Assembly (NCBI GenBank): GCA_022571715.1
Contig: JACZXH010000002.1
Coordinates: 1-64,000, forward strand
DNA from: Bacteroidota bacterium
GTDB lineage: Bacteria; Bacteroidota; Bacteroidia; Cytophagales; Cyclobacteriaceae
Direction: 5' to 3'
Length of the DNA: 64,000 nt
The translations under genes and the position numbers were made by a program. Positions 1-64,000 of the stretch are shown in pieces (position 1 is the first letter of the stretch; every line of letters begins with the position of its first letter). Below the pieces are notes generated by a model. It worked only from the letters and a program-made list of their open reading frames with translations, did no database searches and was not told the DNA's origin.

Positions 1-450
1 CCTGACGCACGGCTGCGCCCACAAGACATCGACGACCTTCCTTCCTCGATTCCGGGCAGTCAGAAGAAACGTCACCTCGTCAGCACCAGCAGAGATGTAA
101 TGCTCAACAACGACAGGTGGGTCGGTGGAAGCTGGGCCGGACTCCGACTCGACCGGGAATTCGCTCCGAAGATGCAACGAGGATCCATCCTCAGCTTTAG
201 CGATCAACGTCGTCCGATGCGATATTACAGACTCGCTCCAGTCTTGATTGCTCGAGCCAGATCGGACAAACGCTTCCAAGTAGTGCACCTTGATCGGAAG
301 ATCCAATCGAGACCCGGAAATGACGAGGAATTCACCGTCCCAGTCTAGGCGAAGGTGGTTCCCGACCATGCACCCAGACGCGACCCACACACATACGAAC
401 GTCGCTGCACCTATCAGAAAGGATATCCTGTTTCCGTTGCATTGCCCTTT
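1..450 (-). CDS. Putative lipoprotein in an integron gene cassette; partial at left edge, start codon uncertain
   Basis: Reverse-strand frame open from 450 to the window edge: ..NGNRISFLIGAATFVCVWVASGCMVGNHLRLDWDGEFLVISGSRLDLPIKVHYLEAFVRSG... with a signal peptide and lipobox-like VASGC. Not in the ORF track. No ATG in frame upstream; GTG (452-454) and ATG (440-442) with a Lys/Arg-rich leader lie in another frame, so a CTG start or a 1-nt frameshift is possible. Confidence 0.5.
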
Positions 451-467
451 TCACCTTTTATTGGTCC

Positions 468-597
468 GCCTAACGAAAGCATAACCTGCGCGAGGGATTG
501 AGAGCACTGAACTTACTGATTCAAATAACTTGCGAGAGACCACCAAACTAACCCACTCAGCCGTCGCCCTCACGTCAGGTTAATACAATGTTAGGCA
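468..597 (-). other. attC recombination site (integron cassette)
   Basis: GCCTAAC (468-474) and GTTAGGC (591-597) bound a 130-bp imperfect palindrome. Left arm gcctaacgaaagcataacctgcgcgaggg pairs with the reverse complement of ccctcacgtcaggttaatacaatgttaggc, giving matching R and L boxes. Confidence 0.8.
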
Positions 598-1332
598 TTA
601 ATTACCTTGTTCAAGCCGCTTCTTGGCAGCCTTTCTTACGTATTCAATATCGTCTCTAGCTAGCTTTTCTAGGACTGAATAATCTGTATTCGGATTCGAT
701 ACCACAAAAATTCTTATCTGAGGATAATTAGAGCGGCTTAACTTCTCTAAAATATCCGATGGAGCGTTTTTGTTTTGTGCCATAAACAAAAATATGCCAA
801 ACGTGTCCCGACCTGATTTTGCAGCCTGATTGTATAAATAACGTAGTGCATTGGCGCTTCTCGCCGTTTCTGCCACTGACAAATCATTTGTAGTTATAGA
901 TTGTTTTAATACACCAACTTCTAGCACTGCAATCACTAGTATGGGTAAAAAAATTAAATTATTTATAACCCCAGAATAACGGTGTTTCGAGTCTTTCTGC
1001 ATTCCCTTAGAGATCACTCTTATAATCAGCTTTCCGATCCCGAGAGAAACAAGTAAGATAATCAATGCGTAGAAAGGAACCACGACGAATACAAGAGCTG
1101 CTGTTGAAGAGCTTTCAAGAGCCCTTCCAAAAAGTGAATCATATAGAAAATACAGGGTTACTGTCCCAGTCAATATAGAGGCAACTAAGTAATTAATATA
1201 TTGGGACTGATCACTCCCCTTCCTCCGTTTCAGCGCGCCCCAGACGCCAAACGCAAGGGGTAATACCGACAAAGAGGCAAGTATTACCTTTGGAATAATC
1301 GCTATTAGAAATTTTAGATAGTATTCAATCAC
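598..1332 (-). CDS. Cassette-borne membrane protein with C-terminal leucine-rich-repeat-variant/HEAT-like tail
   Basis: 244 aa ORF, several TM segments, C-terminus NYPQIRIFVVSNPNTDYSVLEKLARDDIEYVRKAAKKRLE. GTG start lies 12 nt after the TTAGGC (1349-1344) core; stop abuts the attC at 597. Confidence 0.7.
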   Translation of the reverse strand: MIEYYLKFLIAIIPKVILASLSVLPLAFGVWGALKRRKGSDQSQYINYLVASILTGTVTLYFLYDSLFGRALESSSTAALVFVVVPFYALIILLVSLGIGKLIIRVISKGMQKDSKHRYSGVINNLIFLPILVIAVLEVGVLKQSITTNDLSVAETARSANALRYLYNQAAKSGRDTFGIFLFMAQNKNAPSDILEKLSRSNYPQIRIFVVSNPNTDYSVLEKLARDDIEYVRKAAKKRLEQGN

Positions 1333-1343
1333 AATACCTATAT

Positions 1344-1450
1344 GCCTAACATATTATTAAGCTTCTAATGTCTGTGTAATACGTGTAATATAAAAGAAAA
1401 AATGCAATCTGACAACTGTATAATGCTCTTTTTTCTAATATTAGTTAAAA
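1344..1450 (-). other. Possible degenerate attC/attI core upstream of the first cassette
   Basis: GCCTAAC at 1344-1350 (reverse complement of GTTAGGC). The only partner is an imperfect ctaatattagtta near 1437-1449 that does not fit the R-box consensus. Confidence 0.35.
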
Positions 1451-1500
1451 CCTGACTGCACGGACAGGAGGCTCACAGTGGGTTGACAAGCCAAGACTTT

Positions 1501-1590
1501 TTGCTAACTATATTCCCGGTCGGACGCTCCCTCCCAACCTTCACCTTTCGACTACGGTACGCATGCCGGACCGCCATGACCGTTTAGCAA
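1501..1590. repeat. 90-bp imperfect inverted repeat, attC-like but off-consensus
   Basis: ttgctaac...cccggtcggac at left versus gccggaccgccatgaccgtttagcaa at right. Confidence 0.35.
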
Positions 1591-1677
1591 GAGCATTTTC
1601 ATATATGAATTTACAAAATTTCAGAAGGCTCTGATAAATTTTATTAAATTGGGAACCGTAACCCATCAAAAACTACC

Positions 1678-2610
1678 ATGAATAGTGAAATAAAAAATCT
1701 CAGCTATGAAAATGTGATGGAAATACTAAACACGTATGACACACGGTACTCCTACGAACGGATCAAAAAGGCTCCGGACGAATCAGAAATAAAAAATGCC
1801 CTCACTAAACACCTCGATGAAACAAATTTTGGTAAAAAAGCAGTTTTAGGTATCGATATAAGAAAATATGGCGCTTTTAACGATTTCGTTCAACCGCTTA
1901 TTCCTGTTCTCTATGAGATACTTTTTGAGGAATCCATCAGGCAATGCCTGGAAACGCAGGAATTTATTTTCCAGAAATATTCACGGGAATCGATACATAA
2001 GCATACAATTAGTACTGGGGATGGCGGATTTATGATTTTTGACACCCCTTTGCATGCACTTTTATTTGCTTCAAGTTTTGCAATCACCCTAAGGCAATAT
2101 AATTCTTATCACCTCTATCCGAAATTCAGAGCTTGCATAGGCGAAATCAACTTACGGTATGCCATTACTTACGACCGTATTTACTGTATCAACAATAATT
2201 TTTTCGGTCGTTCGGTAATAAACAATAGCAGGATAATAAGCAAAGACGACCTCAACCGGTGCCTGATTGATGAAGGCAGTTACCAATGGTTCCTATTAAA
2301 TATCGATGGGCTGGAAAATCTCCAGGTACTTTCGCTAAACGAAATAGGCAATGTGGCTGCATTTCAGGATTACGACCAAACATTGATCCAAAACGGAACC
2401 AATTTGTTTTTTGAAGAAAAAGAAGACACGAGAAATTATGGCATCATTAATTCCGACATTCTTAAAATCGGAATAATACGTTCAAAAAATTTAGAACTTA
2501 ATGTATATAATATTCATCTGCAGGTTAGTGTTGTAATGCATGCCGATGATACAGACAAACGTCGCACCATAACCATAAGTTTGGGAAACCTAAATACAAC
2601 CGGAATCTAA
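1678..2610 (+). CDS. Divergent class III nucleotidyl cyclase-like protein
   Basis: 310 aa; LGIDIRKYG, STGDGGFMIF and FFGRSVINNSRIIS resemble the metal-binding Asp, GDG and N..R motifs of cyclase homology domains. Confidence 0.5.
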   Translation: MNSEIKNLSYENVMEILNTYDTRYSYERIKKAPDESEIKNALTKHLDETNFGKKAVLGIDIRKYGAFNDFVQPLIPVLYEILFEESIRQCLETQEFIFQKYSRESIHKHTISTGDGGFMIFDTPLHALLFASSFAITLRQYNSYHLYPKFRACIGEINLRYAITYDRIYCINNNFFGRSVINNSRIISKDDLNRCLIDEGSYQWFLLNIDGLENLQVLSLNEIGNVAAFQDYDQTLIQNGTNLFFEEKEDTRNYGIINSDILKIGIIRSKNLELNVYNIHLQVSVVMHADDTDKRRTITISLGNLNTTGI

Positions 2611-2874
2611 GTAAACATAAAGTTCTGCTATAATTTAATGGACGACGTCATGCAGGAGATGGAGCAAGTTGGCAGGACTCTATTTTATTTTAGTGGAAAT
2701 GATTGAATGCGGAAATGCGCAAATACTATTTATTGGTCATTTTGAATATTTCTTTCCCGGTCGCACTTCTCCATAAAAAAAAATTATTTTAGCATTTAAG
2801 CATTTTGGCACTCCATTATAAATCCATTCCTCATTAAATTCGTGGTAAAGCTATTATAAAAAATGTAACGTCAA

Positions 2875-4140
2875 ATGACACATACACGGGCAGAAATCAT
2901 TACGATCGGAGATGAAATTCTTTACGGACAAATTCTTGATACAAACTCCCAATGGATAAGCCAGCAACTGGATGAACTGGGAATTCGCGTTGTTAGAAAA
3001 GTAACGATTGGTGATAATGAAACAGATATACTTTATGCATTTGCGAGGGCACAGAAGAATGCCGACCTTGTTCTGATTACGGGAGGCCTTGGCCCTACCA
3101 ACGATGACCTTACCAAACCCCTACTGGCAAAGCATTTTGGAGTAGAGATAAAGATTAGTGAGCAGGCCCTGAAGGAGGTAACTGAATTATTCAGAAAATT
3201 TGGTAAGGAACTGACCCCTACCAACCGAACACAGGCTGAGCTACCTGTAAACTGCACCATCATATCAAATAAGCTTGGAAGCGCTCCTGGAATGTGGTTT
3301 GACGAAAATGATACCGTATTTGTATCTATGCCTGGTGTTCCGTTTGAAATGAAAGGAATGATGACCGAAATAATTCTACCCAGAATTAAGAAACGGTTTC
3401 AAACTCGTCTTATTTATCATAAAATAATTAAAACGACTGGAATCGGTGAATCCTGGCTCTCTGATAAGATTAAATCATGGGAGGAGCAACTCCCGGAACA
3501 CATCAAGCTGGCCTACCTGCCAAGTATTATGGAAGTTAAACTCCGGTTAACAGCCAGCGGATATGATAAAAACCAACTAATAGCAGATGTAGAAAAGGAA
3601 ATCGGGAAATTAAAGCCTCTTGCCGGTAAATACATTTTCGGGTACAACGACGATACCCTTGAAAAAGTGGTGGGTGAAATGCTCAGGTCGAAAGGAATAA
3701 CCATTGCCACAGCCGAAAGCTGTACGGGTGGTTTTCTTTCGCACAAATTAACAAGTGTTCCGGGAAGTTCCGACTATTTTTTGGGTGGAATTGTATCATA
3801 CAGCAACAAAATAAAAGTGACTTTTCTAGGCGTAAATGAAGAAACATTGAATAAATATGGGGCTGTAAGCGAGCAAACAGTAAATGAAATGGCCCGAAAT
3901 GTGAGAAAAATAATCGGCACAGACATAGGCGTAGCCATAAGCGGAGTGGCCGGTCCAGCAGGCGGCACTTCTGAAAATCCTGTCGGAACGGTTTGGGTGG
4001 CTGTTTCTGATAATGATCAAACCCGTGTTCTTAAATTTTCATTTGCTAAAAACCGGATGGTAAATATTGAAGCTTCGGCCAAAGTTGCTATGAATATGGT
4101 ACGTCAAAGATTAGCCGAATACGAAAAAGATACCCCGTAA
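2875..4140 (+). CDS. cinA: CinA family protein (competence/damage-inducible; NMN amidase domain)
   Basis: AEIITIGDEILYGQILDTNSQWIS N-terminus and TAESCTGGFLSHKLTSVPGSSDYFLGGIVSYSN C-terminal PncC domain. Confidence 0.95.
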   Translation: MTHTRAEIITIGDEILYGQILDTNSQWISQQLDELGIRVVRKVTIGDNETDILYAFARAQKNADLVLITGGLGPTNDDLTKPLLAKHFGVEIKISEQALKEVTELFRKFGKELTPTNRTQAELPVNCTIISNKLGSAPGMWFDENDTVFVSMPGVPFEMKGMMTEIILPRIKKRFQTRLIYHKIIKTTGIGESWLSDKIKSWEEQLPEHIKLAYLPSIMEVKLRLTASGYDKNQLIADVEKEIGKLKPLAGKYIFGYNDDTLEKVVGEMLRSKGITIATAESCTGGFLSHKLTSVPGSSDYFLGGIVSYSNKIKVTFLGVNEETLNKYGAVSEQTVNEMARNVRKIIGTDIGVAISGVAGPAGGTSENPVGTVWVAVSDNDQTRVLKFSFAKNRMVNIEASAKVAMNMVRQRLAEYEKDTP

Positions 4141-4191
4141 TATACTAAATTTGCTTCATCGAGTTGATAGGGATTCTAAACCTTAGATATC

Positions 4192-5526
4192 ATGGCATTA
4201 GTTGAGATGGTGATGCCCAAAATGGGCGAAAGCATAATGGAGGCCACCATTCTTACCTGGTTAAAGAAAGAAGGTGATAAAATAAACCAGGATGAATCTG
4301 TTTTGGAGGTCGCTACCGACAAGGTAGATACCGAAGTACCAGCAACACATGGCGGAATCTTAAAAGAAATACTTGCCAAGGAAGGCGATATAGTGGAAGT
4401 CGGTAAGCCGATTGCAGTGATCAGCACGGAATCTGAAACTGATGCAGACACTGAAGTGGAACTGAATGGCCAGAAAACCGATGATATTCCCGTGAAAGAA
4501 ACATCGACTGTTGAGGCATCCGCAGACATCCTGGCAGATGCACCCATTAAGCCTTCTGTTTCCGTATCAGGAAACGGTGCCGGCAAACTTGAAAAGACGG
4601 GTTCAGGCAGATTCTATTCTCCCCTGGTATTGAATATTGCCCGTCAGGAAAACATTTCTATGTCCGAACTTGTATCACTACCCGGATCGGGTAAAGAAGG
4701 AAGATTCACTAAAAAAGATATTCTTGCCTATATCAAAACACGTTCAAGCAAGTCTGCTGCTGCTCCGACACCCTCACCTACTGTGAGCACACCCGCTATT
4801 GCACCGATAGTGAGCGGGCACGACGAAATCATTGAGATGGACCGTCTGCGGCTGATGATCGCCGATCGAATGGTTGAATCCAAACGTATTTCACCGCATG
4901 TAACCTCCTTTGTTGAAGCGGATGTGACACGTATTGTGAAATGGAGAGATAAGGTCAAAACCGAATATGAACGGCGTGAAGGCGAAAAACTTACCTACAC
5001 GCCCATTTTTATCGAGGCCGTGATCAAGGCGCTTAAAGACTTCCCGATGGTGAATATTTCCGTGGATGGCTCACGTATTATCCTGCATAAAGATATTCAC
5101 ATCGGATTGGCTGTGGCGCTTCCGTCTGGTAATTTGATAGTACCGGTGATCAGAAATGCAGATCAGTTGAGCCTTATTGGGCTTTCGAAAAAGGTAAATA
5201 ACCTTGCAAAAAAAGCCAGGGAGAGCAAACTTGTACCCGATGAATTATCGGGAGGCACCTACACCATTTCCAATGTAGGCTCATTTGGTAATGTGATGGG
5301 CACACCCATTATCGTGCAACCCCAGGTTGCCATTATGGCGGTTGGCGCCATAACCAAAAAGCCGGCGGTAATCGAAACACCTGAAGGGGATTGGATAGGT
5401 ATAAGACACAAAATGTTTTTGTCGCACTCGTATGATCACCGGGTTGTAGATGGCGCACTGGGAGGAATGTTTGTTCGAAAAGTTGCAGATTACCTCGAAA
5501 ATTTCGATATTGACAGGGTTCTTTAA
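4192..5526 (+). CDS. 2-oxo acid dehydrogenase E2 component (dihydrolipoamide acyltransferase)
   Basis: Lipoyl domain (EVATDKVDTEVPA), peripheral-subunit-binding domain, catalytic domain with SYDHRVVDGALGG. Confidence 0.95.
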   Translation: MALVEMVMPKMGESIMEATILTWLKKEGDKINQDESVLEVATDKVDTEVPATHGGILKEILAKEGDIVEVGKPIAVISTESETDADTEVELNGQKTDDIPVKETSTVEASADILADAPIKPSVSVSGNGAGKLEKTGSGRFYSPLVLNIARQENISMSELVSLPGSGKEGRFTKKDILAYIKTRSSKSAAAPTPSPTVSTPAIAPIVSGHDEIIEMDRLRLMIADRMVESKRISPHVTSFVEADVTRIVKWRDKVKTEYERREGEKLTYTPIFIEAVIKALKDFPMVNISVDGSRIILHKDIHIGLAVALPSGNLIVPVIRNADQLSLIGLSKKVNNLAKKARESKLVPDELSGGTYTISNVGSFGNVMGTPIIVQPQVAIMAVGAITKKPAVIETPEGDWIGIRHKMFLSHSYDHRVVDGALGGMFVRKVADYLENFDIDRVL

Positions 5527-5560
5527 CCTAGCCTATTTAACTTTAACTAAACCTTATGAT

Positions 5561-5589
5561 AAGCGCTCTCTACCGGGGGCGCTTTTTTA
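5561..5589. terminator. Rho-independent-type hairpin between convergent genes
   Basis: AAGCGC-tctctaccgggg-GCGCTT followed by TTTTAT. Confidence 0.65.
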
Positions 5590-5641
5590 TTGAAACTACC
5601 TGACCATTCGCAGGTTTATGTAAAAAATAAATTGAAGATCA

Positions 5642-7390
5642 TTAAAACCCTGTATGCAGCTCATACGGCATCCGTGCCTGAACTCCCTGATAATTTTCTA
5701 GTTTCTTTAGAATTTCAATATACGGATAGAGCTCACCTACATTCGCCCTAATTAGTTTTGCCTTCACATCCTGACCAAAATCAGCTAGTAGCTGTTCCCA
5801 GAAAGATTTCTGTACCGGATAGTACCTTAATTTATAGTCATCTTCGATACCCGCTTTTTCTGCTGCAATACGCACCGCATCGTCAAATGTGCCAAGCATA
5901 TCCACCAAGCCATTTTCCAGCGCCTGGCTTCCTGTCCATACTCTTCCTGATGCGATTTTGCTGATTTCTTCCACGCTCATTCCCCTGCCTTCTGCTGCTT
6001 TCGTAATGAATGTTTTATATCCATTTTCGGCTTGTTTCTGAAAAATGCTTTTTTCGTAATCCGTCAGAGGTCTCGACACGGTAAAAATATCGGAATACTC
6101 ACCTGTTTTAACCACATCAGAGGTAATACCCAGCTTGTTTTCGAGAAATCCGCTTATATTGAAAAGAATGGAAAAAATACCAATTGATCCTGTAATTGTA
6201 TTGGGATAAGCGATAATGGTATCTGCAGCCATAGCCATGTAGTATCCACCAGACGCAGCATAGTTCGACATGGAAGCTATAACCGGTTTTTCCTGACTGG
6301 CAAGATATACTTCCCTCCACAGTTCATCCGAGGCGATAAAATTCCCACCTGGTGAATTGATACGTAAAACAATGGCCTTTACCCGGCTGCTTTTGCGCGC
6401 TTTCCGTATTTCTTTTGTAAATTTTTCTGAGCCAATATTGCCTTGCTCACCTTCGCCAAATACAATTTCACCGGAAGCCATAATCACGGCAATACGGTTT
6501 TTTGAGCTTGATTTCTGCTCAAATGATTTCAGGTATTTGTTTAATGTTACCAGATTTATTTTTTCATCCTCTTCAAGGCCGGAGATTTCACGAAGAATAT
6601 CTTCAATTTCGTCATAGTACCTGAGATCATCAATAAGCCCCAGATCAACAGCGTCTTCCACTTTCCTTACTAACAACCCTGAAGAAATATCATTTACTGT
6701 CTTATGATCTAATCCCCGCGACGAGGCAATGTCTTTTGTAATACGTCCATAAATATCACCTATAAAAGATGCAACCTGCACCCTGTTTTCGTCACTCATA
6801 TCTTTACGCACAAACGGTTCCACCGCACTCTTATAATCCCCTACTCTGAATATCTGAGGTTCAATATCCAGTTTTTCGAATGTGCCTTTAAAAAAACTAA
6901 GGGTATATGCCAGACCATTGAATTCAAGATCACCCTCAGGATGTAAAAAAATAGAATCGGCTACCGAGCAAATATAGTAGCTTCCTTCGCTCATTAAATC
7001 GGACCAGGCTATAATAAATTTTCCTGAGCTTTTGAAATCCTCCAACGCATTTCTAAGCTCTTCTGCATGGCCAAAACCAGCCATAATGAATTTAGTGTCA
7101 AGATAAATACCTGCTATATTTTCGTCTTCTTTTGCATGCTGTATGGCCTCCTTCAGATCGAGAATACCAATTGCAGCTGAACCCTTTATCAAAAATCCAT
7201 CAAACGGGTCTTCTATGCTGCGTTCTGCGATGGGCTTCTTTAACCGCAAATGAAGGATGGAGTTTTCGCTGATTGAAGTTTTTTTATCAGCAGACATTAT
7301 TCCTACAAGTGCAATCAAAAACAGAAAACCGAGTACTGAAAATACAAACAGCGCTACAAGCGTGGCCAGGACATTGTGTAAAAATTTCAT
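5642..7390 (-). CDS. sppA: Signal peptide peptidase SppA, 67 kDa type
   Basis: 582 aa; duplicated S49 domain; RINSPGGNFIASDELWREV and ASMSNYAASGGYYMAMAADTIIAYPNTITGSIGIF. Confidence 0.95.
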   Translation of the reverse strand: MKFLHNVLATLVALFVFSVLGFLFLIALVGIMSADKKTSISENSILHLRLKKPIAERSIEDPFDGFLIKGSAAIGILDLKEAIQHAKEDENIAGIYLDTKFIMAGFGHAEELRNALEDFKSSGKFIIAWSDLMSEGSYYICSVADSIFLHPEGDLEFNGLAYTLSFFKGTFEKLDIEPQIFRVGDYKSAVEPFVRKDMSDENRVQVASFIGDIYGRITKDIASSRGLDHKTVNDISSGLLVRKVEDAVDLGLIDDLRYYDEIEDILREISGLEEDEKINLVTLNKYLKSFEQKSSSKNRIAVIMASGEIVFGEGEQGNIGSEKFTKEIRKARKSSRVKAIVLRINSPGGNFIASDELWREVYLASQEKPVIASMSNYAASGGYYMAMAADTIIAYPNTITGSIGIFSILFNISGFLENKLGITSDVVKTGEYSDIFTVSRPLTDYEKSIFQKQAENGYKTFITKAAEGRGMSVEEISKIASGRVWTGSQALENGLVDMLGTFDDAVRIAAEKAGIEDDYKLRYYPVQKSFWEQLLADFGQDVKAKLIRANVGELYPYIEILKKLENYQGVQARMPYELHTGF

Positions 7391-7507
7391 CTAGAATTGC
7401 TAAATTTTTCCAAAAACTATGAGGCAAAAATTTTATCCTCGCCTGCAAAATTAGCGTAATTGCTTTTATTATATTCATTAAACATTTTATTTGCCACCTT
7501 ATTTCTG

Positions 7508-7996
7508 ATGGCTGGAATATATCTTTTATTAGGTAGTAACAAAGGTGATAAAAGGCAACAACTTACTGTAGCCATAAACCGGATTGAGAAAAATATCGGT
7601 ATGGTGTGCAGCAAATCAAGCCTTTACGTTACCAAGGCATGGGGTAATACCAATCAACCTGATTTTTTGGATCAGGTTGTGGAAATAGAATATAGCGGTA
7701 CCGCCGGTCACCTGCTGGATGCTATTCTCTGCATTGAAGAGGATATGGGGCGAATCAGGGATAAAAAATGGGGGCCCAGAGTTATCGATATTGATATATT
7801 GTTTTTCCATGATTTGATTTTCCGTTCAGAGAAACTGATCATTCCGCATCCTGAAATTGCTAATAGAAGGTTTACCCTTGAGCCATTGGTTGAAATAGCG
7901 CCTCATTTCATACATCCGCTGCTTAATAAATCCAATCAATTTCTTCTTGATGCATGCAGCGATACGCTGGAGGTGAAGAAAATTGGAGAAAATTAA
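7508..7996 (+). CDS. folK: 2-amino-4-hydroxy-6-hydroxymethyldihydropteridine diphosphokinase
   Basis: LLGSNKGDK...WGPRVIDIDILFF...IPHPEIANRRFTLEPLVEIAP. Start set at the internal Met 7508 rather than 7460. Confidence 0.92.
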   Translation: MAGIYLLLGSNKGDKRQQLTVAINRIEKNIGMVCSKSSLYVTKAWGNTNQPDFLDQVVEIEYSGTAGHLLDAILCIEEDMGRIRDKKWGPRVIDIDILFFHDLIFRSEKLIIPHPEIANRRFTLEPLVEIAPHFIHPLLNKSNQFLLDACSDTLEVKKIGEN

Positions 7997-8019
7997 AGAT
8001 TCCTGACATACTGTCACCA

Positions 8020-8892
8020 CTACAACCCTGAAACCTCTGCTTCCGGGTAAATTTTCTTTACCAAACCCTGCAATACCTTACCAGGCCCGCTTTCAATAAA
8101 CCTATCTGCGCCATCATCAACCATACACTGTACCAATTGTGCCCATCTTACCGGTGAGGTCAGCTGGTCCATCAGGTTTTGTTTAATAACTTCCACTTCA
8201 GTTGCAGGTTTGGCAGAAGCATTTTGATATACCGGACATACCGGGTCACTGAACGTAGTATCCTGTATGGCCTGAGCAAGTTCTTCTCTTGCAGGTTGCA
8301 TAAACGGGCTGTGAAATGCTCCGCCAACCTGCAGGGTCAAAGCCCTCCGTGCCCCGGCTTCCAAAAGTTTTTCGCAAGCAAGCTCAATTCCTTTAGTTGA
8401 TCCCGATATCACCAACTGCCCCGGACAGTTATAGTTTGCCGGCACTACCACTTCATTTATCGCGGCACACACCTTTTCTACTACGTCATCGTCCAATCCA
8501 ATTATGGCCGCCATTGTGGAAGGGCTCTTTTCGCAGGCTTTTTGCATCGCATCAGCTCTTTTTGCAACAAGTGTCAATCCATCTTTAAATGCCAGCGTTT
8601 TATTTGCCACCAGGGCTGAAAATTCACCCAATGAATGCCCTGCCACCATATCGGGATTAAAAACACGCTGGACCAGGCTGAGAATTACAGAATGTAAAAA
8701 TATTGCTGGTTGTGTGACACGCGTCTGCTTGAGTTCTTCTGCGCTTCCTTCAAACATGATATCTGTAATGCTAAATCCAAGAATATCGTTCGCCTGTTCA
8801 AAATACATTTTTGCAAGCGGTATCTTCTCATACAAATCTTTCCCCATTCCTGGAAATTGTGCACCCTGGCCAGGGTAAACATATGCTTTCAT
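8020..8892 (-). CDS. fabD: ACP S-malonyltransferase
   Basis: YPGQGAQFPGMG, GHSLGEFSALV, GGAFHSPFM motifs. Confidence 0.95.
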   Translation of the reverse strand: MKAYVYPGQGAQFPGMGKDLYEKIPLAKMYFEQANDILGFSITDIMFEGSAEELKQTRVTQPAIFLHSVILSLVQRVFNPDMVAGHSLGEFSALVANKTLAFKDGLTLVAKRADAMQKACEKSPSTMAAIIGLDDDVVEKVCAAINEVVVPANYNCPGQLVISGSTKGIELACEKLLEAGARRALTLQVGGAFHSPFMQPAREELAQAIQDTTFSDPVCPVYQNASAKPATEVEVIKQNLMDQLTSPVRWAQLVQCMVDDGADRFIESGPGKVLQGLVKKIYPEAEVSGL

Positions 8893-9051
8893 AAGACTAT
8901 AGTTGTATAAAAATCATAATACAGAATGCAAAAATATACCTCTTTAATTATATACACAATCCCGGACAAAGTTTCGGGATTTTACAGGGGTGTCCCATCT
9001 CGAATTATTTTGTGCTTCCTTTAAGTAGCTTCTTTGTTATATTTTATAGGT

Positions 9052-9477
9052 TTAATCTTCAATAAAGCGCGACCTGATTTCAGGAGTGGGGATCATACAG
9101 GCGTCTTTCTTGCCAAACCATTTGTACCGGTTATTGGCAACCAGATCATATACAAAATTTCTTAAATACCGGGGAAATATCCGTAATCCATACAATGCTG
9201 GCCAGATTCCGGATAAATGCCTGGCAATGCCCAAAGCAGCATCACTTTTGACGAAAATATTGCCTTCTTTAATTAGTATGATTGAATCCATCTCCGAAAA
9301 TTCGTGGTAACCCATTTCAGACAGAAATTTCCGGGCATATGCTGATTGTAATGTTGCAAACCGGAAATATGAATCAGGATCACGACGGATAACAAAGCGT
9401 ACGGCGCCGTTGCACAAGTTGCAGACCCCATCAAAAAATATTATTGGTCTATGATCTATCGGAGTATCTGTACCCAA
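9052..9477 (-). CDS. DCC-family thiol-disulfide oxidoreductase-like protein (DUF393)
   Basis: IIFFDGVCNLCNGAVRFVIRRDP. Confidence 0.9.
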   Translation of the reverse strand: MGTDTPIDHRPIIFFDGVCNLCNGAVRFVIRRDPDSYFRFATLQSAYARKFLSEMGYHEFSEMDSIILIKEGNIFVKSDAALGIARHLSGIWPALYGLRIFPRYLRNFVYDLVANNRYKWFGKKDACMIPTPEIRSRFIED

Positions 9478-12260
9478 CCTTTTAGTACTTTATGCTTCGA
9501 TGATGGATCAACTGCATCAAAATCTACATCAGCCGTATAATAGTAAACTCCACTGGCAAGTTGCTTGCCGTCGTTTGAGTGACCATCCCAACCGATAAGG
9601 ATACTGTTTTCACCACCGGATTCATAGGTATATACTTCCTTACCATAGCGATTAAATACCCTGAAAGTCACTTTTATGACAAATCGAGGACAATCTGCTT
9701 GCGAAAGATCCGGATCATCGCGGTCATTCAACGCATTGAAAACATCATTGTGCCCGTCGCCGTTTGGTGTGAATACATTAGGAAGCACATAGTTCGGGCA
9801 ATTATCGTTACACACTATCACGCTCGGATCGCTTTCGTTATCTGATCTGTCCACAGCTGTTACATAATAGCAACCTGCAAAAGACGATAGATTTTTGTGT
9901 ATATAATTCGTGTCAGTAATTCCGCTTTCGATACGTTCATATGGTTCTTCACCAGTTTTGGAGAAATACACATTGTAATACTTGATTGTTTCTTCGTCGC
10001 AATCGTCCGTTTCATCTTCTTTCCAAAATAGCTCATTCTGAAAATCATTGAAGGAGCAGGATTTATCCGTTATAAAGTCTTCGCAATTCGTAAACGTCAG
10101 ATCCAATATAGGCGAACAAGGTGGAATGGTATCATTGGGTTGTGCACATACAATCTGCGAAAGATTTAGCAGAGGTTCAATAATTTTAGGATTACCGTAC
10201 GCTCCTTGCGTGATTACATAATAGCAATACTCGATCTTCTCATCAAGTTCCTGGTCATTAAAACTGCCGTCATCGAGATAAAGAAATCCGCTTGTATTTA
10301 CATTTACATTAGCAATCAGAACCAATTCATTAGGGTCGGCGTTTACGTGATCACGATACAAAGAATGGTTGGGAAAATCCTGCAAATTGTTTGACCACGG
10401 TACATCGGCAGTCCAGGTAAGTTCAATTTGCTTAAATAACGATTTAGGATTCAGAAATACTGTAGACGCATGCGCCGAAGTACGGATTTTATTCCTGTTT
10501 ACATCTTTTAGTGCGACCCGGTAATTATAGGGACTGATTACATTATTTAGTCCGGTATCGACAAAAACTGTATCATTTTCAGGAATATCGGTAGCAATCA
10601 TCAGATAATTCGTTCCACTCAGCCCCTCGGCCCGCTCAAGATCGTAAAGATAAGGTGGTGGAAACAGTACAGGGTCAATTTCAAAGGGCTTACGCCACTT
10701 CACGGTAATCTGTCCCTCCGATTTATCTGTTTCATCGACTGTTACATTGATGATAACCGGAGCGTCGGCAATGATGATCCCACAAACTTCGGCTGAGGCA
10801 TACGACTCACCACCTGCAGGAGAGGGAAATATGACTACAATCCGGTAGCAATATAACGCTCCAAAATCAAGGAATGCACCTTCTTTGTCATCTTTGAATG
10901 ACGCGATTGTGGGATCAACTTCTGCAATCAGTTCATACCCTGCCGAATCAGGAATTCCTGTTTCACACTCTGTAAATTCGAACTGGTAGCTATCCACACG
11001 CCTCCAAATCTGTATAACATCTGCATTGGAACAAACGTACGGATCCCATGTAAGGTCAATGGTTCGCTCTGCATTAACTGTCAGGTTGAGACCTTCAGGA
11101 GCCGGTGCCACCACGGTGACGTTCCACGGTTTAAATCCCACAAGTTTTGGTCCGTCTTCTGGGTTGTCGGTGATTTTAAATGTTACCTGATATGGCTGGG
11201 TCCGAACATGAAAGCAGTTAGTTTCCCATTTGAAATCACCACGGGCAGGCTGATGTACAAACTTAGGTGGGAATGGCTCGAAGGTAGCCGGTGCACTACT
11301 GACTTCAAACGGTCCTCCAAATGCTTCCAGCTTCACGTCATCTCCATCGGGGTCTGTGCCTATGATAAACTCTTCAACTAATGTACCGGCTATCACACAT
11401 ACATCCTCCGGTACTTCCAGTTCCGGCCTGTCATTATCACATTCTTCAACAATGATCTGCATATCCCGTGTGATCCAGCTCATAAGAAATGGTTCACCCA
11501 TAATGATTCGCCATTCATAAATAATAAAAGCAATATTGTATTCTCCAGCAATAGCAGGTGCATTCCAAATTATGTCTCCGGTAATCGGATTTATTTCAAA
11601 CAAGGTAGGTAAATCACCTTCCTCAGTTGTGCCTCCAAAAGTTTCATCATTGGGGAAACGGTAACTGTTCACATCCGTATCTTTGTCGCGCTTGGGCTCA
11701 GTGATTTCATAGGAGATACTGTCGCCGTCAGCATCATATGCACCCGGATTATGAAAGAATATCGCTCCCACACAGGCATCATCAACGGGAGGAATCAATA
11801 GCACGGGAGTATTGTTGCAGCCAAGGAAAGGGTCAATGATCAGTAATGTTTCTATATAAAAAGTGGTTTCAACTGAATTGTTCATATTTAGAATTCCTGC
11901 ATTTCGGTTTGCCTCCAGGTATGACAGCGTATATACGCCGTTGGCTGGATACGTATGTTCAATCACAAACACAACAATACCAACCATATTTCCCAGGTCC
12001 TGCTCGAGCACAAGCTGGGCCCCTTGCCTCAGATTGATTGCTGGTGAGCCGTCTCCAAAATCAATCTCACCACCCCCGAATACAACGGATGATTCCAGAT
12101 CGACCCAGCCTGTGATCGTAATTCTGAATGTAAGCCCAACACAGTCTAACCGTTGCGCGGTTATCTCTCCCGCACGAATATGCGTAGCATCGCTTCGATT
12201 AAACATTCCTGATACAAGAATAACAAGCCCAACAAACACCCACCTTACGTTCAATCTCAT
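9456..12260 (-). CDS. Secreted gliding-motility/T9SS C-terminal (CHU_C) domain protein
   Basis: 934 aa, signal peptide, FNIII-like repeats, C-terminal NYVLPNVFTPNGDGHNDVFNAL...VFNRYGKEVYTYES...GWDGHSNDGKQLASGVYYYTADV. Confidence 0.9.
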   Translation of the reverse strand: MRLNVRWVFVGLVILVSGMFNRSDATHIRAGEITAQRLDCVGLTFRITITGWVDLESSVVFGGGEIDFGDGSPAINLRQGAQLVLEQDLGNMVGIVVFVIEHTYPANGVYTLSYLEANRNAGILNMNNSVETTFYIETLLIIDPFLGCNNTPVLLIPPVDDACVGAIFFHNPGAYDADGDSISYEITEPKRDKDTDVNSYRFPNDETFGGTTEEGDLPTLFEINPITGDIIWNAPAIAGEYNIAFIIYEWRIIMGEPFLMSWITRDMQIIVEECDNDRPELEVPEDVCVIAGTLVEEFIIGTDPDGDDVKLEAFGGPFEVSSAPATFEPFPPKFVHQPARGDFKWETNCFHVRTQPYQVTFKITDNPEDGPKLVGFKPWNVTVVAPAPEGLNLTVNAERTIDLTWDPYVCSNADVIQIWRRVDSYQFEFTECETGIPDSAGYELIAEVDPTIASFKDDKEGAFLDFGALYCYRIVVIFPSPAGGESYASAEVCGIIIADAPVIINVTVDETDKSEGQITVKWRKPFEIDPVLFPPPYLYDLERAEGLSGTNYLMIATDIPENDTVFVDTGLNNVISPYNYRVALKDVNRNKIRTSAHASTVFLNPKSLFKQIELTWTADVPWSNNLQDFPNHSLYRDHVNADPNELVLIANVNVNTSGFLYLDDGSFNDQELDEKIEYCYYVITQGAYGNPKIIEPLLNLSQIVCAQPNDTIPPCSPILDLTFTNCEDFITDKSCSFNDFQNELFWKEDETDDCDEETIKYYNVYFSKTGEEPYERIESGITDTNYIHKNLSSFAGCYYVTAVDRSDNESDPSVIVCNDNCPNYVLPNVFTPNGDGHNDVFNALNDRDDPDLSQADCPRFVIKVTFRVFNRYGKEVYTYESGGENSILIGWDGHSNDGKQLASGVYYYTADVDFDAVDPSSKHKVLKGWVQILR

Positions 12261-12376
12261 CCGGAAACTTTTTATTACACAAATATATTTATATGATCAT
12301 TATCAGTTAGCATTTAGAGAACAAAAGCTTATACGCATGAAATTTAACAATGTTTTGATAATTAAAAGTCCGTAAT

Positions 12377-13141
12377 TTGAATTTAGTGCTATCAGGAAAC
12401 CACCAAATTACAATTTCTAACCCGCTCGATAAAGAAAACGAAGTATGGGCGGTCTGCTATATGGGCAATGAAGGAGATACAGAAAATAAATGTACGCTAT
12501 CACGTAACGAACTTAAGATAACGCGTAAAGCAAGATTGTATAGCTTCCCGGTATCTCAGATTAAGGCCGTTAGTTTGGAAAATAAAAAGCTCCTGCTTCC
12601 AGTTATTGTTGGTGGAATATTATCACCGCTTATGCTTTTGGCTATTTACGAAAACATGTTCTCTCCTATTATCTTACTTCTGTTATTTTTTACCGGACTA
12701 TTCATGCTTTACTATGGATGGTCAGGTGCAATGGCACTGATTATACTGACCACTGATCGTGTACATCATATTTTTTTAAGTAACGATACCGAGCATCTAA
12801 CCAGATTTATCACCTTTTCAAATGCGCTGATTAAATCCTTTAATGAAATTACTGGTGAGTTTTACTTTTATATTCTTCAGTCCAATAAGAAACATCAGAA
12901 TAATTCTGATTTCCTGGAGGATCGTGAGGAGTATATTTTATATACCAGAAAAGAAATTCTGGATCATACTATTTCTGGCTTTGCAGATGACATCGTTTTG
13001 CTTACAATTGCGCCACTGAAGCTCTCTAATCTGGTAAAACTGAAAAAAATTTCGGACAAGGTCAGATTTGTTACCAAATCAGTAAATAAATCCTGCATAC
13101 TAAAATCCCAAATGCTGAAAGACTTCCAAAGTATGGTCTAA
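12377..13141 (+). CDS. Hypothetical membrane protein
   Basis: 254 aa ORF (TTG start) with two adjacent TM segments; no family recognised. Confidence 0.6.
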   Translation: MNLVLSGNHQITISNPLDKENEVWAVCYMGNEGDTENKCTLSRNELKITRKARLYSFPVSQIKAVSLENKKLLLPVIVGGILSPLMLLAIYENMFSPIILLLLFFTGLFMLYYGWSGAMALIILTTDRVHHIFLSNDTEHLTRFITFSNALIKSFNEITGEFYFYILQSNKKHQNNSDFLEDREEYILYTRKEILDHTISGFADDIVLLTIAPLKLSNLVKLKKISDKVRFVTKSVNKSCILKSQMLKDFQSMV

Positions 13142-13279
13142 ATGCAAAAAATTATGTCAATTCGGATTCAGAACGGTGAATGTCGTGGATTTAGTAACAA
13201 TTTGCTCACTGAGTTACAGGGTTCTGGTTGGTAAAATTAATTTTGCCATTATATTTGTTTCTCACCAAGGTGATATTTT

Positions 13280-14959
13280 ATGGTAAAAAGGAAGCGTCGA
13301 AAATACGAACCCATCATTTCCAAATCCAGGAAATGGCCGGTCGTACTTCTTACAAAGCACAGGGATGAATTTGTGGAGGATGTTGTGGAAGATAGCTTCG
13401 AAAAGATCATTCGGCTTTGTCCTGGAAAAGCGGCACTGAGAGAGGAGCTTGAAACCACTATGTACCGAGAGAGACTGCGAATAAAAACAATGCCATGGAA
13501 AGCAGATCCACCGGATGAAACAGATTTCTGGAATTACGTGAAAGTTAGTCTTGTAAGCTCCGCTACTCAAAAGGACGATCAAGCAGAAAGAAAACTGTTG
13601 AAAGAAATCATTACACGCTATGTAAATGAGATCTTCAGCACATTCAAACCTTCAAGACATCGTCTGGCAAGAAGGATTGTAATAGGTGGATTTCGTCGTT
13701 TGCTGAACGCTACAAAAATCAAAACCGTAACAGGTGCCATCACTGGCAAGCATACATTACGGGATAAAATTGAGATCACGGGTGAAATTGAACAGTTACG
13801 ATCGCTTGCTACAAAAGGAATCATTGTGATGGTTCCGACGCACTTCAGTAACATCGACTCGGTTTTGATCGCCTGGGTGATCTTTGAACTCGGATTGCCA
13901 CCTTTTATTTATGGTGCAGGACTGAATTTATTCAATATCGGCCTGTTCGCCTACTTTATGAATAGTCTGGGCGCCTATAAGGTGGACAGAAGAAAGAAAA
14001 ACCTACCTTATATGGAAACGCTTAAATCTTACTCAACGCTTGCTATACAAAGAGGTTGTCATAGTCTGTTTTTCCCGGGAGGCACACGATCGAGGTCGGG
14101 TAAAATTGAAAAAAGACTTAAACTTGGTTTACTAGGCACCGCCATTGAAGCCCAGCGAAAATCATTTCAGGAAGCTGAAGAAAATGGTAATGATGCAAGA
14201 AAAATATATGTGGTACCTGTTACTCTGAATTACAACTTTGTTCTTGAGGCGCCCCTCCTTATTCGCCAGTACCTTGAGCGCAAAGGACAGGAAAGATATT
14301 ATTTTGAAGTTGATGAATATTCCACATCCTACAAAATTGCCACATTTCTTATCAAGTTCTTTACAAAAGAAACAAAGATATCTGTATCCATTGGCCGGGC
14401 GCTGAATCTGATGGGCAATTATGTTGACGAAGAAGGAAACAGCCTTGATCAGCATGGAAACATTATCGATATCCGTGAATATTTTATGTCAGATGGTAAA
14501 ATCACTGAAAATCTGCAACGTGAGCAGGAATATACCCGGATGTTAAGTAATGTAATTGTTAAAGAGTTTCATCGTATAAATAAAGTGATGCCCAGCCATC
14601 TTGTGGCTTATGTTGGATTCCGAATATGGAGAAAACAATATCCCAAGCTAGATTTGTATAATTTTTTCAGACTCCCAGTTGATGAATTATCCATCCCGTA
14701 TAATGATTTTAAATCAGCATTTAAAATAATCAAGGATCAGATTTTACAACTACATGAAGAAGGCAGAGTTGATATTACAGACATCTTGTATCAAACTACC
14801 GATAAAATTATAGAAACTGGACTGAATAACGTTGGCATGTATCATGTTGCAAGGCCCATAATCATGAATAAACGGGGTGATATCATTACGAAGGATTTAC
14901 ATTTACTCTATTTTTATCACAACAGGATGGACGGCTATGACCTCGAAGAATTCTTATAA
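13280..14959 (+). CDS. PlsB/PlsC-type glycerolipid acyltransferase
   Basis: VPTHFSNIDSVLIAWVIFELGLPPFIYGAGLNLFN and LFFPGGTRSRSGKIEKRLKLGLLGTA acyltransferase motifs. Confidence 0.88.
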   Translation: MVKRKRRKYEPIISKSRKWPVVLLTKHRDEFVEDVVEDSFEKIIRLCPGKAALREELETTMYRERLRIKTMPWKADPPDETDFWNYVKVSLVSSATQKDDQAERKLLKEIITRYVNEIFSTFKPSRHRLARRIVIGGFRRLLNATKIKTVTGAITGKHTLRDKIEITGEIEQLRSLATKGIIVMVPTHFSNIDSVLIAWVIFELGLPPFIYGAGLNLFNIGLFAYFMNSLGAYKVDRRKKNLPYMETLKSYSTLAIQRGCHSLFFPGGTRSRSGKIEKRLKLGLLGTAIEAQRKSFQEAEENGNDARKIYVVPVTLNYNFVLEAPLLIRQYLERKGQERYYFEVDEYSTSYKIATFLIKFFTKETKISVSIGRALNLMGNYVDEEGNSLDQHGNIIDIREYFMSDGKITENLQREQEYTRMLSNVIVKEFHRINKVMPSHLVAYVGFRIWRKQYPKLDLYNFFRLPVDELSIPYNDFKSAFKIIKDQILQLHEEGRVDITDILYQTTDKIIETGLNNVGMYHVARPIIMNKRGDIITKDLHLLYFYHNRMDGYDLEEFL

Positions 14960-16004
14960 TGACAAAAAGCGTCCTGTAGGAGTTATCGGTGCAGGAAGCT
15001 TTGGATCTGCAGTTTCTATGTTGCTGAGTAAAAACAGAAATGTCATACTTTATGCAAGAAATCCAGAGGTGGTAGAAAATATAAAAACGGATAGGCAACT
15101 CAACGGATTTCCATTATCGTCCAATATCGAACCTACAAATGATCTTGAATATCTGGCCAGGGAATGCGATATTCTTTTTCCGGTAGTACCCTCTTCCGGT
15201 TTCCGCATGATGATGCATGATCTCAGCCCATTTCTGCATCCTTACCACATTATAATTCATGGCACAAAAGGAATAGAAGTTTCCTTAGGAGAAGGAGAGT
15301 CATTAAATAATCCGGATATTTCCATATCAAGGGAGAATATCAAAACCATGAGCGAGGTTATCATTGAAGAAAGTATAACCCTTCGGGTAGGCTGCCTTGC
15401 AGGTCCTAACCTTGCCCGTGAAATTTTGCAGGGACATCCTGCAGCTACAGTTGTTGCCAGCCACTTTGACGAAGTGATAAGCATTGGGCAAAATCTTCTC
15501 CGGAACGAAAAATTTCAGGTTTACGGCAATAATGACCTTATCGGTATTGAGTTTGCAGGTGTTCTTAAAAACATTATAGCTATTGCTTCAGGGGCGCTTT
15601 CTGGATTAGGTTATGGCGAAAATGCCAGATCTTTGCTGATCAGCCGCGGAATGGTTGAAATGATATATCTGGGTAAAGAACTCGGGGGCAGCACACAGGC
15701 TTTCATCGGATTGGCAGGTATCGGTGACCTGATCGCCACCTGTACAAGCCCGTTATCCCGGAATTTCACCGTTGGTTTCCGACTTGCACAAGGCGAAACG
15801 CTACAGGAGATACAAAAAACAATGGAAGAGACGGCCGAAGGGATCAATACGGTTCACATTATAAAAAAAATATTTGAGAATTCGCACAACCGCGCTCCTA
15901 TAACTGAAGCGGTTTTCAAAGTGCTGTTCGAAAACTTGAAGGTTACCAAAGCGCTCGAATTTTTAATGCGGTCTCATTTCAATGTTGATATCAATTTTCT
16001 TTAG
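14937..16004 (+). CDS. gpsA: NAD(P)H-dependent glycerol-3-phosphate dehydrogenase
   Basis: VGVIGAGSFGSAVSMLLSKN, LAGPNLAREI, GLAGIGDLIATCTSPLSRNFTVG. Start set at 14937 (MTSKNS), overlapping the upstream acyltransferase by 23 nt. Confidence 0.93.
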   Translation: MTSKNSYNDKKRPVGVIGAGSFGSAVSMLLSKNRNVILYARNPEVVENIKTDRQLNGFPLSSNIEPTNDLEYLARECDILFPVVPSSGFRMMMHDLSPFLHPYHIIIHGTKGIEVSLGEGESLNNPDISISRENIKTMSEVIIEESITLRVGCLAGPNLAREILQGHPAATVVASHFDEVISIGQNLLRNEKFQVYGNNDLIGIEFAGVLKNIIAIASGALSGLGYGENARSLLISRGMVEMIYLGKELGGSTQAFIGLAGIGDLIATCTSPLSRNFTVGFRLAQGETLQEIQKTMEETAEGINTVHIIKKIFENSHNRAPITEAVFKVLFENLKVTKALEFLMRSHFNVDINFL

Positions 16005-17244
16005 AACCGATAATCTGTTCTATGGCTTTCACCCTTTCAAGTAAAGGCGGATGGCTGTAATTAAAAAATACATATGCAGGATGCGGGTATAAATTGCTCA
16101 AATTATCTACTGAAAGTTTTTTTAATGCCGTTTTTAATGCATTCCCATCATAAGTTCCTGACGCAAAAGCATCGGCTTCAAATTCATTCTTCCTGCTGAG
16201 GATCATTGTAAAAATTCCTGTAATATGCGAAATAGGGGAATACAGAATACCAAATGCCAGTAAATTGAGGTGGATGCCCATTTGTTCCCCACCTAAAGCG
16301 AGCGACAGATTTTGGTTAAAAACCATCAGCGAAAGAATAAAAAGTGTCAGCGCCATCTGAGCAATTGAAATAGCATATCCATATACGATATGTTTCTTTT
16401 TGAAGTGCCCTACTTCATGTGCAAATATTGCCAGTAACTCTTCTTTTGTATGATTTTCAACCAGGGTATCATAGAGAACCACTTTTTTCTTTTTCCCTAG
16501 GCCTGAAAAAAACGCATTAGCCTTTTTGGTGCGTTTGGAGCCATCGATTATAAAAATATTTGCCAACGGAAAATTCACTTTTTCACAATATGCATGTATC
16601 GTTTCTTTCAAATCGCCATCTTCAAGAGGGGTAAGCTTGTTGAAAAGTGGAAGAATAAGTGAGGTATAAAACATGTTCATAATCAACATGAATACCGCCA
16701 CAATCACAAGAAAATATATCCAGAAGCTCTGCCCTAATAGCTGTATGAGCCATAAAAACACCCACCCCAGTGCACCCCCGATGACGGCCGTAAGCAGAAA
16801 GCCTTTGAGCTTGTCGGTAATAAACAACCTGGGAGTGGTTTTATTAAAACCGAATTTCTCTTCAATCACAAAAGTGGAAAAGATTTGAAAAGGGGTATTC
16901 AGGAAATCGGAAGCGACAAAAAGCGAGCCGAAAAATGCCAGTGCAAGCAGTATTTCATTGTCGATATAAGATCGTAATATTTCATCATACCACCCGAAAA
17001 AACCAAATGCCAGCAATGCAAATGAAAGCACAAAGCCAAAAGTGGAGGTAACAAACGAAAATCTTGCACTCGTTTTATAATAGACTTGTGATTTTTTATA
17101 CTTCTCTTCATCATAGAAACCACGCATCGATTCTGGAATATCATCCCGTTGTGATTTCAGATTCAGAAAATCCAGAATCCTTTCAAAAACAAAGTCAAAG
17201 GAAATTATGACAAGAATAATTATCAATATTGACATTGTATTCAT
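15991..17244 (-). CDS. M48 family (Ste24-like) metalloprotease
   Basis: 417 aa multi-TM protein with LLAIFAHEVGHFKKKH zinc motif and downstream NEFEADAFA. Confidence 0.93.
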   Translation of the reverse strand: MNTMSILIIILVIISFDFVFERILDFLNLKSQRDDIPESMRGFYDEEKYKKSQVYYKTSARFSFVTSTFGFVLSFALLAFGFFGWYDEILRSYIDNEILLALAFFGSLFVASDFLNTPFQIFSTFVIEEKFGFNKTTPRLFITDKLKGFLLTAVIGGALGWVFLWLIQLLGQSFWIYFLVIVAVFMLIMNMFYTSLILPLFNKLTPLEDGDLKETIHAYCEKVNFPLANIFIIDGSKRTKKANAFFSGLGKKKKVVLYDTLVENHTKEELLAIFAHEVGHFKKKHIVYGYAISIAQMALTLFILSLMVFNQNLSLALGGEQMGIHLNLLAFGILYSPISHITGIFTMILSRKNEFEADAFASGTYDGNALKTALKKLSVDNLSNLYPHPAYVFFNYSHPPLLERVKAIEQIIGSKEN

Positions 17245-17331
17245 TTAATTAATTTTAAACAGCAAAACTAAGAAGGAATAATCTGGTTTTCGAATTTTGT
17301 AAAAAGTTGTACAATATCAGGTTTTATGATC

Positions 17332-18369
17332 TTAAAAATCAGGACATGGGATCATCCGCACGTTTTTAGGTGGCTTGCGCGGATCGCCCGTAAACCAGGA
17401 GTACGATATTGAAAATTCATGCGCCCCGCCACTCGTTGCTCCCAGACCTGACAACGTAAGATCATAGCTGTAACCAATATTGAAAATCTCTTTTTTACTT
17501 ACCTGTTTGAAACCCATCAAAAACACTATCGATTCATTGTTTACATTTCCTTCGATGCTTTTTAATGGCAATCCGCGGTACCACAACCCAAAAACTATTG
17601 GCTCATATGTAAAATATAGCCCAAGGTCAAGCTGATCGAACTGTCCCTGAAATTTGTATTGGGCAGTAGGCGCCACACTGCGTTCCTGCGGCCGTGTAAA
17701 CATCCCTTCGCCCACCAATCCCGGGGTAAAGAAAAATTTATAACCTACATGTACACTGTATTTTCTGGGTAAAGTGCTGTTACCTCCGATAAGAGACTGG
17801 TTTGGCCTGTTGAGATGAAATGCAGATACTCCGAGCCAGGCACTTTCAGAATAAATCAATGCACCTGCTCCCAAATCAAAATAATTATTCACTGAACTGC
17901 CATCGAATGTCTCCTGGGTAGTCGGATTGATTGTACCATCCGGGTTAATCTGGTCTCCGAATATCAGACTTCCGAAATTTATATCTCTTAGTACATATCC
18001 TGCCGAAAACCCAGCACGAATAGTATATATCTCTGTAAGCGCCAGTTGATAAGCATAATGTGCAGATATTGCCGTAGATTGCAAGCCTGATATGGTTGCC
18101 CTGTCACGACCTGCATAAAATCCAATCCCGCTGTTTTTATCATCAATAAAATGATCAACCCAAACAGCATAACTGACAAAATTGGCATCAAGTGAAGGCC
18201 ACTGATTGCGATAATTGCCCCCAACCCTTGTAAGCTGGGAAGCTCCCGTAAATGCCGGATTAAGAAATAATGGATTTGAATAGAACTGCGAATATTGTGC
18301 ATCTTGAGCTGTTACCAAACCAGGCACAAATAGAATAAAAAATATAAAATTTCGTTTTTTAGCTAGCAT
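17332..18369 (-). CDS. PorP/SprF family type IX secretion outer-membrane protein
   Basis: AQDAQYSQFYSNPLFLNPAFTGA N-terminus and ISAHYAYQL; beta-barrel pattern. Confidence 0.93.
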   Translation of the reverse strand: MLAKKRNFIFFILFVPGLVTAQDAQYSQFYSNPLFLNPAFTGASQLTRVGGNYRNQWPSLDANFVSYAVWVDHFIDDKNSGIGFYAGRDRATISGLQSTAISAHYAYQLALTEIYTIRAGFSAGYVLRDINFGSLIFGDQINPDGTINPTTQETFDGSSVNNYFDLGAGALIYSESAWLGVSAFHLNRPNQSLIGGNSTLPRKYSVHVGYKFFFTPGLVGEGMFTRPQERSVAPTAQYKFQGQFDQLDLGLYFTYEPIVFGLWYRGLPLKSIEGNVNNESIVFLMGFKQVSKKEIFNIGYSYDLTLSGLGATSGGAHEFSISYSWFTGDPRKPPKNVRMIPCPDF

Positions 18370-18581
18370 ATAAATTATGGCCGCATATTTGAGTTAAGCA
18401 AATAAATAAAATTTCAATCACATACATGACACATCTTATATTTAATTTTATACAAACCCTTAAACGTTTAAATTCGTTTTTATGGTATCCAAATTTAATA
18501 TTCTCTCTTATATTGGCTTAATAATTGAATGGTAAATGGATTTTGAAGAGAAATTATTTGATTATTTAAGATTGGGAGCAC

Positions 18582-21500
18582 ATGGCTAAAAAAATTACTT
18601 ACCTGATAGCCGGCTTGTTGATAATTTCTGGAATTACCCACAGCGGATATTCTCAGATACTTTTTCCTGGTTTTACTAACCACAACTGGTATTTTGGTAA
18701 TTCTGTATTCAGTATCTCGTTCAATAAGGGTACTCCTGCATATGCCTACCTCGATTCAGTAATGGTTACACCTTACAGCCCGTTTGGAAATGGCGTCGCT
18801 ACTGATGAGGTTACCGGTGAGCTTTTATTCTATACCGACGGTTCCACTGTTTATGATGCGAGTCACAGGGCTATGCCTGGTGCTGTAAGCCGGCCTGCGG
18901 TGGCAGCTAACCAGGGTATTGCGTTAAGTCCTGTACCTGGCAGCCCCGACCAATATTACATATTTGCAATCAACGGATCAGGTGATGTGGACTTTTCAGT
19001 TGTTGATATGCAGTTTTCGGGAAATCCGCCGGCCCAGTTTGGCGGCGCTAATCTCGGTGATGTAAGTACCTGGAGGCAGGATATGCCTGGCAACACCGGC
19101 AATAATGTATCGGAAGCCATGATGGTTGTACCAAAAGCCAATCTGGCGGCAGGCTACTGGCTTATAACTCAGGAGGCTAACAGCACCATTTATAAGGTGA
19201 TCGACATCGGACCCGGCGGCATAGGCACTGAAACCTCGGTTAATTTGCTTTCCGCAGGCGCTGTGCCACTAACTGCATCACATTTTGGTATCAGTCCTTC
19301 GGGTCAGATTGCCGTTGCTCCGAAAGAAGCAAATAAAAACATTCACTTGCTTGATTTTGATTTTTCAACAGGCTCTATCACCTTCAATTCACTCATTCTG
19401 AACTCTGCTACTACGGATGTTTCGGCTTCAGAAGCCATTTATGATGTCGAATTTTCTGTCAGCAATTTTTTTGCCTCCCAAACCGGAAGCACCATTGATC
19501 AGGCCGGACTGTTTGCCTACGACCTGTTAAACCCCGGCACTACGGCAAAGCAGATTTTTCCAGGTACCATATTCAGAAGCTATGGCCTGAGATACGGTCC
19601 TGACTCTAAAATTTATCACCTATACCAGGAGTCAAGTGGAGGCCCTCTGATTGTAGGCCGAATTGAAAATCCTGCTGATCAGGTCGATAGCCTTGTTTAT
19701 ACGGAAAGACTCTATCAACTTAGGAATTTTGGTGCACTACAATTTCCTGCCGTTCTGCCACCAAAAGTTATTACAATCCCTATGCCAACCATAATGAGTC
19801 TCGGAACGTGTGTATCTGATACTATCTGGTTTTTCCCTGATATGGACCCTTTCACGGATCAATTTCAATGGAACTTTATGGATACCAATTTCCCTGCCGA
19901 TCAGAGCGCTGTAAGCCCGGGCTATAATTATACATCGCCCGGTGGATATAATGTGACGGTAACTACATCAGTGGCTGGAAACTCATCAACAGGATCACTT
20001 TCAATAAATATTACACAAACCCAGTTGCAAATTGACCTTGGAATGGACACAGTGATATGCCCGAACGATACCCTGTTGCTTGCAATTGACCCCCAGGTTT
20101 TTCCGCAATTACAGAATGTAGTCTGGTCTAACGGTGAAACCAATGTATCGTCGATCTTTGTGACGGAAGGAGGCAATTACTGGGTAAGTGGTACTGATAG
20201 TGCCACCGGATGCAACATCAACGACGCCATACAGGTTGACGAATATGGCCTGAATATCACCATTGCAGCTATCTGGTATTTTGGCAACCTGGCAGGACTG
20301 GATTTCAATCAGCAGCCACCGGTCCCACTTGACGATGGGGCAATGACTGCACCAGAAGGGTGCGCGGCATACTCCGACAGAAACGGAGATATCCTATTTT
20401 ATACAGACGGGCAAACCGTTTATAACAACTTGCATCAGGTAATGCCTAACGGAACCAACCTCGCTGCTGATCCGGGTGCAGCCCAGTCCACCCTGATCGT
20501 ACAGTTTCCATCTAATGAAACATTGTATTATATCTTTTCAAATACATGCACAAATCCCCTGGTTACCTGTGACGTTTTTCAGCTCAGCTACTCGGTAGTG
20601 GACCTTAAGGTGGCAGCCGGAGGTGATGTGGTTATTAAAAACAAGCCGCTATTTAAAAACAGCACCGAACGTATCACTGCCGTATCGTTCGGGAATATTT
20701 TATGGCTTGTAGCGCATGAATTCGGCACCAACACTTTCAGGGCATATCCTGTCACGGAATTTGGGATCGGAGCGCCGGTACTTTCTTCAGTAGGTTCAAT
20801 CCACAGCAAACATGACGGAACAATGGGTGACGGATATATGAAGTTGTCAACTGACGGTACCCGTATTGCGGTAGCACTGCCTTCGACAGGTTCGAATGTG
20901 GTAGAATTGTTTGATTTTGACGCCTCCTCAGGCATTGTAAGCAATGCGTTGCAATTAGACCTGAATGACACCTCGGGCAAAGTGTACGGCGTTGAATTTT
21001 CACCAAATTCAAACTGGCTGTATGCTACACTGTCTAATTTTGAATCGGGAGCACAATCTAAGATTTATCAATGGCACGTTGACTCCACAACCCTTGCGGG
21101 CAACGTAACCGATACAGATTATATCAAAAGCTCTAGGGCCATCATTTCGAGTGGTACGACCACTGAAGCGCTGGGAGCCATCCAGATCGGCCCTAACAAC
21201 GCCATGTACGTAGCCATCAATGGCCAGTCTTTTCTGGGGACCATAAACAATCCGGATGGCCTGCAGGATGGTACCACCAATGCATTTGCGGACCTGACAA
21301 GCGGACAATCGCTGGCAGGAGGAACATCAAGTGCCCTTGGCCTTCCGAACTTTGTTCAAAACCTGTCTACCCAGTTACCAGCGCCTGAAATTTTCATACC
21401 TGCCACTGCTTGTGCAGGAGATCTGATCAATTTCAGCGCCACCGCTACATCCATTATTGATGAATTTGCATGGAGTATTTTCGATTCTTCAGGAGGCCTG

Positions 21501-23939
21501 GTAGGCACTTCAACGAATCAGGGTGATACTATTACGCTCGTTATTCCGGACACGTACATATTCAGTGTACGCATATTTAACCGCTGCCTGGACCCGATTG
21601 CCTTTCTCACTGATTCAATAACCGTATTTCCAATACCACTTGATCCGTTCGGACTTAATGCCGTTCCCATTTGTGATCAGGTGATTACACTTACGCCTTA
21701 CAACAACGATCAACACACAGAATATGATTACCTGTGGAGCACTGGTGAAACTACACAGGATATCATCGTATCCGCGATCGGTACGTACAGTCTGGTTATC
21801 ACCAATCCGGTGGCAGGATGTACAAATGATTTTGAAGTATTTGTAGGCCCCCCGTTTACCGTAGATCTCGGCGTTGACCAAACCATTTGCGACGGCACGT
21901 CGCTGACGCTGGACTCACAAGCCAACGCCGATAATTACATCTGGGAACTTACAGTTGGAGGTACGTTATTTCCGATAACCGGCTTTGAATCATCCCGGTT
22001 TTTACCACTTAACCAACTTGGCCCTCCTAATAATCCGGCTCTGCTACCCGGCCAGATCAATACCATAACCGTTGGCGTTGTGGATCCGGTCAATCCGGTT
22101 TGTATCGTCCGGGATACGGTGGAAATCACCATAAATACATTACCGGCGGTAAATGTAACTGTCATGGATGTAGATACTTGCGGAGTAGCAAATGGTAAAA
22201 TGGATATAGAGGGAAGTGCGACAGAAGATGTAACATATATTGTTACAAGCGGTACTATACTTATTACAAACCTGATTCCCGCCGGCACCGGACCGGTTAC
22301 AATCGCCGGGCTTGCGAGCGGCGTTTACTCCGTTACCATTACCAGCAGTGTTACGGGATGCACTGATTCACAGAACGGGATTGCTATTAATGAACCCGCT
22401 ACATTCAACATTGATCGTACAATCACGACCAACGATGGATGTGATCCTTTATTCCCGTCAGGTACCATTACATTTGTTCTGGATATCAACGCATTTCCTC
22501 TAACCTACACCCTGCGTGATCAGATTACGAATATAGCGGTTCCGAATCATGATAGTGTAAACGTACCTGCGGCAGATGACAGCACAAATTTTACACTTGT
22601 GAATATTCCAACGGGAACCTACTCCCTTGATATTAATACGGCCGGATGTTCTGCATTTGCCACAGATATAATTGTTAACAAACTTCCGATAACCGACCTT
22701 GATGGTCCGGCCATTGTAACGGCATGCGATACACAAGTATTATTATCAAACTTTTTTACAACCACCACTCCGGGAGCTGTCATCGAATGGTCCCCGGATG
22801 GGAGCGCCGGAAGCTACCAGGATGCCGTCACCGTACCTTTCACAACGCTGGGTATTACGGATATATTCATCCGGGCGACCAATGATCCCCTGGTTTCATG
22901 CGATTCCATACGTAATACACAAGTGGTTCTGACGCCACAACCAACTGTTAGTGTAGTTGCAACGGAGGATTGTTCAGGTTTTGTGAGATTGACTGCTAAC
23001 CCCGACAGTTACCCGGGTGCATCATATCTTTACCAGTGGTTCGGCGGTGGGCAACCCACCTCCATATCTGCACAACAATCGGTAGATATATTCAGTAATG
23101 GCACAGATTACAGGGTGGTGGTAAGTCATGCTGTTAATCTTACCTGTAATGTCACCTCGGCGTTTCAAACGGTGGTAATACCCATACCATTTACAGTACA
23201 GCTTAATTCCACATCTGCCTGCACAGACGCTGAATTCACAGTCACAGCGGCTACCTTCAGGGACGACCTTACCTACAAGTGGTTTATTAACGGTGTGGAG
23301 CAGGGAGAATCGTTAAACCAGATCGTTCGCGAAAATCTTCCGGGGTTATACCGGGTTGAAGCTTCTGACGACAAAGGTTGCACGCAGTCCGACGAGCTTG
23401 AGATTATCATCAATGATCCGACTCCCAGTGAGATTCTACCACTTTACACGGTATGCTTTCAGGAGGTAGGCTCACTTACCATTGACCCGGAAGCCACTTA
23501 TCTATCATATACTTGGATAAACCGTGAAACCGGACTGGTTATTGACACTTCGCCCACATTTACCACAGACCAACCAGGCAAGTTTCAGGCAAATCTGGTT
23601 AATGGTTTTCAGTGTATCACAAGTGATGCTTTCGATGTGATCGAAGACTGTGAAGCCAAGATTATTGCACCCAATGCATTTCATCCGGGAAGTAGTATTG
23701 AGACGAATCAAACCTTCCACCTGTTTACAGAATTTGTGGATGAATTTGAGATTTTTGTTTACAATCGTTGGGGCGAGCTAATCTTTCATTCCAGCGAGAA
23801 AGATTTCAACTGGGACGGAACACTAAACGGCAAATTGTCACCAGTGGGCTCATATACCTGGGTAGTTAAGTACACGAAAGAATTTGGTGGTAAAGGCGAA
23901 ACACTTAGTCAGTTCGGCGGTATTACGCTGGTACAGTAA
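18582..23939 (+). CDS. Giant T9SS cargo (gliding-motility C-terminal domain) with duplicated N-terminal module and Ig/PKD-like repeats
   Basis: 1785 aa; NWYFGNS...LFYTDGSTVYDASHRAMPG (copy 1) and IWYFGNL...ILFYTDGQTVYNNLHQVMPNG (copy 2); C-terminal APNAFHPGSSIETNQTF...VYNRWGELIFHSSEKDFNWDGTLNGK. Confidence 0.9.
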   Translation: MAKKITYLIAGLLIISGITHSGYSQILFPGFTNHNWYFGNSVFSISFNKGTPAYAYLDSVMVTPYSPFGNGVATDEVTGELLFYTDGSTVYDASHRAMPGAVSRPAVAANQGIALSPVPGSPDQYYIFAINGSGDVDFSVVDMQFSGNPPAQFGGANLGDVSTWRQDMPGNTGNNVSEAMMVVPKANLAAGYWLITQEANSTIYKVIDIGPGGIGTETSVNLLSAGAVPLTASHFGISPSGQIAVAPKEANKNIHLLDFDFSTGSITFNSLILNSATTDVSASEAIYDVEFSVSNFFASQTGSTIDQAGLFAYDLLNPGTTAKQIFPGTIFRSYGLRYGPDSKIYHLYQESSGGPLIVGRIENPADQVDSLVYTERLYQLRNFGALQFPAVLPPKVITIPMPTIMSLGTCVSDTIWFFPDMDPFTDQFQWNFMDTNFPADQSAVSPGYNYTSPGGYNVTVTTSVAGNSSTGSLSINITQTQLQIDLGMDTVICPNDTLLLAIDPQVFPQLQNVVWSNGETNVSSIFVTEGGNYWVSGTDSATGCNINDAIQVDEYGLNITIAAIWYFGNLAGLDFNQQPPVPLDDGAMTAPEGCAAYSDRNGDILFYTDGQTVYNNLHQVMPNGTNLAADPGAAQSTLIVQFPSNETLYYIFSNTCTNPLVTCDVFQLSYSVVDLKVAAGGDVVIKNKPLFKNSTERITAVSFGNILWLVAHEFGTNTFRAYPVTEFGIGAPVLSSVGSIHSKHDGTMGDGYMKLSTDGTRIAVALPSTGSNVVELFDFDASSGIVSNALQLDLNDTSGKVYGVEFSPNSNWLYATLSNFESGAQSKIYQWHVDSTTLAGNVTDTDYIKSSRAIISSGTTTEALGAIQIGPNNAMYVAINGQSFLGTINNPDGLQDGTTNAFADLTSGQSLAGGTSSALGLPNFVQNLSTQLPAPEIFIPATACAGDLINFSATATSIIDEFAWSIFDSSGGLVGTSTNQGDTITLVIPDTYIFSVRIFNRCLDPIAFLTDSITVFPIPLDPFGLNAVPICDQVITLTPYNNDQHTEYDYLWSTGETTQDIIVSAIGTYSLVITNPVAGCTNDFEVFVGPPFTVDLGVDQTICDGTSLTLDSQANADNYIWELTVGGTLFPITGFESSRFLPLNQLGPPNNPALLPGQINTITVGVVDPVNPVCIVRDTVEITINTLPAVNVTVMDVDTCGVANGKMDIEGSATEDVTYIVTSGTILITNLIPAGTGPVTIAGLASGVYSVTITSSVTGCTDSQNGIAINEPATFNIDRTITTNDGCDPLFPSGTITFVLDINAFPLTYTLRDQITNIAVPNHDSVNVPAADDSTNFTLVNIPTGTYSLDINTAGCSAFATDIIVNKLPITDLDGPAIVTACDTQVLLSNFFTTTTPGAVIEWSPDGSAGSYQDAVTVPFTTLGITDIFIRATNDPLVSCDSIRNTQVVLTPQPTVSVVATEDCSGFVRLTANPDSYPGASYLYQWFGGGQPTSISAQQSVDIFSNGTDYRVVVSHAVNLTCNVTSAFQTVVIPIPFTVQLNSTSACTDAEFTVTAATFRDDLTYKWFINGVEQGESLNQIVRENLPGLYRVEASDDKGCTQSDELEIIINDPTPSEILPLYTVCFQEVGSLTIDPEATYLSYTWINRETGLVIDTSPTFTTDQPGKFQANLVNGFQCITSDAFDVIEDCEAKIIAPNAFHPGSSIETNQTFHLFTEFVDEFEIFVYNRWGELIFHSSEKDFNWDGTLNGKLSPVGSYTWVVKYTKEFGGKGETLSQFGGITLVQ

Positions 23940-24043
23940 AAATAATAATTATCTATAGATTGCATTCTCTTGCTCGATACATGCAGACACTGCATTTTTG
24001 TAATAAAAATTTATCATAATGTTTAATAAAAAATATTCATCTT

Positions 24044-24403
24044 ATGAAAAAGCTTATTCCAGTACTCCTATTTATTTTTGTAATCTGTATTTACGGATTT
24101 ACTGATTACAACCAGATTTTAAATACTTCCCTGAAAATCACCGTGGTTGACTATCTTGGCAATGTGGTGAAGGAGGCAAGTGTAACACTTTACCCAACTG
24201 ATAAAGACTACAGAAATGAAACGAACGCGGTTACAGAAACCCAATACACAGATAAAAAAGGAAGGGTTACATTTAAAAAACTTGAGCCAACAATATTTTT
24301 TGTATATGTAGTTAAAGACGATATGAATAATGTAGGAGGCGGGGTACAAACGGATACGCTCGAAAAGGGCAAAATAAATAAAGTGAATATCGTTATTGAA
24401 TGA
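24044..24403 (+). CDS. Small secreted Cna-B/carboxypeptidase-regulatory-like protein
   Basis: 119 aa, signal peptide, SLKITVVDYLGNVVKEASVTLYPTDKDY...TDKKGRVTFKKLEPTIFFVYV. Confidence 0.75.
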   Translation: MKKLIPVLLFIFVICIYGFTDYNQILNTSLKITVVDYLGNVVKEASVTLYPTDKDYRNETNAVTETQYTDKKGRVTFKKLEPTIFFVYVVKDDMNNVGGGVQTDTLEKGKINKVNIVIE

Positions 24404-24705
24404 TAATTACAGTTGGTCAACCATTTACAAATGAACATTTGTCCATCAGTCACTTTTCCTTTTGAACCGCTTTCAAGCAGTAGGATATCTTTACAGTTGT
24501 ATTTACTTTACAACTTTTAAATCTTTCTCACCCGATTGCTATCGGAATCAAGATGAAAAAAGTGTTGGTAATAGCCACAAATGCAATTTGCGGCTACATC
24601 CTTCTTTACTTGATTGCTTCATAACGTTCAATTCCATCGTCAATTATGCCTGGAGGCGATTAATAGAGGATTCTGACTACAAACAGTGATAATCCTTTTA
24701 TACCT

Positions 24706-25692
24706 TTGCCTGTAATGGCAGAAACGGGGAAAAATATAGGTAAAGCCATACAAATTCTGGAATCCGGAGGGTTGGTTGCCATTCCAACCGAAACGGTGTA
24801 CGGGCTGGCTGCCAATGCCTTTAACACCGATGCAGTTGCCCGTATATTTGAAGTCAAGAACAGGCCATGGTTCGATCCGATAATCGTGCACTGCTCCGGA
24901 CTAGCCGAAACGGAACAAATTGTAAAAGAAATTCCTGATTTAGCCCGTTCACTGGCAGAAAAATTCTGGCCCGGACCGCTGACCATGCTTTTGCATAAAC
25001 AGGATGACATTCCTGATCTGGTCACAGCAGGTAGACAAAAAGTAGCCATTCGTGTTCCGGATCATCCGATTACATATACTCTTCTGAAATCGCTGGATTT
25101 TCCGCTCGTAGCGCCGAGCGCCAATCCGTTTGGATATGTAAGCCCCACCTCAGCACAGCATGTAAACCAGCAACTTGGAGACCATATTGATTATATTCTT
25201 GATGGCGGTGAGTGCCACGTAGGAATCGAATCCACCATTGTAGGGTTTAAGAATGATACAACAGTTATTTACAGGTTGGGTGGCCTGGAACCAGCAAATA
25301 TTGAATCAATTACAGGCAAAATTGTATTCAAGCCACAAAGTATCTCAAATCCCAATGCACCGGGTATGCTGGAAAGCCATTATGCCCCGGAAAAAAGAAT
25401 GATCCTGGGTAATGTGGATGAGCTTCTAAAAAAATACGATTCGGATAAAACAGGAATTATCCGGTTTAAGCGACAAGCAGGCAAAAAAGCTTCCGGAAAT
25501 GAATTGTATCTATCCGTAACGGGCGATTTAAGAGAAGCTGCAAAAAACCTCTTTTCGATTCTCAGGCAAATGGATACAATGGATGTGGAGGTAATACTTG
25601 CAGAAAAAGTGCCTGAAGAAGGACTTGGGCTTGCTATAAACGACCGGTTGAAACGAGCCGCAGGAAAACGGATGCAGAAAATAATTACCTGA
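24706..25692 (+). CDS. L-threonylcarbamoyladenylate synthase (Sua5/YwlC type)
   Basis: [39 protein letters not shown], plus C-terminal Sua5 domain. Confidence 0.95.
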
Positions 25693-25703
25693 ACATAAGA
25701 CAA

Positions 25704-26891
25704 ATGAAAACAGTAGATTCATTCGATTTCAAAGACAAAAAAGCGCTGGTCCGTGTAGATTTCAATGTACCCCTCAATGACAAATACGAGATTACCGACC
25801 TTACACGTATAAAAGCCGTTGAGCCAACCATACGGAAAATACTGAACGATGGCGGATCTGTCATCCTGATGTCGCACATGGGCAGGCCCAAAAGCGGACC
25901 TGAGGAAATGTTTTCATTAAAACATATTGTAAATGAACTGTCGGATCGTTTTGGTACTATGGTGAAATTCGCATCCGACTGCATCGGTGAGGAATCCATT
26001 AAGCTTTCTGAAGCTCTCAAACCGGGAGAAATTTTATTGCTTGAAAATCTCCGGTTTCATGCAGAGGAGAAAAAAGGGGATGCCGGTTTTGCACAAAAGC
26101 TGGCAAAACTTGGGGATGTATATGTAAATGATGCTTTCGGCACCGCCCACCGCGCTCATGCCAGCATCTCGGTTATAGCACAGTTCTTTGACGATAAAAT
26201 GGCCGGATATGTAATGGAAGCCGAGCTGGCAAATGCTAAAAAGGTGCTGGAAAGGCCTAAAAGGCCTTTCACCGCCATAATGGGAGGCGCTAAAATCTCA
26301 GACAAAATTTCCATTATCGAAAAAATGCTCGACAAGATAGATAACCTGCTTATTGGCGGAGGCATGAGCTACACTTTTTTTAAAGCCCTGGGAGGTAAAG
26401 TAGGAAAATCGCTTGTGGAGGAAGATAAACTTGAACTTGCAGCTATGCTCATCAAAAAGGCAAAGGAAAAAGGCGTAAACCTTGAACTTCCCATCGATTC
26501 AGTTATTGCCGATGATTTCAATAATAATGCCAATACGAAGATTGCCAAAAACTTCTCCATCCCCGATGATTGGATGGGACTGGATATCGGACCGGAGGCA
26601 CGTGAGGTGTTTTCAAACATTATACGTGAATCGGGTACCATTATGTGGAATGGCCCGATGGGAGTTTTTGAAATGCCGAACTTTGCCAATGGAACGTCTG
26701 CCATTGCACAGGCGGTGGTTGAGGCCACTGAAAGAGGTGGATATTCACTGATCGGCGGGGGGGACTCTGCAGCAGCAATTAATAATCTCGGTTATGGCGA
26801 TAAAGTATCGTACGTTTCTACCGGCGGCGGGGCCTTACTCGAATACATGGAAGGAAAAGAACTGCCCGGGGTTACTGCCCTGGAGTCTTAA
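25704..26891 (+). CDS. pgk: Phosphoglycerate kinase
   Basis: [42 protein letters not shown]. Confidence 0.97.
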
Positions 26892-26990
26892 CCGATTCCA
26901 CATGAGGCGCCCGTAATCAATATCGTCTTTGCCACAGTAAAATATATTATTATTGAAAATAAGAGGGTACTTGAAAATTTAAACTCGAAT

Positions 26991-28898
26991 TTATAACTTT
27001 ATTAAGTATCCTTTTTTATCATTACTTATTAATCCTGCATCCATCATTGCCCTCGCAATCAGAATGATTTCCATTGGGTCATCCTTTCTGAATTTTTCAA
27101 CGATTTGCTCAATCTTTAAAGGTTTGGATTCGATATATTTTAAAATAGTGTCTTTCAGATCACTGTTTTGTCCGTCATCTGCTTTTTTCTTTTTTTTGTC
27201 AATGCAGGTATCACAGATACCACACGCACTGTCAATCTCTTCTCCGAAATAATCCTGTATAAGATGTGTGCGGCAAACCTTATGCTCAAAAACATACCTG
27301 ACCATAAATTCAAGCTTCTTTTTTTCGGTCTGTTTGCGACGTTCATAATATTTTCTATCGATTAGAAGTTTTCCGGCATCAAGCCGTGGTGTAAGAAATA
27401 CAAGTTGAGGTAGTTCTTTTTTAGGTGCATAGGCGACCACTCCCAGTTTATGAAGTCGTGTAAGATCATCTTTTATCTGATTTTCTGGTTGCCGTAGTAC
27501 TTGTGCAAGCTTGTACTCCGAAATCTTTGTAAACTGCGTAAACAACTCGCCTCCGTGCATCCGTAACAGCACCTTGATCAATGGATCAAGATATACATTT
27601 GCCACCTGAAATTTATATAACACGTCGTGTTTTAGTTGAATAAACAATGCGGATGAGCCATGAACCCCCTCTGACAACTGAACCAGGTTCTCCTCTCCCA
27701 GTCTCTTTAACACATGAAAAACGTCCAGGGAATCCAGGTTATACTGTGCAGCAAATTTGTGCAACAAAAAATCAAATCCCGAACTGTTCTTACTGCCCTC
27801 TGCCATCTTATAATAATTAGCCAGGCATTGATATATATGCCGGATAAATTTTAGACCAGGATAAGATCTGGCAAAATTCTCACGTGCTTGTGCTATATCG
27901 TTTAACTGATAAAGAATAATTGCATACGATTTATTTCCATCTCGACCAGCTCTACCTGCTTCCTGGTAGTAGGACTCCATATTATCATTGAGTCCAAGAT
28001 GAATGACCGATCTTACGTCAGGCTTGTCGATACCCATTCCAAACGCATTTGTAGCCACTATCACACGTACCTTCCCGCTTTTCCAATCATTCTGCATCTT
28101 CATACGATCGAAATAAGCAAGACCTGCATGATAATACCCTGATGATATTCCGGTTGTTTTAAGAATATCTGATACCTCCTTGCTTTGTTTCCGGGATTTT
28201 ACATAAACAATGGAGGTTCCGGGTATTTTATTTAGTATTTCCACCAGTTTTCGTTCTTTATTCTCAACTTTTCGTACAGAATATGACAGATTTTCCCTGG
28301 CGAATGTGCCTGTAAAAATTTCAGGCTCCTCAAATTGTAGTTTGTCAACGATTTCTTCCTGCACCTGTCTGGTAGCTGTTGCCGTCAGCGCAATCACCTT
28401 TACCTCCGGCTTCATAATCCGTAAGGTTTCGATTTCAAAATATGCAGGTCTGAAATCATGTCCCCACTGCGATATACAGTGTGCTTCATCTACCGCGATC
28501 AGGTTTACATGCATTCGCTTAACCCGTTCTTTAAAAATCTCAGACTGGATTCTTTCCGGTGAGACATATAAAAATTTGGTATCCCCATATATACAATTAT
28601 CAAGCGTAATATCGACTTCTTTGGGATGCATACCTGAAAACACTGCGGCAGCGGGTATTCCTACGCTTTTAAGATTTTCAACCTGGTCTTTCATCAGGGC
28701 AATCAGCGGGGTTACCACAATACAAATACCGTTTTTCATCATTGCAGGCACCTGAAAACATACTGATTTACCTCCTCCGGTCGGCAAAATGGCCAGTACA
28801 TCCCTGCCTCCGATAACCGCTTTGATAATATCTTCCTGCAACGGCCTGAACCGGCTATGTTTCCAGTATTTTTTTAATATGTCAATGGGCTGATTCAT
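26991..28898 (-). CDS. recQ: RecQ family ATP-dependent DNA helicase
   Basis: LPTGGGKSVCFQVPA, DEAHCISQWGHDFRP, YYQEAGRAGRDG, Cys cluster CRTHLIQDYFGEEIDSACGICDTC. Confidence 0.95.
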   Translation of the reverse strand: MNQPIDILKKYWKHSRFRPLQEDIIKAVIGGRDVLAILPTGGGKSVCFQVPAMMKNGICIVVTPLIALMKDQVENLKSVGIPAAAVFSGMHPKEVDITLDNCIYGDTKFLYVSPERIQSEIFKERVKRMHVNLIAVDEAHCISQWGHDFRPAYFEIETLRIMKPEVKVIALTATATRQVQEEIVDKLQFEEPEIFTGTFARENLSYSVRKVENKERKLVEILNKIPGTSIVYVKSRKQSKEVSDILKTTGISSGYYHAGLAYFDRMKMQNDWKSGKVRVIVATNAFGMGIDKPDVRSVIHLGLNDNMESYYQEAGRAGRDGNKSYAIILYQLNDIAQARENFARSYPGLKFIRHIYQCLANYYKMAEGSKNSSGFDFLLHKFAAQYNLDSLDVFHVLKRLGEENLVQLSEGVHGSSALFIQLKHDVLYKFQVANVYLDPLIKVLLRMHGGELFTQFTKISEYKLAQVLRQPENQIKDDLTRLHKLGVVAYAPKKELPQLVFLTPRLDAGKLLIDRKYYERRKQTEKKKLEFMVRYVFEHKVCRTHLIQDYFGEEIDSACGICDTCIDKKKKKADDGQNSDLKDTILKYIESKPLKIEQIVEKFRKDDPMEIILIARAMMDAGLISNDKKGYLIKL

Positions 28899-28982
28899 GG
28901 AATCCCTGCTAAAACGAAATCAATTTAATTTAATATTATGATTTGGTATGTATATTCCCATATATTTGGCTTAAAAACGCTT

Positions 28983-29546
28983 ATGCCATACATCCGGGTA
29001 ATACCGCACGAACAGGCAGAAGGGGAACTCAGGAAAATCTATGATAATCTGGTGAATACCCGTGGGAAACTGGCTGAAATTCACAAAATCCAGAGCCTCA
29101 ATCCGCAATCAATCATCAACCACATGGATCTGTATCTGACCATTATGTTCGGCAAATCTCCGGTTCGCCGTTACCAACGCGAAATGATGGCCGTAGTGGT
29201 TTCGGCAGCCAATAAATGTCCCTATTGCGTGGCACATCATGGAGAAGCACTCAACCATTTCTGGAAAGATTCCGCCCGAGTCAATAGGCTTGCCAGAGAC
29301 TATACCATGGCCGGCCTTGATGACAAAGACCTGGCACTTTGCAGGTATGCTTTTGATCTTACCGCCCACCCTAAAACCATTTCAGAATATGATCATATTG
29401 CCAATCTGAAGAAACAGGGAATTGAAGAAAGAGCGTTGCTGGATGCTAATCTGGTAATTGCATACTTCAATTTTGTCAACCGAATTGTTACAGGATTAGG
29501 TGTGGAGCTTGAAACAGATGGCGGAAAAGGGTATGATTATGATTAA
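28983..29546 (+). CDS. Carboxymuconolactone decarboxylase/AhpD-like peroxidase-related protein
   Basis: EMMAVVVSAANKCPYCVAHHGEAL; start at 28983 (MPYIRVIP). Confidence 0.9.
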   Translation: MPYIRVIPHEQAEGELRKIYDNLVNTRGKLAEIHKIQSLNPQSIINHMDLYLTIMFGKSPVRRYQREMMAVVVSAANKCPYCVAHHGEALNHFWKDSARVNRLARDYTMAGLDDKDLALCRYAFDLTAHPKTISEYDHIANLKKQGIEERALLDANLVIAYFNFVNRIVTGLGVELETDGGKGYDYD

Positions 29547-29580
29547 CCTTAGGATAAATAATTCTGTTACATGAATAACA

Positions 29581-30354
29581 TCACCACACAATTTCCTCTT
29601 TATTCAAAAACGCCGCAATCCCCCGCCTGCAATCTTTAGTGGCGCGTGCTTTGGCATTCATTTCAGAAGCATAATCAAGTGCTTCATCCAGTCGCATGGA
29701 CTGAACTTCTGCAATCATTTTTTTTGTTATGCCCATAGAGGTAGCTGAGTTTTTTTCAATCAGTTCACGGGCAAATAATTTCACTTTTTCCTCAAGATGG
29801 CCCGCATCTACAATTTTATAGATAAGGTTATTGGATAAGGCATCATCAGCGGTAATCAGCCTGCCACTAACCAACAATTGTCTGGCCCTTGCTTCCCCGA
29901 TCTTCCGCAACAAAAAGACCATGACCAGAGCGGGTATAAATCCAATACGTACTTCCGTATAACCAAATTTTGCCTCCGGTACGGAAAAAGTAAAATCACA
30001 TACCGTAATCAGCCCGCAACCACCGGCAATAGCGTGCCCTTGAATTTGTGCAATTACAGGCTTAGGAAATAAATAAATTTTTAACAGCAATTCTTTAAAC
30101 AACCTGGAGTCGCTCAGGTTTTCTTCATAGGTATTTTGCTGAAGCTGTTGTAAATAATCCAGGTCAGCGCCGGCGCTAAACACACTTCCGTTTGCTCCTA
30201 AAATAACTACCTTTACCGATTCTTCTCTTTCTATCTGGCTGAACGCCTCTTTCAGTTCTGAAACCATTCCCGCACTTAGCGCATTACGTTTTTCTGGCCG
30301 ATTCAGCGTAATGAAGCCAATCCGGTTTTTTACGTTTATTTCTACAAAGTTCAT
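29581..30354 (-). CDS. Enoyl-CoA hydratase/isomerase family protein
   Basis: ITLNRPEKRNALSAGMV, SAGADLDYL, IQGHAIAGGCGL. Confidence 0.93.
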   Translation of the reverse strand: MNFVEINVKNRIGFITLNRPEKRNALSAGMVSELKEAFSQIEREESVKVVILGANGSVFSAGADLDYLQQLQQNTYEENLSDSRLFKELLLKIYLFPKPVIAQIQGHAIAGGCGLITVCDFTFSVPEAKFGYTEVRIGFIPALVMVFLLRKIGEARARQLLVSGRLITADDALSNNLIYKIVDAGHLEEKVKLFARELIEKNSATSMGITKKMIAEVQSMRLDEALDYASEMNAKARATKDCRRGIAAFLNKEEIVW

Positions 30355-30428
30355 TTAGATTACATGGTTGGTATGAAAATGAATTTACACAGAGATGCTG
30401 CCAATTAGAAAAACGGGACTGTATAATT

Positions 30429-32504
30429 TCAGCCCGTATCAATTATAAAAGCGCCCTTCTCCTTTACATTATGATATTTGAGTCCTAACCGGTTCAAATC
30501 TCTTACAGCTTGCTGTAAATAATAGAAATCATTGGAACTGTCGAAGATCACCTTTTTAAAGGTAAACAGTTTTTGAAGGTGAGCGAAGTCTTTCACCGCA
30601 TTGTTGGAAATTATAATGTAATCAACCCCGAATGGCCCTTCAGTAATAAATTCGCGATCAGGCGATTTGCTGATGATCAGGAATACGATCTGGCCTGAAC
30701 AGAATATTTCTGTACCGGACAACTTTGTTTTATTAATCGGGAATGACTGTATCGACGCCATATCTGCTGTTGCAAGTCTGAAATTGGCTGTGTGATAAGG
30801 TACTTTTCGATAATCATCTGCATCTACAGCTACCGTATAAGAGGCCAGATGAGTCGCATCAATAATGTCAATGACGGTTACTCCGGGAACATCATATACA
30901 ATTATCCAATGCTGGTTACTTTTGCTGACCTGATCAAAAACAATAGAAAGAATAAAAATAATCCACACTGTAACTGCATAGAACAACCACTTAAACTTTT
31001 TTTCAAAAAGAAAAACCAAAATGCCTGTAATAAACAGGTAAAGCAAAATTACCTGATGTTGGGGAAGGTAAATATCTTTTATATATGCACCGGGAATATT
31101 TTCAATAAATAGTACCGACCTGTTCATAACCCCAATTACAAACCCCAGTCCGGTTGCGAAAACTGCTGATATTAAGCCGAAACCAGCAAAACTGGAGATC
31201 AAAAAAGCCAGTCCTCCTACAAGGATGATCCCGGCAGATGGAACAACAATTAGGTTTGATATAAAAAACAATAATGGGTAATTATGAAAATAGTATAATA
31301 CCAAAGGTAAAGTAAGAATCTGGGCTGCAATACCTACCGACGTAAGACTCCATATTTTTTCAAAAACCTTGTATTTTGAAGCAAAAAGGCTGTTTATTGA
31401 AGGGTACAACCAGACAATTCCTATCACGGCAAGGTACGACAACTGAAAACCCACATTGAACAGTTGCATCGGATTAATGATCAAAAGCACAAAAGCTGAA
31501 AAAGCAATGGTATTGAAAATGTTGGGTGTACGGTAGAAATATTGTCCTATGCTGATGATAGAAAACATCAGCGCGGCACGCGTTACGGAAGGTGAAAGAC
31601 CTGCTATTGCGGCATAGATCCAGAGTATAATGACTGTGAGTAATACAAATCCGGTTGTTTTACGGTATTTCCTGAAAATCAACAACAGAAAACCGTATAA
31701 AATCCCCAGATGTAATCCTGAAATAGCCAGTATGTGCATGGCTCCGGTATGTGCATAAGCCTGCATTAATTCATCGCTCACATCTCCCCGTACTCCCAAT
31801 AGCAGCGCTTTGGCTATGCCCTGGTGGTCCGGGTTAGTTATTTTTTCAGTTATAGCCGTGATGCCAAAATTCCTGATTTGATTGATAAGTGCAATAATCC
31901 GGTTGGGCTCACTTTGTCCGATGACCAGATAATCTTCATGCCTGAGAAAATGCCTATGGAAAATATTCTTGTTTGCCAGATACATCTTGTAATCAAACTC
32001 TTTGGGATTTCCAGGCGGTTCAACCAGAGCGGGAGGTGTGGTTATCATAAGCTTTGTACCATACCTGATGGAAGAATCACTTGCAGGAACATAAAGCAAT
32101 ACCCTGCCAAAAACCCTTTTCCAGTCTTTTGGGGTACTTGCCTCCGTAACCTCCATAATTACTTTCTGGAAATTTTTAGTTTGTTCAGGCCAGGAATCAA
32201 TGGTGCCCGTATAATGTTCCATTGGGTAGTTCGAAAAGTGAAATTTTGAATGATCTTGTTGAAACAGATAGGTTCTGGCCATGCCGAAAAGGCAAATCAG
32301 GCTGAGGGCAACAACACCAACAACCGGATTAAGACTAAAAAATTGCTTATTACCTGCAGTAAGGAGTACAATATAAAGTGTTGCAACTGCTCCAATGAGT
32401 ATCACGGAAATCAACAGGTCCAGATGGAACTGTACCGCTATTAATATGCCGACAATATAGGCAGGTGTAAAGCGTACAAATGGATATTTTAGCCAATGGA
32501 GCAT
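30429..32504 (-). CDS. ComEC/Rec2 family competence protein
   Basis: 691 aa; ALLLGVRGDVSDELMQAYAHTGAMHILAISGLHLGILYG and multi-TM competence domain. Confidence 0.93.
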   Translation of the reverse strand: MLHWLKYPFVRFTPAYIVGILIAVQFHLDLLISVILIGAVATLYIVLLTAGNKQFFSLNPVVGVVALSLICLFGMARTYLFQQDHSKFHFSNYPMEHYTGTIDSWPEQTKNFQKVIMEVTEASTPKDWKRVFGRVLLYVPASDSSIRYGTKLMITTPPALVEPPGNPKEFDYKMYLANKNIFHRHFLRHEDYLVIGQSEPNRIIALINQIRNFGITAITEKITNPDHQGIAKALLLGVRGDVSDELMQAYAHTGAMHILAISGLHLGILYGFLLLIFRKYRKTTGFVLLTVIILWIYAAIAGLSPSVTRAALMFSIISIGQYFYRTPNIFNTIAFSAFVLLIINPMQLFNVGFQLSYLAVIGIVWLYPSINSLFASKYKVFEKIWSLTSVGIAAQILTLPLVLYYFHNYPLLFFISNLIVVPSAGIILVGGLAFLISSFAGFGLISAVFATGLGFVIGVMNRSVLFIENIPGAYIKDIYLPQHQVILLYLFITGILVFLFEKKFKWLFYAVTVWIIFILSIVFDQVSKSNQHWIIVYDVPGVTVIDIIDATHLASYTVAVDADDYRKVPYHTANFRLATADMASIQSFPINKTKLSGTEIFCSGQIVFLIISKSPDREFITEGPFGVDYIIISNNAVKDFAHLQKLFTFKKVIFDSSNDFYYLQQAVRDLNRLGLKYHNVKEKGAFIIDTG

Positions 32505-32804
32505 ATGGACTATTTATTTTGAATTTCAAATTAAAAAATATTCAAACAAATCCCCCGCTATCAGTCAGAATGTATATTTTGATAAAACCGAAAGAACCCT
32601 GTCTGGTTGCCTTTACTCTCCCTCCAGATCAGTGCAATGGGCGGGCATTAAATGCTGATAATTTGCTGAATTCAAACTTGACGACACGGATATTTTGCAA
32701 TTTTGAGCACAAAGCGAGGCAATGGCTGTCAGGAGGTTGATTTTTGTCAACCCAGTAAGAAATTGATTGTAACAATTACAAAAAAATCTAAGAGGATGTG
32801 TCAC

Positions 32805-33965
32805 TCACTCCATACTATCAATCACCAGTTTTACCATCTCCCCCATGTTTGGTGGGTTAAGCCAACGGGTTACGATTACCAGATCATGCTTTTCGTCCAC
32901 TACAATATAATTTCCTCCAAAACCTGCCGCATAATAAATTGTATTGGGCACGCCTTCTATTTGCCGACTGCCCTTGTTGAGCCACCACATATACCCGTAG
33001 CTTTCATTAGCGTTGGAAGGCTGTTGCACCATTTCCACCCATTTTTCGGAGATCAATTGTTTTCCATTCCAGTTACCTTTTCGCAGAAACAAAAGTCCGA
33101 ACCGGGCATGATCCATGGTGCTTATAAAAACACCTCCTCCGGAATGTCCACCACCGCTCACCGACTGCATTTTAATACCATCCACGTTTACCCACGAAGA
33201 TTCGTACCCATACCAACGCCAGGTAGATGAGGCCCCGATGGGGTCCATAATTTTTTCTTTCAGCACCATGGGTAACGGTTTTCGCCAGACCTGAAGTAGC
33301 GAATAGGCAAGTACATTTACTCTGACGTCGTTGTATTTGAAATTCGTACCCGGCTCTTTAAGCTCACGGTATTTCCAGTCATCAATACCACCTTCTTTTT
33401 GCGGTCTGTCACCCCAGTCGGGCATTCCAAACAGGACACCCGACCAGTCTGATGACTGATTCAGCAGGTGGTGCCAGGTAATGTTTGAATTGTGTTCACC
33501 TTCAAATGTGCCGTCCCATACATATTGATCAACATGATCATTCACATCGGTAATTAATCCGTCATCGAGCGCCAGACCTGCCACTGAGGACAGGTAACTT
33601 TTGGTTACACTGAATGTCATATCCACGCGATTTAAATCTCCCCACCGGGCAATGATGTACCCGTCTTTAATTATCATGCCCGCTGGTCCGCCTCTCTTTT
33701 TGGTAGGCCCGGAAATTTTATGATATGGTTCATGCGCAAATCCCTCTAATATCGCGATACGCAGGTCGTGAACTCCGGTGTATTCGTTTGATTTGGCAAA
33801 TTCCACAGCCATAGACAGCTTTTTTGCATCAACGCCAAGCTCCTGAGGCGATCTGAACTCCCATTTATTTCCTTTTGGCGGGTAATACTTGTGCTGAGAA
33901 AATAATTGTAACGATGACAAAAAAACCAGCACCAGGATAATAAGTTGTGATTTAATATTTTTCAT
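32805..33965 (-). CDS. Secreted serine hydrolase (beta-lactamase/class C family)
   Basis: MTFSVTKSYLSSVAGLALDDGLI (SxxK), KYNDVRVNVLAYSLL (YxN-like), GHSGGGVFIS. Confidence 0.9.
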   Translation of the reverse strand: MKNIKSQLIILVLVFLSSLQLFSQHKYYPPKGNKWEFRSPQELGVDAKKLSMAVEFAKSNEYTGVHDLRIAILEGFAHEPYHKISGPTKKRGGPAGMIIKDGYIIARWGDLNRVDMTFSVTKSYLSSVAGLALDDGLITDVNDHVDQYVWDGTFEGEHNSNITWHHLLNQSSDWSGVLFGMPDWGDRPQKEGGIDDWKYRELKEPGTNFKYNDVRVNVLAYSLLQVWRKPLPMVLKEKIMDPIGASSTWRWYGYESSWVNVDGIKMQSVSGGGHSGGGVFISTMDHARFGLLFLRKGNWNGKQLISEKWVEMVQQPSNANESYGYMWWLNKGSRQIEGVPNTIYYAAGFGGNYIVVDEKHDLVIVTRWLNPPNMGEMVKLVIDSME

Positions 33966-34061
33966 TTAAGGCAAGATTGTACATTGTCTGAACGATTCAC
34001 GGATGTGAATTTATTCACTTTTTATAATTAATTAAAAGGTAACCAATATTAGCTACGCCTT

Positions 34062-35012
34062 TCAACTTTTTTCGCCATGACTTTTATCGTAGGCAGAAAT
34101 GATATCCTTCACAATCCGGTGTCGTATTACATCATGTCCTCTGAACTGGACAAACCCTATATCCTTAACGGATTGAAGTACTTCGACGGCTTCGATCAAT
34201 CCTGATTTTTGATTTTTCGGGAGGTCAGTCTGTGTGGTATCCCCGGTTACGATCACTTTGGAGCTGGGACCCATTCGGGTAAGAAACATTTTGATCTGCA
34301 TGGGAGTTGTATTCTGTGCCTCATCCAGCAGAATGAATGCGTTATCCAGCGTCCGGCCTCGCATATAGGCCAATGGGGCTATCTCAATGATCCTATTCTC
34401 TTCGTAATATTTAAGTTTTTCTGCAGGCACCATATCATCAAGGGCATCATACACCGGTCTCAGATACGGATCGATTTTCTCCCTCAGATCACCAGGCAGA
34501 AAACCGAGATTCTCACCTGCCTCTACGGCCGGCCTCGTAATAATTATTTTTTTTACTTCTTTGTTTTTCAGCGCCTTCACGGCAAGCGCAACAGAAATAT
34601 ATGTTTTCCCCGTGCCGGCAGGCCCAAGGGCAAATACAAGGTCATTTTCTTTACAGAGATTAACCAATTTCTGCTGATTGATGGTTTTTGCCTTGATCAG
34701 ATTACCATGCGTGCCATATATCAATACTTCTTCACTTGAAGGCATCCTGGGAGTAAGTTCTCCCTCATTCAAACAATTTTTCACCGTATCGGCAGACAAC
34801 ATACCAGATTCATTAAAATGGTCAATGAGTTTGAGTATCACCTGATTAATCTTAATTACATCGGTGGGGTTTCCTTTTATGTGTATAGTACTGCCTCTTG
34901 AAATTATTTTACTGGTAGGAAAGGCCGTAGCTACCGCTTTAATATTCTTATTCTGAACACCTAGAAATTCGGTAAGAGAAATATTTTCTATCTGAATTGT
35001 TTTTTCAACCAA
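34062..35012 (-). CDS. PhoH family ATPase
   Basis: FALGPAGTGKTYISVALAVKAL, ITRPAVEAGENLGFLPGDL, LLDEAQNTTPMQIKMFLTRMG. Confidence 0.95.
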   Translation of the reverse strand: MVEKTIQIENISLTEFLGVQNKNIKAVATAFPTSKIISRGSTIHIKGNPTDVIKINQVILKLIDHFNESGMLSADTVKNCLNEGELTPRMPSSEEVLIYGTHGNLIKAKTINQQKLVNLCKENDLVFALGPAGTGKTYISVALAVKALKNKEVKKIIITRPAVEAGENLGFLPGDLREKIDPYLRPVYDALDDMVPAEKLKYYEENRIIEIAPLAYMRGRTLDNAFILLDEAQNTTPMQIKMFLTRMGPSSKVIVTGDTTQTDLPKNQKSGLIEAVEVLQSVKDIGFVQFRGHDVIRHRIVKDIISAYDKSHGEKS

Positions 35013-35183
35013 ATTAATTGCGCTTTAAGTGATACGGTTAATTAATAGTAATAATACACCTGATTTGAAGGCGGAAAAATTGCAATATATTATTCGTAAT
35101 ATCAGAATGTAATTTATCGTTTTATAGAGCAAATTTTAATTATTTTTGCTTTTGTAAAAATACGCATTTTTTTAAAAGGGTAC

Positions 35184-35957
35184 ATGGCGCTGATAACATT
35201 TTTATCTGACTTTGGGCTGAAAGACCACTATGTAGCTGCAGTAAAAGCCTGCATTCTCCGTATCAATTCGGGCCTTCAGATTGTTGATATCAGTCATGAA
35301 ATAGCCCCCTGCAACCTGGCCCAGGCTTCATTTACCCTGCAGGCTGTTTTTAGGGACTTTCCGGAAGGCTCGGTGCATTTGGTAGCTGTTAATTCTTCTA
35401 ACGGGCCCGATGATAAATTTCTTGCACTAAAATTGGAAGAACATTTTTTCCTCGGAAATGACAACGGACTATGGGGGCTTATCAGCAAAAGCGAATCTTC
35501 ACATGTTGTTGACATAAATTCACTGAAACCGCAGCAAACTTCGTTTCCGGCAAAAGATATTCTGGCGCCTGCAGCAGCAAAACTGGCCAGTGGTACGTCG
35601 TTGTTTGATCTTGGCGAGCAGATTAAAACATACAAAAGAATGCTGGACCGCATTGCCCGGGCAACTAAAAAGCAGATTTCAGGCCATGTAATTCATATAG
35701 ACAATTACGGAAACCTTATTACCAACATCCGGTTTGAAGATTTTGCAATTCTGAGCAAGAATAAATCCTATACGGTTACATTCGGAAGGGAATACACCAG
35801 TAATATACAAGGTTCTTATAACGGAGTGGACAGCGGGGATACTTTCTTACTGTTTAATTCCTCTGGTTTGCTGGAAATCGGAATTAACAATGGTCATGCA
35901 GGCCACCTGCTCGGCCTGGGGTTTGACAGTCCGGTAATCATCCAGTTCGAAGAATAA
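35184..35957 (+). CDS. S-adenosyl-L-methionine hydroxide adenosyltransferase (DUF62)
   Basis: ITFLSDFGLKDHYVAAVKA, ISHEIAPCNLAQASF, VIHIDNYGNLITNI. Confidence 0.93.
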   Translation: MALITFLSDFGLKDHYVAAVKACILRINSGLQIVDISHEIAPCNLAQASFTLQAVFRDFPEGSVHLVAVNSSNGPDDKFLALKLEEHFFLGNDNGLWGLISKSESSHVVDINSLKPQQTSFPAKDILAPAAAKLASGTSLFDLGEQIKTYKRMLDRIARATKKQISGHVIHIDNYGNLITNIRFEDFAILSKNKSYTVTFGREYTSNIQGSYNGVDSGDTFLLFNSSGLLEIGINNGHAGHLLGLGFDSPVIIQFEE

Positions 35958-36057
35958 TAGATTAGTACAAACTAAGCTTCATGAATTAAGTGAATTATGA
36001 ATATGCATGGGCCAGGAATAGGTCCAGGTTGGAAATAAAGATATAAAAACATGTAGT

Positions 36058-36384
36058 ATGCTGATACGTATTGTAAGAATGACATTTCATGAGGACAAAG
36101 TGGGTGATTTTCTTCGGATCTTCGAAGAGTCGAAACATAAGATCCGGGCATTCCCCGGATGTAGCCACCTTGAACTATACCAGGATTATAACGCCACTCA
36201 TATTTTCTCAACCTATTCATATTGGGATAACGAGGAGGCTATTAATAAATATCGCAATTCCGAATTGTTTAAATCAGTATGGTCCCATACGAAAGCGCTT
36301 TTTGCAGGAAAAACAATGGCATTTTCTTATAAATTAGTGGACGGACCGATTGGCGAAAATCCTGTTTCAAAAGGAATAAATTAA
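36058..36384 (+). CDS. ABM-fold monooxygenase-like protein
   Basis: 108 aa; IRIVRMTFHEDKVGDFLRIFEESKHKIRAFPGCSHLELYQD...YSYWDNEEAINKYRNSELFK. Confidence 0.8.
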   Translation: MLIRIVRMTFHEDKVGDFLRIFEESKHKIRAFPGCSHLELYQDYNATHIFSTYSYWDNEEAINKYRNSELFKSVWSHTKALFAGKTMAFSYKLVDGPIGENPVSKGIN

Positions 36385-36571
36385 CCGATTGTCCACCATG
36401 GTGAAACGAAGGTGGGAAGAATCTCACGAATTGTTACACACTTTACTATGAGACAGCCTCGTGTATGGATATCCCAAAACAGGAGCTATGCTTTGTGGAA
36501 GGGCATGGTACAAACAGAAAAATATACTTAATCAGATATATTCGGATATATACTGACATTTAAAAATATTA

Positions 36572-37189
36572 TCAATTGGATATTTCTTTTTTTAACTTAT
36601 CGCCGAAAACGGCTTTAAGCTTTTCAATTTTAGGAGCAATCACATACTGACAGTAAGGCTGTGATCTGTTCAGATCGTAGTACTCCTGATGATAGTTTTC
36701 TGCAGTATAGAAATCCTTGAAGGGTGTTATTTCCGTGACAATCGGATCGCGGAACGCCCCAGATCGGTTGAGTTTGTCTTTGTAATGTTCTGCTAGTTCT
36801 TTTTGCTCTTCATTGTGATAAAATATAGCGGACCGGTACTGGGTGCCAACATCTGCACCCTGCCTGTTAAGTGTGGTCGGATCATGCGTTTTCCAAAAAA
36901 CTTCAAGCAATTCGCTAAAACTTATAACTTCCGGATCGAAAACAACCTGTACCACTTCCGCGTGGCCTGTCCTACCTGCAACCACCTCATTATATGCCGG
37001 ATTTTTAACATTTCCTCCGGAGTACCCTGAAATTGCCGTTTCAACCCCATCGATTCGCTCAAAAATGGCTTCTGTACACCAGAAACACCCTGAACCAAAA
37101 GTTACTGTTTCTTTATTTTTCATAGTTTCCTGTGCGTATATACCAAAGGTAATAAATGAATTCAGCAAAAGTATTGTCCATTTTCTCAT
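36572..37189 (-). CDS. msrA: Peptide-methionine (S)-S-oxide reductase
   Basis: VTFGSGCFWCTEAIFERIDGVETAISGYSGG, GTQYRSAIFYH. Confidence 0.95.
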   Translation of the reverse strand: MRKWTILLLNSFITFGIYAQETMKNKETVTFGSGCFWCTEAIFERIDGVETAISGYSGGNVKNPAYNEVVAGRTGHAEVVQVVFDPEVISFSELLEVFWKTHDPTTLNRQGADVGTQYRSAIFYHNEEQKELAEHYKDKLNRSGAFRDPIVTEITPFKDFYTAENYHQEYYDLNRSQPYCQYVIAPKIEKLKAVFGDKLKKEISN

Positions 37190-37234
37190 GATATAGTATA
37201 TGCAATTTTAAGCGAAAGGTTTCATTTATTTAAA

Positions 37235-38986
37235 TTAATTTACAGATGTTTCTCTCTTACATTCATTAAAAATCCTGAATTCACAACTTTCACAAATGCT
37301 TTTAACCAATTGAGGAAATATTTTTTCGATCGCTTTCTCCTTGTATGGAAATATATTTTCCTCTCCAATTTCATCTATATATCCACCCTTTTCGAGCACA
37401 TTTTTTACAGATATTGTTAAGCTGCTGAGATATAACGCACCACCCTTTGCCCTGAGACTTATGGCTTCATTTGCCAATAATTCCGCACCGGCTACATCCA
37501 GCAGGTTTACGCCGCTGCATACAATCAGAATATGTCTGTAAACAAGCTTTTCTTCTGCCAGACGACCGGCTATATGATCAACCGATCCGAAAAAGATCGA
37601 ACCGTCAATCCTCAAAATCTTCAACTGAGGACATTCCTGGAGGTGTTCCCTTTTTGCATTGGTGAACTTTCTTCGCAAGTGTTTCGGGTCAGGCGCCATC
37701 GCCACAATGCTTGGACGCGATGTTCTTTGCAGGTAAAAAATCAGCGAAAAAATAACACCCAGATATATGGCATATTCAAGATCCAGGAAAATAGTCGAAA
37801 AAAAAGTGATTAAAAGTACAGAAGTTTCGCGCTTACTGGCTCTCAGGATTTGCCTGATATAATGAAAATCAATTATATTGTAAGCAACCAGCAAAATAAT
37901 TCCTCCCATAGCCGGTATCGGCAGATATGCGGTCAGCGGAGCAATAAAAAGCAAGGATGCCATAAGAATAAATGCTGCAAAAATGGCAGCCATAGGAGTT
38001 TTAGCTCCAGCCTGATAATTAACACCCGATCGTGTAAATGAGCCTGACCCGGCATAACAAGAAAAAAAGCTTCCCACCATATTGGATAACCCCTGCCCGA
38101 TAAATTCCTGATTGCCGTCAATTCGCTGTCCCGACCGTGTTCCGATAGATCGTGCGATTGCAACCGCTTCAATTAACCCAAGCAAGGCAATAGCAAACGC
38201 ATTGGGGGCAAGTTCTTTTATGGTAGATAAATTCAGTACTGGTACCGCAAATGGCGGCAGATGCGACGGCAATTCGCCTACCAGCATAACGCCGTGGGCT
38301 TCACTGCCAATAAAATAACTCAATAAACTTCCTGCCACCATGGCAATCAATAGATTCGGCCACATTGGGCTTATTTTTTTAATTATGATGGCTGTTGTAA
38401 GCGTGGTAATGGCAATCAATAAAACATATATATTTATATCTCCTAAATGTGTGCCGATCATATACCATGTATCCTTAAAAGAAGTTCCCCCTGTGATTTG
38501 AAATCCGAAAATATGATTCAACTGGCTTGTAGCAATTAGCAATGCCGCACCTGCAGTAAATCCAATCACCACCGAGTGTGATACGAAGTTTATGAGTGTA
38601 CCCAAACGCGACAATCCTAATACAAACTGGATTAATCCGGCCATAAATGTAAGGGCAAGGGCCAGCCGAACAAAATCAGCTGATGACGGCTCTGCAAACT
38701 GGCTGATTGCCGCGAAAATAACGATGGAAATAGCTGTGGTCGGACCCGAAATCAGATGCCTGGATGATCCGAATAGCGCTGCCACCACCGGAGTGACCAT
38801 GGCGGTATATAATCCATATACCGGAGGCAAACCTGCGATCATGGCAAATGCCACACCCTGAGGCAACACAATCACTGCACCTGTAATCCCGGCTAACAAA
38901 TCAGATTTCAGTGATTGCTTTGTGATGCTTTTACCCCAAACCAGAAAAGGGAATAGTTGATATATTAAGTTCTTTTTCAAAAACAA
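37235..38986 (-). CDS. SulP family anion transporter with STAS domain
   Basis: LLAGITGAVIVLPQGVAFAMIAGLPPVYGLYTAMV and C-terminal STAS region. Confidence 0.95.
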   Translation of the reverse strand: MFLKKNLIYQLFPFLVWGKSITKQSLKSDLLAGITGAVIVLPQGVAFAMIAGLPPVYGLYTAMVTPVVAALFGSSRHLISGPTTAISIVIFAAISQFAEPSSADFVRLALALTFMAGLIQFVLGLSRLGTLINFVSHSVVIGFTAGAALLIATSQLNHIFGFQITGGTSFKDTWYMIGTHLGDINIYVLLIAITTLTTAIIIKKISPMWPNLLIAMVAGSLLSYFIGSEAHGVMLVGELPSHLPPFAVPVLNLSTIKELAPNAFAIALLGLIEAVAIARSIGTRSGQRIDGNQEFIGQGLSNMVGSFFSCYAGSGSFTRSGVNYQAGAKTPMAAIFAAFILMASLLFIAPLTAYLPIPAMGGIILLVAYNIIDFHYIRQILRASKRETSVLLITFFSTIFLDLEYAIYLGVIFSLIFYLQRTSRPSIVAMAPDPKHLRRKFTNAKREHLQECPQLKILRIDGSIFFGSVDHIAGRLAEEKLVYRHILIVCSGVNLLDVAGAELLANEAISLRAKGGALYLSSLTISVKNVLEKGGYIDEIGEENIFPYKEKAIEKIFPQLVKSICESCEFRIFNECKRETSVN

Positions 38987-39043
38987 AATTTAAGACAAAT
39001 TAAAAAGGCCGACAGAAAATGCTGCTCAATCCGCTACATTTAT

Positions 39044-39154
39044 TTATTCAGGTAAAATGACACCTAGAGGAACATCATGTTCTGATTTACAGGCAACCGT
39101 ACAGGCGTGACATCCGATACATTTCCTGTTGTCGATAATAAAACCGTATTTCAT
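39044..39154 (-). pseudogene. Truncated 4Fe-4S ferredoxin of the DmsB/NrfC-like oxidoreductase type
   Basis: 36-codon frame MKYGFIIDNRKCIGCHACTVACKSEHDVPLGVILPE*. The first Cys cluster is intact; the rest of the protein is missing. Confidence 0.75.
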
Positions 39155-39359
39155 ATTATGAGGATCATTTTTATCAGGTTATATATTTTCAATGAAGGGT
39201 TACCAAGTTATTCAAAAAATTGAACATATGAAAGAATGCCAGGCAGGTGTTAGCGAAGGATCTGTTAATATTAAAACAGGGTGGCGACTAGACAGATACT
39301 ACCCACGCCGTGGTGTGGTCACAATGACAGGAAATGAAGTCAGCCGATTTAAGTTGTGG

Positions 39360-40256
39360 TCACCAATTCCTTTTTTGCCCTAACTGAAATGTTCTGGAAA
39401 TATTGAATCCAAACCGGATATCACCATCCAAGAAATCATCCACAGTTTCGGTGATAAAGCCTTTTTCAAACGGAGCATTGGTGTTGGTGAACATCAATTG
39501 AAATACGTGTCCACCGGTTTCAATGTCGATTCCAATTCCGATTAGATCAAACGTTTCAGTCGAGGTCAGCGGGTTAAACCGATGGTAGTACTCCATAGTT
39601 AGGGCCAAACTACGTGTTAGCTTATACCGTAATCCGCCACCGAGATAGTATATATCGTTATCATCCTCAGCCGATGGAACGGCGTTTAAATGCACCATAC
39701 CCGGTATTAGCTGAAAAGAAAAGTTGCTGTTGAATTTTCTTGCGATCAGTAATTGAAACGTATAACCAATCCGGTCTGCAAAGTTAATATTCTGCCCTTC
39801 TGAGCGCACTGAATTAATGGCATAGCTTGAAAACAAGACCATCGAAACCGGCGATCGCTGTTCGCCGGTTTTCTGCCGGAGAAATTTCCATTTTACAAAA
39901 CCATCGTACGTTTTATTGAATGAACTTCTTCCAACTCCAATATTGAGAACATCCGTAATGCCGTACTCGAGTGCAAGTCGTATATTGGCTTCATCCAGTC
40001 CGAAAAATTCGTATATCCCATTATTTATCCTGCCAAACCGGTGTGATATAAGAAATTCAAGTGCTTTTTTATTTCTCAGTTTGGTGGAATGGCCGTTGAT
40101 AATGCGGGTGCCTTTAAATGTGGCGATGACGTAATTGACAGATTCATCTGTTTCATCCAATAGGTCTAGCAAATCATCCTGGGCAAAAACCGGGAATGAA
40201 GAAAACAGAAGAAGGGCAAAAAAAACATATTTACTTTTCATAGCGCTTATATTCAA
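39360..40256 (-). CDS. DUF5777-like outer-membrane beta-barrel protein
   Basis: 298 aa, signal peptide, VIATFKGTRIINGHSTKLRNKKALEFLISHRFGRINNGIYEFFGLDEANIRLALEYGITD. Confidence 0.8.
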   Translation of the reverse strand: MNISAMKSKYVFFALLLFSSFPVFAQDDLLDLLDETDESVNYVIATFKGTRIINGHSTKLRNKKALEFLISHRFGRINNGIYEFFGLDEANIRLALEYGITDVLNIGVGRSSFNKTYDGFVKWKFLRQKTGEQRSPVSMVLFSSYAINSVRSEGQNINFADRIGYTFQLLIARKFNSNFSFQLIPGMVHLNAVPSAEDDNDIYYLGGGLRYKLTRSLALTMEYYHRFNPLTSTETFDLIGIGIDIETGGHVFQLMFTNTNAPFEKGFITETVDDFLDGDIRFGFNISRTFQLGQKRNW

Positions 40257-40767
40257 AATTAACTGTTACCTCTACCTCCTCTGCAATATTCTGAAACAGC
40301 AGTGAAGGTATTTGAATTTCATAATCTTCCAGCTTAACAATAAATTTGCTCTTGATAATTAATTTTTCACTTTTAAAAATCAAATTTCCCAGAATCTTGA
40401 CGTTTCGTTTTACACCGTGAATCTCCAACTTACCTTCGGCCCATACGTCATTGTTTTCAACCCCTTTTTCAAAGTCAAGCACATTACCTCTAAATGTTAT
40501 TTTAGGATATTTATCCGACTCCATATACTTTTCATTGAAATGCTCCTGCATTAGTGACTTTGCAAACTGAAACTGATTAACAGGTATTGAAAAAACAAAA
40601 TCACCGTTATCGGCATCAAATACGCTTTTTGCTTTTTCATTCCGTGCTTCAATATCTTCAAGTAGTGCACTTGAGAAAAAAACGATATTGCTTTTTTCAG
40701 AAATATACTTCTGCCCTACGACAGATGTGCAGATAAATAGTAAAACCAGAAGGGATATGGATTTCAT
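40231..40767 (-). CDS. YceI family secreted protein
   Basis: FDADNGDFVFSIPVNQFQFAKSLMQEHFNEKYMESDKYPKITFRG...EGKLEIHGVKRNVKI. Confidence 0.9.
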   Translation of the reverse strand: MKSISLLVLLFICTSVVGQKYISEKSNIVFFSSALLEDIEARNEKAKSVFDADNGDFVFSIPVNQFQFAKSLMQEHFNEKYMESDKYPKITFRGNVLDFEKGVENNDVWAEGKLEIHGVKRNVKILGNLIFKSEKLIIKSKFIVKLEDYEIQIPSLLFQNIAEEVEVTVNFEYKRYEK

Positions 40768-40928
40768 ATCAGTTTAACTAAATACGTGATTTTTATTCAT
40801 AACAACAAATCGTAAGTATTGGTTAACGGGTCCAGTTATACATGCCCATTTCTTTTTATAATTATGCAGAACAAATAAATCGGGCTTTATTTACTGAATA
40901 GATTATCTATGCTAATAATACCATGCCA

Positions 40929-41130
40929 TTAATTATCAATTGCCCCGTCATCCACCCAGCATGCAATCAAATCGATCTGCTCGTTAGTTAGTGAACATTT
41001 TAATTTTGAATAATTATTTAATACTTCATTTTTATTTTCCCTAGATAAATTTATTAACAAGTATCTGATAATTAGCGAAATATAGAAAAGGATTTCCAGT
41101 TCATTCAGAAATCCCTTGAAATCATAACTA
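40929..41130 (-). pseudogene. Decayed C-terminal remnant of a cytochrome-c-like domain
   Basis: Minus-strand frame ending ..LKCSLTNEQIDLIACWVDDGAIDN*, the usual C-terminus of Bacteroidota c-type cytochrome-like domains; no intact CxxCH part found. Confidence 0.5.
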
Positions 41131-41196
41131 CCCGTTACTCCCTATGTCGCCCTGTGCTAACAGCGTACTCAGGTCAGAATCACTGTTGTATACATT
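41128..41196 (-). pseudogene. Detached C-terminal fragment of a CHRD-domain protein
   Basis: NVYNSDSDLSTLLAQGDIGSNG*, matching CHRD module ends such as VNVHKSDSELGVLVAKGDIGAYAL and the IAKGNIGSNSN* end of the adjacent gene. Confidence 0.6.
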
Positions 41197-41244
41197 GCGT
41201 GTGCCCGTAGAGCAAAATTGTCGATACTATTTACAATCTTGGGC

Positions 41245-43197
41245 TTAGTTGCTGTTGCTTCCGATGTTGCCTTTTGCAATCTGACTGAAATTGACTTCAT
41301 GGATAATCACATGGCCGTCAAAATCAAGAATTTGTGCATATGTAAGCTCATCGCCATCGTTATCCATTTGTTCTACATTGGTTATACTTTGTCCAGTATC
41401 GCCACTTACTTCATTAAATGTAAATAATATACTTCCCCCTGTGGCTACACTGTTTTCGTGGATGTGTGCCGGGAGACTATCGCCTGATTTTGTGCCTGAC
41501 ATTTGAATTGTAGCAATCGAAAATCCGCTTTTACGCTCAGCAAATGTTATTATTCCGCTTACACCGGAACTATTCACCTCATCCAGGTTATATACTTTTG
41601 TTTCTCCTGTCAATACATTCTGGCCAATATCTCCGTTCGCCACAACGGTAAATTGTACAGGACTGGGATGAACAGTAATATGGCCGTCAAAATTGATTAA
41701 ATCTTCGTATGACAACGGCGATCCGTCATCCAGGAATTGGACATTAGTAATACTAATACCGGTTTCTCCGATAATATTATTAAAACTCACATCGATAGTC
41801 CCTCCTTCAAGCGAGGTGTTTTTATGAATGTGTGTGGCATGATTATTCCCACTGGTTGTGCCTTCCATGGTTATCGTCACAAGTGTTGATCCATTATTTC
41901 TTTCTTCAAATAAAGCGATACCATTTATATTATCAGCCGATGAAGAAGCCAGTGTATATAGTTCCGATTCGCCGGTTAACGCATTCTGGCCAATATCTCC
42001 CTTTGCAATTATTGTAAATTGTCCAGTGCCCGGATGAACGACAATATGACCGTCGAATGCAACCAACTCATCATAGGTAATGGGTGTACCATTATCCTTT
42101 TCACTTACATTGGTTATGCTCTTGCCTGTTGACCCATTTACATTCGTTAAGCTGACATCAATTGTTCCTCCTTCAAGTGCTGTATTTAAATGAATATGAG
42201 TTGCATGATTGATGCCCTCAGAAGTTCCTTGCAGGGTCATAATAATAAGTGTTGCCCCGCTGATTCTCTCTGAAAACACGGCTATTCCACTAATGTTTTC
42301 TAAAGAATATGCGGATATTATATATTCTTCAGTCATGCCTGTGAGCACATTTTGGCCGACATCGCCGGTTGCAACAATGGTCGAAAAGTTTGTTTCGCTT
42401 TGATGTATTTTCAGATGGCCATTTAAACTAATAATGTCACTGTACATTACAGGTGTACCGTCGTCCATCTGAGCTACATTGGTCTCACTCAGTCCGGTTG
42501 CTCCATCCACATTATTCAAAGAAATAATAATACTTCCGCTTTCGGAGACAGAATTCGCATGAATGTGTACCGGATGATCCATTCCTTCGGAAGTACCTGA
42601 AAGAGCTACCAGCACCAACGTTTCCCCATTGATACGTTCTGAAAACCGTATATCTCCTTTTATGGATTCGGCTGTAAGACTCAGTACAGACACGGAAGTT
42701 TCAATACCTGAAAGGGCGTAAGCGCCTATATCGCCTTTTGCCACCAGCACGCCAAGTTCGCTGTCGCTCTTATGCACATTTACGTTGCCATCAAAAAGGA
42801 TCAGCTCGGAATAGGTGATTATCGTACCGTCAGCGAGTGATGCAACTTCAGTCTCACTTTTACCTGTTGTGCCATCCACGTTGGTCAACGATATCAGAAT
42901 ACTGCCTGGTTCAGCAGCATATCCGGAATGGATATGGACTGGGTATGACTCCCCGACAGTTGTTCCGGAAAGACTGACGGTAATCAGCGTACTGTTGTCA
43001 TCGCGCTCGGCAAAGGTGATTGTTCCATTTATAGCGAAATCACCAATATCTTCCAAAACATATACTTCCTTAATTCCGGTAAGTCCGATATCAATATCAA
43101 CTTCAGGGTCCTTATTGTCACAAGCAGAAGTCAGGACCAGAGATGAAAGAAATATAATACGAAATACCATGCTATTCAGTTCGATATGATTTTTCAT
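41245..43197 (-). CDS. Lipoprotein with five tandem CHRD domains
   Basis: 650 aa, LVLTSACDNK lipobox, repeated HIH..(S/E)GG(S/T)I.(I/V)S..NV.G.TG.S.TNV and AKGDIGQNALTG linkers. Confidence 0.93.
   Translation of the reverse strand: MKNHIELNSMVFRIIFLSSLVLTSACDNKDPEVDIDIGLTGIKEVYVLEDIGDFAINGTITFAERDDNSTLITVSLSGTTVGESYPVHIHSGYAAEPGSILISLTNVDGTTGKSETEVASLADGTIITYSELILFDGNVNVHKSDSELGVLVAKGDIGAYALSGIETSVSVLSLTAESIKGDIRFSERINGETLVLVALSGTSEGMDHPVHIHANSVSESGSIIISLNNVDGATGLSETNVAQMDDGTPVMYSDIISLNGHLKIHQSETNFSTIVATGDVGQNVLTGMTEEYIISAYSLENISGIAVFSERISGATLIIMTLQGTSEGINHATHIHLNTALEGGTIDVSLTNVNGSTGKSITNVSEKDNGTPITYDELVAFDGHIVVHPGTGQFTIIAKGDIGQNALTGESELYTLASSSADNINGIALFEERNNGSTLVTITMEGTTSGNNHATHIHKNTSLEGGTIDVSFNNIIGETGISITNVQFLDDGSPLSYEDLINFDGHITVHPSPVQFTVVANGDIGQNVLTGETKVYNLDEVNSSGVSGIITFAERKSGFSIATIQMSGTKSGDSLPAHIHENSVATGGSILFTFNEVSGDTGQSITNVEQMDNDGDELTYAQILDFDGHVIIHEVNFSQIAKGNIGSNSN
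41250..43080 (-). repeat. Five tandem about 360-bp CHRD modules
   Basis: Module boundaries marked by GDIGAYALSG, GDVGQNVLTG, GDIGQNALTG, GDIGQNVLTG and GNIGSNSN. Confidence 0.85.
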
Positions 43198-43526
43198 TTT
43201 ATGATTTGGTTACGAAATACAAAATAAGCAGAAACTTACTAATTACAAAAACCTGATTAGTCTAAGAATAAAAGTCCACTTGAGCATTGATATACCACAG
43301 CATATATAAGGTAAGCGATTGAGTCGGTATTGATCTTTCTAAACTTACATATTAACTAACCCTTATTCATTGCCTTTGAAAGGAGCTATATCTGGAAACG
43401 ACATAATAAAGAAAGCATAAGAAGTTAATAGCAAACCCAGCCGACTACCAGGTATCTGATGCTATTTCGCAGAGTTTATTAGTAAGCCGGTCAACGTATA
43501 TATCAAATTGAAGCGGATGCTTTATA

Positions 43527-43709
43527 CTATTTAGGTTTCCAGTCTTTGATCAGGATCCCTTCCCCGTATTTCTCTACTACCAGTTTCTGTCTTACCTTCC
43601 ATTTTAGTTCACGGATCACATCTATTGGTAAACTGACTATGTAGGTACTGCCACCGGCTGTTTTCTGTAGATTGCGTATATGACTTTCCTCTATGGTTCT
43701 TCTGCCCAT
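43527..43709 (-). CDS. AbrB/MazE/SpoVT-like DNA-binding protein
   Basis: 60 aa: RNLQKTAGGSTYIVSLPIDVIRELKWKVRQKLVVEKYGEGILIKDW, swapped-hairpin AbrB pattern. Confidence 0.75.
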   Translation of the reverse strand: MGRRTIEESHIRNLQKTAGGSTYIVSLPIDVIRELKWKVRQKLVVEKYGEGILIKDWKPK

Positions 43710-43713
43710 AATA

Positions 43714-43785
43714 TATATAGTTTAATATATTGAAATCTATATAGTTTATTATATTGAAATCCATATAGTTTTAATAACATCAGCA
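43714..43785. promoter_or_regulatory. 24-bp tandem direct repeats upstream of the AbrB-like gene (candidate operators)
   Basis: TATATAGTTTAATATATTGAAATC (43714-43737), TATATAGTTTATTATATTGAAATC (43738-43761, 23/24 identical), partial CATATAGTTTTAATAACATCAGCA (43762-43785). Confidence 0.6.
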
Positions 43786-44114
43786 ATCGTCCCTTTCGAC
43801 GGAGTAAAGTTAGTGACTTTTGTGTGTGTATGTTATTTTATGTTATTCAGCGTGATTGTTAGGGGTTAATTGGTTGGAAAAACATCCTACGAGATTCAAA
43901 TTGGGGCTACTTATTCTTTGTGGATTCAATTTCGTTTGCTGATATAGTAGCTCATTGTATATCGTTTTATATTTACTTAAATTCTTTCTTAAAAAGTAAA
44001 CAATAATTTTCGTACTTTAATGTGACTTTTGTTAAGAATTCATTATCTGAATTTAATTCAAGTATTCAATTGAATATTTTGTAAAGTTGTAATATATTAT
44101 TTTTAGGTACAATT

Positions 44115-44741
44115 ATGGACAACCCTGAAATTAAGCAAGCTATTTACGCTGAAATAGCCGATATGGTAAAATCAATGGCAAATCCACACAGGCTGGAAAT
44201 CATTGATTTGCTAGCCAACGGAGAGAAATCAGTTGAGCAGATTGCCACAGAAACACGCATGAGTGTTGCAAATGCTTCACAGCACCTGCAAAATCTGAAA
44301 AAAGCCAGGCTGCTTAAAACACGAAGGGTAAAAAATTTCAGATTATACAGCCTGACCAACAAATATGTATATGCAATTTGGAAGACGCTCCGTGAATTTG
44401 CAAGGTTGCAAATTCCTGAAATTGATAAAATCGTTGATGACTTCCGAAGAGAAAATAATACGGAAGTGGTGTCACTGAACGATCTTGAAAAATACAAACC
44501 TTACCTGCTAGTGGACGTAAGGCCTAAAGAAGAATACGAAAACGGACATTTCGATGAAGCGATAAATATACCGGTACCCCAACTTATTTCTAACCTTAGC
44601 CGGCTCCCGAAAGATAAATATATCATCACGTATTGCAGGGGTCCATTCTGCACGTTTGCTGATCAGGCGTTAGAGATACTTATTAACTCCGGATTCAAGG
44701 CTGCCAGGCTGGAAGAAGCGTTTGTAGATGTAGCAAGGTAA
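44115..44741 (+). CDS. ArsR/SmtB-type regulator fused to a rhodanese domain
   Basis: HTH MANPHRLEIIDLLANGEKSVEQIATETRMSVANASQHLQNLKKARLL; rhodanese LLVDVRPKEEYENGHFDEAINIP...YCRGPFCTFAD. Confidence 0.93.
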   Translation: MDNPEIKQAIYAEIADMVKSMANPHRLEIIDLLANGEKSVEQIATETRMSVANASQHLQNLKKARLLKTRRVKNFRLYSLTNKYVYAIWKTLREFARLQIPEIDKIVDDFRRENNTEVVSLNDLEKYKPYLLVDVRPKEEYENGHFDEAINIPVPQLISNLSRLPKDKYIITYCRGPFCTFADQALEILINSGFKAARLEEAFVDVAR

Positions 44742-44844
44742 CTTTTGACGGCAGATAAGTGAGCCAAATTCACACCCTCATGATTTCTTTTCACCCCATA
44801 ATGTCACAGTGCATTAAATGCCTGTTTTATTATTTACCCTGGGA

Positions 44845-45786
44845 TCAGGGTTTAGCGTGCGGGCCGTCTTCATAGACTTTTTCGCCTGCGGTAACCCGAA
44901 TATCCAGGATATTCTGCGGTGGCGGCAACGGGCAAGTGGCAAATTCGGTAAATGCGCATGGCGGATTATATGCCTTGTTGAAATCCAGGACCACTTTATT
45001 ATCCTTTCCCGGTTTTTCCGTATACATATACCTTCCCGCACCATAGGTGGAATCCCCGTTGGTCATATCACCGAATATGACAAAAAATTTGTCCTCACCA
45101 CCATCCAGCACATCCAGCGTATAGTTTTTCCCATCTATCTCAAATGACAGCTTTCCTGCCGATGGCTGAGCATTAGTAGTACCGATAATATTTTGTATGG
45201 ATATGGTATTTTGTTTATCCGAAGGGATGAATGTGGCTTCCACCCTCCATATTTTTGATAAGTCAAAATAATCTACTCCTTTGAAATTCTTCCGCACCGG
45301 ATGTTCTGTATCTTTCAGGCGTATGCCGTATTTGTCACCGCGTTTGATAACATACCATTTCAATGTACCGAAAACCAACGATGTTGGCTTCCCCTTGCTG
45401 TCATCCATCAGCTCCAGACTGTCAACCCGGCTGCCGTTGTTCAGGATTTCCACACCAGGATTAATAATCGTATAAACACTGTCGCCTTCCAGAAAGAAAG
45501 CACCGGTTACCGCAGGCGCTTTTCCGGGAAATACAATGTCGTTGGATGGATCAGAGCCGTACGTATTTTCTCCGGGGTTGAGCCAGTACAGGCCGGCCAA
45601 CACGAGGTATCCGTCTTCATTGGTCAGGGCCTCATATCTGATTTTCTTCCAGGCATTGATGGACTCCACATACGCAGGATCTTCATCAGTTTTTACTTCA
45701 CAACTAATAAGGATGATACTTGTCAACAACAAGATCAACATGAACAACCGATATAATCCACATATCTTCATCTGAACGACTTTCAA
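44845..45786 (-). CDS. DUF1684-type lipoprotein
   Basis: Lipobox IILISC; WLNPGENTYGSDPSNDIVFPGKAP...GRYMYTEKPGKDNKVVLDFNKAYNPPCAFTEFATCPLPPPQN. Confidence 0.88.
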   Translation of the reverse strand: MKVVQMKICGLYRLFMLILLLTSIILISCEVKTDEDPAYVESINAWKKIRYEALTNEDGYLVLAGLYWLNPGENTYGSDPSNDIVFPGKAPAVTGAFFLEGDSVYTIINPGVEILNNGSRVDSLELMDDSKGKPTSLVFGTLKWYVIKRGDKYGIRLKDTEHPVRKNFKGVDYFDLSKIWRVEATFIPSDKQNTISIQNIIGTTNAQPSAGKLSFEIDGKNYTLDVLDGGEDKFFVIFGDMTNGDSTYGAGRYMYTEKPGKDNKVVLDFNKAYNPPCAFTEFATCPLPPPQNILDIRVTAGEKVYEDGPHAKP

Positions 45787-45841
45787 TTCTACGAAAATTA
45801 AAAAAATTACAACTGTTTAACCCAAAATTGTCATTTGATAT

Positions 45842-47059
45842 TTACAATTGATATACCGCGGTCTTTATAACCGGATTTTCTTCATCACTTACATCCCGCC
45901 ATGCAAATATAAGTTTGTTTCCCTGGCGTGTCATTTGCGGGAAACCGCTCGCCCTGCTTACACTTGTTTTAGCAATTATAAAGGCATCCAGTTCTATTCC
46001 TTCCGCATCCAGATGCTTTACCCTGATCTCGCCCGCTACTCCCGTATCTTCCACCCAACTGACTACTGCAGATCCGTCATCCAGCATTTCAATATCCACC
46101 CGGCCAATTGGGTGACCATCGTCAATGCGCACTGGTTCTCCGAAGGATTTTCCTGCATCGAGGGAGTACGAAAAATTGATTCGGCTTTCCTGATCCGGCG
46201 CTGTGTACCAGGCAACCGCCAGATTACTTCCGTCAGATGCTGCCACGGGCCCATTTACCGGGCAACCCGGAATGTACCAGTTGTCATTGTAGATAATTTC
46301 AGGCGCCGTCCAGTTTCCTTCCTCCCACCGAACGATTGACATATCCCTGATTTCTTTTTCAGACCGGTCCCGGTATAAAACCACCGGACCATGCTCTGTC
46401 AGCGCCACACTTGTCTGGCAACAATCACAGATCCGGTCATCCAGCTCGAATTCTTCCCTGATATTTCCGCTGAAGTCCATAAAAGCAGCCCGGATAGTCA
46501 TAGCTCCACCTTTCTCCCCGGTATTTCTTCCATCGAGCCAGGCGGCAAAATAACCATCCTTCCAGTGAAGAATACTCACAAACCCATGCTCTGTAGGTGT
46601 TTCCGTTTCATGTGGAATAACAGGTTCACTCCAGGTTTTGCCTCCATCGTGTGAAAACACCATGAATACCCCATATGCGTATGTTCCTGCTGCTGTTTTG
46701 GCAAGGTAATGGGCAACCAGGTGACCCTTTCCGTCACTGGCAACCATAGGGAAGTCTGCCCAGTTTACAAACCAGTCACTACCCGATGTAATCGTACGGG
46801 GTTCACTCCATGCCTCGTTATCGAGCGTGGAAAACTTTAGCAAACTTTCATTCTCTGTATTTTCTACCCAACTTAAATATACGGTTCCTTCAGGATCGGT
46901 AAAAAGATTGGGTTCGCCACTTCCTGTGGATGCTGGCGACTCAATTGGCATAAGCTTCGATAGTGCAGTTGCATCCTTATCTGCCGAACTCCCGGAGGTG
47001 TCGCATCCGAAAAACCAAACACCATATAACAGAATTAAAAAATATTTCAGATTTTTCAT
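45842..47059 (-). CDS. Sialidase/BNR-repeat-like lipoprotein
   Basis: 405 aa, WFFGCDTS lipobox, FSHDGGKTWSEPV and FSYSLDAGKSFGEPVRID Asp-box-like motifs. Confidence 0.8.
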   Translation of the reverse strand: MKNLKYFLILLYGVWFFGCDTSGSSADKDATALSKLMPIESPASTGSGEPNLFTDPEGTVYLSWVENTENESLLKFSTLDNEAWSEPRTITSGSDWFVNWADFPMVASDGKGHLVAHYLAKTAAGTYAYGVFMVFSHDGGKTWSEPVIPHETETPTEHGFVSILHWKDGYFAAWLDGRNTGEKGGAMTIRAAFMDFSGNIREEFELDDRICDCCQTSVALTEHGPVVLYRDRSEKEIRDMSIVRWEEGNWTAPEIIYNDNWYIPGCPVNGPVAASDGSNLAVAWYTAPDQESRINFSYSLDAGKSFGEPVRIDDGHPIGRVDIEMLDDGSAVVSWVEDTGVAGEIRVKHLDAEGIELDAFIIAKTSVSRASGFPQMTRQGNKLIFAWRDVSDEENPVIKTAVYQL

Positions 47060-47295
47060 ATTTATTGTTTTGGGATACCTTTCAACGACAAAGAAAATAT
47101 ATAATGAATATCAGTGAGTTATAATTAAAAGCGACAAAAAAGTGACATGAATATACGCACTAATTTGTGCAAAGATATAAAATTTGAATTCCCCCAGGAA
47201 ATATCCTTAATTGGAGTTTTAGTAAGGAAGATGGTTGGATTTGTTACACTTCCCAAGCCATATTTAGCGTATGGCCTCCATTTCGTTTCGGACGG

Positions 47296-47490
47296 GTACG
47301 TAAGCAGTTGGACCGATATCACTTACATACCTATGGAGAATTTTATATGTCCTTGATAGCATAGACTGGAAAGGTCGAGCCACAGACAATACCTTTAGAA
47401 CGTCTTTGGAGAAGGGTAAAGTATGATAAAGTATAACTAAACCGCCAAAGGATGGTATCGATTTATAGTTACTTTTAGCCGAATACTTCA
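47296..47490 (+). pseudogene. Decayed IS3-type transposase (rve integrase) C-terminal remnant
   Basis: Fragments in shifting frames: SSWTDITYIPMENFICP*, SIDWKGRATDNTF, ERLWRRVKYDKV*LN, PPKDGIDL*LLLAEYFNHNN, matching consensus W.TDITYIPM, IDW..RATDN.F.ERLWRSVKYE.VYLN, DGI.LY..L..YF.YYN. Confidence 0.7.
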
Positions 47491-47767
47491 ATCATAATAA
47501 CATAGAATGAACATACAGGATATCAAATCAGAGCAGATCTATTATCAACTAAATAATAAAGCTGCTTAAAATGAATATATTTACGGAAGTAGAACTTAAT
47601 AATATTCTAATCCTGTAAATGGGGTGTCATCACATTAGTAATTTAACTTTAAAGCTAAAACTTGCAAACTGCTGAGTCCTGGCGAAGCCATTGTGGAAAT
47701 GAAAATATAATGAATCATTTAAAACCTCAGAAGAATTAATCTAAGAAATAAGAAGTATAAAATGTAA

Positions 47768-49090
47768 ATGAAATGTCTAATCATTGCAGCCGGTCGTGGA
47801 AGCAGATTATCCAGTAGAGGTAATTCCAAGCCCCTCATTCCCCTTTTGGGGTTGCCCCTTATCCAACGTAGCATACTGACTGCAAGAAAAGGCGGCATTA
47901 ATGACTTTTTTGTTGTAACAGGTTATGAAGGAGAGAAAGTAAGGCGTGATCTCGACAGATTCGGTCAGGGAAGAAACATCCATATAACTCATGTTATCAA
48001 TGAAGAATGGGAAAAGGGCAATGGTATTTCCGTCCTCAAAGCAAGGGATTTTATCAAAGAGCCATTTGTTTTGCTGATGGCAGATCATCTTTTTAACTAT
48101 TCCATTCTGGATGGTCTGAAAAGAGAACAAATTTCAGATGATGAAATTATCCTTGCTGTTGATCATAATATTGAATCCAACAAATTGGTTGATCTTGATG
48201 ATGTTACCAAAGTACTTGTAGAAGACAATAAGATAACAGCGATTGGGAAAAATATCAGCAATTATAACGCTTATGATACGGGAATTTTTCTTTGCTCCTC
48301 TGCCCTTTTCCCGGCAATCATAAAAAGTTTATCTAAGGGAGACAGTTCTCTTTCTGGTGGGATAAGGATACTTTCAGGTTTGGGATATGTTAAGTCATTT
48401 GATATTCAGGATAAATACTGGATCGATGTAGATGATGAAAAGGCATTTAAAAAAGCTGAAAATTTGCTTATTAGTAATTTGAAGAAGGCTTCTGACGGGC
48501 CTGTTTCAAGATATTTGAATAGACCTCTTTCTACCCTACTAACAAGGTTGCTACTAAATACAAATATAACACCCAATCACATTTCGATCTTTTCCTTTAT
48601 ACTGTCTATACTGGGTGCTGTTTTCTTCTTTTTAGAAGGGTACATTAATTTAATGATTGGAGGAATATTGGCACAAATATCATCTGTTATTGACGGGTGT
48701 GATGGGGAAATAGCAAGGCTGAAATTCAAGGTTACCGAGTTTGGCGGATGGTTTGATGCTGTTTTGGATCGTTATGGAGATGCTTTTCTTCTCTTCGGAC
48801 TGACTTACCATGTTTATTTAACTGATGGTCGGTTCCTGTATATTATGATAGGATTTTTGGCAATTATCGGAACATTTATGAACAGTTATACAGCAGATAA
48901 GTATGATGGATTGATGCAAAAAAAACTCAAGCCAGGAATGCACTATTTCAGGATAGGACGTGACGTGAGAACATTTATCATTTTTATTGGAGCCTTGGTA
49001 AATCAACCTCTTTTAATCCTTATTGTAATTGCCCTTATGACAAATGCAGAAAATGTGAGGAGGGTATTAATTTTACATAAGAATGGATAG
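47768..49090 (+). CDS. Bifunctional sugar/inositol-phosphate nucleotidyltransferase - CDP-alcohol phosphatidyltransferase fusion (IPCT/DIPPS-like)
   Basis: N-terminal MKCLIIAAGRGSRLSSRGNSKPLIPLLGLPLIQR...NGISVLKARDF...LLMADHLFN; C-terminal CDP-alcohol phosphotransferase motif DGCDGEIARLKFKVTEFGGWFDAVLDRYGD with following TM helices. Confidence 0.85.
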   Translation: MKCLIIAAGRGSRLSSRGNSKPLIPLLGLPLIQRSILTARKGGINDFFVVTGYEGEKVRRDLDRFGQGRNIHITHVINEEWEKGNGISVLKARDFIKEPFVLLMADHLFNYSILDGLKREQISDDEIILAVDHNIESNKLVDLDDVTKVLVEDNKITAIGKNISNYNAYDTGIFLCSSALFPAIIKSLSKGDSSLSGGIRILSGLGYVKSFDIQDKYWIDVDDEKAFKKAENLLISNLKKASDGPVSRYLNRPLSTLLTRLLLNTNITPNHISIFSFILSILGAVFFFLEGYINLMIGGILAQISSVIDGCDGEIARLKFKVTEFGGWFDAVLDRYGDAFLLFGLTYHVYLTDGRFLYIMIGFLAIIGTFMNSYTADKYDGLMQKKLKPGMHYFRIGRDVRTFIIFIGALVNQPLLILIVIALMTNAENVRRVLILHKNG

Positions 49091-49649
49091 GATTTATTTA
49101 GTAAAAAGAAAAATTGAAGAAGTAATTAAAGGATCATCTGTCCCTGAAGATCCCATTCACTCAAAAAACACGCTGAAGTGGTTACTTAAATTAAAGCCAA
49201 ATGCAGATGAAGGTCTAAAAATAGCTGCTTTAAGTCATGATATTGAGAGAGCCATTGAGAAACGGAAAGTAAGGCGTAAAGATTTTAAAGATTATGACAA
49301 ATTTAAAGATGCGCATGCTTTAAACAGTGCCAAGATTATTGCAAAAATTATGCAAGAATGCAACATAAGCAAAAAAATGATTGATGAGGTATATTTTCTG
49401 GTGAGACATCACGAAACAGGAGGCACTAAGCCAGTTGATATTTTGAAGGATGCAGATAGTATTTCATACTTCGATGTAAACTTGCCTCTTTACTTTGTAC
49501 GGAATGATCTAAAAGAGACAAAAAGACGTTGTTTGTGGGGATATCAAAGGTTGTCAGACAAGGGTAAAAGTATCATTGCCGGATTTGATTACCAAAACAA
49601 AGAGCTTAACGCACTAATGAGGGATTGTATTAGGGAAAGTGGAAGGTAA
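49083..49649 (+). CDS. HD-domain protein
   Basis: 188 aa; AALSHDIERAIEKRK...VYFLVRHHETGGTKPVDILKDADSISYFD; overlaps the upstream stop by 8 nt. Confidence 0.75.
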   Translation: MDRIYLVKRKIEEVIKGSSVPEDPIHSKNTLKWLLKLKPNADEGLKIAALSHDIERAIEKRKVRRKDFKDYDKFKDAHALNSAKIIAKIMQECNISKKMIDEVYFLVRHHETGGTKPVDILKDADSISYFDVNLPLYFVRNDLKETKRRCLWGYQRLSDKGKSIIAGFDYQNKELNALMRDCIRESGR

Positions 49650-49880
49650 AAGAAAGTTGCAAAATACGACAATCCATATCTGTTGAAATTTAAATAGTAA
49701 ACTAAATTGCTCTGACTTATCCAATTCAATTTGTTCTATTACTCTTTTATCACTTTCTAACAAGATTAAATCTTCCGATTCTTATTTTCAGACCTCGCAG
49801 ACCTATTGTTGATAAGCAGTATATTACAGATATTATCAAAGAGTCCTAATATTTTAACTGTAAATAAAACAAAAAGCCAT

Positions 49881-50819
49881 ATGCTTCCACCAAATTCTGT
49901 AACAGTGATAGGTTCCATATCCATGGATCAAATAATCATGGACGGTAAAAACATTGAAGTCCTGGGGGGGGTAGTAACTTATGCAGGCTTGACATTCCGG
50001 AAGCACGATATTCCTACCCATATTGTAACAAATTTCGCTAAAGAAGAAAAGTATATTTTGAATAAATTGACTAATAAGGGAATAAGAGCTTATTATGAGT
50101 TTAGCACTGAAACTACACGTTTCATCAATACCAATAAAAGTAATAAAAGAAAACAGATGGTTCCTACCCTGGCGGATCCGATAGAAGAAGGATTGATTGA
50201 AAAGACTCTTCCCATAGCAAATCATATCCATCTCGGCCCATTACATCCTTGGGATATCCATCCGGGATCTATAGCATACTTGAAAAATTACCTTAAAAAA
50301 ATCAAAAAGGATAGCAGGCCCTTGGTAACTCTCGATGTTCAGGGGTATGTCCGGGAAATAAAAAACCAGGTGGTACGGACTTTAGTTTCAGATAATCTGG
50401 AGGAAGCACTGTGGTGTTCTGACATCATAAAAGCTGAAAAAAAAGAGTTGGAAGTAATAATTGAACACTTCAGAATCACACCCTTGCAATTAATTAACAA
50501 ATATAACATTCGGGAACTGGTGATCACCGAAGGATCCAAAGGAGGGCAAATCTTGCGTCCAAAGGCGAAACCCATCTCATTTAGGGCCATTTCAATAAAT
50601 AATTTTACTGATTTTACCGGTGCGGGAGACGTTTTCTTTGCTGCCTATCTGATCAAACATTTATATCACGGGGAAGAGATATCTCCATCATGCAACTATG
50701 CCGCCCGGATAGCTTCCTTAAAGATTAAAGGAGACTATATACTCTCAAGTAATCTGGACTTAGATAGCTGTAAGACAATAAAGCCTCTTCATCCAGCAGG
50801 AATCAAGATGTTGCAATAG
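49881..50819 (+). CDS. PfkB family carbohydrate kinase
   Basis: VTVIGSISMDQII, VLGGVVTYAGLTFRKH, FTDFTGAGDVFFAAYLIKHL; start at 49881 (MLPPNSV). Confidence 0.88.
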   Translation: MLPPNSVTVIGSISMDQIIMDGKNIEVLGGVVTYAGLTFRKHDIPTHIVTNFAKEEKYILNKLTNKGIRAYYEFSTETTRFINTNKSNKRKQMVPTLADPIEEGLIEKTLPIANHIHLGPLHPWDIHPGSIAYLKNYLKKIKKDSRPLVTLDVQGYVREIKNQVVRTLVSDNLEEALWCSDIIKAEKKELEVIIEHFRITPLQLINKYNIRELVITEGSKGGQILRPKAKPISFRAISINNFTDFTGAGDVFFAAYLIKHLYHGEEISPSCNYAARIASLKIKGDYILSSNLDLDSCKTIKPLHPAGIKMLQ

Positions 50820-50830
50820 TCTTTAACGAA

Positions 50831-50855
50831 AAAGGGAAGTAAAACTTCCCTTTTA
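50831..50855 (+). terminator. Rho-independent-type terminator after the PfkB gene
   Basis: AAAGGGAAG-taaaa-CTTCCCTTTTA. Confidence 0.7.
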
Positions 50856-50927
50856 TTTATTGATTTGTATGAGCCAGGTCAGGTCTGCTAAAAGATTCGG
50901 ATTGTTCCTGTTTTCTCATTACAGCGC

Positions 50928-51131
50928 TCAACTATTGAGTTTAGATTCGCCGACTTTTTCATTTATCTCAGCCCTTGAAGCCCGCCAAGCTTCAGGATTT
51001 GCATAGGAAGTTACAAATACCACACAAGCCTGCTCTTCACCAAACACGTTCCAGTACATATTGGTGCTTACACTTATTCCTGCGCTGGTCCATTCAGCCA
51101 TCCTCTCAAGTCTTATTATTTTGATTATCAT
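50928..51131 (-). CDS. Small hypothetical protein
   Basis: 67 aa MIIKIIRLERMAEWTSAGISVSTNMYWNVFGEEQACVVFVTSYANPEAWRASRAEINEKVGESKLNS; protein-like composition but no family recognised. Confidence 0.45.
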   Translation of the reverse strand: MIIKIIRLERMAEWTSAGISVSTNMYWNVFGEEQACVVFVTSYANPEAWRASRAEINEKVGESKLNS

Positions 51132-51491
51132 AGTATAAAAGAAAGTCTCCTAGAATCATCTTAAATTCACCTTAAACGAATGATTTGATCCTTAGACTTT
51201 GAAGTTTGAGATTACATTCCAATACAAAAAGTGATATAAACAGCTTTTCCAATATGTGGAATTTTCAGGGGGGGCCAGGTTCTTCTATGCATCTTTCAAT
51301 GTCGCATGTTTTTAAAATCTTGACGCTTTCGTTTTGAGCCCTTTTATATAGATGTTGCATTTGAGATGAAATCCAGGTGAATTCCTACAACTGAGAAAAT
51401 GCGATCAAGTTTTATTAGGCAAAACAGTAAACCAAACCTAATTACTTTCGTAAACACCATCAGAAGTAAATTTAACTTAAAGCCTAAAATT

Positions 51492-52625
51492 ATGAACAAA
51501 AACTATCGATTATTAAGGAATGTAGCTTTGACATTGGCAACAGGATTTTTTTTAAACCCGTGTCTCGCACAGGTCGTTACCTCACCGCGAGATCCGAGTC
51601 CCGCAGCGGAAGTCACACAGACCGTAGGATTAGCAACCGTGAAAATCAATTACTCCCGTCCATCGGTTGTAGCTCCGAATGGTACAGACAGAACCGGCAA
51701 GATCTATGGAACAACAGTAGCGCATTATGGGTATCAGAAAGCCTTTCCAACATTTGGCTCCGGGAATGACTTTCCCTGGAGAGCCGGAGCAAATGAGAAT
51801 ACTACAATCACTTTTTCCGACAATGCCAAGGTAGAAGGACAAGATATTGCTGCGGGTACCTATGGCTTATTTATGGCATTAAGTGAGTCTGGAGCTGATG
51901 TCATTTTCTCCAGAAACGCCGAATCATGGGGAAGTTACTTCTATGATGAAACTGAAACTGCATTGAAAGTGACTATTCAGTCTGAAGAAATACGATTAAC
52001 CAAAAGACTGACATATAATTTTGTAGATGTGACTAAAAATTCAGCGGCAGTTGTGTTGGATTGGGAAAATAGACGATTTCCTTTCAAAGTTGAATTTGAT
52101 GTTGTTCCCTCCGTATTGGCCAGCATGAGAAATGAGCTTCGAAGTACTGGAGGTTTTGGCTGGCAGGGGTACAATACGGCCGCTAATTACTGTTTGACAA
52201 ATAATACAAATCTGGAAGAAGGGCTTAAATGGGCGGAGGCCTCTATTGTAAGTTCCTCAAATTTCAATAACATGAACACCAAGGCTAAGATTCTGACGGA
52301 ACTGGGTAAAACGGATGAGGCAAAAGAAACAATGGACCTTGCTATGGAACAAGGAAACCCGTTACAAATTCATCAATATGGAAGAACCTTAATAGGTGAA
52401 AAGAAGCTTGATGAGGCCATGAAGATATTCGAATATAACTCGAATAAACATGAGAATACATGGCCTGTTAATGTAGGGTTGGCTCGGGGCTTTTCTGCCA
52501 AAGGGGATTACAAGGCTGCATTGAAATATATGCAGAAGGCTCTGGAGAATGCGCCACAACAGTTCAATAAGGATAACGTTCAAGCAAATATTGAAAAGCT
52601 TAAGAAAGGGGAAGATATCAATTAG
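51492..52625 (+). CDS. DUF2911 family secreted protein with C-terminal TPR-like region
   Basis: VTSPRDPSPAAEVTQTVGLATVKINYSRPSV...GKIYG...PWRAGANENTTITFS; start at 51492 with signal peptide. Confidence 0.92.
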   Translation: MNKNYRLLRNVALTLATGFFLNPCLAQVVTSPRDPSPAAEVTQTVGLATVKINYSRPSVVAPNGTDRTGKIYGTTVAHYGYQKAFPTFGSGNDFPWRAGANENTTITFSDNAKVEGQDIAAGTYGLFMALSESGADVIFSRNAESWGSYFYDETETALKVTIQSEEIRLTKRLTYNFVDVTKNSAAVVLDWENRRFPFKVEFDVVPSVLASMRNELRSTGGFGWQGYNTAANYCLTNNTNLEEGLKWAEASIVSSSNFNNMNTKAKILTELGKTDEAKETMDLAMEQGNPLQIHQYGRTLIGEKKLDEAMKIFEYNSNKHENTWPVNVGLARGFSAKGDYKAALKYMQKALENAPQQFNKDNVQANIEKLKKGEDIN

Positions 52626-52750
52626 GAACAGAAACTCTGACGAGTCAAATTAATCCCTGATAATCACATCGATGTTAAGGGACTAAATGAAAATTTACTA
52701 GGACCAAAAATAGTCACGACCCTCTGAACCTGCACACTGACAAAGAAGAT

Positions 52751-52784
52751 AAATGCCACCTTATTGCAGTAAGATGGCATTTAA
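52751..52784 (+). terminator. Strong hairpin, probable terminator
   Basis: AAATGCCAcCTTA-ttgcag-TAAGaTGGCATTT. Confidence 0.5.
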
Positions 52785-52824
52785 CTTTCATTATTTGTTC
52801 ATCATTAACAATGCAAGGCGAACT

Positions 52825-52923
52825 GTAAAAATTTTTAGTGTGAACAAAGGTTTTGGATTCACTAAATCAGATGATTCAAGTAAAGACATCTATATACATT
52901 GTTTCTCCACCAACGGCTTCTGA
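52825..52923 (+). pseudogene. Cold-shock (CSD) protein N-terminal remnant
   Basis: Frame VKIFSVNKGFGFTKSDDSSKDIYIHCFSTNGF*, compare CspA VKFFN..KGFGFI..DD..KDIFVH. The nearby ATG (52811) is in a different frame and the C-terminal half is missing. Confidence 0.7.
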
Positions 52924-52935
52924 ATCTCTTTACTG

Positions 52936-53097
52936 ATGCGTATTAAACAGCAAGACCTTGTGAATAGCGAACCGAAAGTTCCCCTGAGGATTGGTATCCA
53001 TATTGGTGAGATAGTCCGAAAAAATGATGATGTGTTCGGCGATGGGCTGAACATAGCTTCACGCATAACCTACCTGAAGCAACATCCCAAATCTTAA
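52936..53097 (+). pseudogene. Class III adenylate/guanylate cyclase fragment
   Basis: 54-codon frame MRIKQQDLVNSEPKVPLRIGIHIGEIVRKNDDVFGDGLNIASRIT...*, central part of a cyclase homology domain only. Confidence 0.7.
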
Positions 53098-53266
53098 CGG
53101 TTCCGTCCTGACCTGCAGATACAATTAATTTGTTATCCTTACTGAATCGGATAGAATTTATACTACCAATATGGCCCACTGGTGGTACCAGTTCCAAATG
53201 TTGAGAAAAAGCCGGAATGTATATTATTAATACAAGCCCGATGGTCCGAAGAGTTTGCTGGGGCAA
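53071..53266 (-). pseudogene. N-terminal fragment of a secreted WD40-repeat protein
   Basis: Signal peptide then HLELVPPVGHIGSINSIRFSKDNKLIVSAGQDGTVKIWDVASG; the downstream part of the ORF is antisense of the cyclase fragment. Confidence 0.65.
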
Positions 53267-53307
53267 ATCGCGAATAATAATGCCATCTTTTCATTTTGAA
53301 TATGAAA

Positions 53308-54528
53308 TTAGTTTGTAGTCTTGAATTTTTCAGCTTCATTTGAGCCACCGGTGACATTCCCCTCGCTATAAGAGTGCGCGCCCGCACCGGCCAGTTTTCC
53401 TTCATCAACTATGAGATATTCATTCCGAATAGGCTTGCTTTCAAACCAGCATTCCAGTATCTCTCTGGTACCGGCAGCATATCTTGACTGTGCTGATAAT
53501 GAAGTACCTGAGGTGTGTGGTGTCATTGCGTGGTTAGACATTGTCCTCCACGGATGATCATTAGGTGCAGGTTGCGGAAACCAGACATCACCTGCATAGC
53601 CAGCTAAATGCCCATTATCCAATGCTCTTGCAATAGCATCGCGGTCGCAGATCTTTCCTCTAGCCGTATTAACCAGGTACGCACCACGTTTCATTTTGCT
53701 AATCATTTCCTCATCAAACATATGTTCCGTTTCAGGATGAAGTGGGCAGTTTATCGTCACGACATCACATACCTTTACCATTGACTCAACACTCTCATGA
53801 AAAGTCAGGCTGAGCTCTTTTTCAATTTCATAAGGAAGTCGGTGTTTGTCAGTATAATGAAGCTTCACATCAAACGGTTTCAATCTTTTGAGTACAGCAA
53901 GTCCAATACGACCTGCTGCAACAGACCCAATATTCATTCCCTCAACATCATACGACCTAGAAACACAATCAGCTATATTCCATCCACCTTTGATTACCCA
54001 TTTGTATGAGGGAATATAATTACGAACAAGAGCCAATATCATCATTAAGACATGCTCCGACACACTGATGCTATTGCTATAAGTGATTTCACAAACTGTA
54101 ATCTTATTATCTATTGCTGCCTGTAAATCAACATGATCTGAACCGATACCAGCCGTGATTGCCAACTTAAGCTTCCGTGCCTTTGCTATCCGCTCTGCAG
54201 TAAGATACGCAGGCCAAAAGGGTTGAGAAATCACTACATCCGCATCAACAAGCTCTCTCTCAAACACAGATTTAGAGCCATCTTTATCGGAGGTTACGAC
54301 AAGGGTATGCCCACGGTCTTCAAGGAACTTGCGTAGTCCTAACTCACCGGAAACACTTCCGAGAAGTGTGCCAGGAGTATAATCAATGTCATTGGGAGTC
54401 GGTAAAGTTTGTCCGTCAGGATAAGTGTCAAGCTTAGGAATATCGTCACGAGCGTAATTCGTTGGATAGCCTCCCACCGGATCGTCGTAAAGTACACACA
54501 GGATTTTCGCGTTGATTATTTTATTCAT
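53308..54528 (-). CDS. fdh: NAD-dependent formate dehydrogenase (D-2-hydroxyacid dehydrogenase superfamily)
   Basis: 406 aa; AKILCVLYDDPVGGYPTNYARDDIPKLDTYPDGQTLPTP, ISQPFWPAYLTAERIAKA, ITAGIGSDHVDLQAA, NTARGKICDRDAIARAL, GYAGDVWFPQPAPNDHPWR. Confidence 0.93.
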   Translation of the reverse strand: MNKIINAKILCVLYDDPVGGYPTNYARDDIPKLDTYPDGQTLPTPNDIDYTPGTLLGSVSGELGLRKFLEDRGHTLVVTSDKDGSKSVFERELVDADVVISQPFWPAYLTAERIAKARKLKLAITAGIGSDHVDLQAAIDNKITVCEITYSNSISVSEHVLMMILALVRNYIPSYKWVIKGGWNIADCVSRSYDVEGMNIGSVAAGRIGLAVLKRLKPFDVKLHYTDKHRLPYEIEKELSLTFHESVESMVKVCDVVTINCPLHPETEHMFDEEMISKMKRGAYLVNTARGKICDRDAIARALDNGHLAGYAGDVWFPQPAPNDHPWRTMSNHAMTPHTSGTSLSAQSRYAAGTREILECWFESKPIRNEYLIVDEGKLAGAGAHSYSEGNVTGGSNEAEKFKTTN

Positions 54529-54941
54529 AATAATTTGTTATTAACTCGATTTAATTATTTTATATTGTCTACACAATCCGTGTATAAAAAAAATAAGACA
54601 CTCATTAATTTCGAATCGGGAGTATTCATTGTTTCATTTTTCAAAACATCTAATAAACGGTATTCTTTATCCATAAGAAGCAGTTCTACTTCCAATGTCC
54701 GCATAATTATCAATATACATTATTTTATTCAGAAAACATAAAAACTGTTAATCGCAAAGACAGGATTTATACGGAGAATTTTGTTAACTTCCTTTAGTCC
54801 ATATAAAATAAATCTCTAAATTGTCAATTATCCGTTGTTCAATAATCCCCCTTGTATTATTTCCGGGGATTGAGAATCACTGGGAAAAATAAATGGTTAT
54901 CAGGGATGAGCCGAATGGAATTAAAATGTGTTAGAAGCTTC

Positions 54942-55493
54942 TCAATTTCTCGCAAGCAAATAATTAATCACCTCCACATCTTCATAATAGGTCGAATCCT
55001 GAATAGTCGTCATCATTGTTTGCATGTATTGGGCTTTATCGGGATGATTGGCCATGAGTTATTCCAAAGATTCTGGCTGAATATTCAACCGGTAGTCCAC
55101 AGGATGGATGGTGGTATGATTCAACTTTGCTGCCAGCCGAAATCCTATCTGATAGATCTCGTTGGCCTTGAGGCTATCCGGGTTTTTGTGTTCTATGTAT
55201 TGAAGATATCGTTTCACCATTATAGAATCTCCATAGGAGGCTTCTATAGCGATTTTCGTCGGCTGGAATTCAGCCAATAATATTGCCAGGTCTTCCAGTT
55301 CAGCCTGACGTTTCGCTGTAGTTACATCATCAGCTTTCATATTTGCCATATCCAGGCCCGGATTCACCATATGGTAGGTACCCAATAGCATGACTTTCAC
55401 AGGCTGGGATCCCTGACTAAAGCCATGAATTCCGTGCATCATTAATAGTGCAAATACTAATCTTCGTATCATTTTGTTCTGGGTTATGAACAT
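54942..55493 (-). pseudogene. DUF5694-like protein, truncated with an in-frame stop
   Basis: VKVMLLGTYHMVNPGLDMANMKADDV...FQPTKIAIEASYGD...PESLE* continues in the same frame as LMANHPDKAQYMQTMMTTIQDSTYYEDVEVINYLLARN*. Confidence 0.6.
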
Positions 55494-55677
55494 TGGACTA
55501 AGATTTTAGGATGATGGTTACATTATTTGCTCGGTTTATTCTAAATCATATTTTCTGCCGCTTTGCAGACAATTATTATTATGAAAATGCATCCCTTTTA
55601 AGTCATACTCATAGGCTTCTTGGTTAACTTGGTAACTTAATTTAATGTTTTTCGATTCTTTGATAAATTTTTCTATA

Positions 55678-58131
55678 ATGAAATTTGTTACCTCTTTCCT
55701 TGTATTTATATTTGCCGGCTCCATCCTGATTTTAATTCAGTTCTCCTGCACCACGGAAAGTTCGAAGGAAGGAGAATACGCGCTCCTGGATTCTCTTCTG
55801 AATTCCCGAAGGATACTCCTGCCCAATGGCTGGTCTCTCTCGGTACCGGGAGAATCTATTCCCCTCGGTGATTTCCCACTTAACCTGGTGGTGTCAAAAG
55901 ATGGCCGGGTGCTGGCAGTTACTAATAATGGTCAAAGTGAACAATCTATCATGCTTATCGATCCCCATACATTTACAGTGACAAGTGAAACGGCAATCCC
56001 GAAATCATGGTATGGACTGGTGTTTAATGATGACCACTCGAGACTGTTTGCTTCCGGAGGGAATGACAATATGATCATAATTTATGACACGTCGGACGAT
56101 GGCTTAACAGCAGTAGATACTTTAGTACTTGGAGAGGCATGGCCCAAAAAAATATCCCCGACAGGATTGACATTAGATCAGAAGAATGAAAACCTGTATG
56201 TGGTCACAAAGGAGGACAACGCTCTCTATAAAGTCAACCTGCTAAGTCGTGAAAGTGAACGTCTTTTTCTTGGGCATGAAGCCTACACCTGCACGTTTTC
56301 AACGGATGGATCTGTTTTATATATTTCTCTTTGGGGGGGTAACTCCGTCGTTTTCGTTGATCCTGATAATCTTTCCATTTTGCACACAATCCCAGTTGGA
56401 AGCAACCCGAATGACCTGGTTCTGACTCTTGACGGAAAATACCTTTTTACCTCTTGTGCCAACGATAATTCGGTGCACATTATAGATACCGAATCAGCAA
56501 AAGTGATTGAGATATTGCATACAGCTTGCTTCCCTGACGCGCCTGCGGGAAGTACCCCAAACGCCCTGGCCTTTTCCGGTGATAATAAAAGGCTCTACGT
56601 TGCCAATGCCGATAACAACAGCCTTGCAGTATTTGATATTTCGGAAGTGGGTAAAAGCAGAAGCCTCGGATTTATTCCTACAGGCTGGTATCCCACCTCG
56701 GTCAAAGTGATCGATCATAAGATCTGGGTGACCAATGGTAAAGGGTCGTCCTCTTTTGCTAACCCGAAAGGACCCAATCCCTATATCAGCAGAACGGATT
56801 CTACGGAATATATTGGAAGAATGTTTAAAGGAAGCCTTACCATGATCGACGAACCGGATAAAAGGGCACTGAAGATTTACACAGAAGCAGTTTATACGAA
56901 TACTCCCTATTCCAAAGAACGGGAACTACAATATTCCGGGGAGGAAGGTAATCCCATTCCTCAAAAAGTTGGCGACCCCAGCCCGATCAGGTATGTGTTT
57001 TATGTAATCAAGGAAAACAGAACCTACGACCAGGTTTTAGGAGATATGCCAGAGGGGAACGGAGATCCCGAGCTTTGCCTGTTTCCCGAGAAAATCACTC
57101 CAAACCAGCATGCACTGGCAAGGAGTTTTGTGCTGCTTGATAATTTTTATGTTAATGCAGAGGTAAGTGCTGACGGTCATAACTGGTCTACAGCGGCCTA
57201 TGCGAACGATTATGTTGAAAAAACATGGCCAACAAGTTATGGCAGCCGGGGTGGAACGTATGATTACGAAGGTTCAAGAGAAATTGCCTTTCCGTCGGAA
57301 GGTTTCATTTGGGATTACTGTCAGCGAGCAGGTATCAGCTACCGTAGCTACGGTGAATTTGTTTCGAATGGCCGTACCGGGCTGGAGAGTCTCCAGGGAC
57401 ATTTCGATGCTGATTTCCCAGGCTATAACCTTTCCATTCCGGATATGGTACGATTTGAAAAATGGAGGGAGGATTTTGATTCACTTATTGCTATTGATGC
57501 CGTCCCGCAGTTCAATTCAATCCGCTTACCCAACGATCATACGTCAGGTGCAAGGGTGGGCACGCCTACCCCTAGGGCTATGGTGGCGGAAAACGACCTC
57601 GCCGTGGGAAAACTCATTGAGCATATAAGCAACAGTCCTATATGGGGTGAGTCGGTTGTATTTGTATTGGAGGATGATGCCCAGAACGGCCCTGATCATG
57701 TGGATGCACACCGATCACCGGCGTATATTGCAAGTCCATATGCCAAACGAAATACCAGGGTAAGCACGATGTATTCCACGACCTCCATGCTCCGAACCAT
57801 AGAGCTCATCCTGGGACTGCCTCCGATGAGTCAATACGATGCTGCGGCAACACCGATGTGGGAATGTTTTACTAAAACCCGGGATCTTACACCTTTCGTA
57901 TCTCTCGATCCCAGTTACGATATCCATGAAATCAATATAGAAGAGAACGCAATCTCCAGGCTGTCCGACAGCTTCAATCTCGAGGTCATCGATGCAGCTC
58001 CGGATCATTTGTTCAATGAAGTAATCTGGAAAACGGTTAGAGGTCTGGACAGTGAAATGCCGGCGCCGGTAAGGGCTGCATTTATACTACAGCAACCCGA
58101 AGAGGAAGAAAATGGTCACGATCACAAGTGA
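55678..58131 (+). CDS. Beta-propeller (YncE-like) / phosphoesterase-alkaline phosphatase fusion lipoprotein
   Basis: YVTNN-type propeller repeats (VVSKDGRVLAVTNNGQ, LYVANADNNSLAVFDI) then YVFYVIKENRTYDQVLGDM...VNAEVSADGHNWSTAAYANDYVEKTWP...VFVLEDDAQNGPDHVDAHRSPAYIASPY. Confidence 0.9.
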   Translation: MKFVTSFLVFIFAGSILILIQFSCTTESSKEGEYALLDSLLNSRRILLPNGWSLSVPGESIPLGDFPLNLVVSKDGRVLAVTNNGQSEQSIMLIDPHTFTVTSETAIPKSWYGLVFNDDHSRLFASGGNDNMIIIYDTSDDGLTAVDTLVLGEAWPKKISPTGLTLDQKNENLYVVTKEDNALYKVNLLSRESERLFLGHEAYTCTFSTDGSVLYISLWGGNSVVFVDPDNLSILHTIPVGSNPNDLVLTLDGKYLFTSCANDNSVHIIDTESAKVIEILHTACFPDAPAGSTPNALAFSGDNKRLYVANADNNSLAVFDISEVGKSRSLGFIPTGWYPTSVKVIDHKIWVTNGKGSSSFANPKGPNPYISRTDSTEYIGRMFKGSLTMIDEPDKRALKIYTEAVYTNTPYSKERELQYSGEEGNPIPQKVGDPSPIRYVFYVIKENRTYDQVLGDMPEGNGDPELCLFPEKITPNQHALARSFVLLDNFYVNAEVSADGHNWSTAAYANDYVEKTWPTSYGSRGGTYDYEGSREIAFPSEGFIWDYCQRAGISYRSYGEFVSNGRTGLESLQGHFDADFPGYNLSIPDMVRFEKWREDFDSLIAIDAVPQFNSIRLPNDHTSGARVGTPTPRAMVAENDLAVGKLIEHISNSPIWGESVVFVLEDDAQNGPDHVDAHRSPAYIASPYAKRNTRVSTMYSTTSMLRTIELILGLPPMSQYDAAATPMWECFTKTRDLTPFVSLDPSYDIHEINIEENAISRLSDSFNLEVIDAAPDHLFNEVIWKTVRGLDSEMPAPVRAAFILQQPEEEENGHDHK

Positions 58132-58244
58132 TGTGCCTGAGGTGGGAATTTGTAGCAGATGGAATGCTGCAATAAAATACATACCAGGAGTGTGCGTATT
58201 TTCTTAGCTACAAACCATTAATCATAAGGTTGACGATTCTTGGT

Positions 58245-58817
58245 TTAAAAGCTTCGCAGCTGTTTCAACATTTCTTCAGAATCCCATTTTTTAGCGCCAA
58301 CTTCATCATATACTATTTCGCCATTACGGTTGATTATGATGGTGGTAGGAAGCGCCACCACATCCAGGTCGTACACGCTGTTTGCCATATGCACAAACTG
58401 AAACGAAAATTCGGAGTACCTCTCCGTAAATTTTCTGATTTTCTCATGCTTTTCATCAGATGCCAGCAAAAACACATATTCTTCATCAGACAATATTTTG
58501 TTGGCGGCATCAATATCAGGCATTTCAGCAATACAAGGCTTGCACCAGGTTGCCCAGAGATTCAGAAACACCCGCTTTCCTTTAAAATTCATGAGATCAA
58601 TCGGATTTCCCTCCAAATCTTCGAGTTTGATACGCTCAATTTTCGGTAGATCCTTTATTTCATTTATTTCTTCTTTTTCAACTAACAGCTCAGCTACGGC
58701 CTCAGCTACGACCTGGTCTTTCGACTCTGTTTTACAGCCGGTCAACAGAATTCCTGCCGGAAAGAATACAAAAACAAAAATTGACCTTTTTATCATCATT
58801 TTAAGCGCAGTCATCAT
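58245..58817 (-). CDS. TlpA-like thioredoxin-fold lipoprotein
   Basis: LEGNPIDLMNFKGKRVFLNLWATWCKPCIAEMPDI. Confidence 0.93.
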   Translation of the reverse strand: MMTALKMMIKRSIFVFVFFPAGILLTGCKTESKDQVVAEAVAELLVEKEEINEIKDLPKIERIKLEDLEGNPIDLMNFKGKRVFLNLWATWCKPCIAEMPDIDAANKILSDEEYVFLLASDEKHEKIRKFTERYSEFSFQFVHMANSVYDLDVVALPTTIIINRNGEIVYDEVGAKKWDSEEMLKQLRSF

Positions 58818-59342
58818 CTATTCTATAATTTCTTAAGTAAATCCAAGCGCATTTTTTCTCCACAATACGGATTTAAGATATTTTCATTCATATGCAGCCA
58901 ATAGGCTCCTTCGTGATGATTGTCATCGGGCAAAACTATTTATATATTTTACGCCATCAAAGGTATCGTTTTTTGCTTACGCAAACGTTATTTCTGACAA
59001 TCGATTCAGGACGTTCAGTTACTGCCTGGCGGCAGTATTGGGGTTTTTAGCAGAATAACAAGGTCACTAAAATCGCGAAGCAAAAAACTGTCTGCCAGAT
59101 AAAATACTGGTAGTTGAAGCGTTCAAAACTCATGGATCCGTCCGATCGCCTGATAAGTCGCTTTCATAAATCAGTATTCTCTATTTATACCGGTCTAAAG
59201 TGTGCTGCCGGTTAGTGATAATTATAAAAACAAACTAGGTTTTGTATCCCGGATTTGTAAAAAAACGTAACTTTAAATATGTTTGCAGGCCTTTTCCGCC
59301 TTCGCACTGAATACATTATGGCTTTGGCGGACAAAGTACTTT

Positions 59343-59424
59343 GCCGAAGTGGCGGAATTGGTAGACGCGCACGACTCAAAATCGTGTTCCTTAGGGAGTG
59401 TGGGTTCGATTCCCACCTTCGGTA
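59343..59424 (+). tRNA. tRNA-Leu (CAA)
   Basis: GCCGAAGTGGCGGAATTGGTAGACGCGCACGA CTCAAAA TCGTG...GGTTCGATTCCCACCTTCGGT: type II tRNA with variable arm, anticodon CAA. Confidence 0.95.
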
Positions 59425-59611
59425 CTAAAGTATCCGAATCCGAAACTCCGGGAAGGTAGCCGGTTACCCTGAGAATCTTCCAGTGAGATTCAATTGGTGT
59501 CCTGACCCGGATACGCATGTTGGAACAGCCGCTCTGATAACGATCAGAATTGTCATCCCGATACTTGTGATGACAGGCATTATTTGGTGCATTTAGTAGT
59601 AGTTGACGTAT

Positions 59612-59693
59612 GCTGAAGTGGCGGAATTGGTAGACGCGCACGTTTCAGGGGCGTGTTTCTTCGGAAGTGAGGGTTCGAGTCCCTCCTTCAGCA
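59612..59693 (+). tRNA. tRNA-Leu (CAG)
   Basis: GCTGAAGTGGCGGAATTGGTAGACGCGCACGT TTCAGGG GCGTG...GGTTCGAGTCCCTCCTTCAGC, anticodon CAG. Confidence 0.95.
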
Positions 59694-59820
59694 CAATCAT
59701 TTAAGATAAATTTCTGTAACTCATTTATTTATAAAGAGTATTTTATTATTCTGTTCTGACTGAATCGTTGACAGTTTTCCTGATGTAAATTTCCGTAATT
59801 AGCCTTTTAATTAGTTACAA

Positions 59821-59955
59821 TTACAAATCGGAGAAAAGACTATAGCCACTTATACCATGAGATATTCCAAGACCCTTTTTCACCCATTTATAGAGTGTTA
59901 CTTTGCTGATTTTAAAGTATGAGGTTCCCTCTATCTATGTGAGCCGCCTATCTTC
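59821..59955 (-). pseudogene. Excisionase-like HTH remnant
   Basis: Frame EDRRLT*IEGTSYFKISKVTLYKWVKKGLGISHGISGYSLFSDL*, resembling YL.VSK.TLYKWVKEGKIP.HRI.GR..FSK.DL; one in-frame stop and no N-terminus. Confidence 0.6.
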
Positions 59956-60042
59956 TTCCTCCTTTTAATTTTGTAAGGGAAATTTTAATGTTTTGATCAT
60001 TTCAATTTTGTTGATAGTCAATATTCGACTACCTTATAAAAA

Positions 60043-61198
60043 ATGATTCAATGCAAAAATTGTAAGCACAAATTTGAGGGACACTTTGTCCTATTTGTGG
60101 TCAAAAGTATATCAACAAATTTACATGGCGATTTACCATGGAATTGTTCATGCGTTCTATTGAGTTTGAACAAGGATTATTCTACAACATTAAGGAACTA
60201 ATTATACGGCCAGGTTCAGCTGTAAAACAATAAATCAACGGAAGAACCAAGCAATACTTGAATGCTGTAACATTTTCTGTGATAGGATTTTCGTTTTACG
60301 GAATAGCAACTTGGTTAGTTTATGATATTGGATTGGAAACTGACTCGAATCCAAACCTGAACACGATAGTAGGATCAATATTCATTGCAGCATTTGCATG
60401 TTATATCCTTATTGTATATGCTGTATCAAGAGGAAAATATAGTTTGTTAGAGAGTTTTCTGATTTCATTTTTTCTATTTGGTGAAATCAGCTTGCTGTTT
60501 ACTTTGATAACATTTTCCTTGATTTTTTGTCAGTTCCAGGTTCATTAGCCATCGGTGTTATAGTTGCTATTCTGTATTTTATATGGTTTCAGATCAGTTT
60601 CTACCCAAGGAGCTTTCTCAAAATCCTTATAACAACCATTGGAACAATTGTTTTACCACCTTTATTGCTGATGTTGCTTGAATACGGAGGTCTGGATAAC
60701 AAAACAATGCAAACTGCTATGGGTTCGGATGTTCCTTTTGAAAAGGAATTACTACTTGACCAAGCCCTTAATAATATTCGTAATAATTTGCTTCTTGGAG
60801 AAGATAATAAATTCGGAATGGATGCGGAATCTTGTACTTCCGAACTCGCGTTTATAACCTATGAATTAATTGATACAATTAAGAATGAAATTGTTGAAAT
60901 AACTGGGGAGTTTCTAGAAGATGGCTCGTATATTGGAATTTTTGCTTCTGATTTTATTGATAACCAAACATTATCTGAGTTAAATCAAAAATTGGATGAG
61001 TATAAAATGCTCCTGTTAGGCTGTGGATGCGACGAATATGCTGAAATTTTAATCAATTTTGACAACGCTGATGTGGTGAGTATCAAGATGATAAATGCTC
61101 TTAATCTTCTAACCCAATTGCAAATAGATATCTTGATTTCGCAAAGGAATTGTGCACAGAAAAATTATGAATCTAAATCCAAACAGCAGATAATGTGA
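60043..61198 (+). pseudogene. DUF3667-family membrane protein, disrupted by two frameshifts and one stop
   Basis: MIQCKNCKHKFEG / TLCPICGQKYINKFTWRFTMELFMRSIEFEQGLFYNIKELIIRPGSAVKQ*INGRTKQYLNAVTF... / SVPGSLAIGVIVAILYFIWFQ... spread over three frames, with TAA (60231-60233) where Tyr is expected. Confidence 0.75.
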
Positions 61199-61213
61199 AA
61201 TAAATTGTAAATT

Positions 61214-61885
61214 ATGGAAACCCTAACATGTAAAAATTGCGGTGTAGAGTTTCAGGGTAATTTCTGCGGGAATTGCGGGCAAAAGAAGTTTGATTCTAAG
61301 TTGAATTTCAAAATGTTGTCATATTGGATTATCGACTCATTGGATTATCAAACAGGATTAATTAATACATTTTTAAGTTTGCAAACAAAGCCAGGTGTAT
61401 TGATTCATGATTTTGTCGGAGGTAAGACCAAATCATATTTTAACCCGTTTACGTACCTAATTTTAAGTTTATCCTTCGTTTATTTTGTCAGTCCAAGTAC
61501 CGCTGGTTGGTACATCCTATTCGTTCCAATTCTGTTCATTAGCATAATGTACAACAATATAGCATTCAGAAGAAATAGGTACAATTTGTTTGAAAATGTA
61601 ATTATTGCATTGTTATTAAATTCTCAAATACTGCTTATTTGGCTTATCGGAGATTTATTAGAAAATATTACACCAGAAGGTAGCGCAATAGGTCCAAGAA
61701 TTATGATAATATTAATGTGGATGTATATCATTTATTTTAATTGGAAGGTTTTTGATAAAGAAAAGAGAGTCATAAATATCTTGAAGTCAATTATATTCCC
61801 TTTTGTTATGGTTGGATTTCTGGTATTAGTTATGGAATTGGACAATCAATTTAATATTATCTCAACGATCAAAGGTTTGTTTTAG
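61214..61885 (+). CDS. DUF3667-family membrane protein
   Basis: METLTCKNCGVEFQGNFCGNCGQKKFDSKLNF zinc ribbon, TKPGVLIHDFVGGKTKSYFNPFTYLILSLSFVYF, multiple TM segments. Confidence 0.85.
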   Translation: METLTCKNCGVEFQGNFCGNCGQKKFDSKLNFKMLSYWIIDSLDYQTGLINTFLSLQTKPGVLIHDFVGGKTKSYFNPFTYLILSLSFVYFVSPSTAGWYILFVPILFISIMYNNIAFRRNRYNLFENVIIALLLNSQILLIWLIGDLLENITPEGSAIGPRIMIILMWMYIIYFNWKVFDKEKRVINILKSIIFPFVMVGFLVLVMELDNQFNIISTIKGLF

Positions 61886-62213
61886 TGAATCAGATTGGTA
61901 ATTAGTGCTATAAGATCAAACATTATAGTCTTATTGCCAAATTTCAAGCCAGGTGCACCTGCCAGTCTCAGATGGGATTTATCGCGATATTTTGACCGTC
62001 AATAATTGTATTCCAAAGGAAATATTACCATCGTATGATTACTTTCAGGGAAGAATACATTCAATGAAAAAGATTTTCAAGAAAGTACTATTATAATAAT
62101 TTTGAGATAATTATCTGAGAATCGGCCCTTGAAACACCGGATATTAAAACCCGGTAAATGTATTTTCATAATATTTTGCTAAATTCAAAACATCGATAAA
62201 TTAATGGTCAAAA

Positions 62214-63353
62214 TTGAAGTTTCTTATTGCATCCGATAGTTTTAAAGAATCACTTACCGCTTATGAAGTGTGCCAATGTCTCCGGAAAGGTATATTGTCG
62301 GAAGCACCTGGTGTGGAAGTGATTGTGAATCCGGTTTCCGATGGAGGTGAAGGTATCCTGGATATACTCCTTGCAGGCCAGGGTGTATTACACACCAGCC
62401 AGGTTACGGGTCCGCTCGGAGCGTCTTTAAACGCTGTGTGGGGCGTCAAAGATACCACGGCGATCATCGAGATGGCGGAAGCTTCCGGGCTTCCGCTGGT
62501 TTCATCTGATAAAAGAAATCCATTTCATGCCACCACATATGGTGTAGGTGAGTTGATAACTCATGCCCTCATCGCCCGTACTGATACCATTATTATAGGC
62601 CTCGGCGGAAGCGCTACCAACGACGGAGGTACAGGGATGCTCCGGGCATTGGGTTTTGAACTTCTGGATTCTGCGGGAAAATCAATCCCAGATGGAAATA
62701 CCGGATTAGGGAAGTTAACTACCATTCATGATGATAACGTGGATTCCCGATTGATAAATACAAAATTTATAGCAGCCACCGACGTGCAAAATATCCTTAC
62801 CGGTCCGCTGGGAGCTACCTATACATATGCCCCACAAAAAGGCGCCAGTCAGGACGACCTGGAAATAATGGACGACAATATGTGCAGGTACGCCAAAATA
62901 ATTCAAAAAGTAAGAGGTATGGATGTAAACAGCATTCCGGGATCAGGCGCCGCCGGCGGACTCGGAGCTGCGCTGGTGGCATTTCTCCACGCTGAAATTA
63001 TTCCTGGATTTAAGCTAGTAAGCGATATTACCGGACTGGAATCAAAAGTGAAAGACGCTGATATCGTCATTACCGGGGAAGGTAAACTCGATGTGCAGAC
63101 ACTTCAGGGCAAAGCGCCGTACGGGGTGGCACAACTGGCAAAAAAATATGACAAATTTCTTATTGCAGTGGGCGGTACGATCGATGATTCATCTCTTGAC
63201 ACTTTAAAAAACTCATTTGATCTGATTTTGCCTATCAGCCGTACACCGGTAAGTAAAGAGAAATCTATGGCCAAAGCCGGGGAATTACTAGAAGAAACAG
63301 GAAGATACCTTATGAAGTTGATACAGGAGGGAACTCTTCCGGTGCAGAGGTGA
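62214..63353 (+). CDS. Glycerate kinase
   Basis: IASDSFKESLTAYEVCQCLRKGI, VSDGGEGILDIL, IGLGGSATNDGGTGMLRALGF, GSGAAGGLGAALVAFL; TTG start. Confidence 0.95.
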   Translation: MKFLIASDSFKESLTAYEVCQCLRKGILSEAPGVEVIVNPVSDGGEGILDILLAGQGVLHTSQVTGPLGASLNAVWGVKDTTAIIEMAEASGLPLVSSDKRNPFHATTYGVGELITHALIARTDTIIIGLGGSATNDGGTGMLRALGFELLDSAGKSIPDGNTGLGKLTTIHDDNVDSRLINTKFIAATDVQNILTGPLGATYTYAPQKGASQDDLEIMDDNMCRYAKIIQKVRGMDVNSIPGSGAAGGLGAALVAFLHAEIIPGFKLVSDITGLESKVKDADIVITGEGKLDVQTLQGKAPYGVAQLAKKYDKFLIAVGGTIDDSSLDTLKNSFDLILPISRTPVSKEKSMAKAGELLEETGRYLMKLIQEGTLPVQR

Positions 63354-63378
63354 TTTAAAAGGGACTTACAACAGGGAA

Positions 63379-63477
63379 GGTCGTAGGGCGACCCTACGAC
63401 CAGAAAGAGGGCGACCCTACGACCAGAAAGAGGGCGACCCTACGACCAGAAAGAGGTGACTCTGCGACCAGATAGAG
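63379..63477. repeat. 23-bp tandem repeats with a 10-bp-arm palindrome
   Basis: GGGCGACCCTACGACCAGAAAGA x3 (63386-63454) plus degenerate fourth copy (63455-63477); first copy forms GGTCGTAGGG-CGA-CCCTACGACC (63379-63401). Confidence 0.9.
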
Positions 63478-63547
63478 ACCAGACAGAAGCGCGGAAAACT
63501 GGAAACAATGTAAATACCATGAACTGCGAATACAATTCGAGGCTACA

Positions 63548-64000
63548 TTATCGTAGCAGATAGATCTTGCCAAACCCGTTTTTAAATGCTTTGTCACCAC
63601 CGGACATCCGCATGTCCACTTCCTGACCATTTATCCGCACAATCACCCGGTACAGGTACACTCCATTGGCTAACTGGTCGCCATATTCATCCCTGCCATT
63701 CCATGCGAACTCGGAAATATTGTTACCAATCCGAACCGGGCCCAGTTCATCCTGTGTGATTTCACGCACAATCCTACCGGAAATGGTCATGATTTGAATT
63801 TTTATTTCATCCGGAATCTCATTTCCCGTAAGAGTAAACACAAACCGTGTACTGCTTGAAAATGGATTGGGATACGGATAAAAATTGGTGATTGTCGATT
63901 CATTAATAACTTCAAAGTGGATCCGGAATGGCTCATCTCCGGCTTTGTTGCCTGTTGCATCCCTTGCCTGAACTTCAAGAAGGTAAATTCCATTCTCCAG
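63548..64000 (-). CDS. T9SS C-terminal-domain secreted protein, partial at right edge (possibly a C25-type peptidase or PorU-like)
   Basis: Frame open to the edge: LENGIYLLEVQARDATGNKAGDEPFRIHFEVINESTITNFYPYPNPFSSSTRFVFTLTGNEIPDEIKIQIMTISGRIVREI...NGRDEYGDQLANGVYLYRVIVRINGQ...FGKIYLLR*. Confidence 0.8.
   Translation of the reverse strand: MENGIYLLEVQARDATGNKAGDEPFRIHFEVINESTITNFYPYPNPFSSSTRFVFTLTGNEIPDEIKIQIMTISGRIVREITQDELGPVRIGNNISEFAWNGRDEYGDQLANGVYLYRVIVRINGQEVDMRMSGGDKAFKNGFGKIYLLR

Follow-up and report, generated by a model that had tools for sequence, protein, structure and literature searches.

An integron-type cassette array without a neighbouring integrase gene in a Cyclobacteriaceae (Bacteroidota) genome: the probable attI end of a sedentary chromosomal integron

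The 64,000-nucleotide stretch analysed here (the window) begins with what the original prediction had read as a CALIN-like, integrase-less array of gene cassettes, which raises the question whether this array belonged to an integron residing at this very site and, if so, what became of the integrase gene. The window corresponds to bases 1-64,000 of contig C129 (81,338 bp) in a 3.47-Mb assembly of 136 contigs and 95% completeness, which we take to be a metagenome-assembled genome; its position 1 coincides with the physical end of that contig, so that the 20 kb further left, which the original prediction wished to see scanned, do not exist. We hold it highly probable that positions 1-1438 represent the attI end of a sedentary chromosomal integron, whose integrase gene has been lost at the site.

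The attC site and the two cassettes at the contig end

A typical gene cassette is short and carries a single, mostly promoterless open reading frame, which starts soon after the core and ends at the attC site. Cassette 1 (Table 1) has this geometry: its 244-aa gene starts with GTG 11 nt past the core GTTAGGC (1350-1344) and its stop codon ends at position 598, 1 nt short of the attC. Start codon and gene are those predicted. The attC itself separates two same-strand open reading frames, as proposed, and measures 129 bp (468-596) instead of 130 bp. Its R''/R' boxes are complementary (RYYYAAC...GTTRRRY) and exact (GCCTAAC at 468-474 on the plus strand, GTTAGGC at 590-596), and its L''/L' boxes pair as claimed (AACCTG-A-CGTGAGGG with CCCTCGCG-CAGGTT), leaving one extrahelical A in L'', a trait common to many genuine attCs (for example L066, AACCTGAC...GCAGGTT). 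Furthermore, the first bases of cassette 1, GTTAGGC, pair exactly with its own R'' box, as required of a circularised cassette. The fold of 468-596 forms the anticipated stems, a 7-bp R stem and an L stem of about 15 bp, and the bottom-strand hairpin is a predicted substrate of the integrase IntI. Compared with shuffled sequences its folding energy is only moderately better (z = -1.6 to -1.9), because about 79 of the 129 nt are loop and dilute the energy.

Table 1. Coordinates of the features at the left end of the window
Feature	Position	Strand	Basis or remark
Cassette 2, cut off by the contig end	1..473	-	Starts with TTAGGC at 473, the attC crossover point; GC 55%
Cassette 2 open reading frame, 130 aa or more, running off the contig	1..390	-	Open reading frame list, family searches
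Cassette 1 attC	468..596	-	R'' GCCTAAC (596-590), L'' AACCTGACG, L' GCAGGTT, R' GTTAGGC (474-468)
Crossover of the cassette 1 attC	between 474 and 473	-	Sequence
Cassette 1, 876 bp	474..1349	-	Begins with TTAGGC at 1349, ends with the G of its own attC at 474; boundary 1350/1349 by comparison with G001
Cassette 1 gene, 244 aa	598..1332	-	GTG start at 1332
Core GTTAGGC, putative attI-cassette 1 join, crossover G1350 / T1349	1344..1350	-	Homology edge in G001:C46
Putative attI-side flank	1348..1438	.	86% conserved in G001 (blastn E 1.7e-23), where the intI upstream region comes next
Expected intI region, no integrase remnant	1439..1677	+	Holds the patch 1476-1526
Neighbouring chromosomal gene, 310 aa, without family match	1678..2610	+	Only the last 47 codons left in G001 here

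For a score that is indifferent to loop length we used an arm-pair profile, in which the R and L pairs are scored and the loop is left free. It was trained on 27 attCs (alignment A2) out of those gathered next to true integrase genes at 80 public loci; the R/L stems of these sites are supported by covariation (85% of cells paired versus 23-46% in slid controls), although, the sites having first been chosen by an arm-complementarity scan, the profile is biased towards well-paired attCs. The window attC, which is not in the training set, scores 37.7 bits, within the 24-45 bits of the training sites, while the best score in 60 dinucleotide shuffles of the full 64 kb was 25.4 bits (mean maximum 19.8). 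A search for further attC sites, as suggested at the outset, found no second strong one either in the rest of the window or in a further 1.52 Mb of the same genome (best 26.5 bits), which counts against the integron interpretation. The attC covariance search proposed for the site was thus borne out by the profile and not by our covariance model R1, which reports no attC in the whole genome, the window site included: R1 was built from attCs with trimmed loops and does not detect loops of this length, a failure we attribute to its hit-length limit, as a trimmed 10-nt loop cannot take one of 79 nt. Likewise, the exact-box pattern GCCTAACN{70,100}GTTAGGC had no match in the genome because the true gap is 115. 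Neither a plasmid search with the window attC nor an Rfam scan of window positions 1-3000 returned anything relevant. Since window position 1 cuts the array off, just one whole attC can be seen, and the array presumably continues past this end.

Could the site be a chance attC-like palindrome (a terminator, a REP or an IS end) or the product of a misassembled contig end? Free energy alone, with z = -1.6, and a contig end just 468 bp away would allow such a reading; the exact R boxes, the L boxes with their extrahelical base, the correct gene spacing and a profile score 12 bits over the best of the 60 shuffled 64-kb sequences all speak against it, as does the independent backing of the cassette boundary by a second genome (see below), so that we give it next to no credence. 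It should nevertheless be noted, as a point against the integron interpretation, that contig ends of metagenome-assembled genomes (MAGs) can be chimeric and that the GC content of the leftmost 473 bp departs from the rest (55% in cassette 2, 39% in cassette 1, 41% in the whole window).

The products of the two cassettes offer few clues. The 244-aa protein is hydrophobic and rich in helices over its N-terminal part, and an LRV (leucine-rich repeat variant) stretch occupies C-terminal residues 204-228 (Pfam 23.1 bits, cut-off 21.6). No relative of the protein was found in 58 related genomes besides its own or in the GTDB collection, and a plasmid search was empty; the two genes were accordingly not met side by side in a relative lacking the palindrome, an arrangement that would have spoken against a cassette. 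A single-sequence AF2 model (pLDDT 49.8) was too poor for a structure search. The open reading frame of cassette 2 has no Pfam, NCBIfam or PADLOC match. A lipoprotein-like signal peptide (...NRISFLIGAATFVCVWVASGC) is encoded upstream of GTG-390, and no in-frame ATG, GTG or TTG precedes GTG-390 for it; the start of this gene is therefore uncertain.

One junction, two cassettes: comparison with a same-genus genome

A genome of the same genus (G001) contains a contig (C46, locus L020), which is syntenic with the chromosome to the right of the array at 89-90% identity. The 90 bp adjoining the array are 86% identical between the two, and the edge of homology falls exactly at the AAC of 1348-1350. 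On the minus strand the junction reads ...CTTAATAATATG|TT in both genomes, followed by AGGC... in the window and by CTACGAG... in G001. The insert at the identical G|TT point in G001 carries an unrelated 271-aa gene (L020 320-1135), whose product matches the candidate phage-defence family PDC-S11 (4.8e-17) and DUF4268-type nucleases. After this gene stands an attC-like hairpin (z = -3.5), whose R'' box GCAGAAC pairs at six of seven positions with GTTCTAC, the bases with which the insert itself begins, in line with a circularised cassette. The presence of two unrelated cassettes that share one G|TT cut point is, to judge from the two sequences, the signature of attI x attC recombination, and it points to cassette mobility with insertion at the core G|TT. 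A different cassette at the same nucleotide in G001 would place window positions 1350-1438 on the attI side of an integron. The prediction of an integrase-less, CALIN-like array is supported by these data and is sharpened in that its right boundary, 1350/1349, appears to be an attI-type point conserved in the sister genome.

Further attC-like sites were seen in G001: at L127 (C144) 4451-4508, flanked by genes for a 306-aa NAD(P)-epimerase-like and a 170-aa DinB-like protein (both named by reading the sequence); at L128 (C65) 7424-7493, adjoining a contig end; and at L131 (C9) 2955-3086, where a palindrome resembling an attC (27 bits) precedes a GTTAGGC core and a 106-aa open reading frame.

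The attI assignment draws additional support from what lies next to the conserved junction in G001. On another contig (C64) this genome carries a truncated and frameshifted IntI (TIGR02249 280 bits, over the cut-off; closest solved structure IntI4) beside a transposase-like fragment. The MAG contig L042 (Bacteroidota bacterium CSMAG_2341) encodes an IntI that is 75% identical to this relic over 185 aligned residues. The DNA just upstream of its intI matches G001 (L020 1224-1294), and not the window itself, with 80% identity over 71 bp (E 4e-10; score 70 versus a shuffle maximum of 37), directly past the attI flank; the intI upstream region therefore survives beside attI in G001. Together, conserved junction and intI upstream region support 1350-1438 as a putative attI.

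These observations also bear on the idea of off-target insertion, in which an IntI from another place would have put the cassettes into a random GTT remote from any integron. This is one of the routes proposed for the origin of CALINs (PMC8618304), and the attI recognised here is short and lacks a known consensus. That two species have unrelated cassettes at one and the same nucleotide, and that the intI upstream region adjoins it in G001, nonetheless indicates a resident attI, and the recognisable upstream region argues for a decayed integron rather than an off-target event, which we regard as very unlikely.

The search for the integrase gene

In a canonical integron, intI lies beyond attI and is divergent from the cassettes, so that here it should be found on the plus strand to the right of position 1440. 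No intI is present in window positions 1350-2875. Homology to G001 ends at 1438, other DNA occupies 1439-1677 and is followed by an intact 310-aa gene (1678-2610), which matches no family of Pfam or NCBIfam and whose only other trace in 59 related genomes is the 47-codon G001 remnant. Within the DNA that takes the place of intI, positions 1476-1526 resemble the loop of the L131 palindrome, so this stretch may hold a decayed attC in opposite orientation. In G001 the 310-aa neighbour gene is reduced to its last 47 codons next to the surviving intI upstream region; as read from this arrangement, intI seems to have been deleted there, with the deletion reaching into the neighbour gene.

The search for an intI gene, likewise suggested by the original prediction, remained without an IntI-specific match in the genome as a whole: the host genome (G000) yields 13 TIGR02249 matches, none of them over the IntI-specific insert (model positions 182-233). 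An intI gene adjoining attI and coding for this insert, as in a complete integron, is thus not present. XerA-like tyrosine recombinases were considered as the integrase of this integron and rejected, as they all lack coverage of the IntI-specific insert and lie away from the site. Such recombinases are encoded in G000 at L010 (C107) 2-673, L011 (C83) 6105-7259 and L012 (C72) 6477-6980; some are truncated with identical C-terminal parts, and some are near contig ends. Two of the XerA-like genes are divergent from a gene for a 132-133-aa cysteine-rich, zinc-ribbon-like protein, which suggests that these pairs are a multicopy mobile element. The same-orientation open reading frames of L012 6400-10900, checked as a possible array, contain no recurrent repeat.

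Among 293 sampled genomes of the order none matched the integron-integrase model at E <= 1e-60, a count that reads as 'rare' and not as 'absent', given that the search was silent in every control genome too. G001 itself does carry an integron-integrase match, and a related MAG contig (L041) encodes an intact 324-aa IntI (414 bits) and ends at a GTTAGGG core.

It could be argued that the integron is complete and active, its intI being present in the cell, acting in trans and lost from the MAG by binning or assembly. The MAG is 95% complete, arrays break assemblies, an intact IntI does occur in the related MAG L041, and the different first cassettes in two genomes of one genus imply that the site was active. 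Canonical intI adjoins attI, yet the assembled 1439-1677 holds none; the counterpart DNA in G001 is deleted into the neighbouring gene; and none of the 13 matches elsewhere in the MAG covers model positions 182-233. We therefore consider an integrase hidden from the assembly unlikely. Very unlikely, in our view, is that cassette exchange continued after the loss of intI, by means of a resident tyrosine recombinase (for example a XerA-like one) or an incoming IntI; if true, this would explain the different first cassettes in two genomes without intI at the site.

A degraded integron and its known relatives

On the interpretation favoured here, the attI end of a sedentary integron deprived of its integrase gene, IntI would have inserted circular cassettes between the G and the TT of the attI core (1350/1349) and so probably made these junctions. 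Each cassette would consist of one minus-strand gene and a terminal attC, which forms a hairpin when single-stranded; the cassette of the 244-aa membrane/LRV protein would be the latest arrival still in view, and the contig end truncates the one behind it. Transcription of the first gene would start at a promoter of its own or at one within the attI region. The deletion of intI probably followed the insertion of the cassettes. The pair of same-genus genomes represents a natural experiment, with one attI, different cassettes and a decaying intI, and the cassette pool accessible to Bacteroidota gains genes without assigned function and one candidate phage-defence nuclease.

The element is of an ordinary kind, a degraded sedentary integron (CALIN-like), which is uncommon in its host group. 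By default, IntegronFinder 2.0 defines a CALIN by at least two attC sites and no integrase (PMC9024848), and intI loss, off-target insertion or rearrangement have been proposed as origins (PMC8618304). Our locus resembles a CALIN in its attC-bearing cassettes without a neighbouring integrase, counting one complete attC and one attI/attC core before the contig ends; it differs in having kept an attI side, a feature not required of a CALIN, and in showing only one complete attC, owing to that contig end. The phylum Bacteroidota appears in the list of integron carriers. Complete integrons, elements of the same type but with intI retained, are known from the Bacteroidetes/Chlorobi group (Salinibacter ruber M1, Chlorobi, Ignavibacteriae), and the IntegronFinder 2.0 survey of 2022 reported a complete integron in one genome of Bacteroidetes proper (PMC9024848). 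Sedentary chromosomal integrons of Xanthomonas, at the ilvD locus, include lineages with intI broken or deleted (PMC12444791). Unlike these, the host here is an uncultured Bacteroidota lineage, the locus lies beside cinA, and neither of the two genomes examined retains intI at the site, with a truncated copy elsewhere in one; what both systems have in common is a fixed chromosomal attI, cassettes varying between relatives, intI decay and cassettes that persist nonetheless (PMC12444791).
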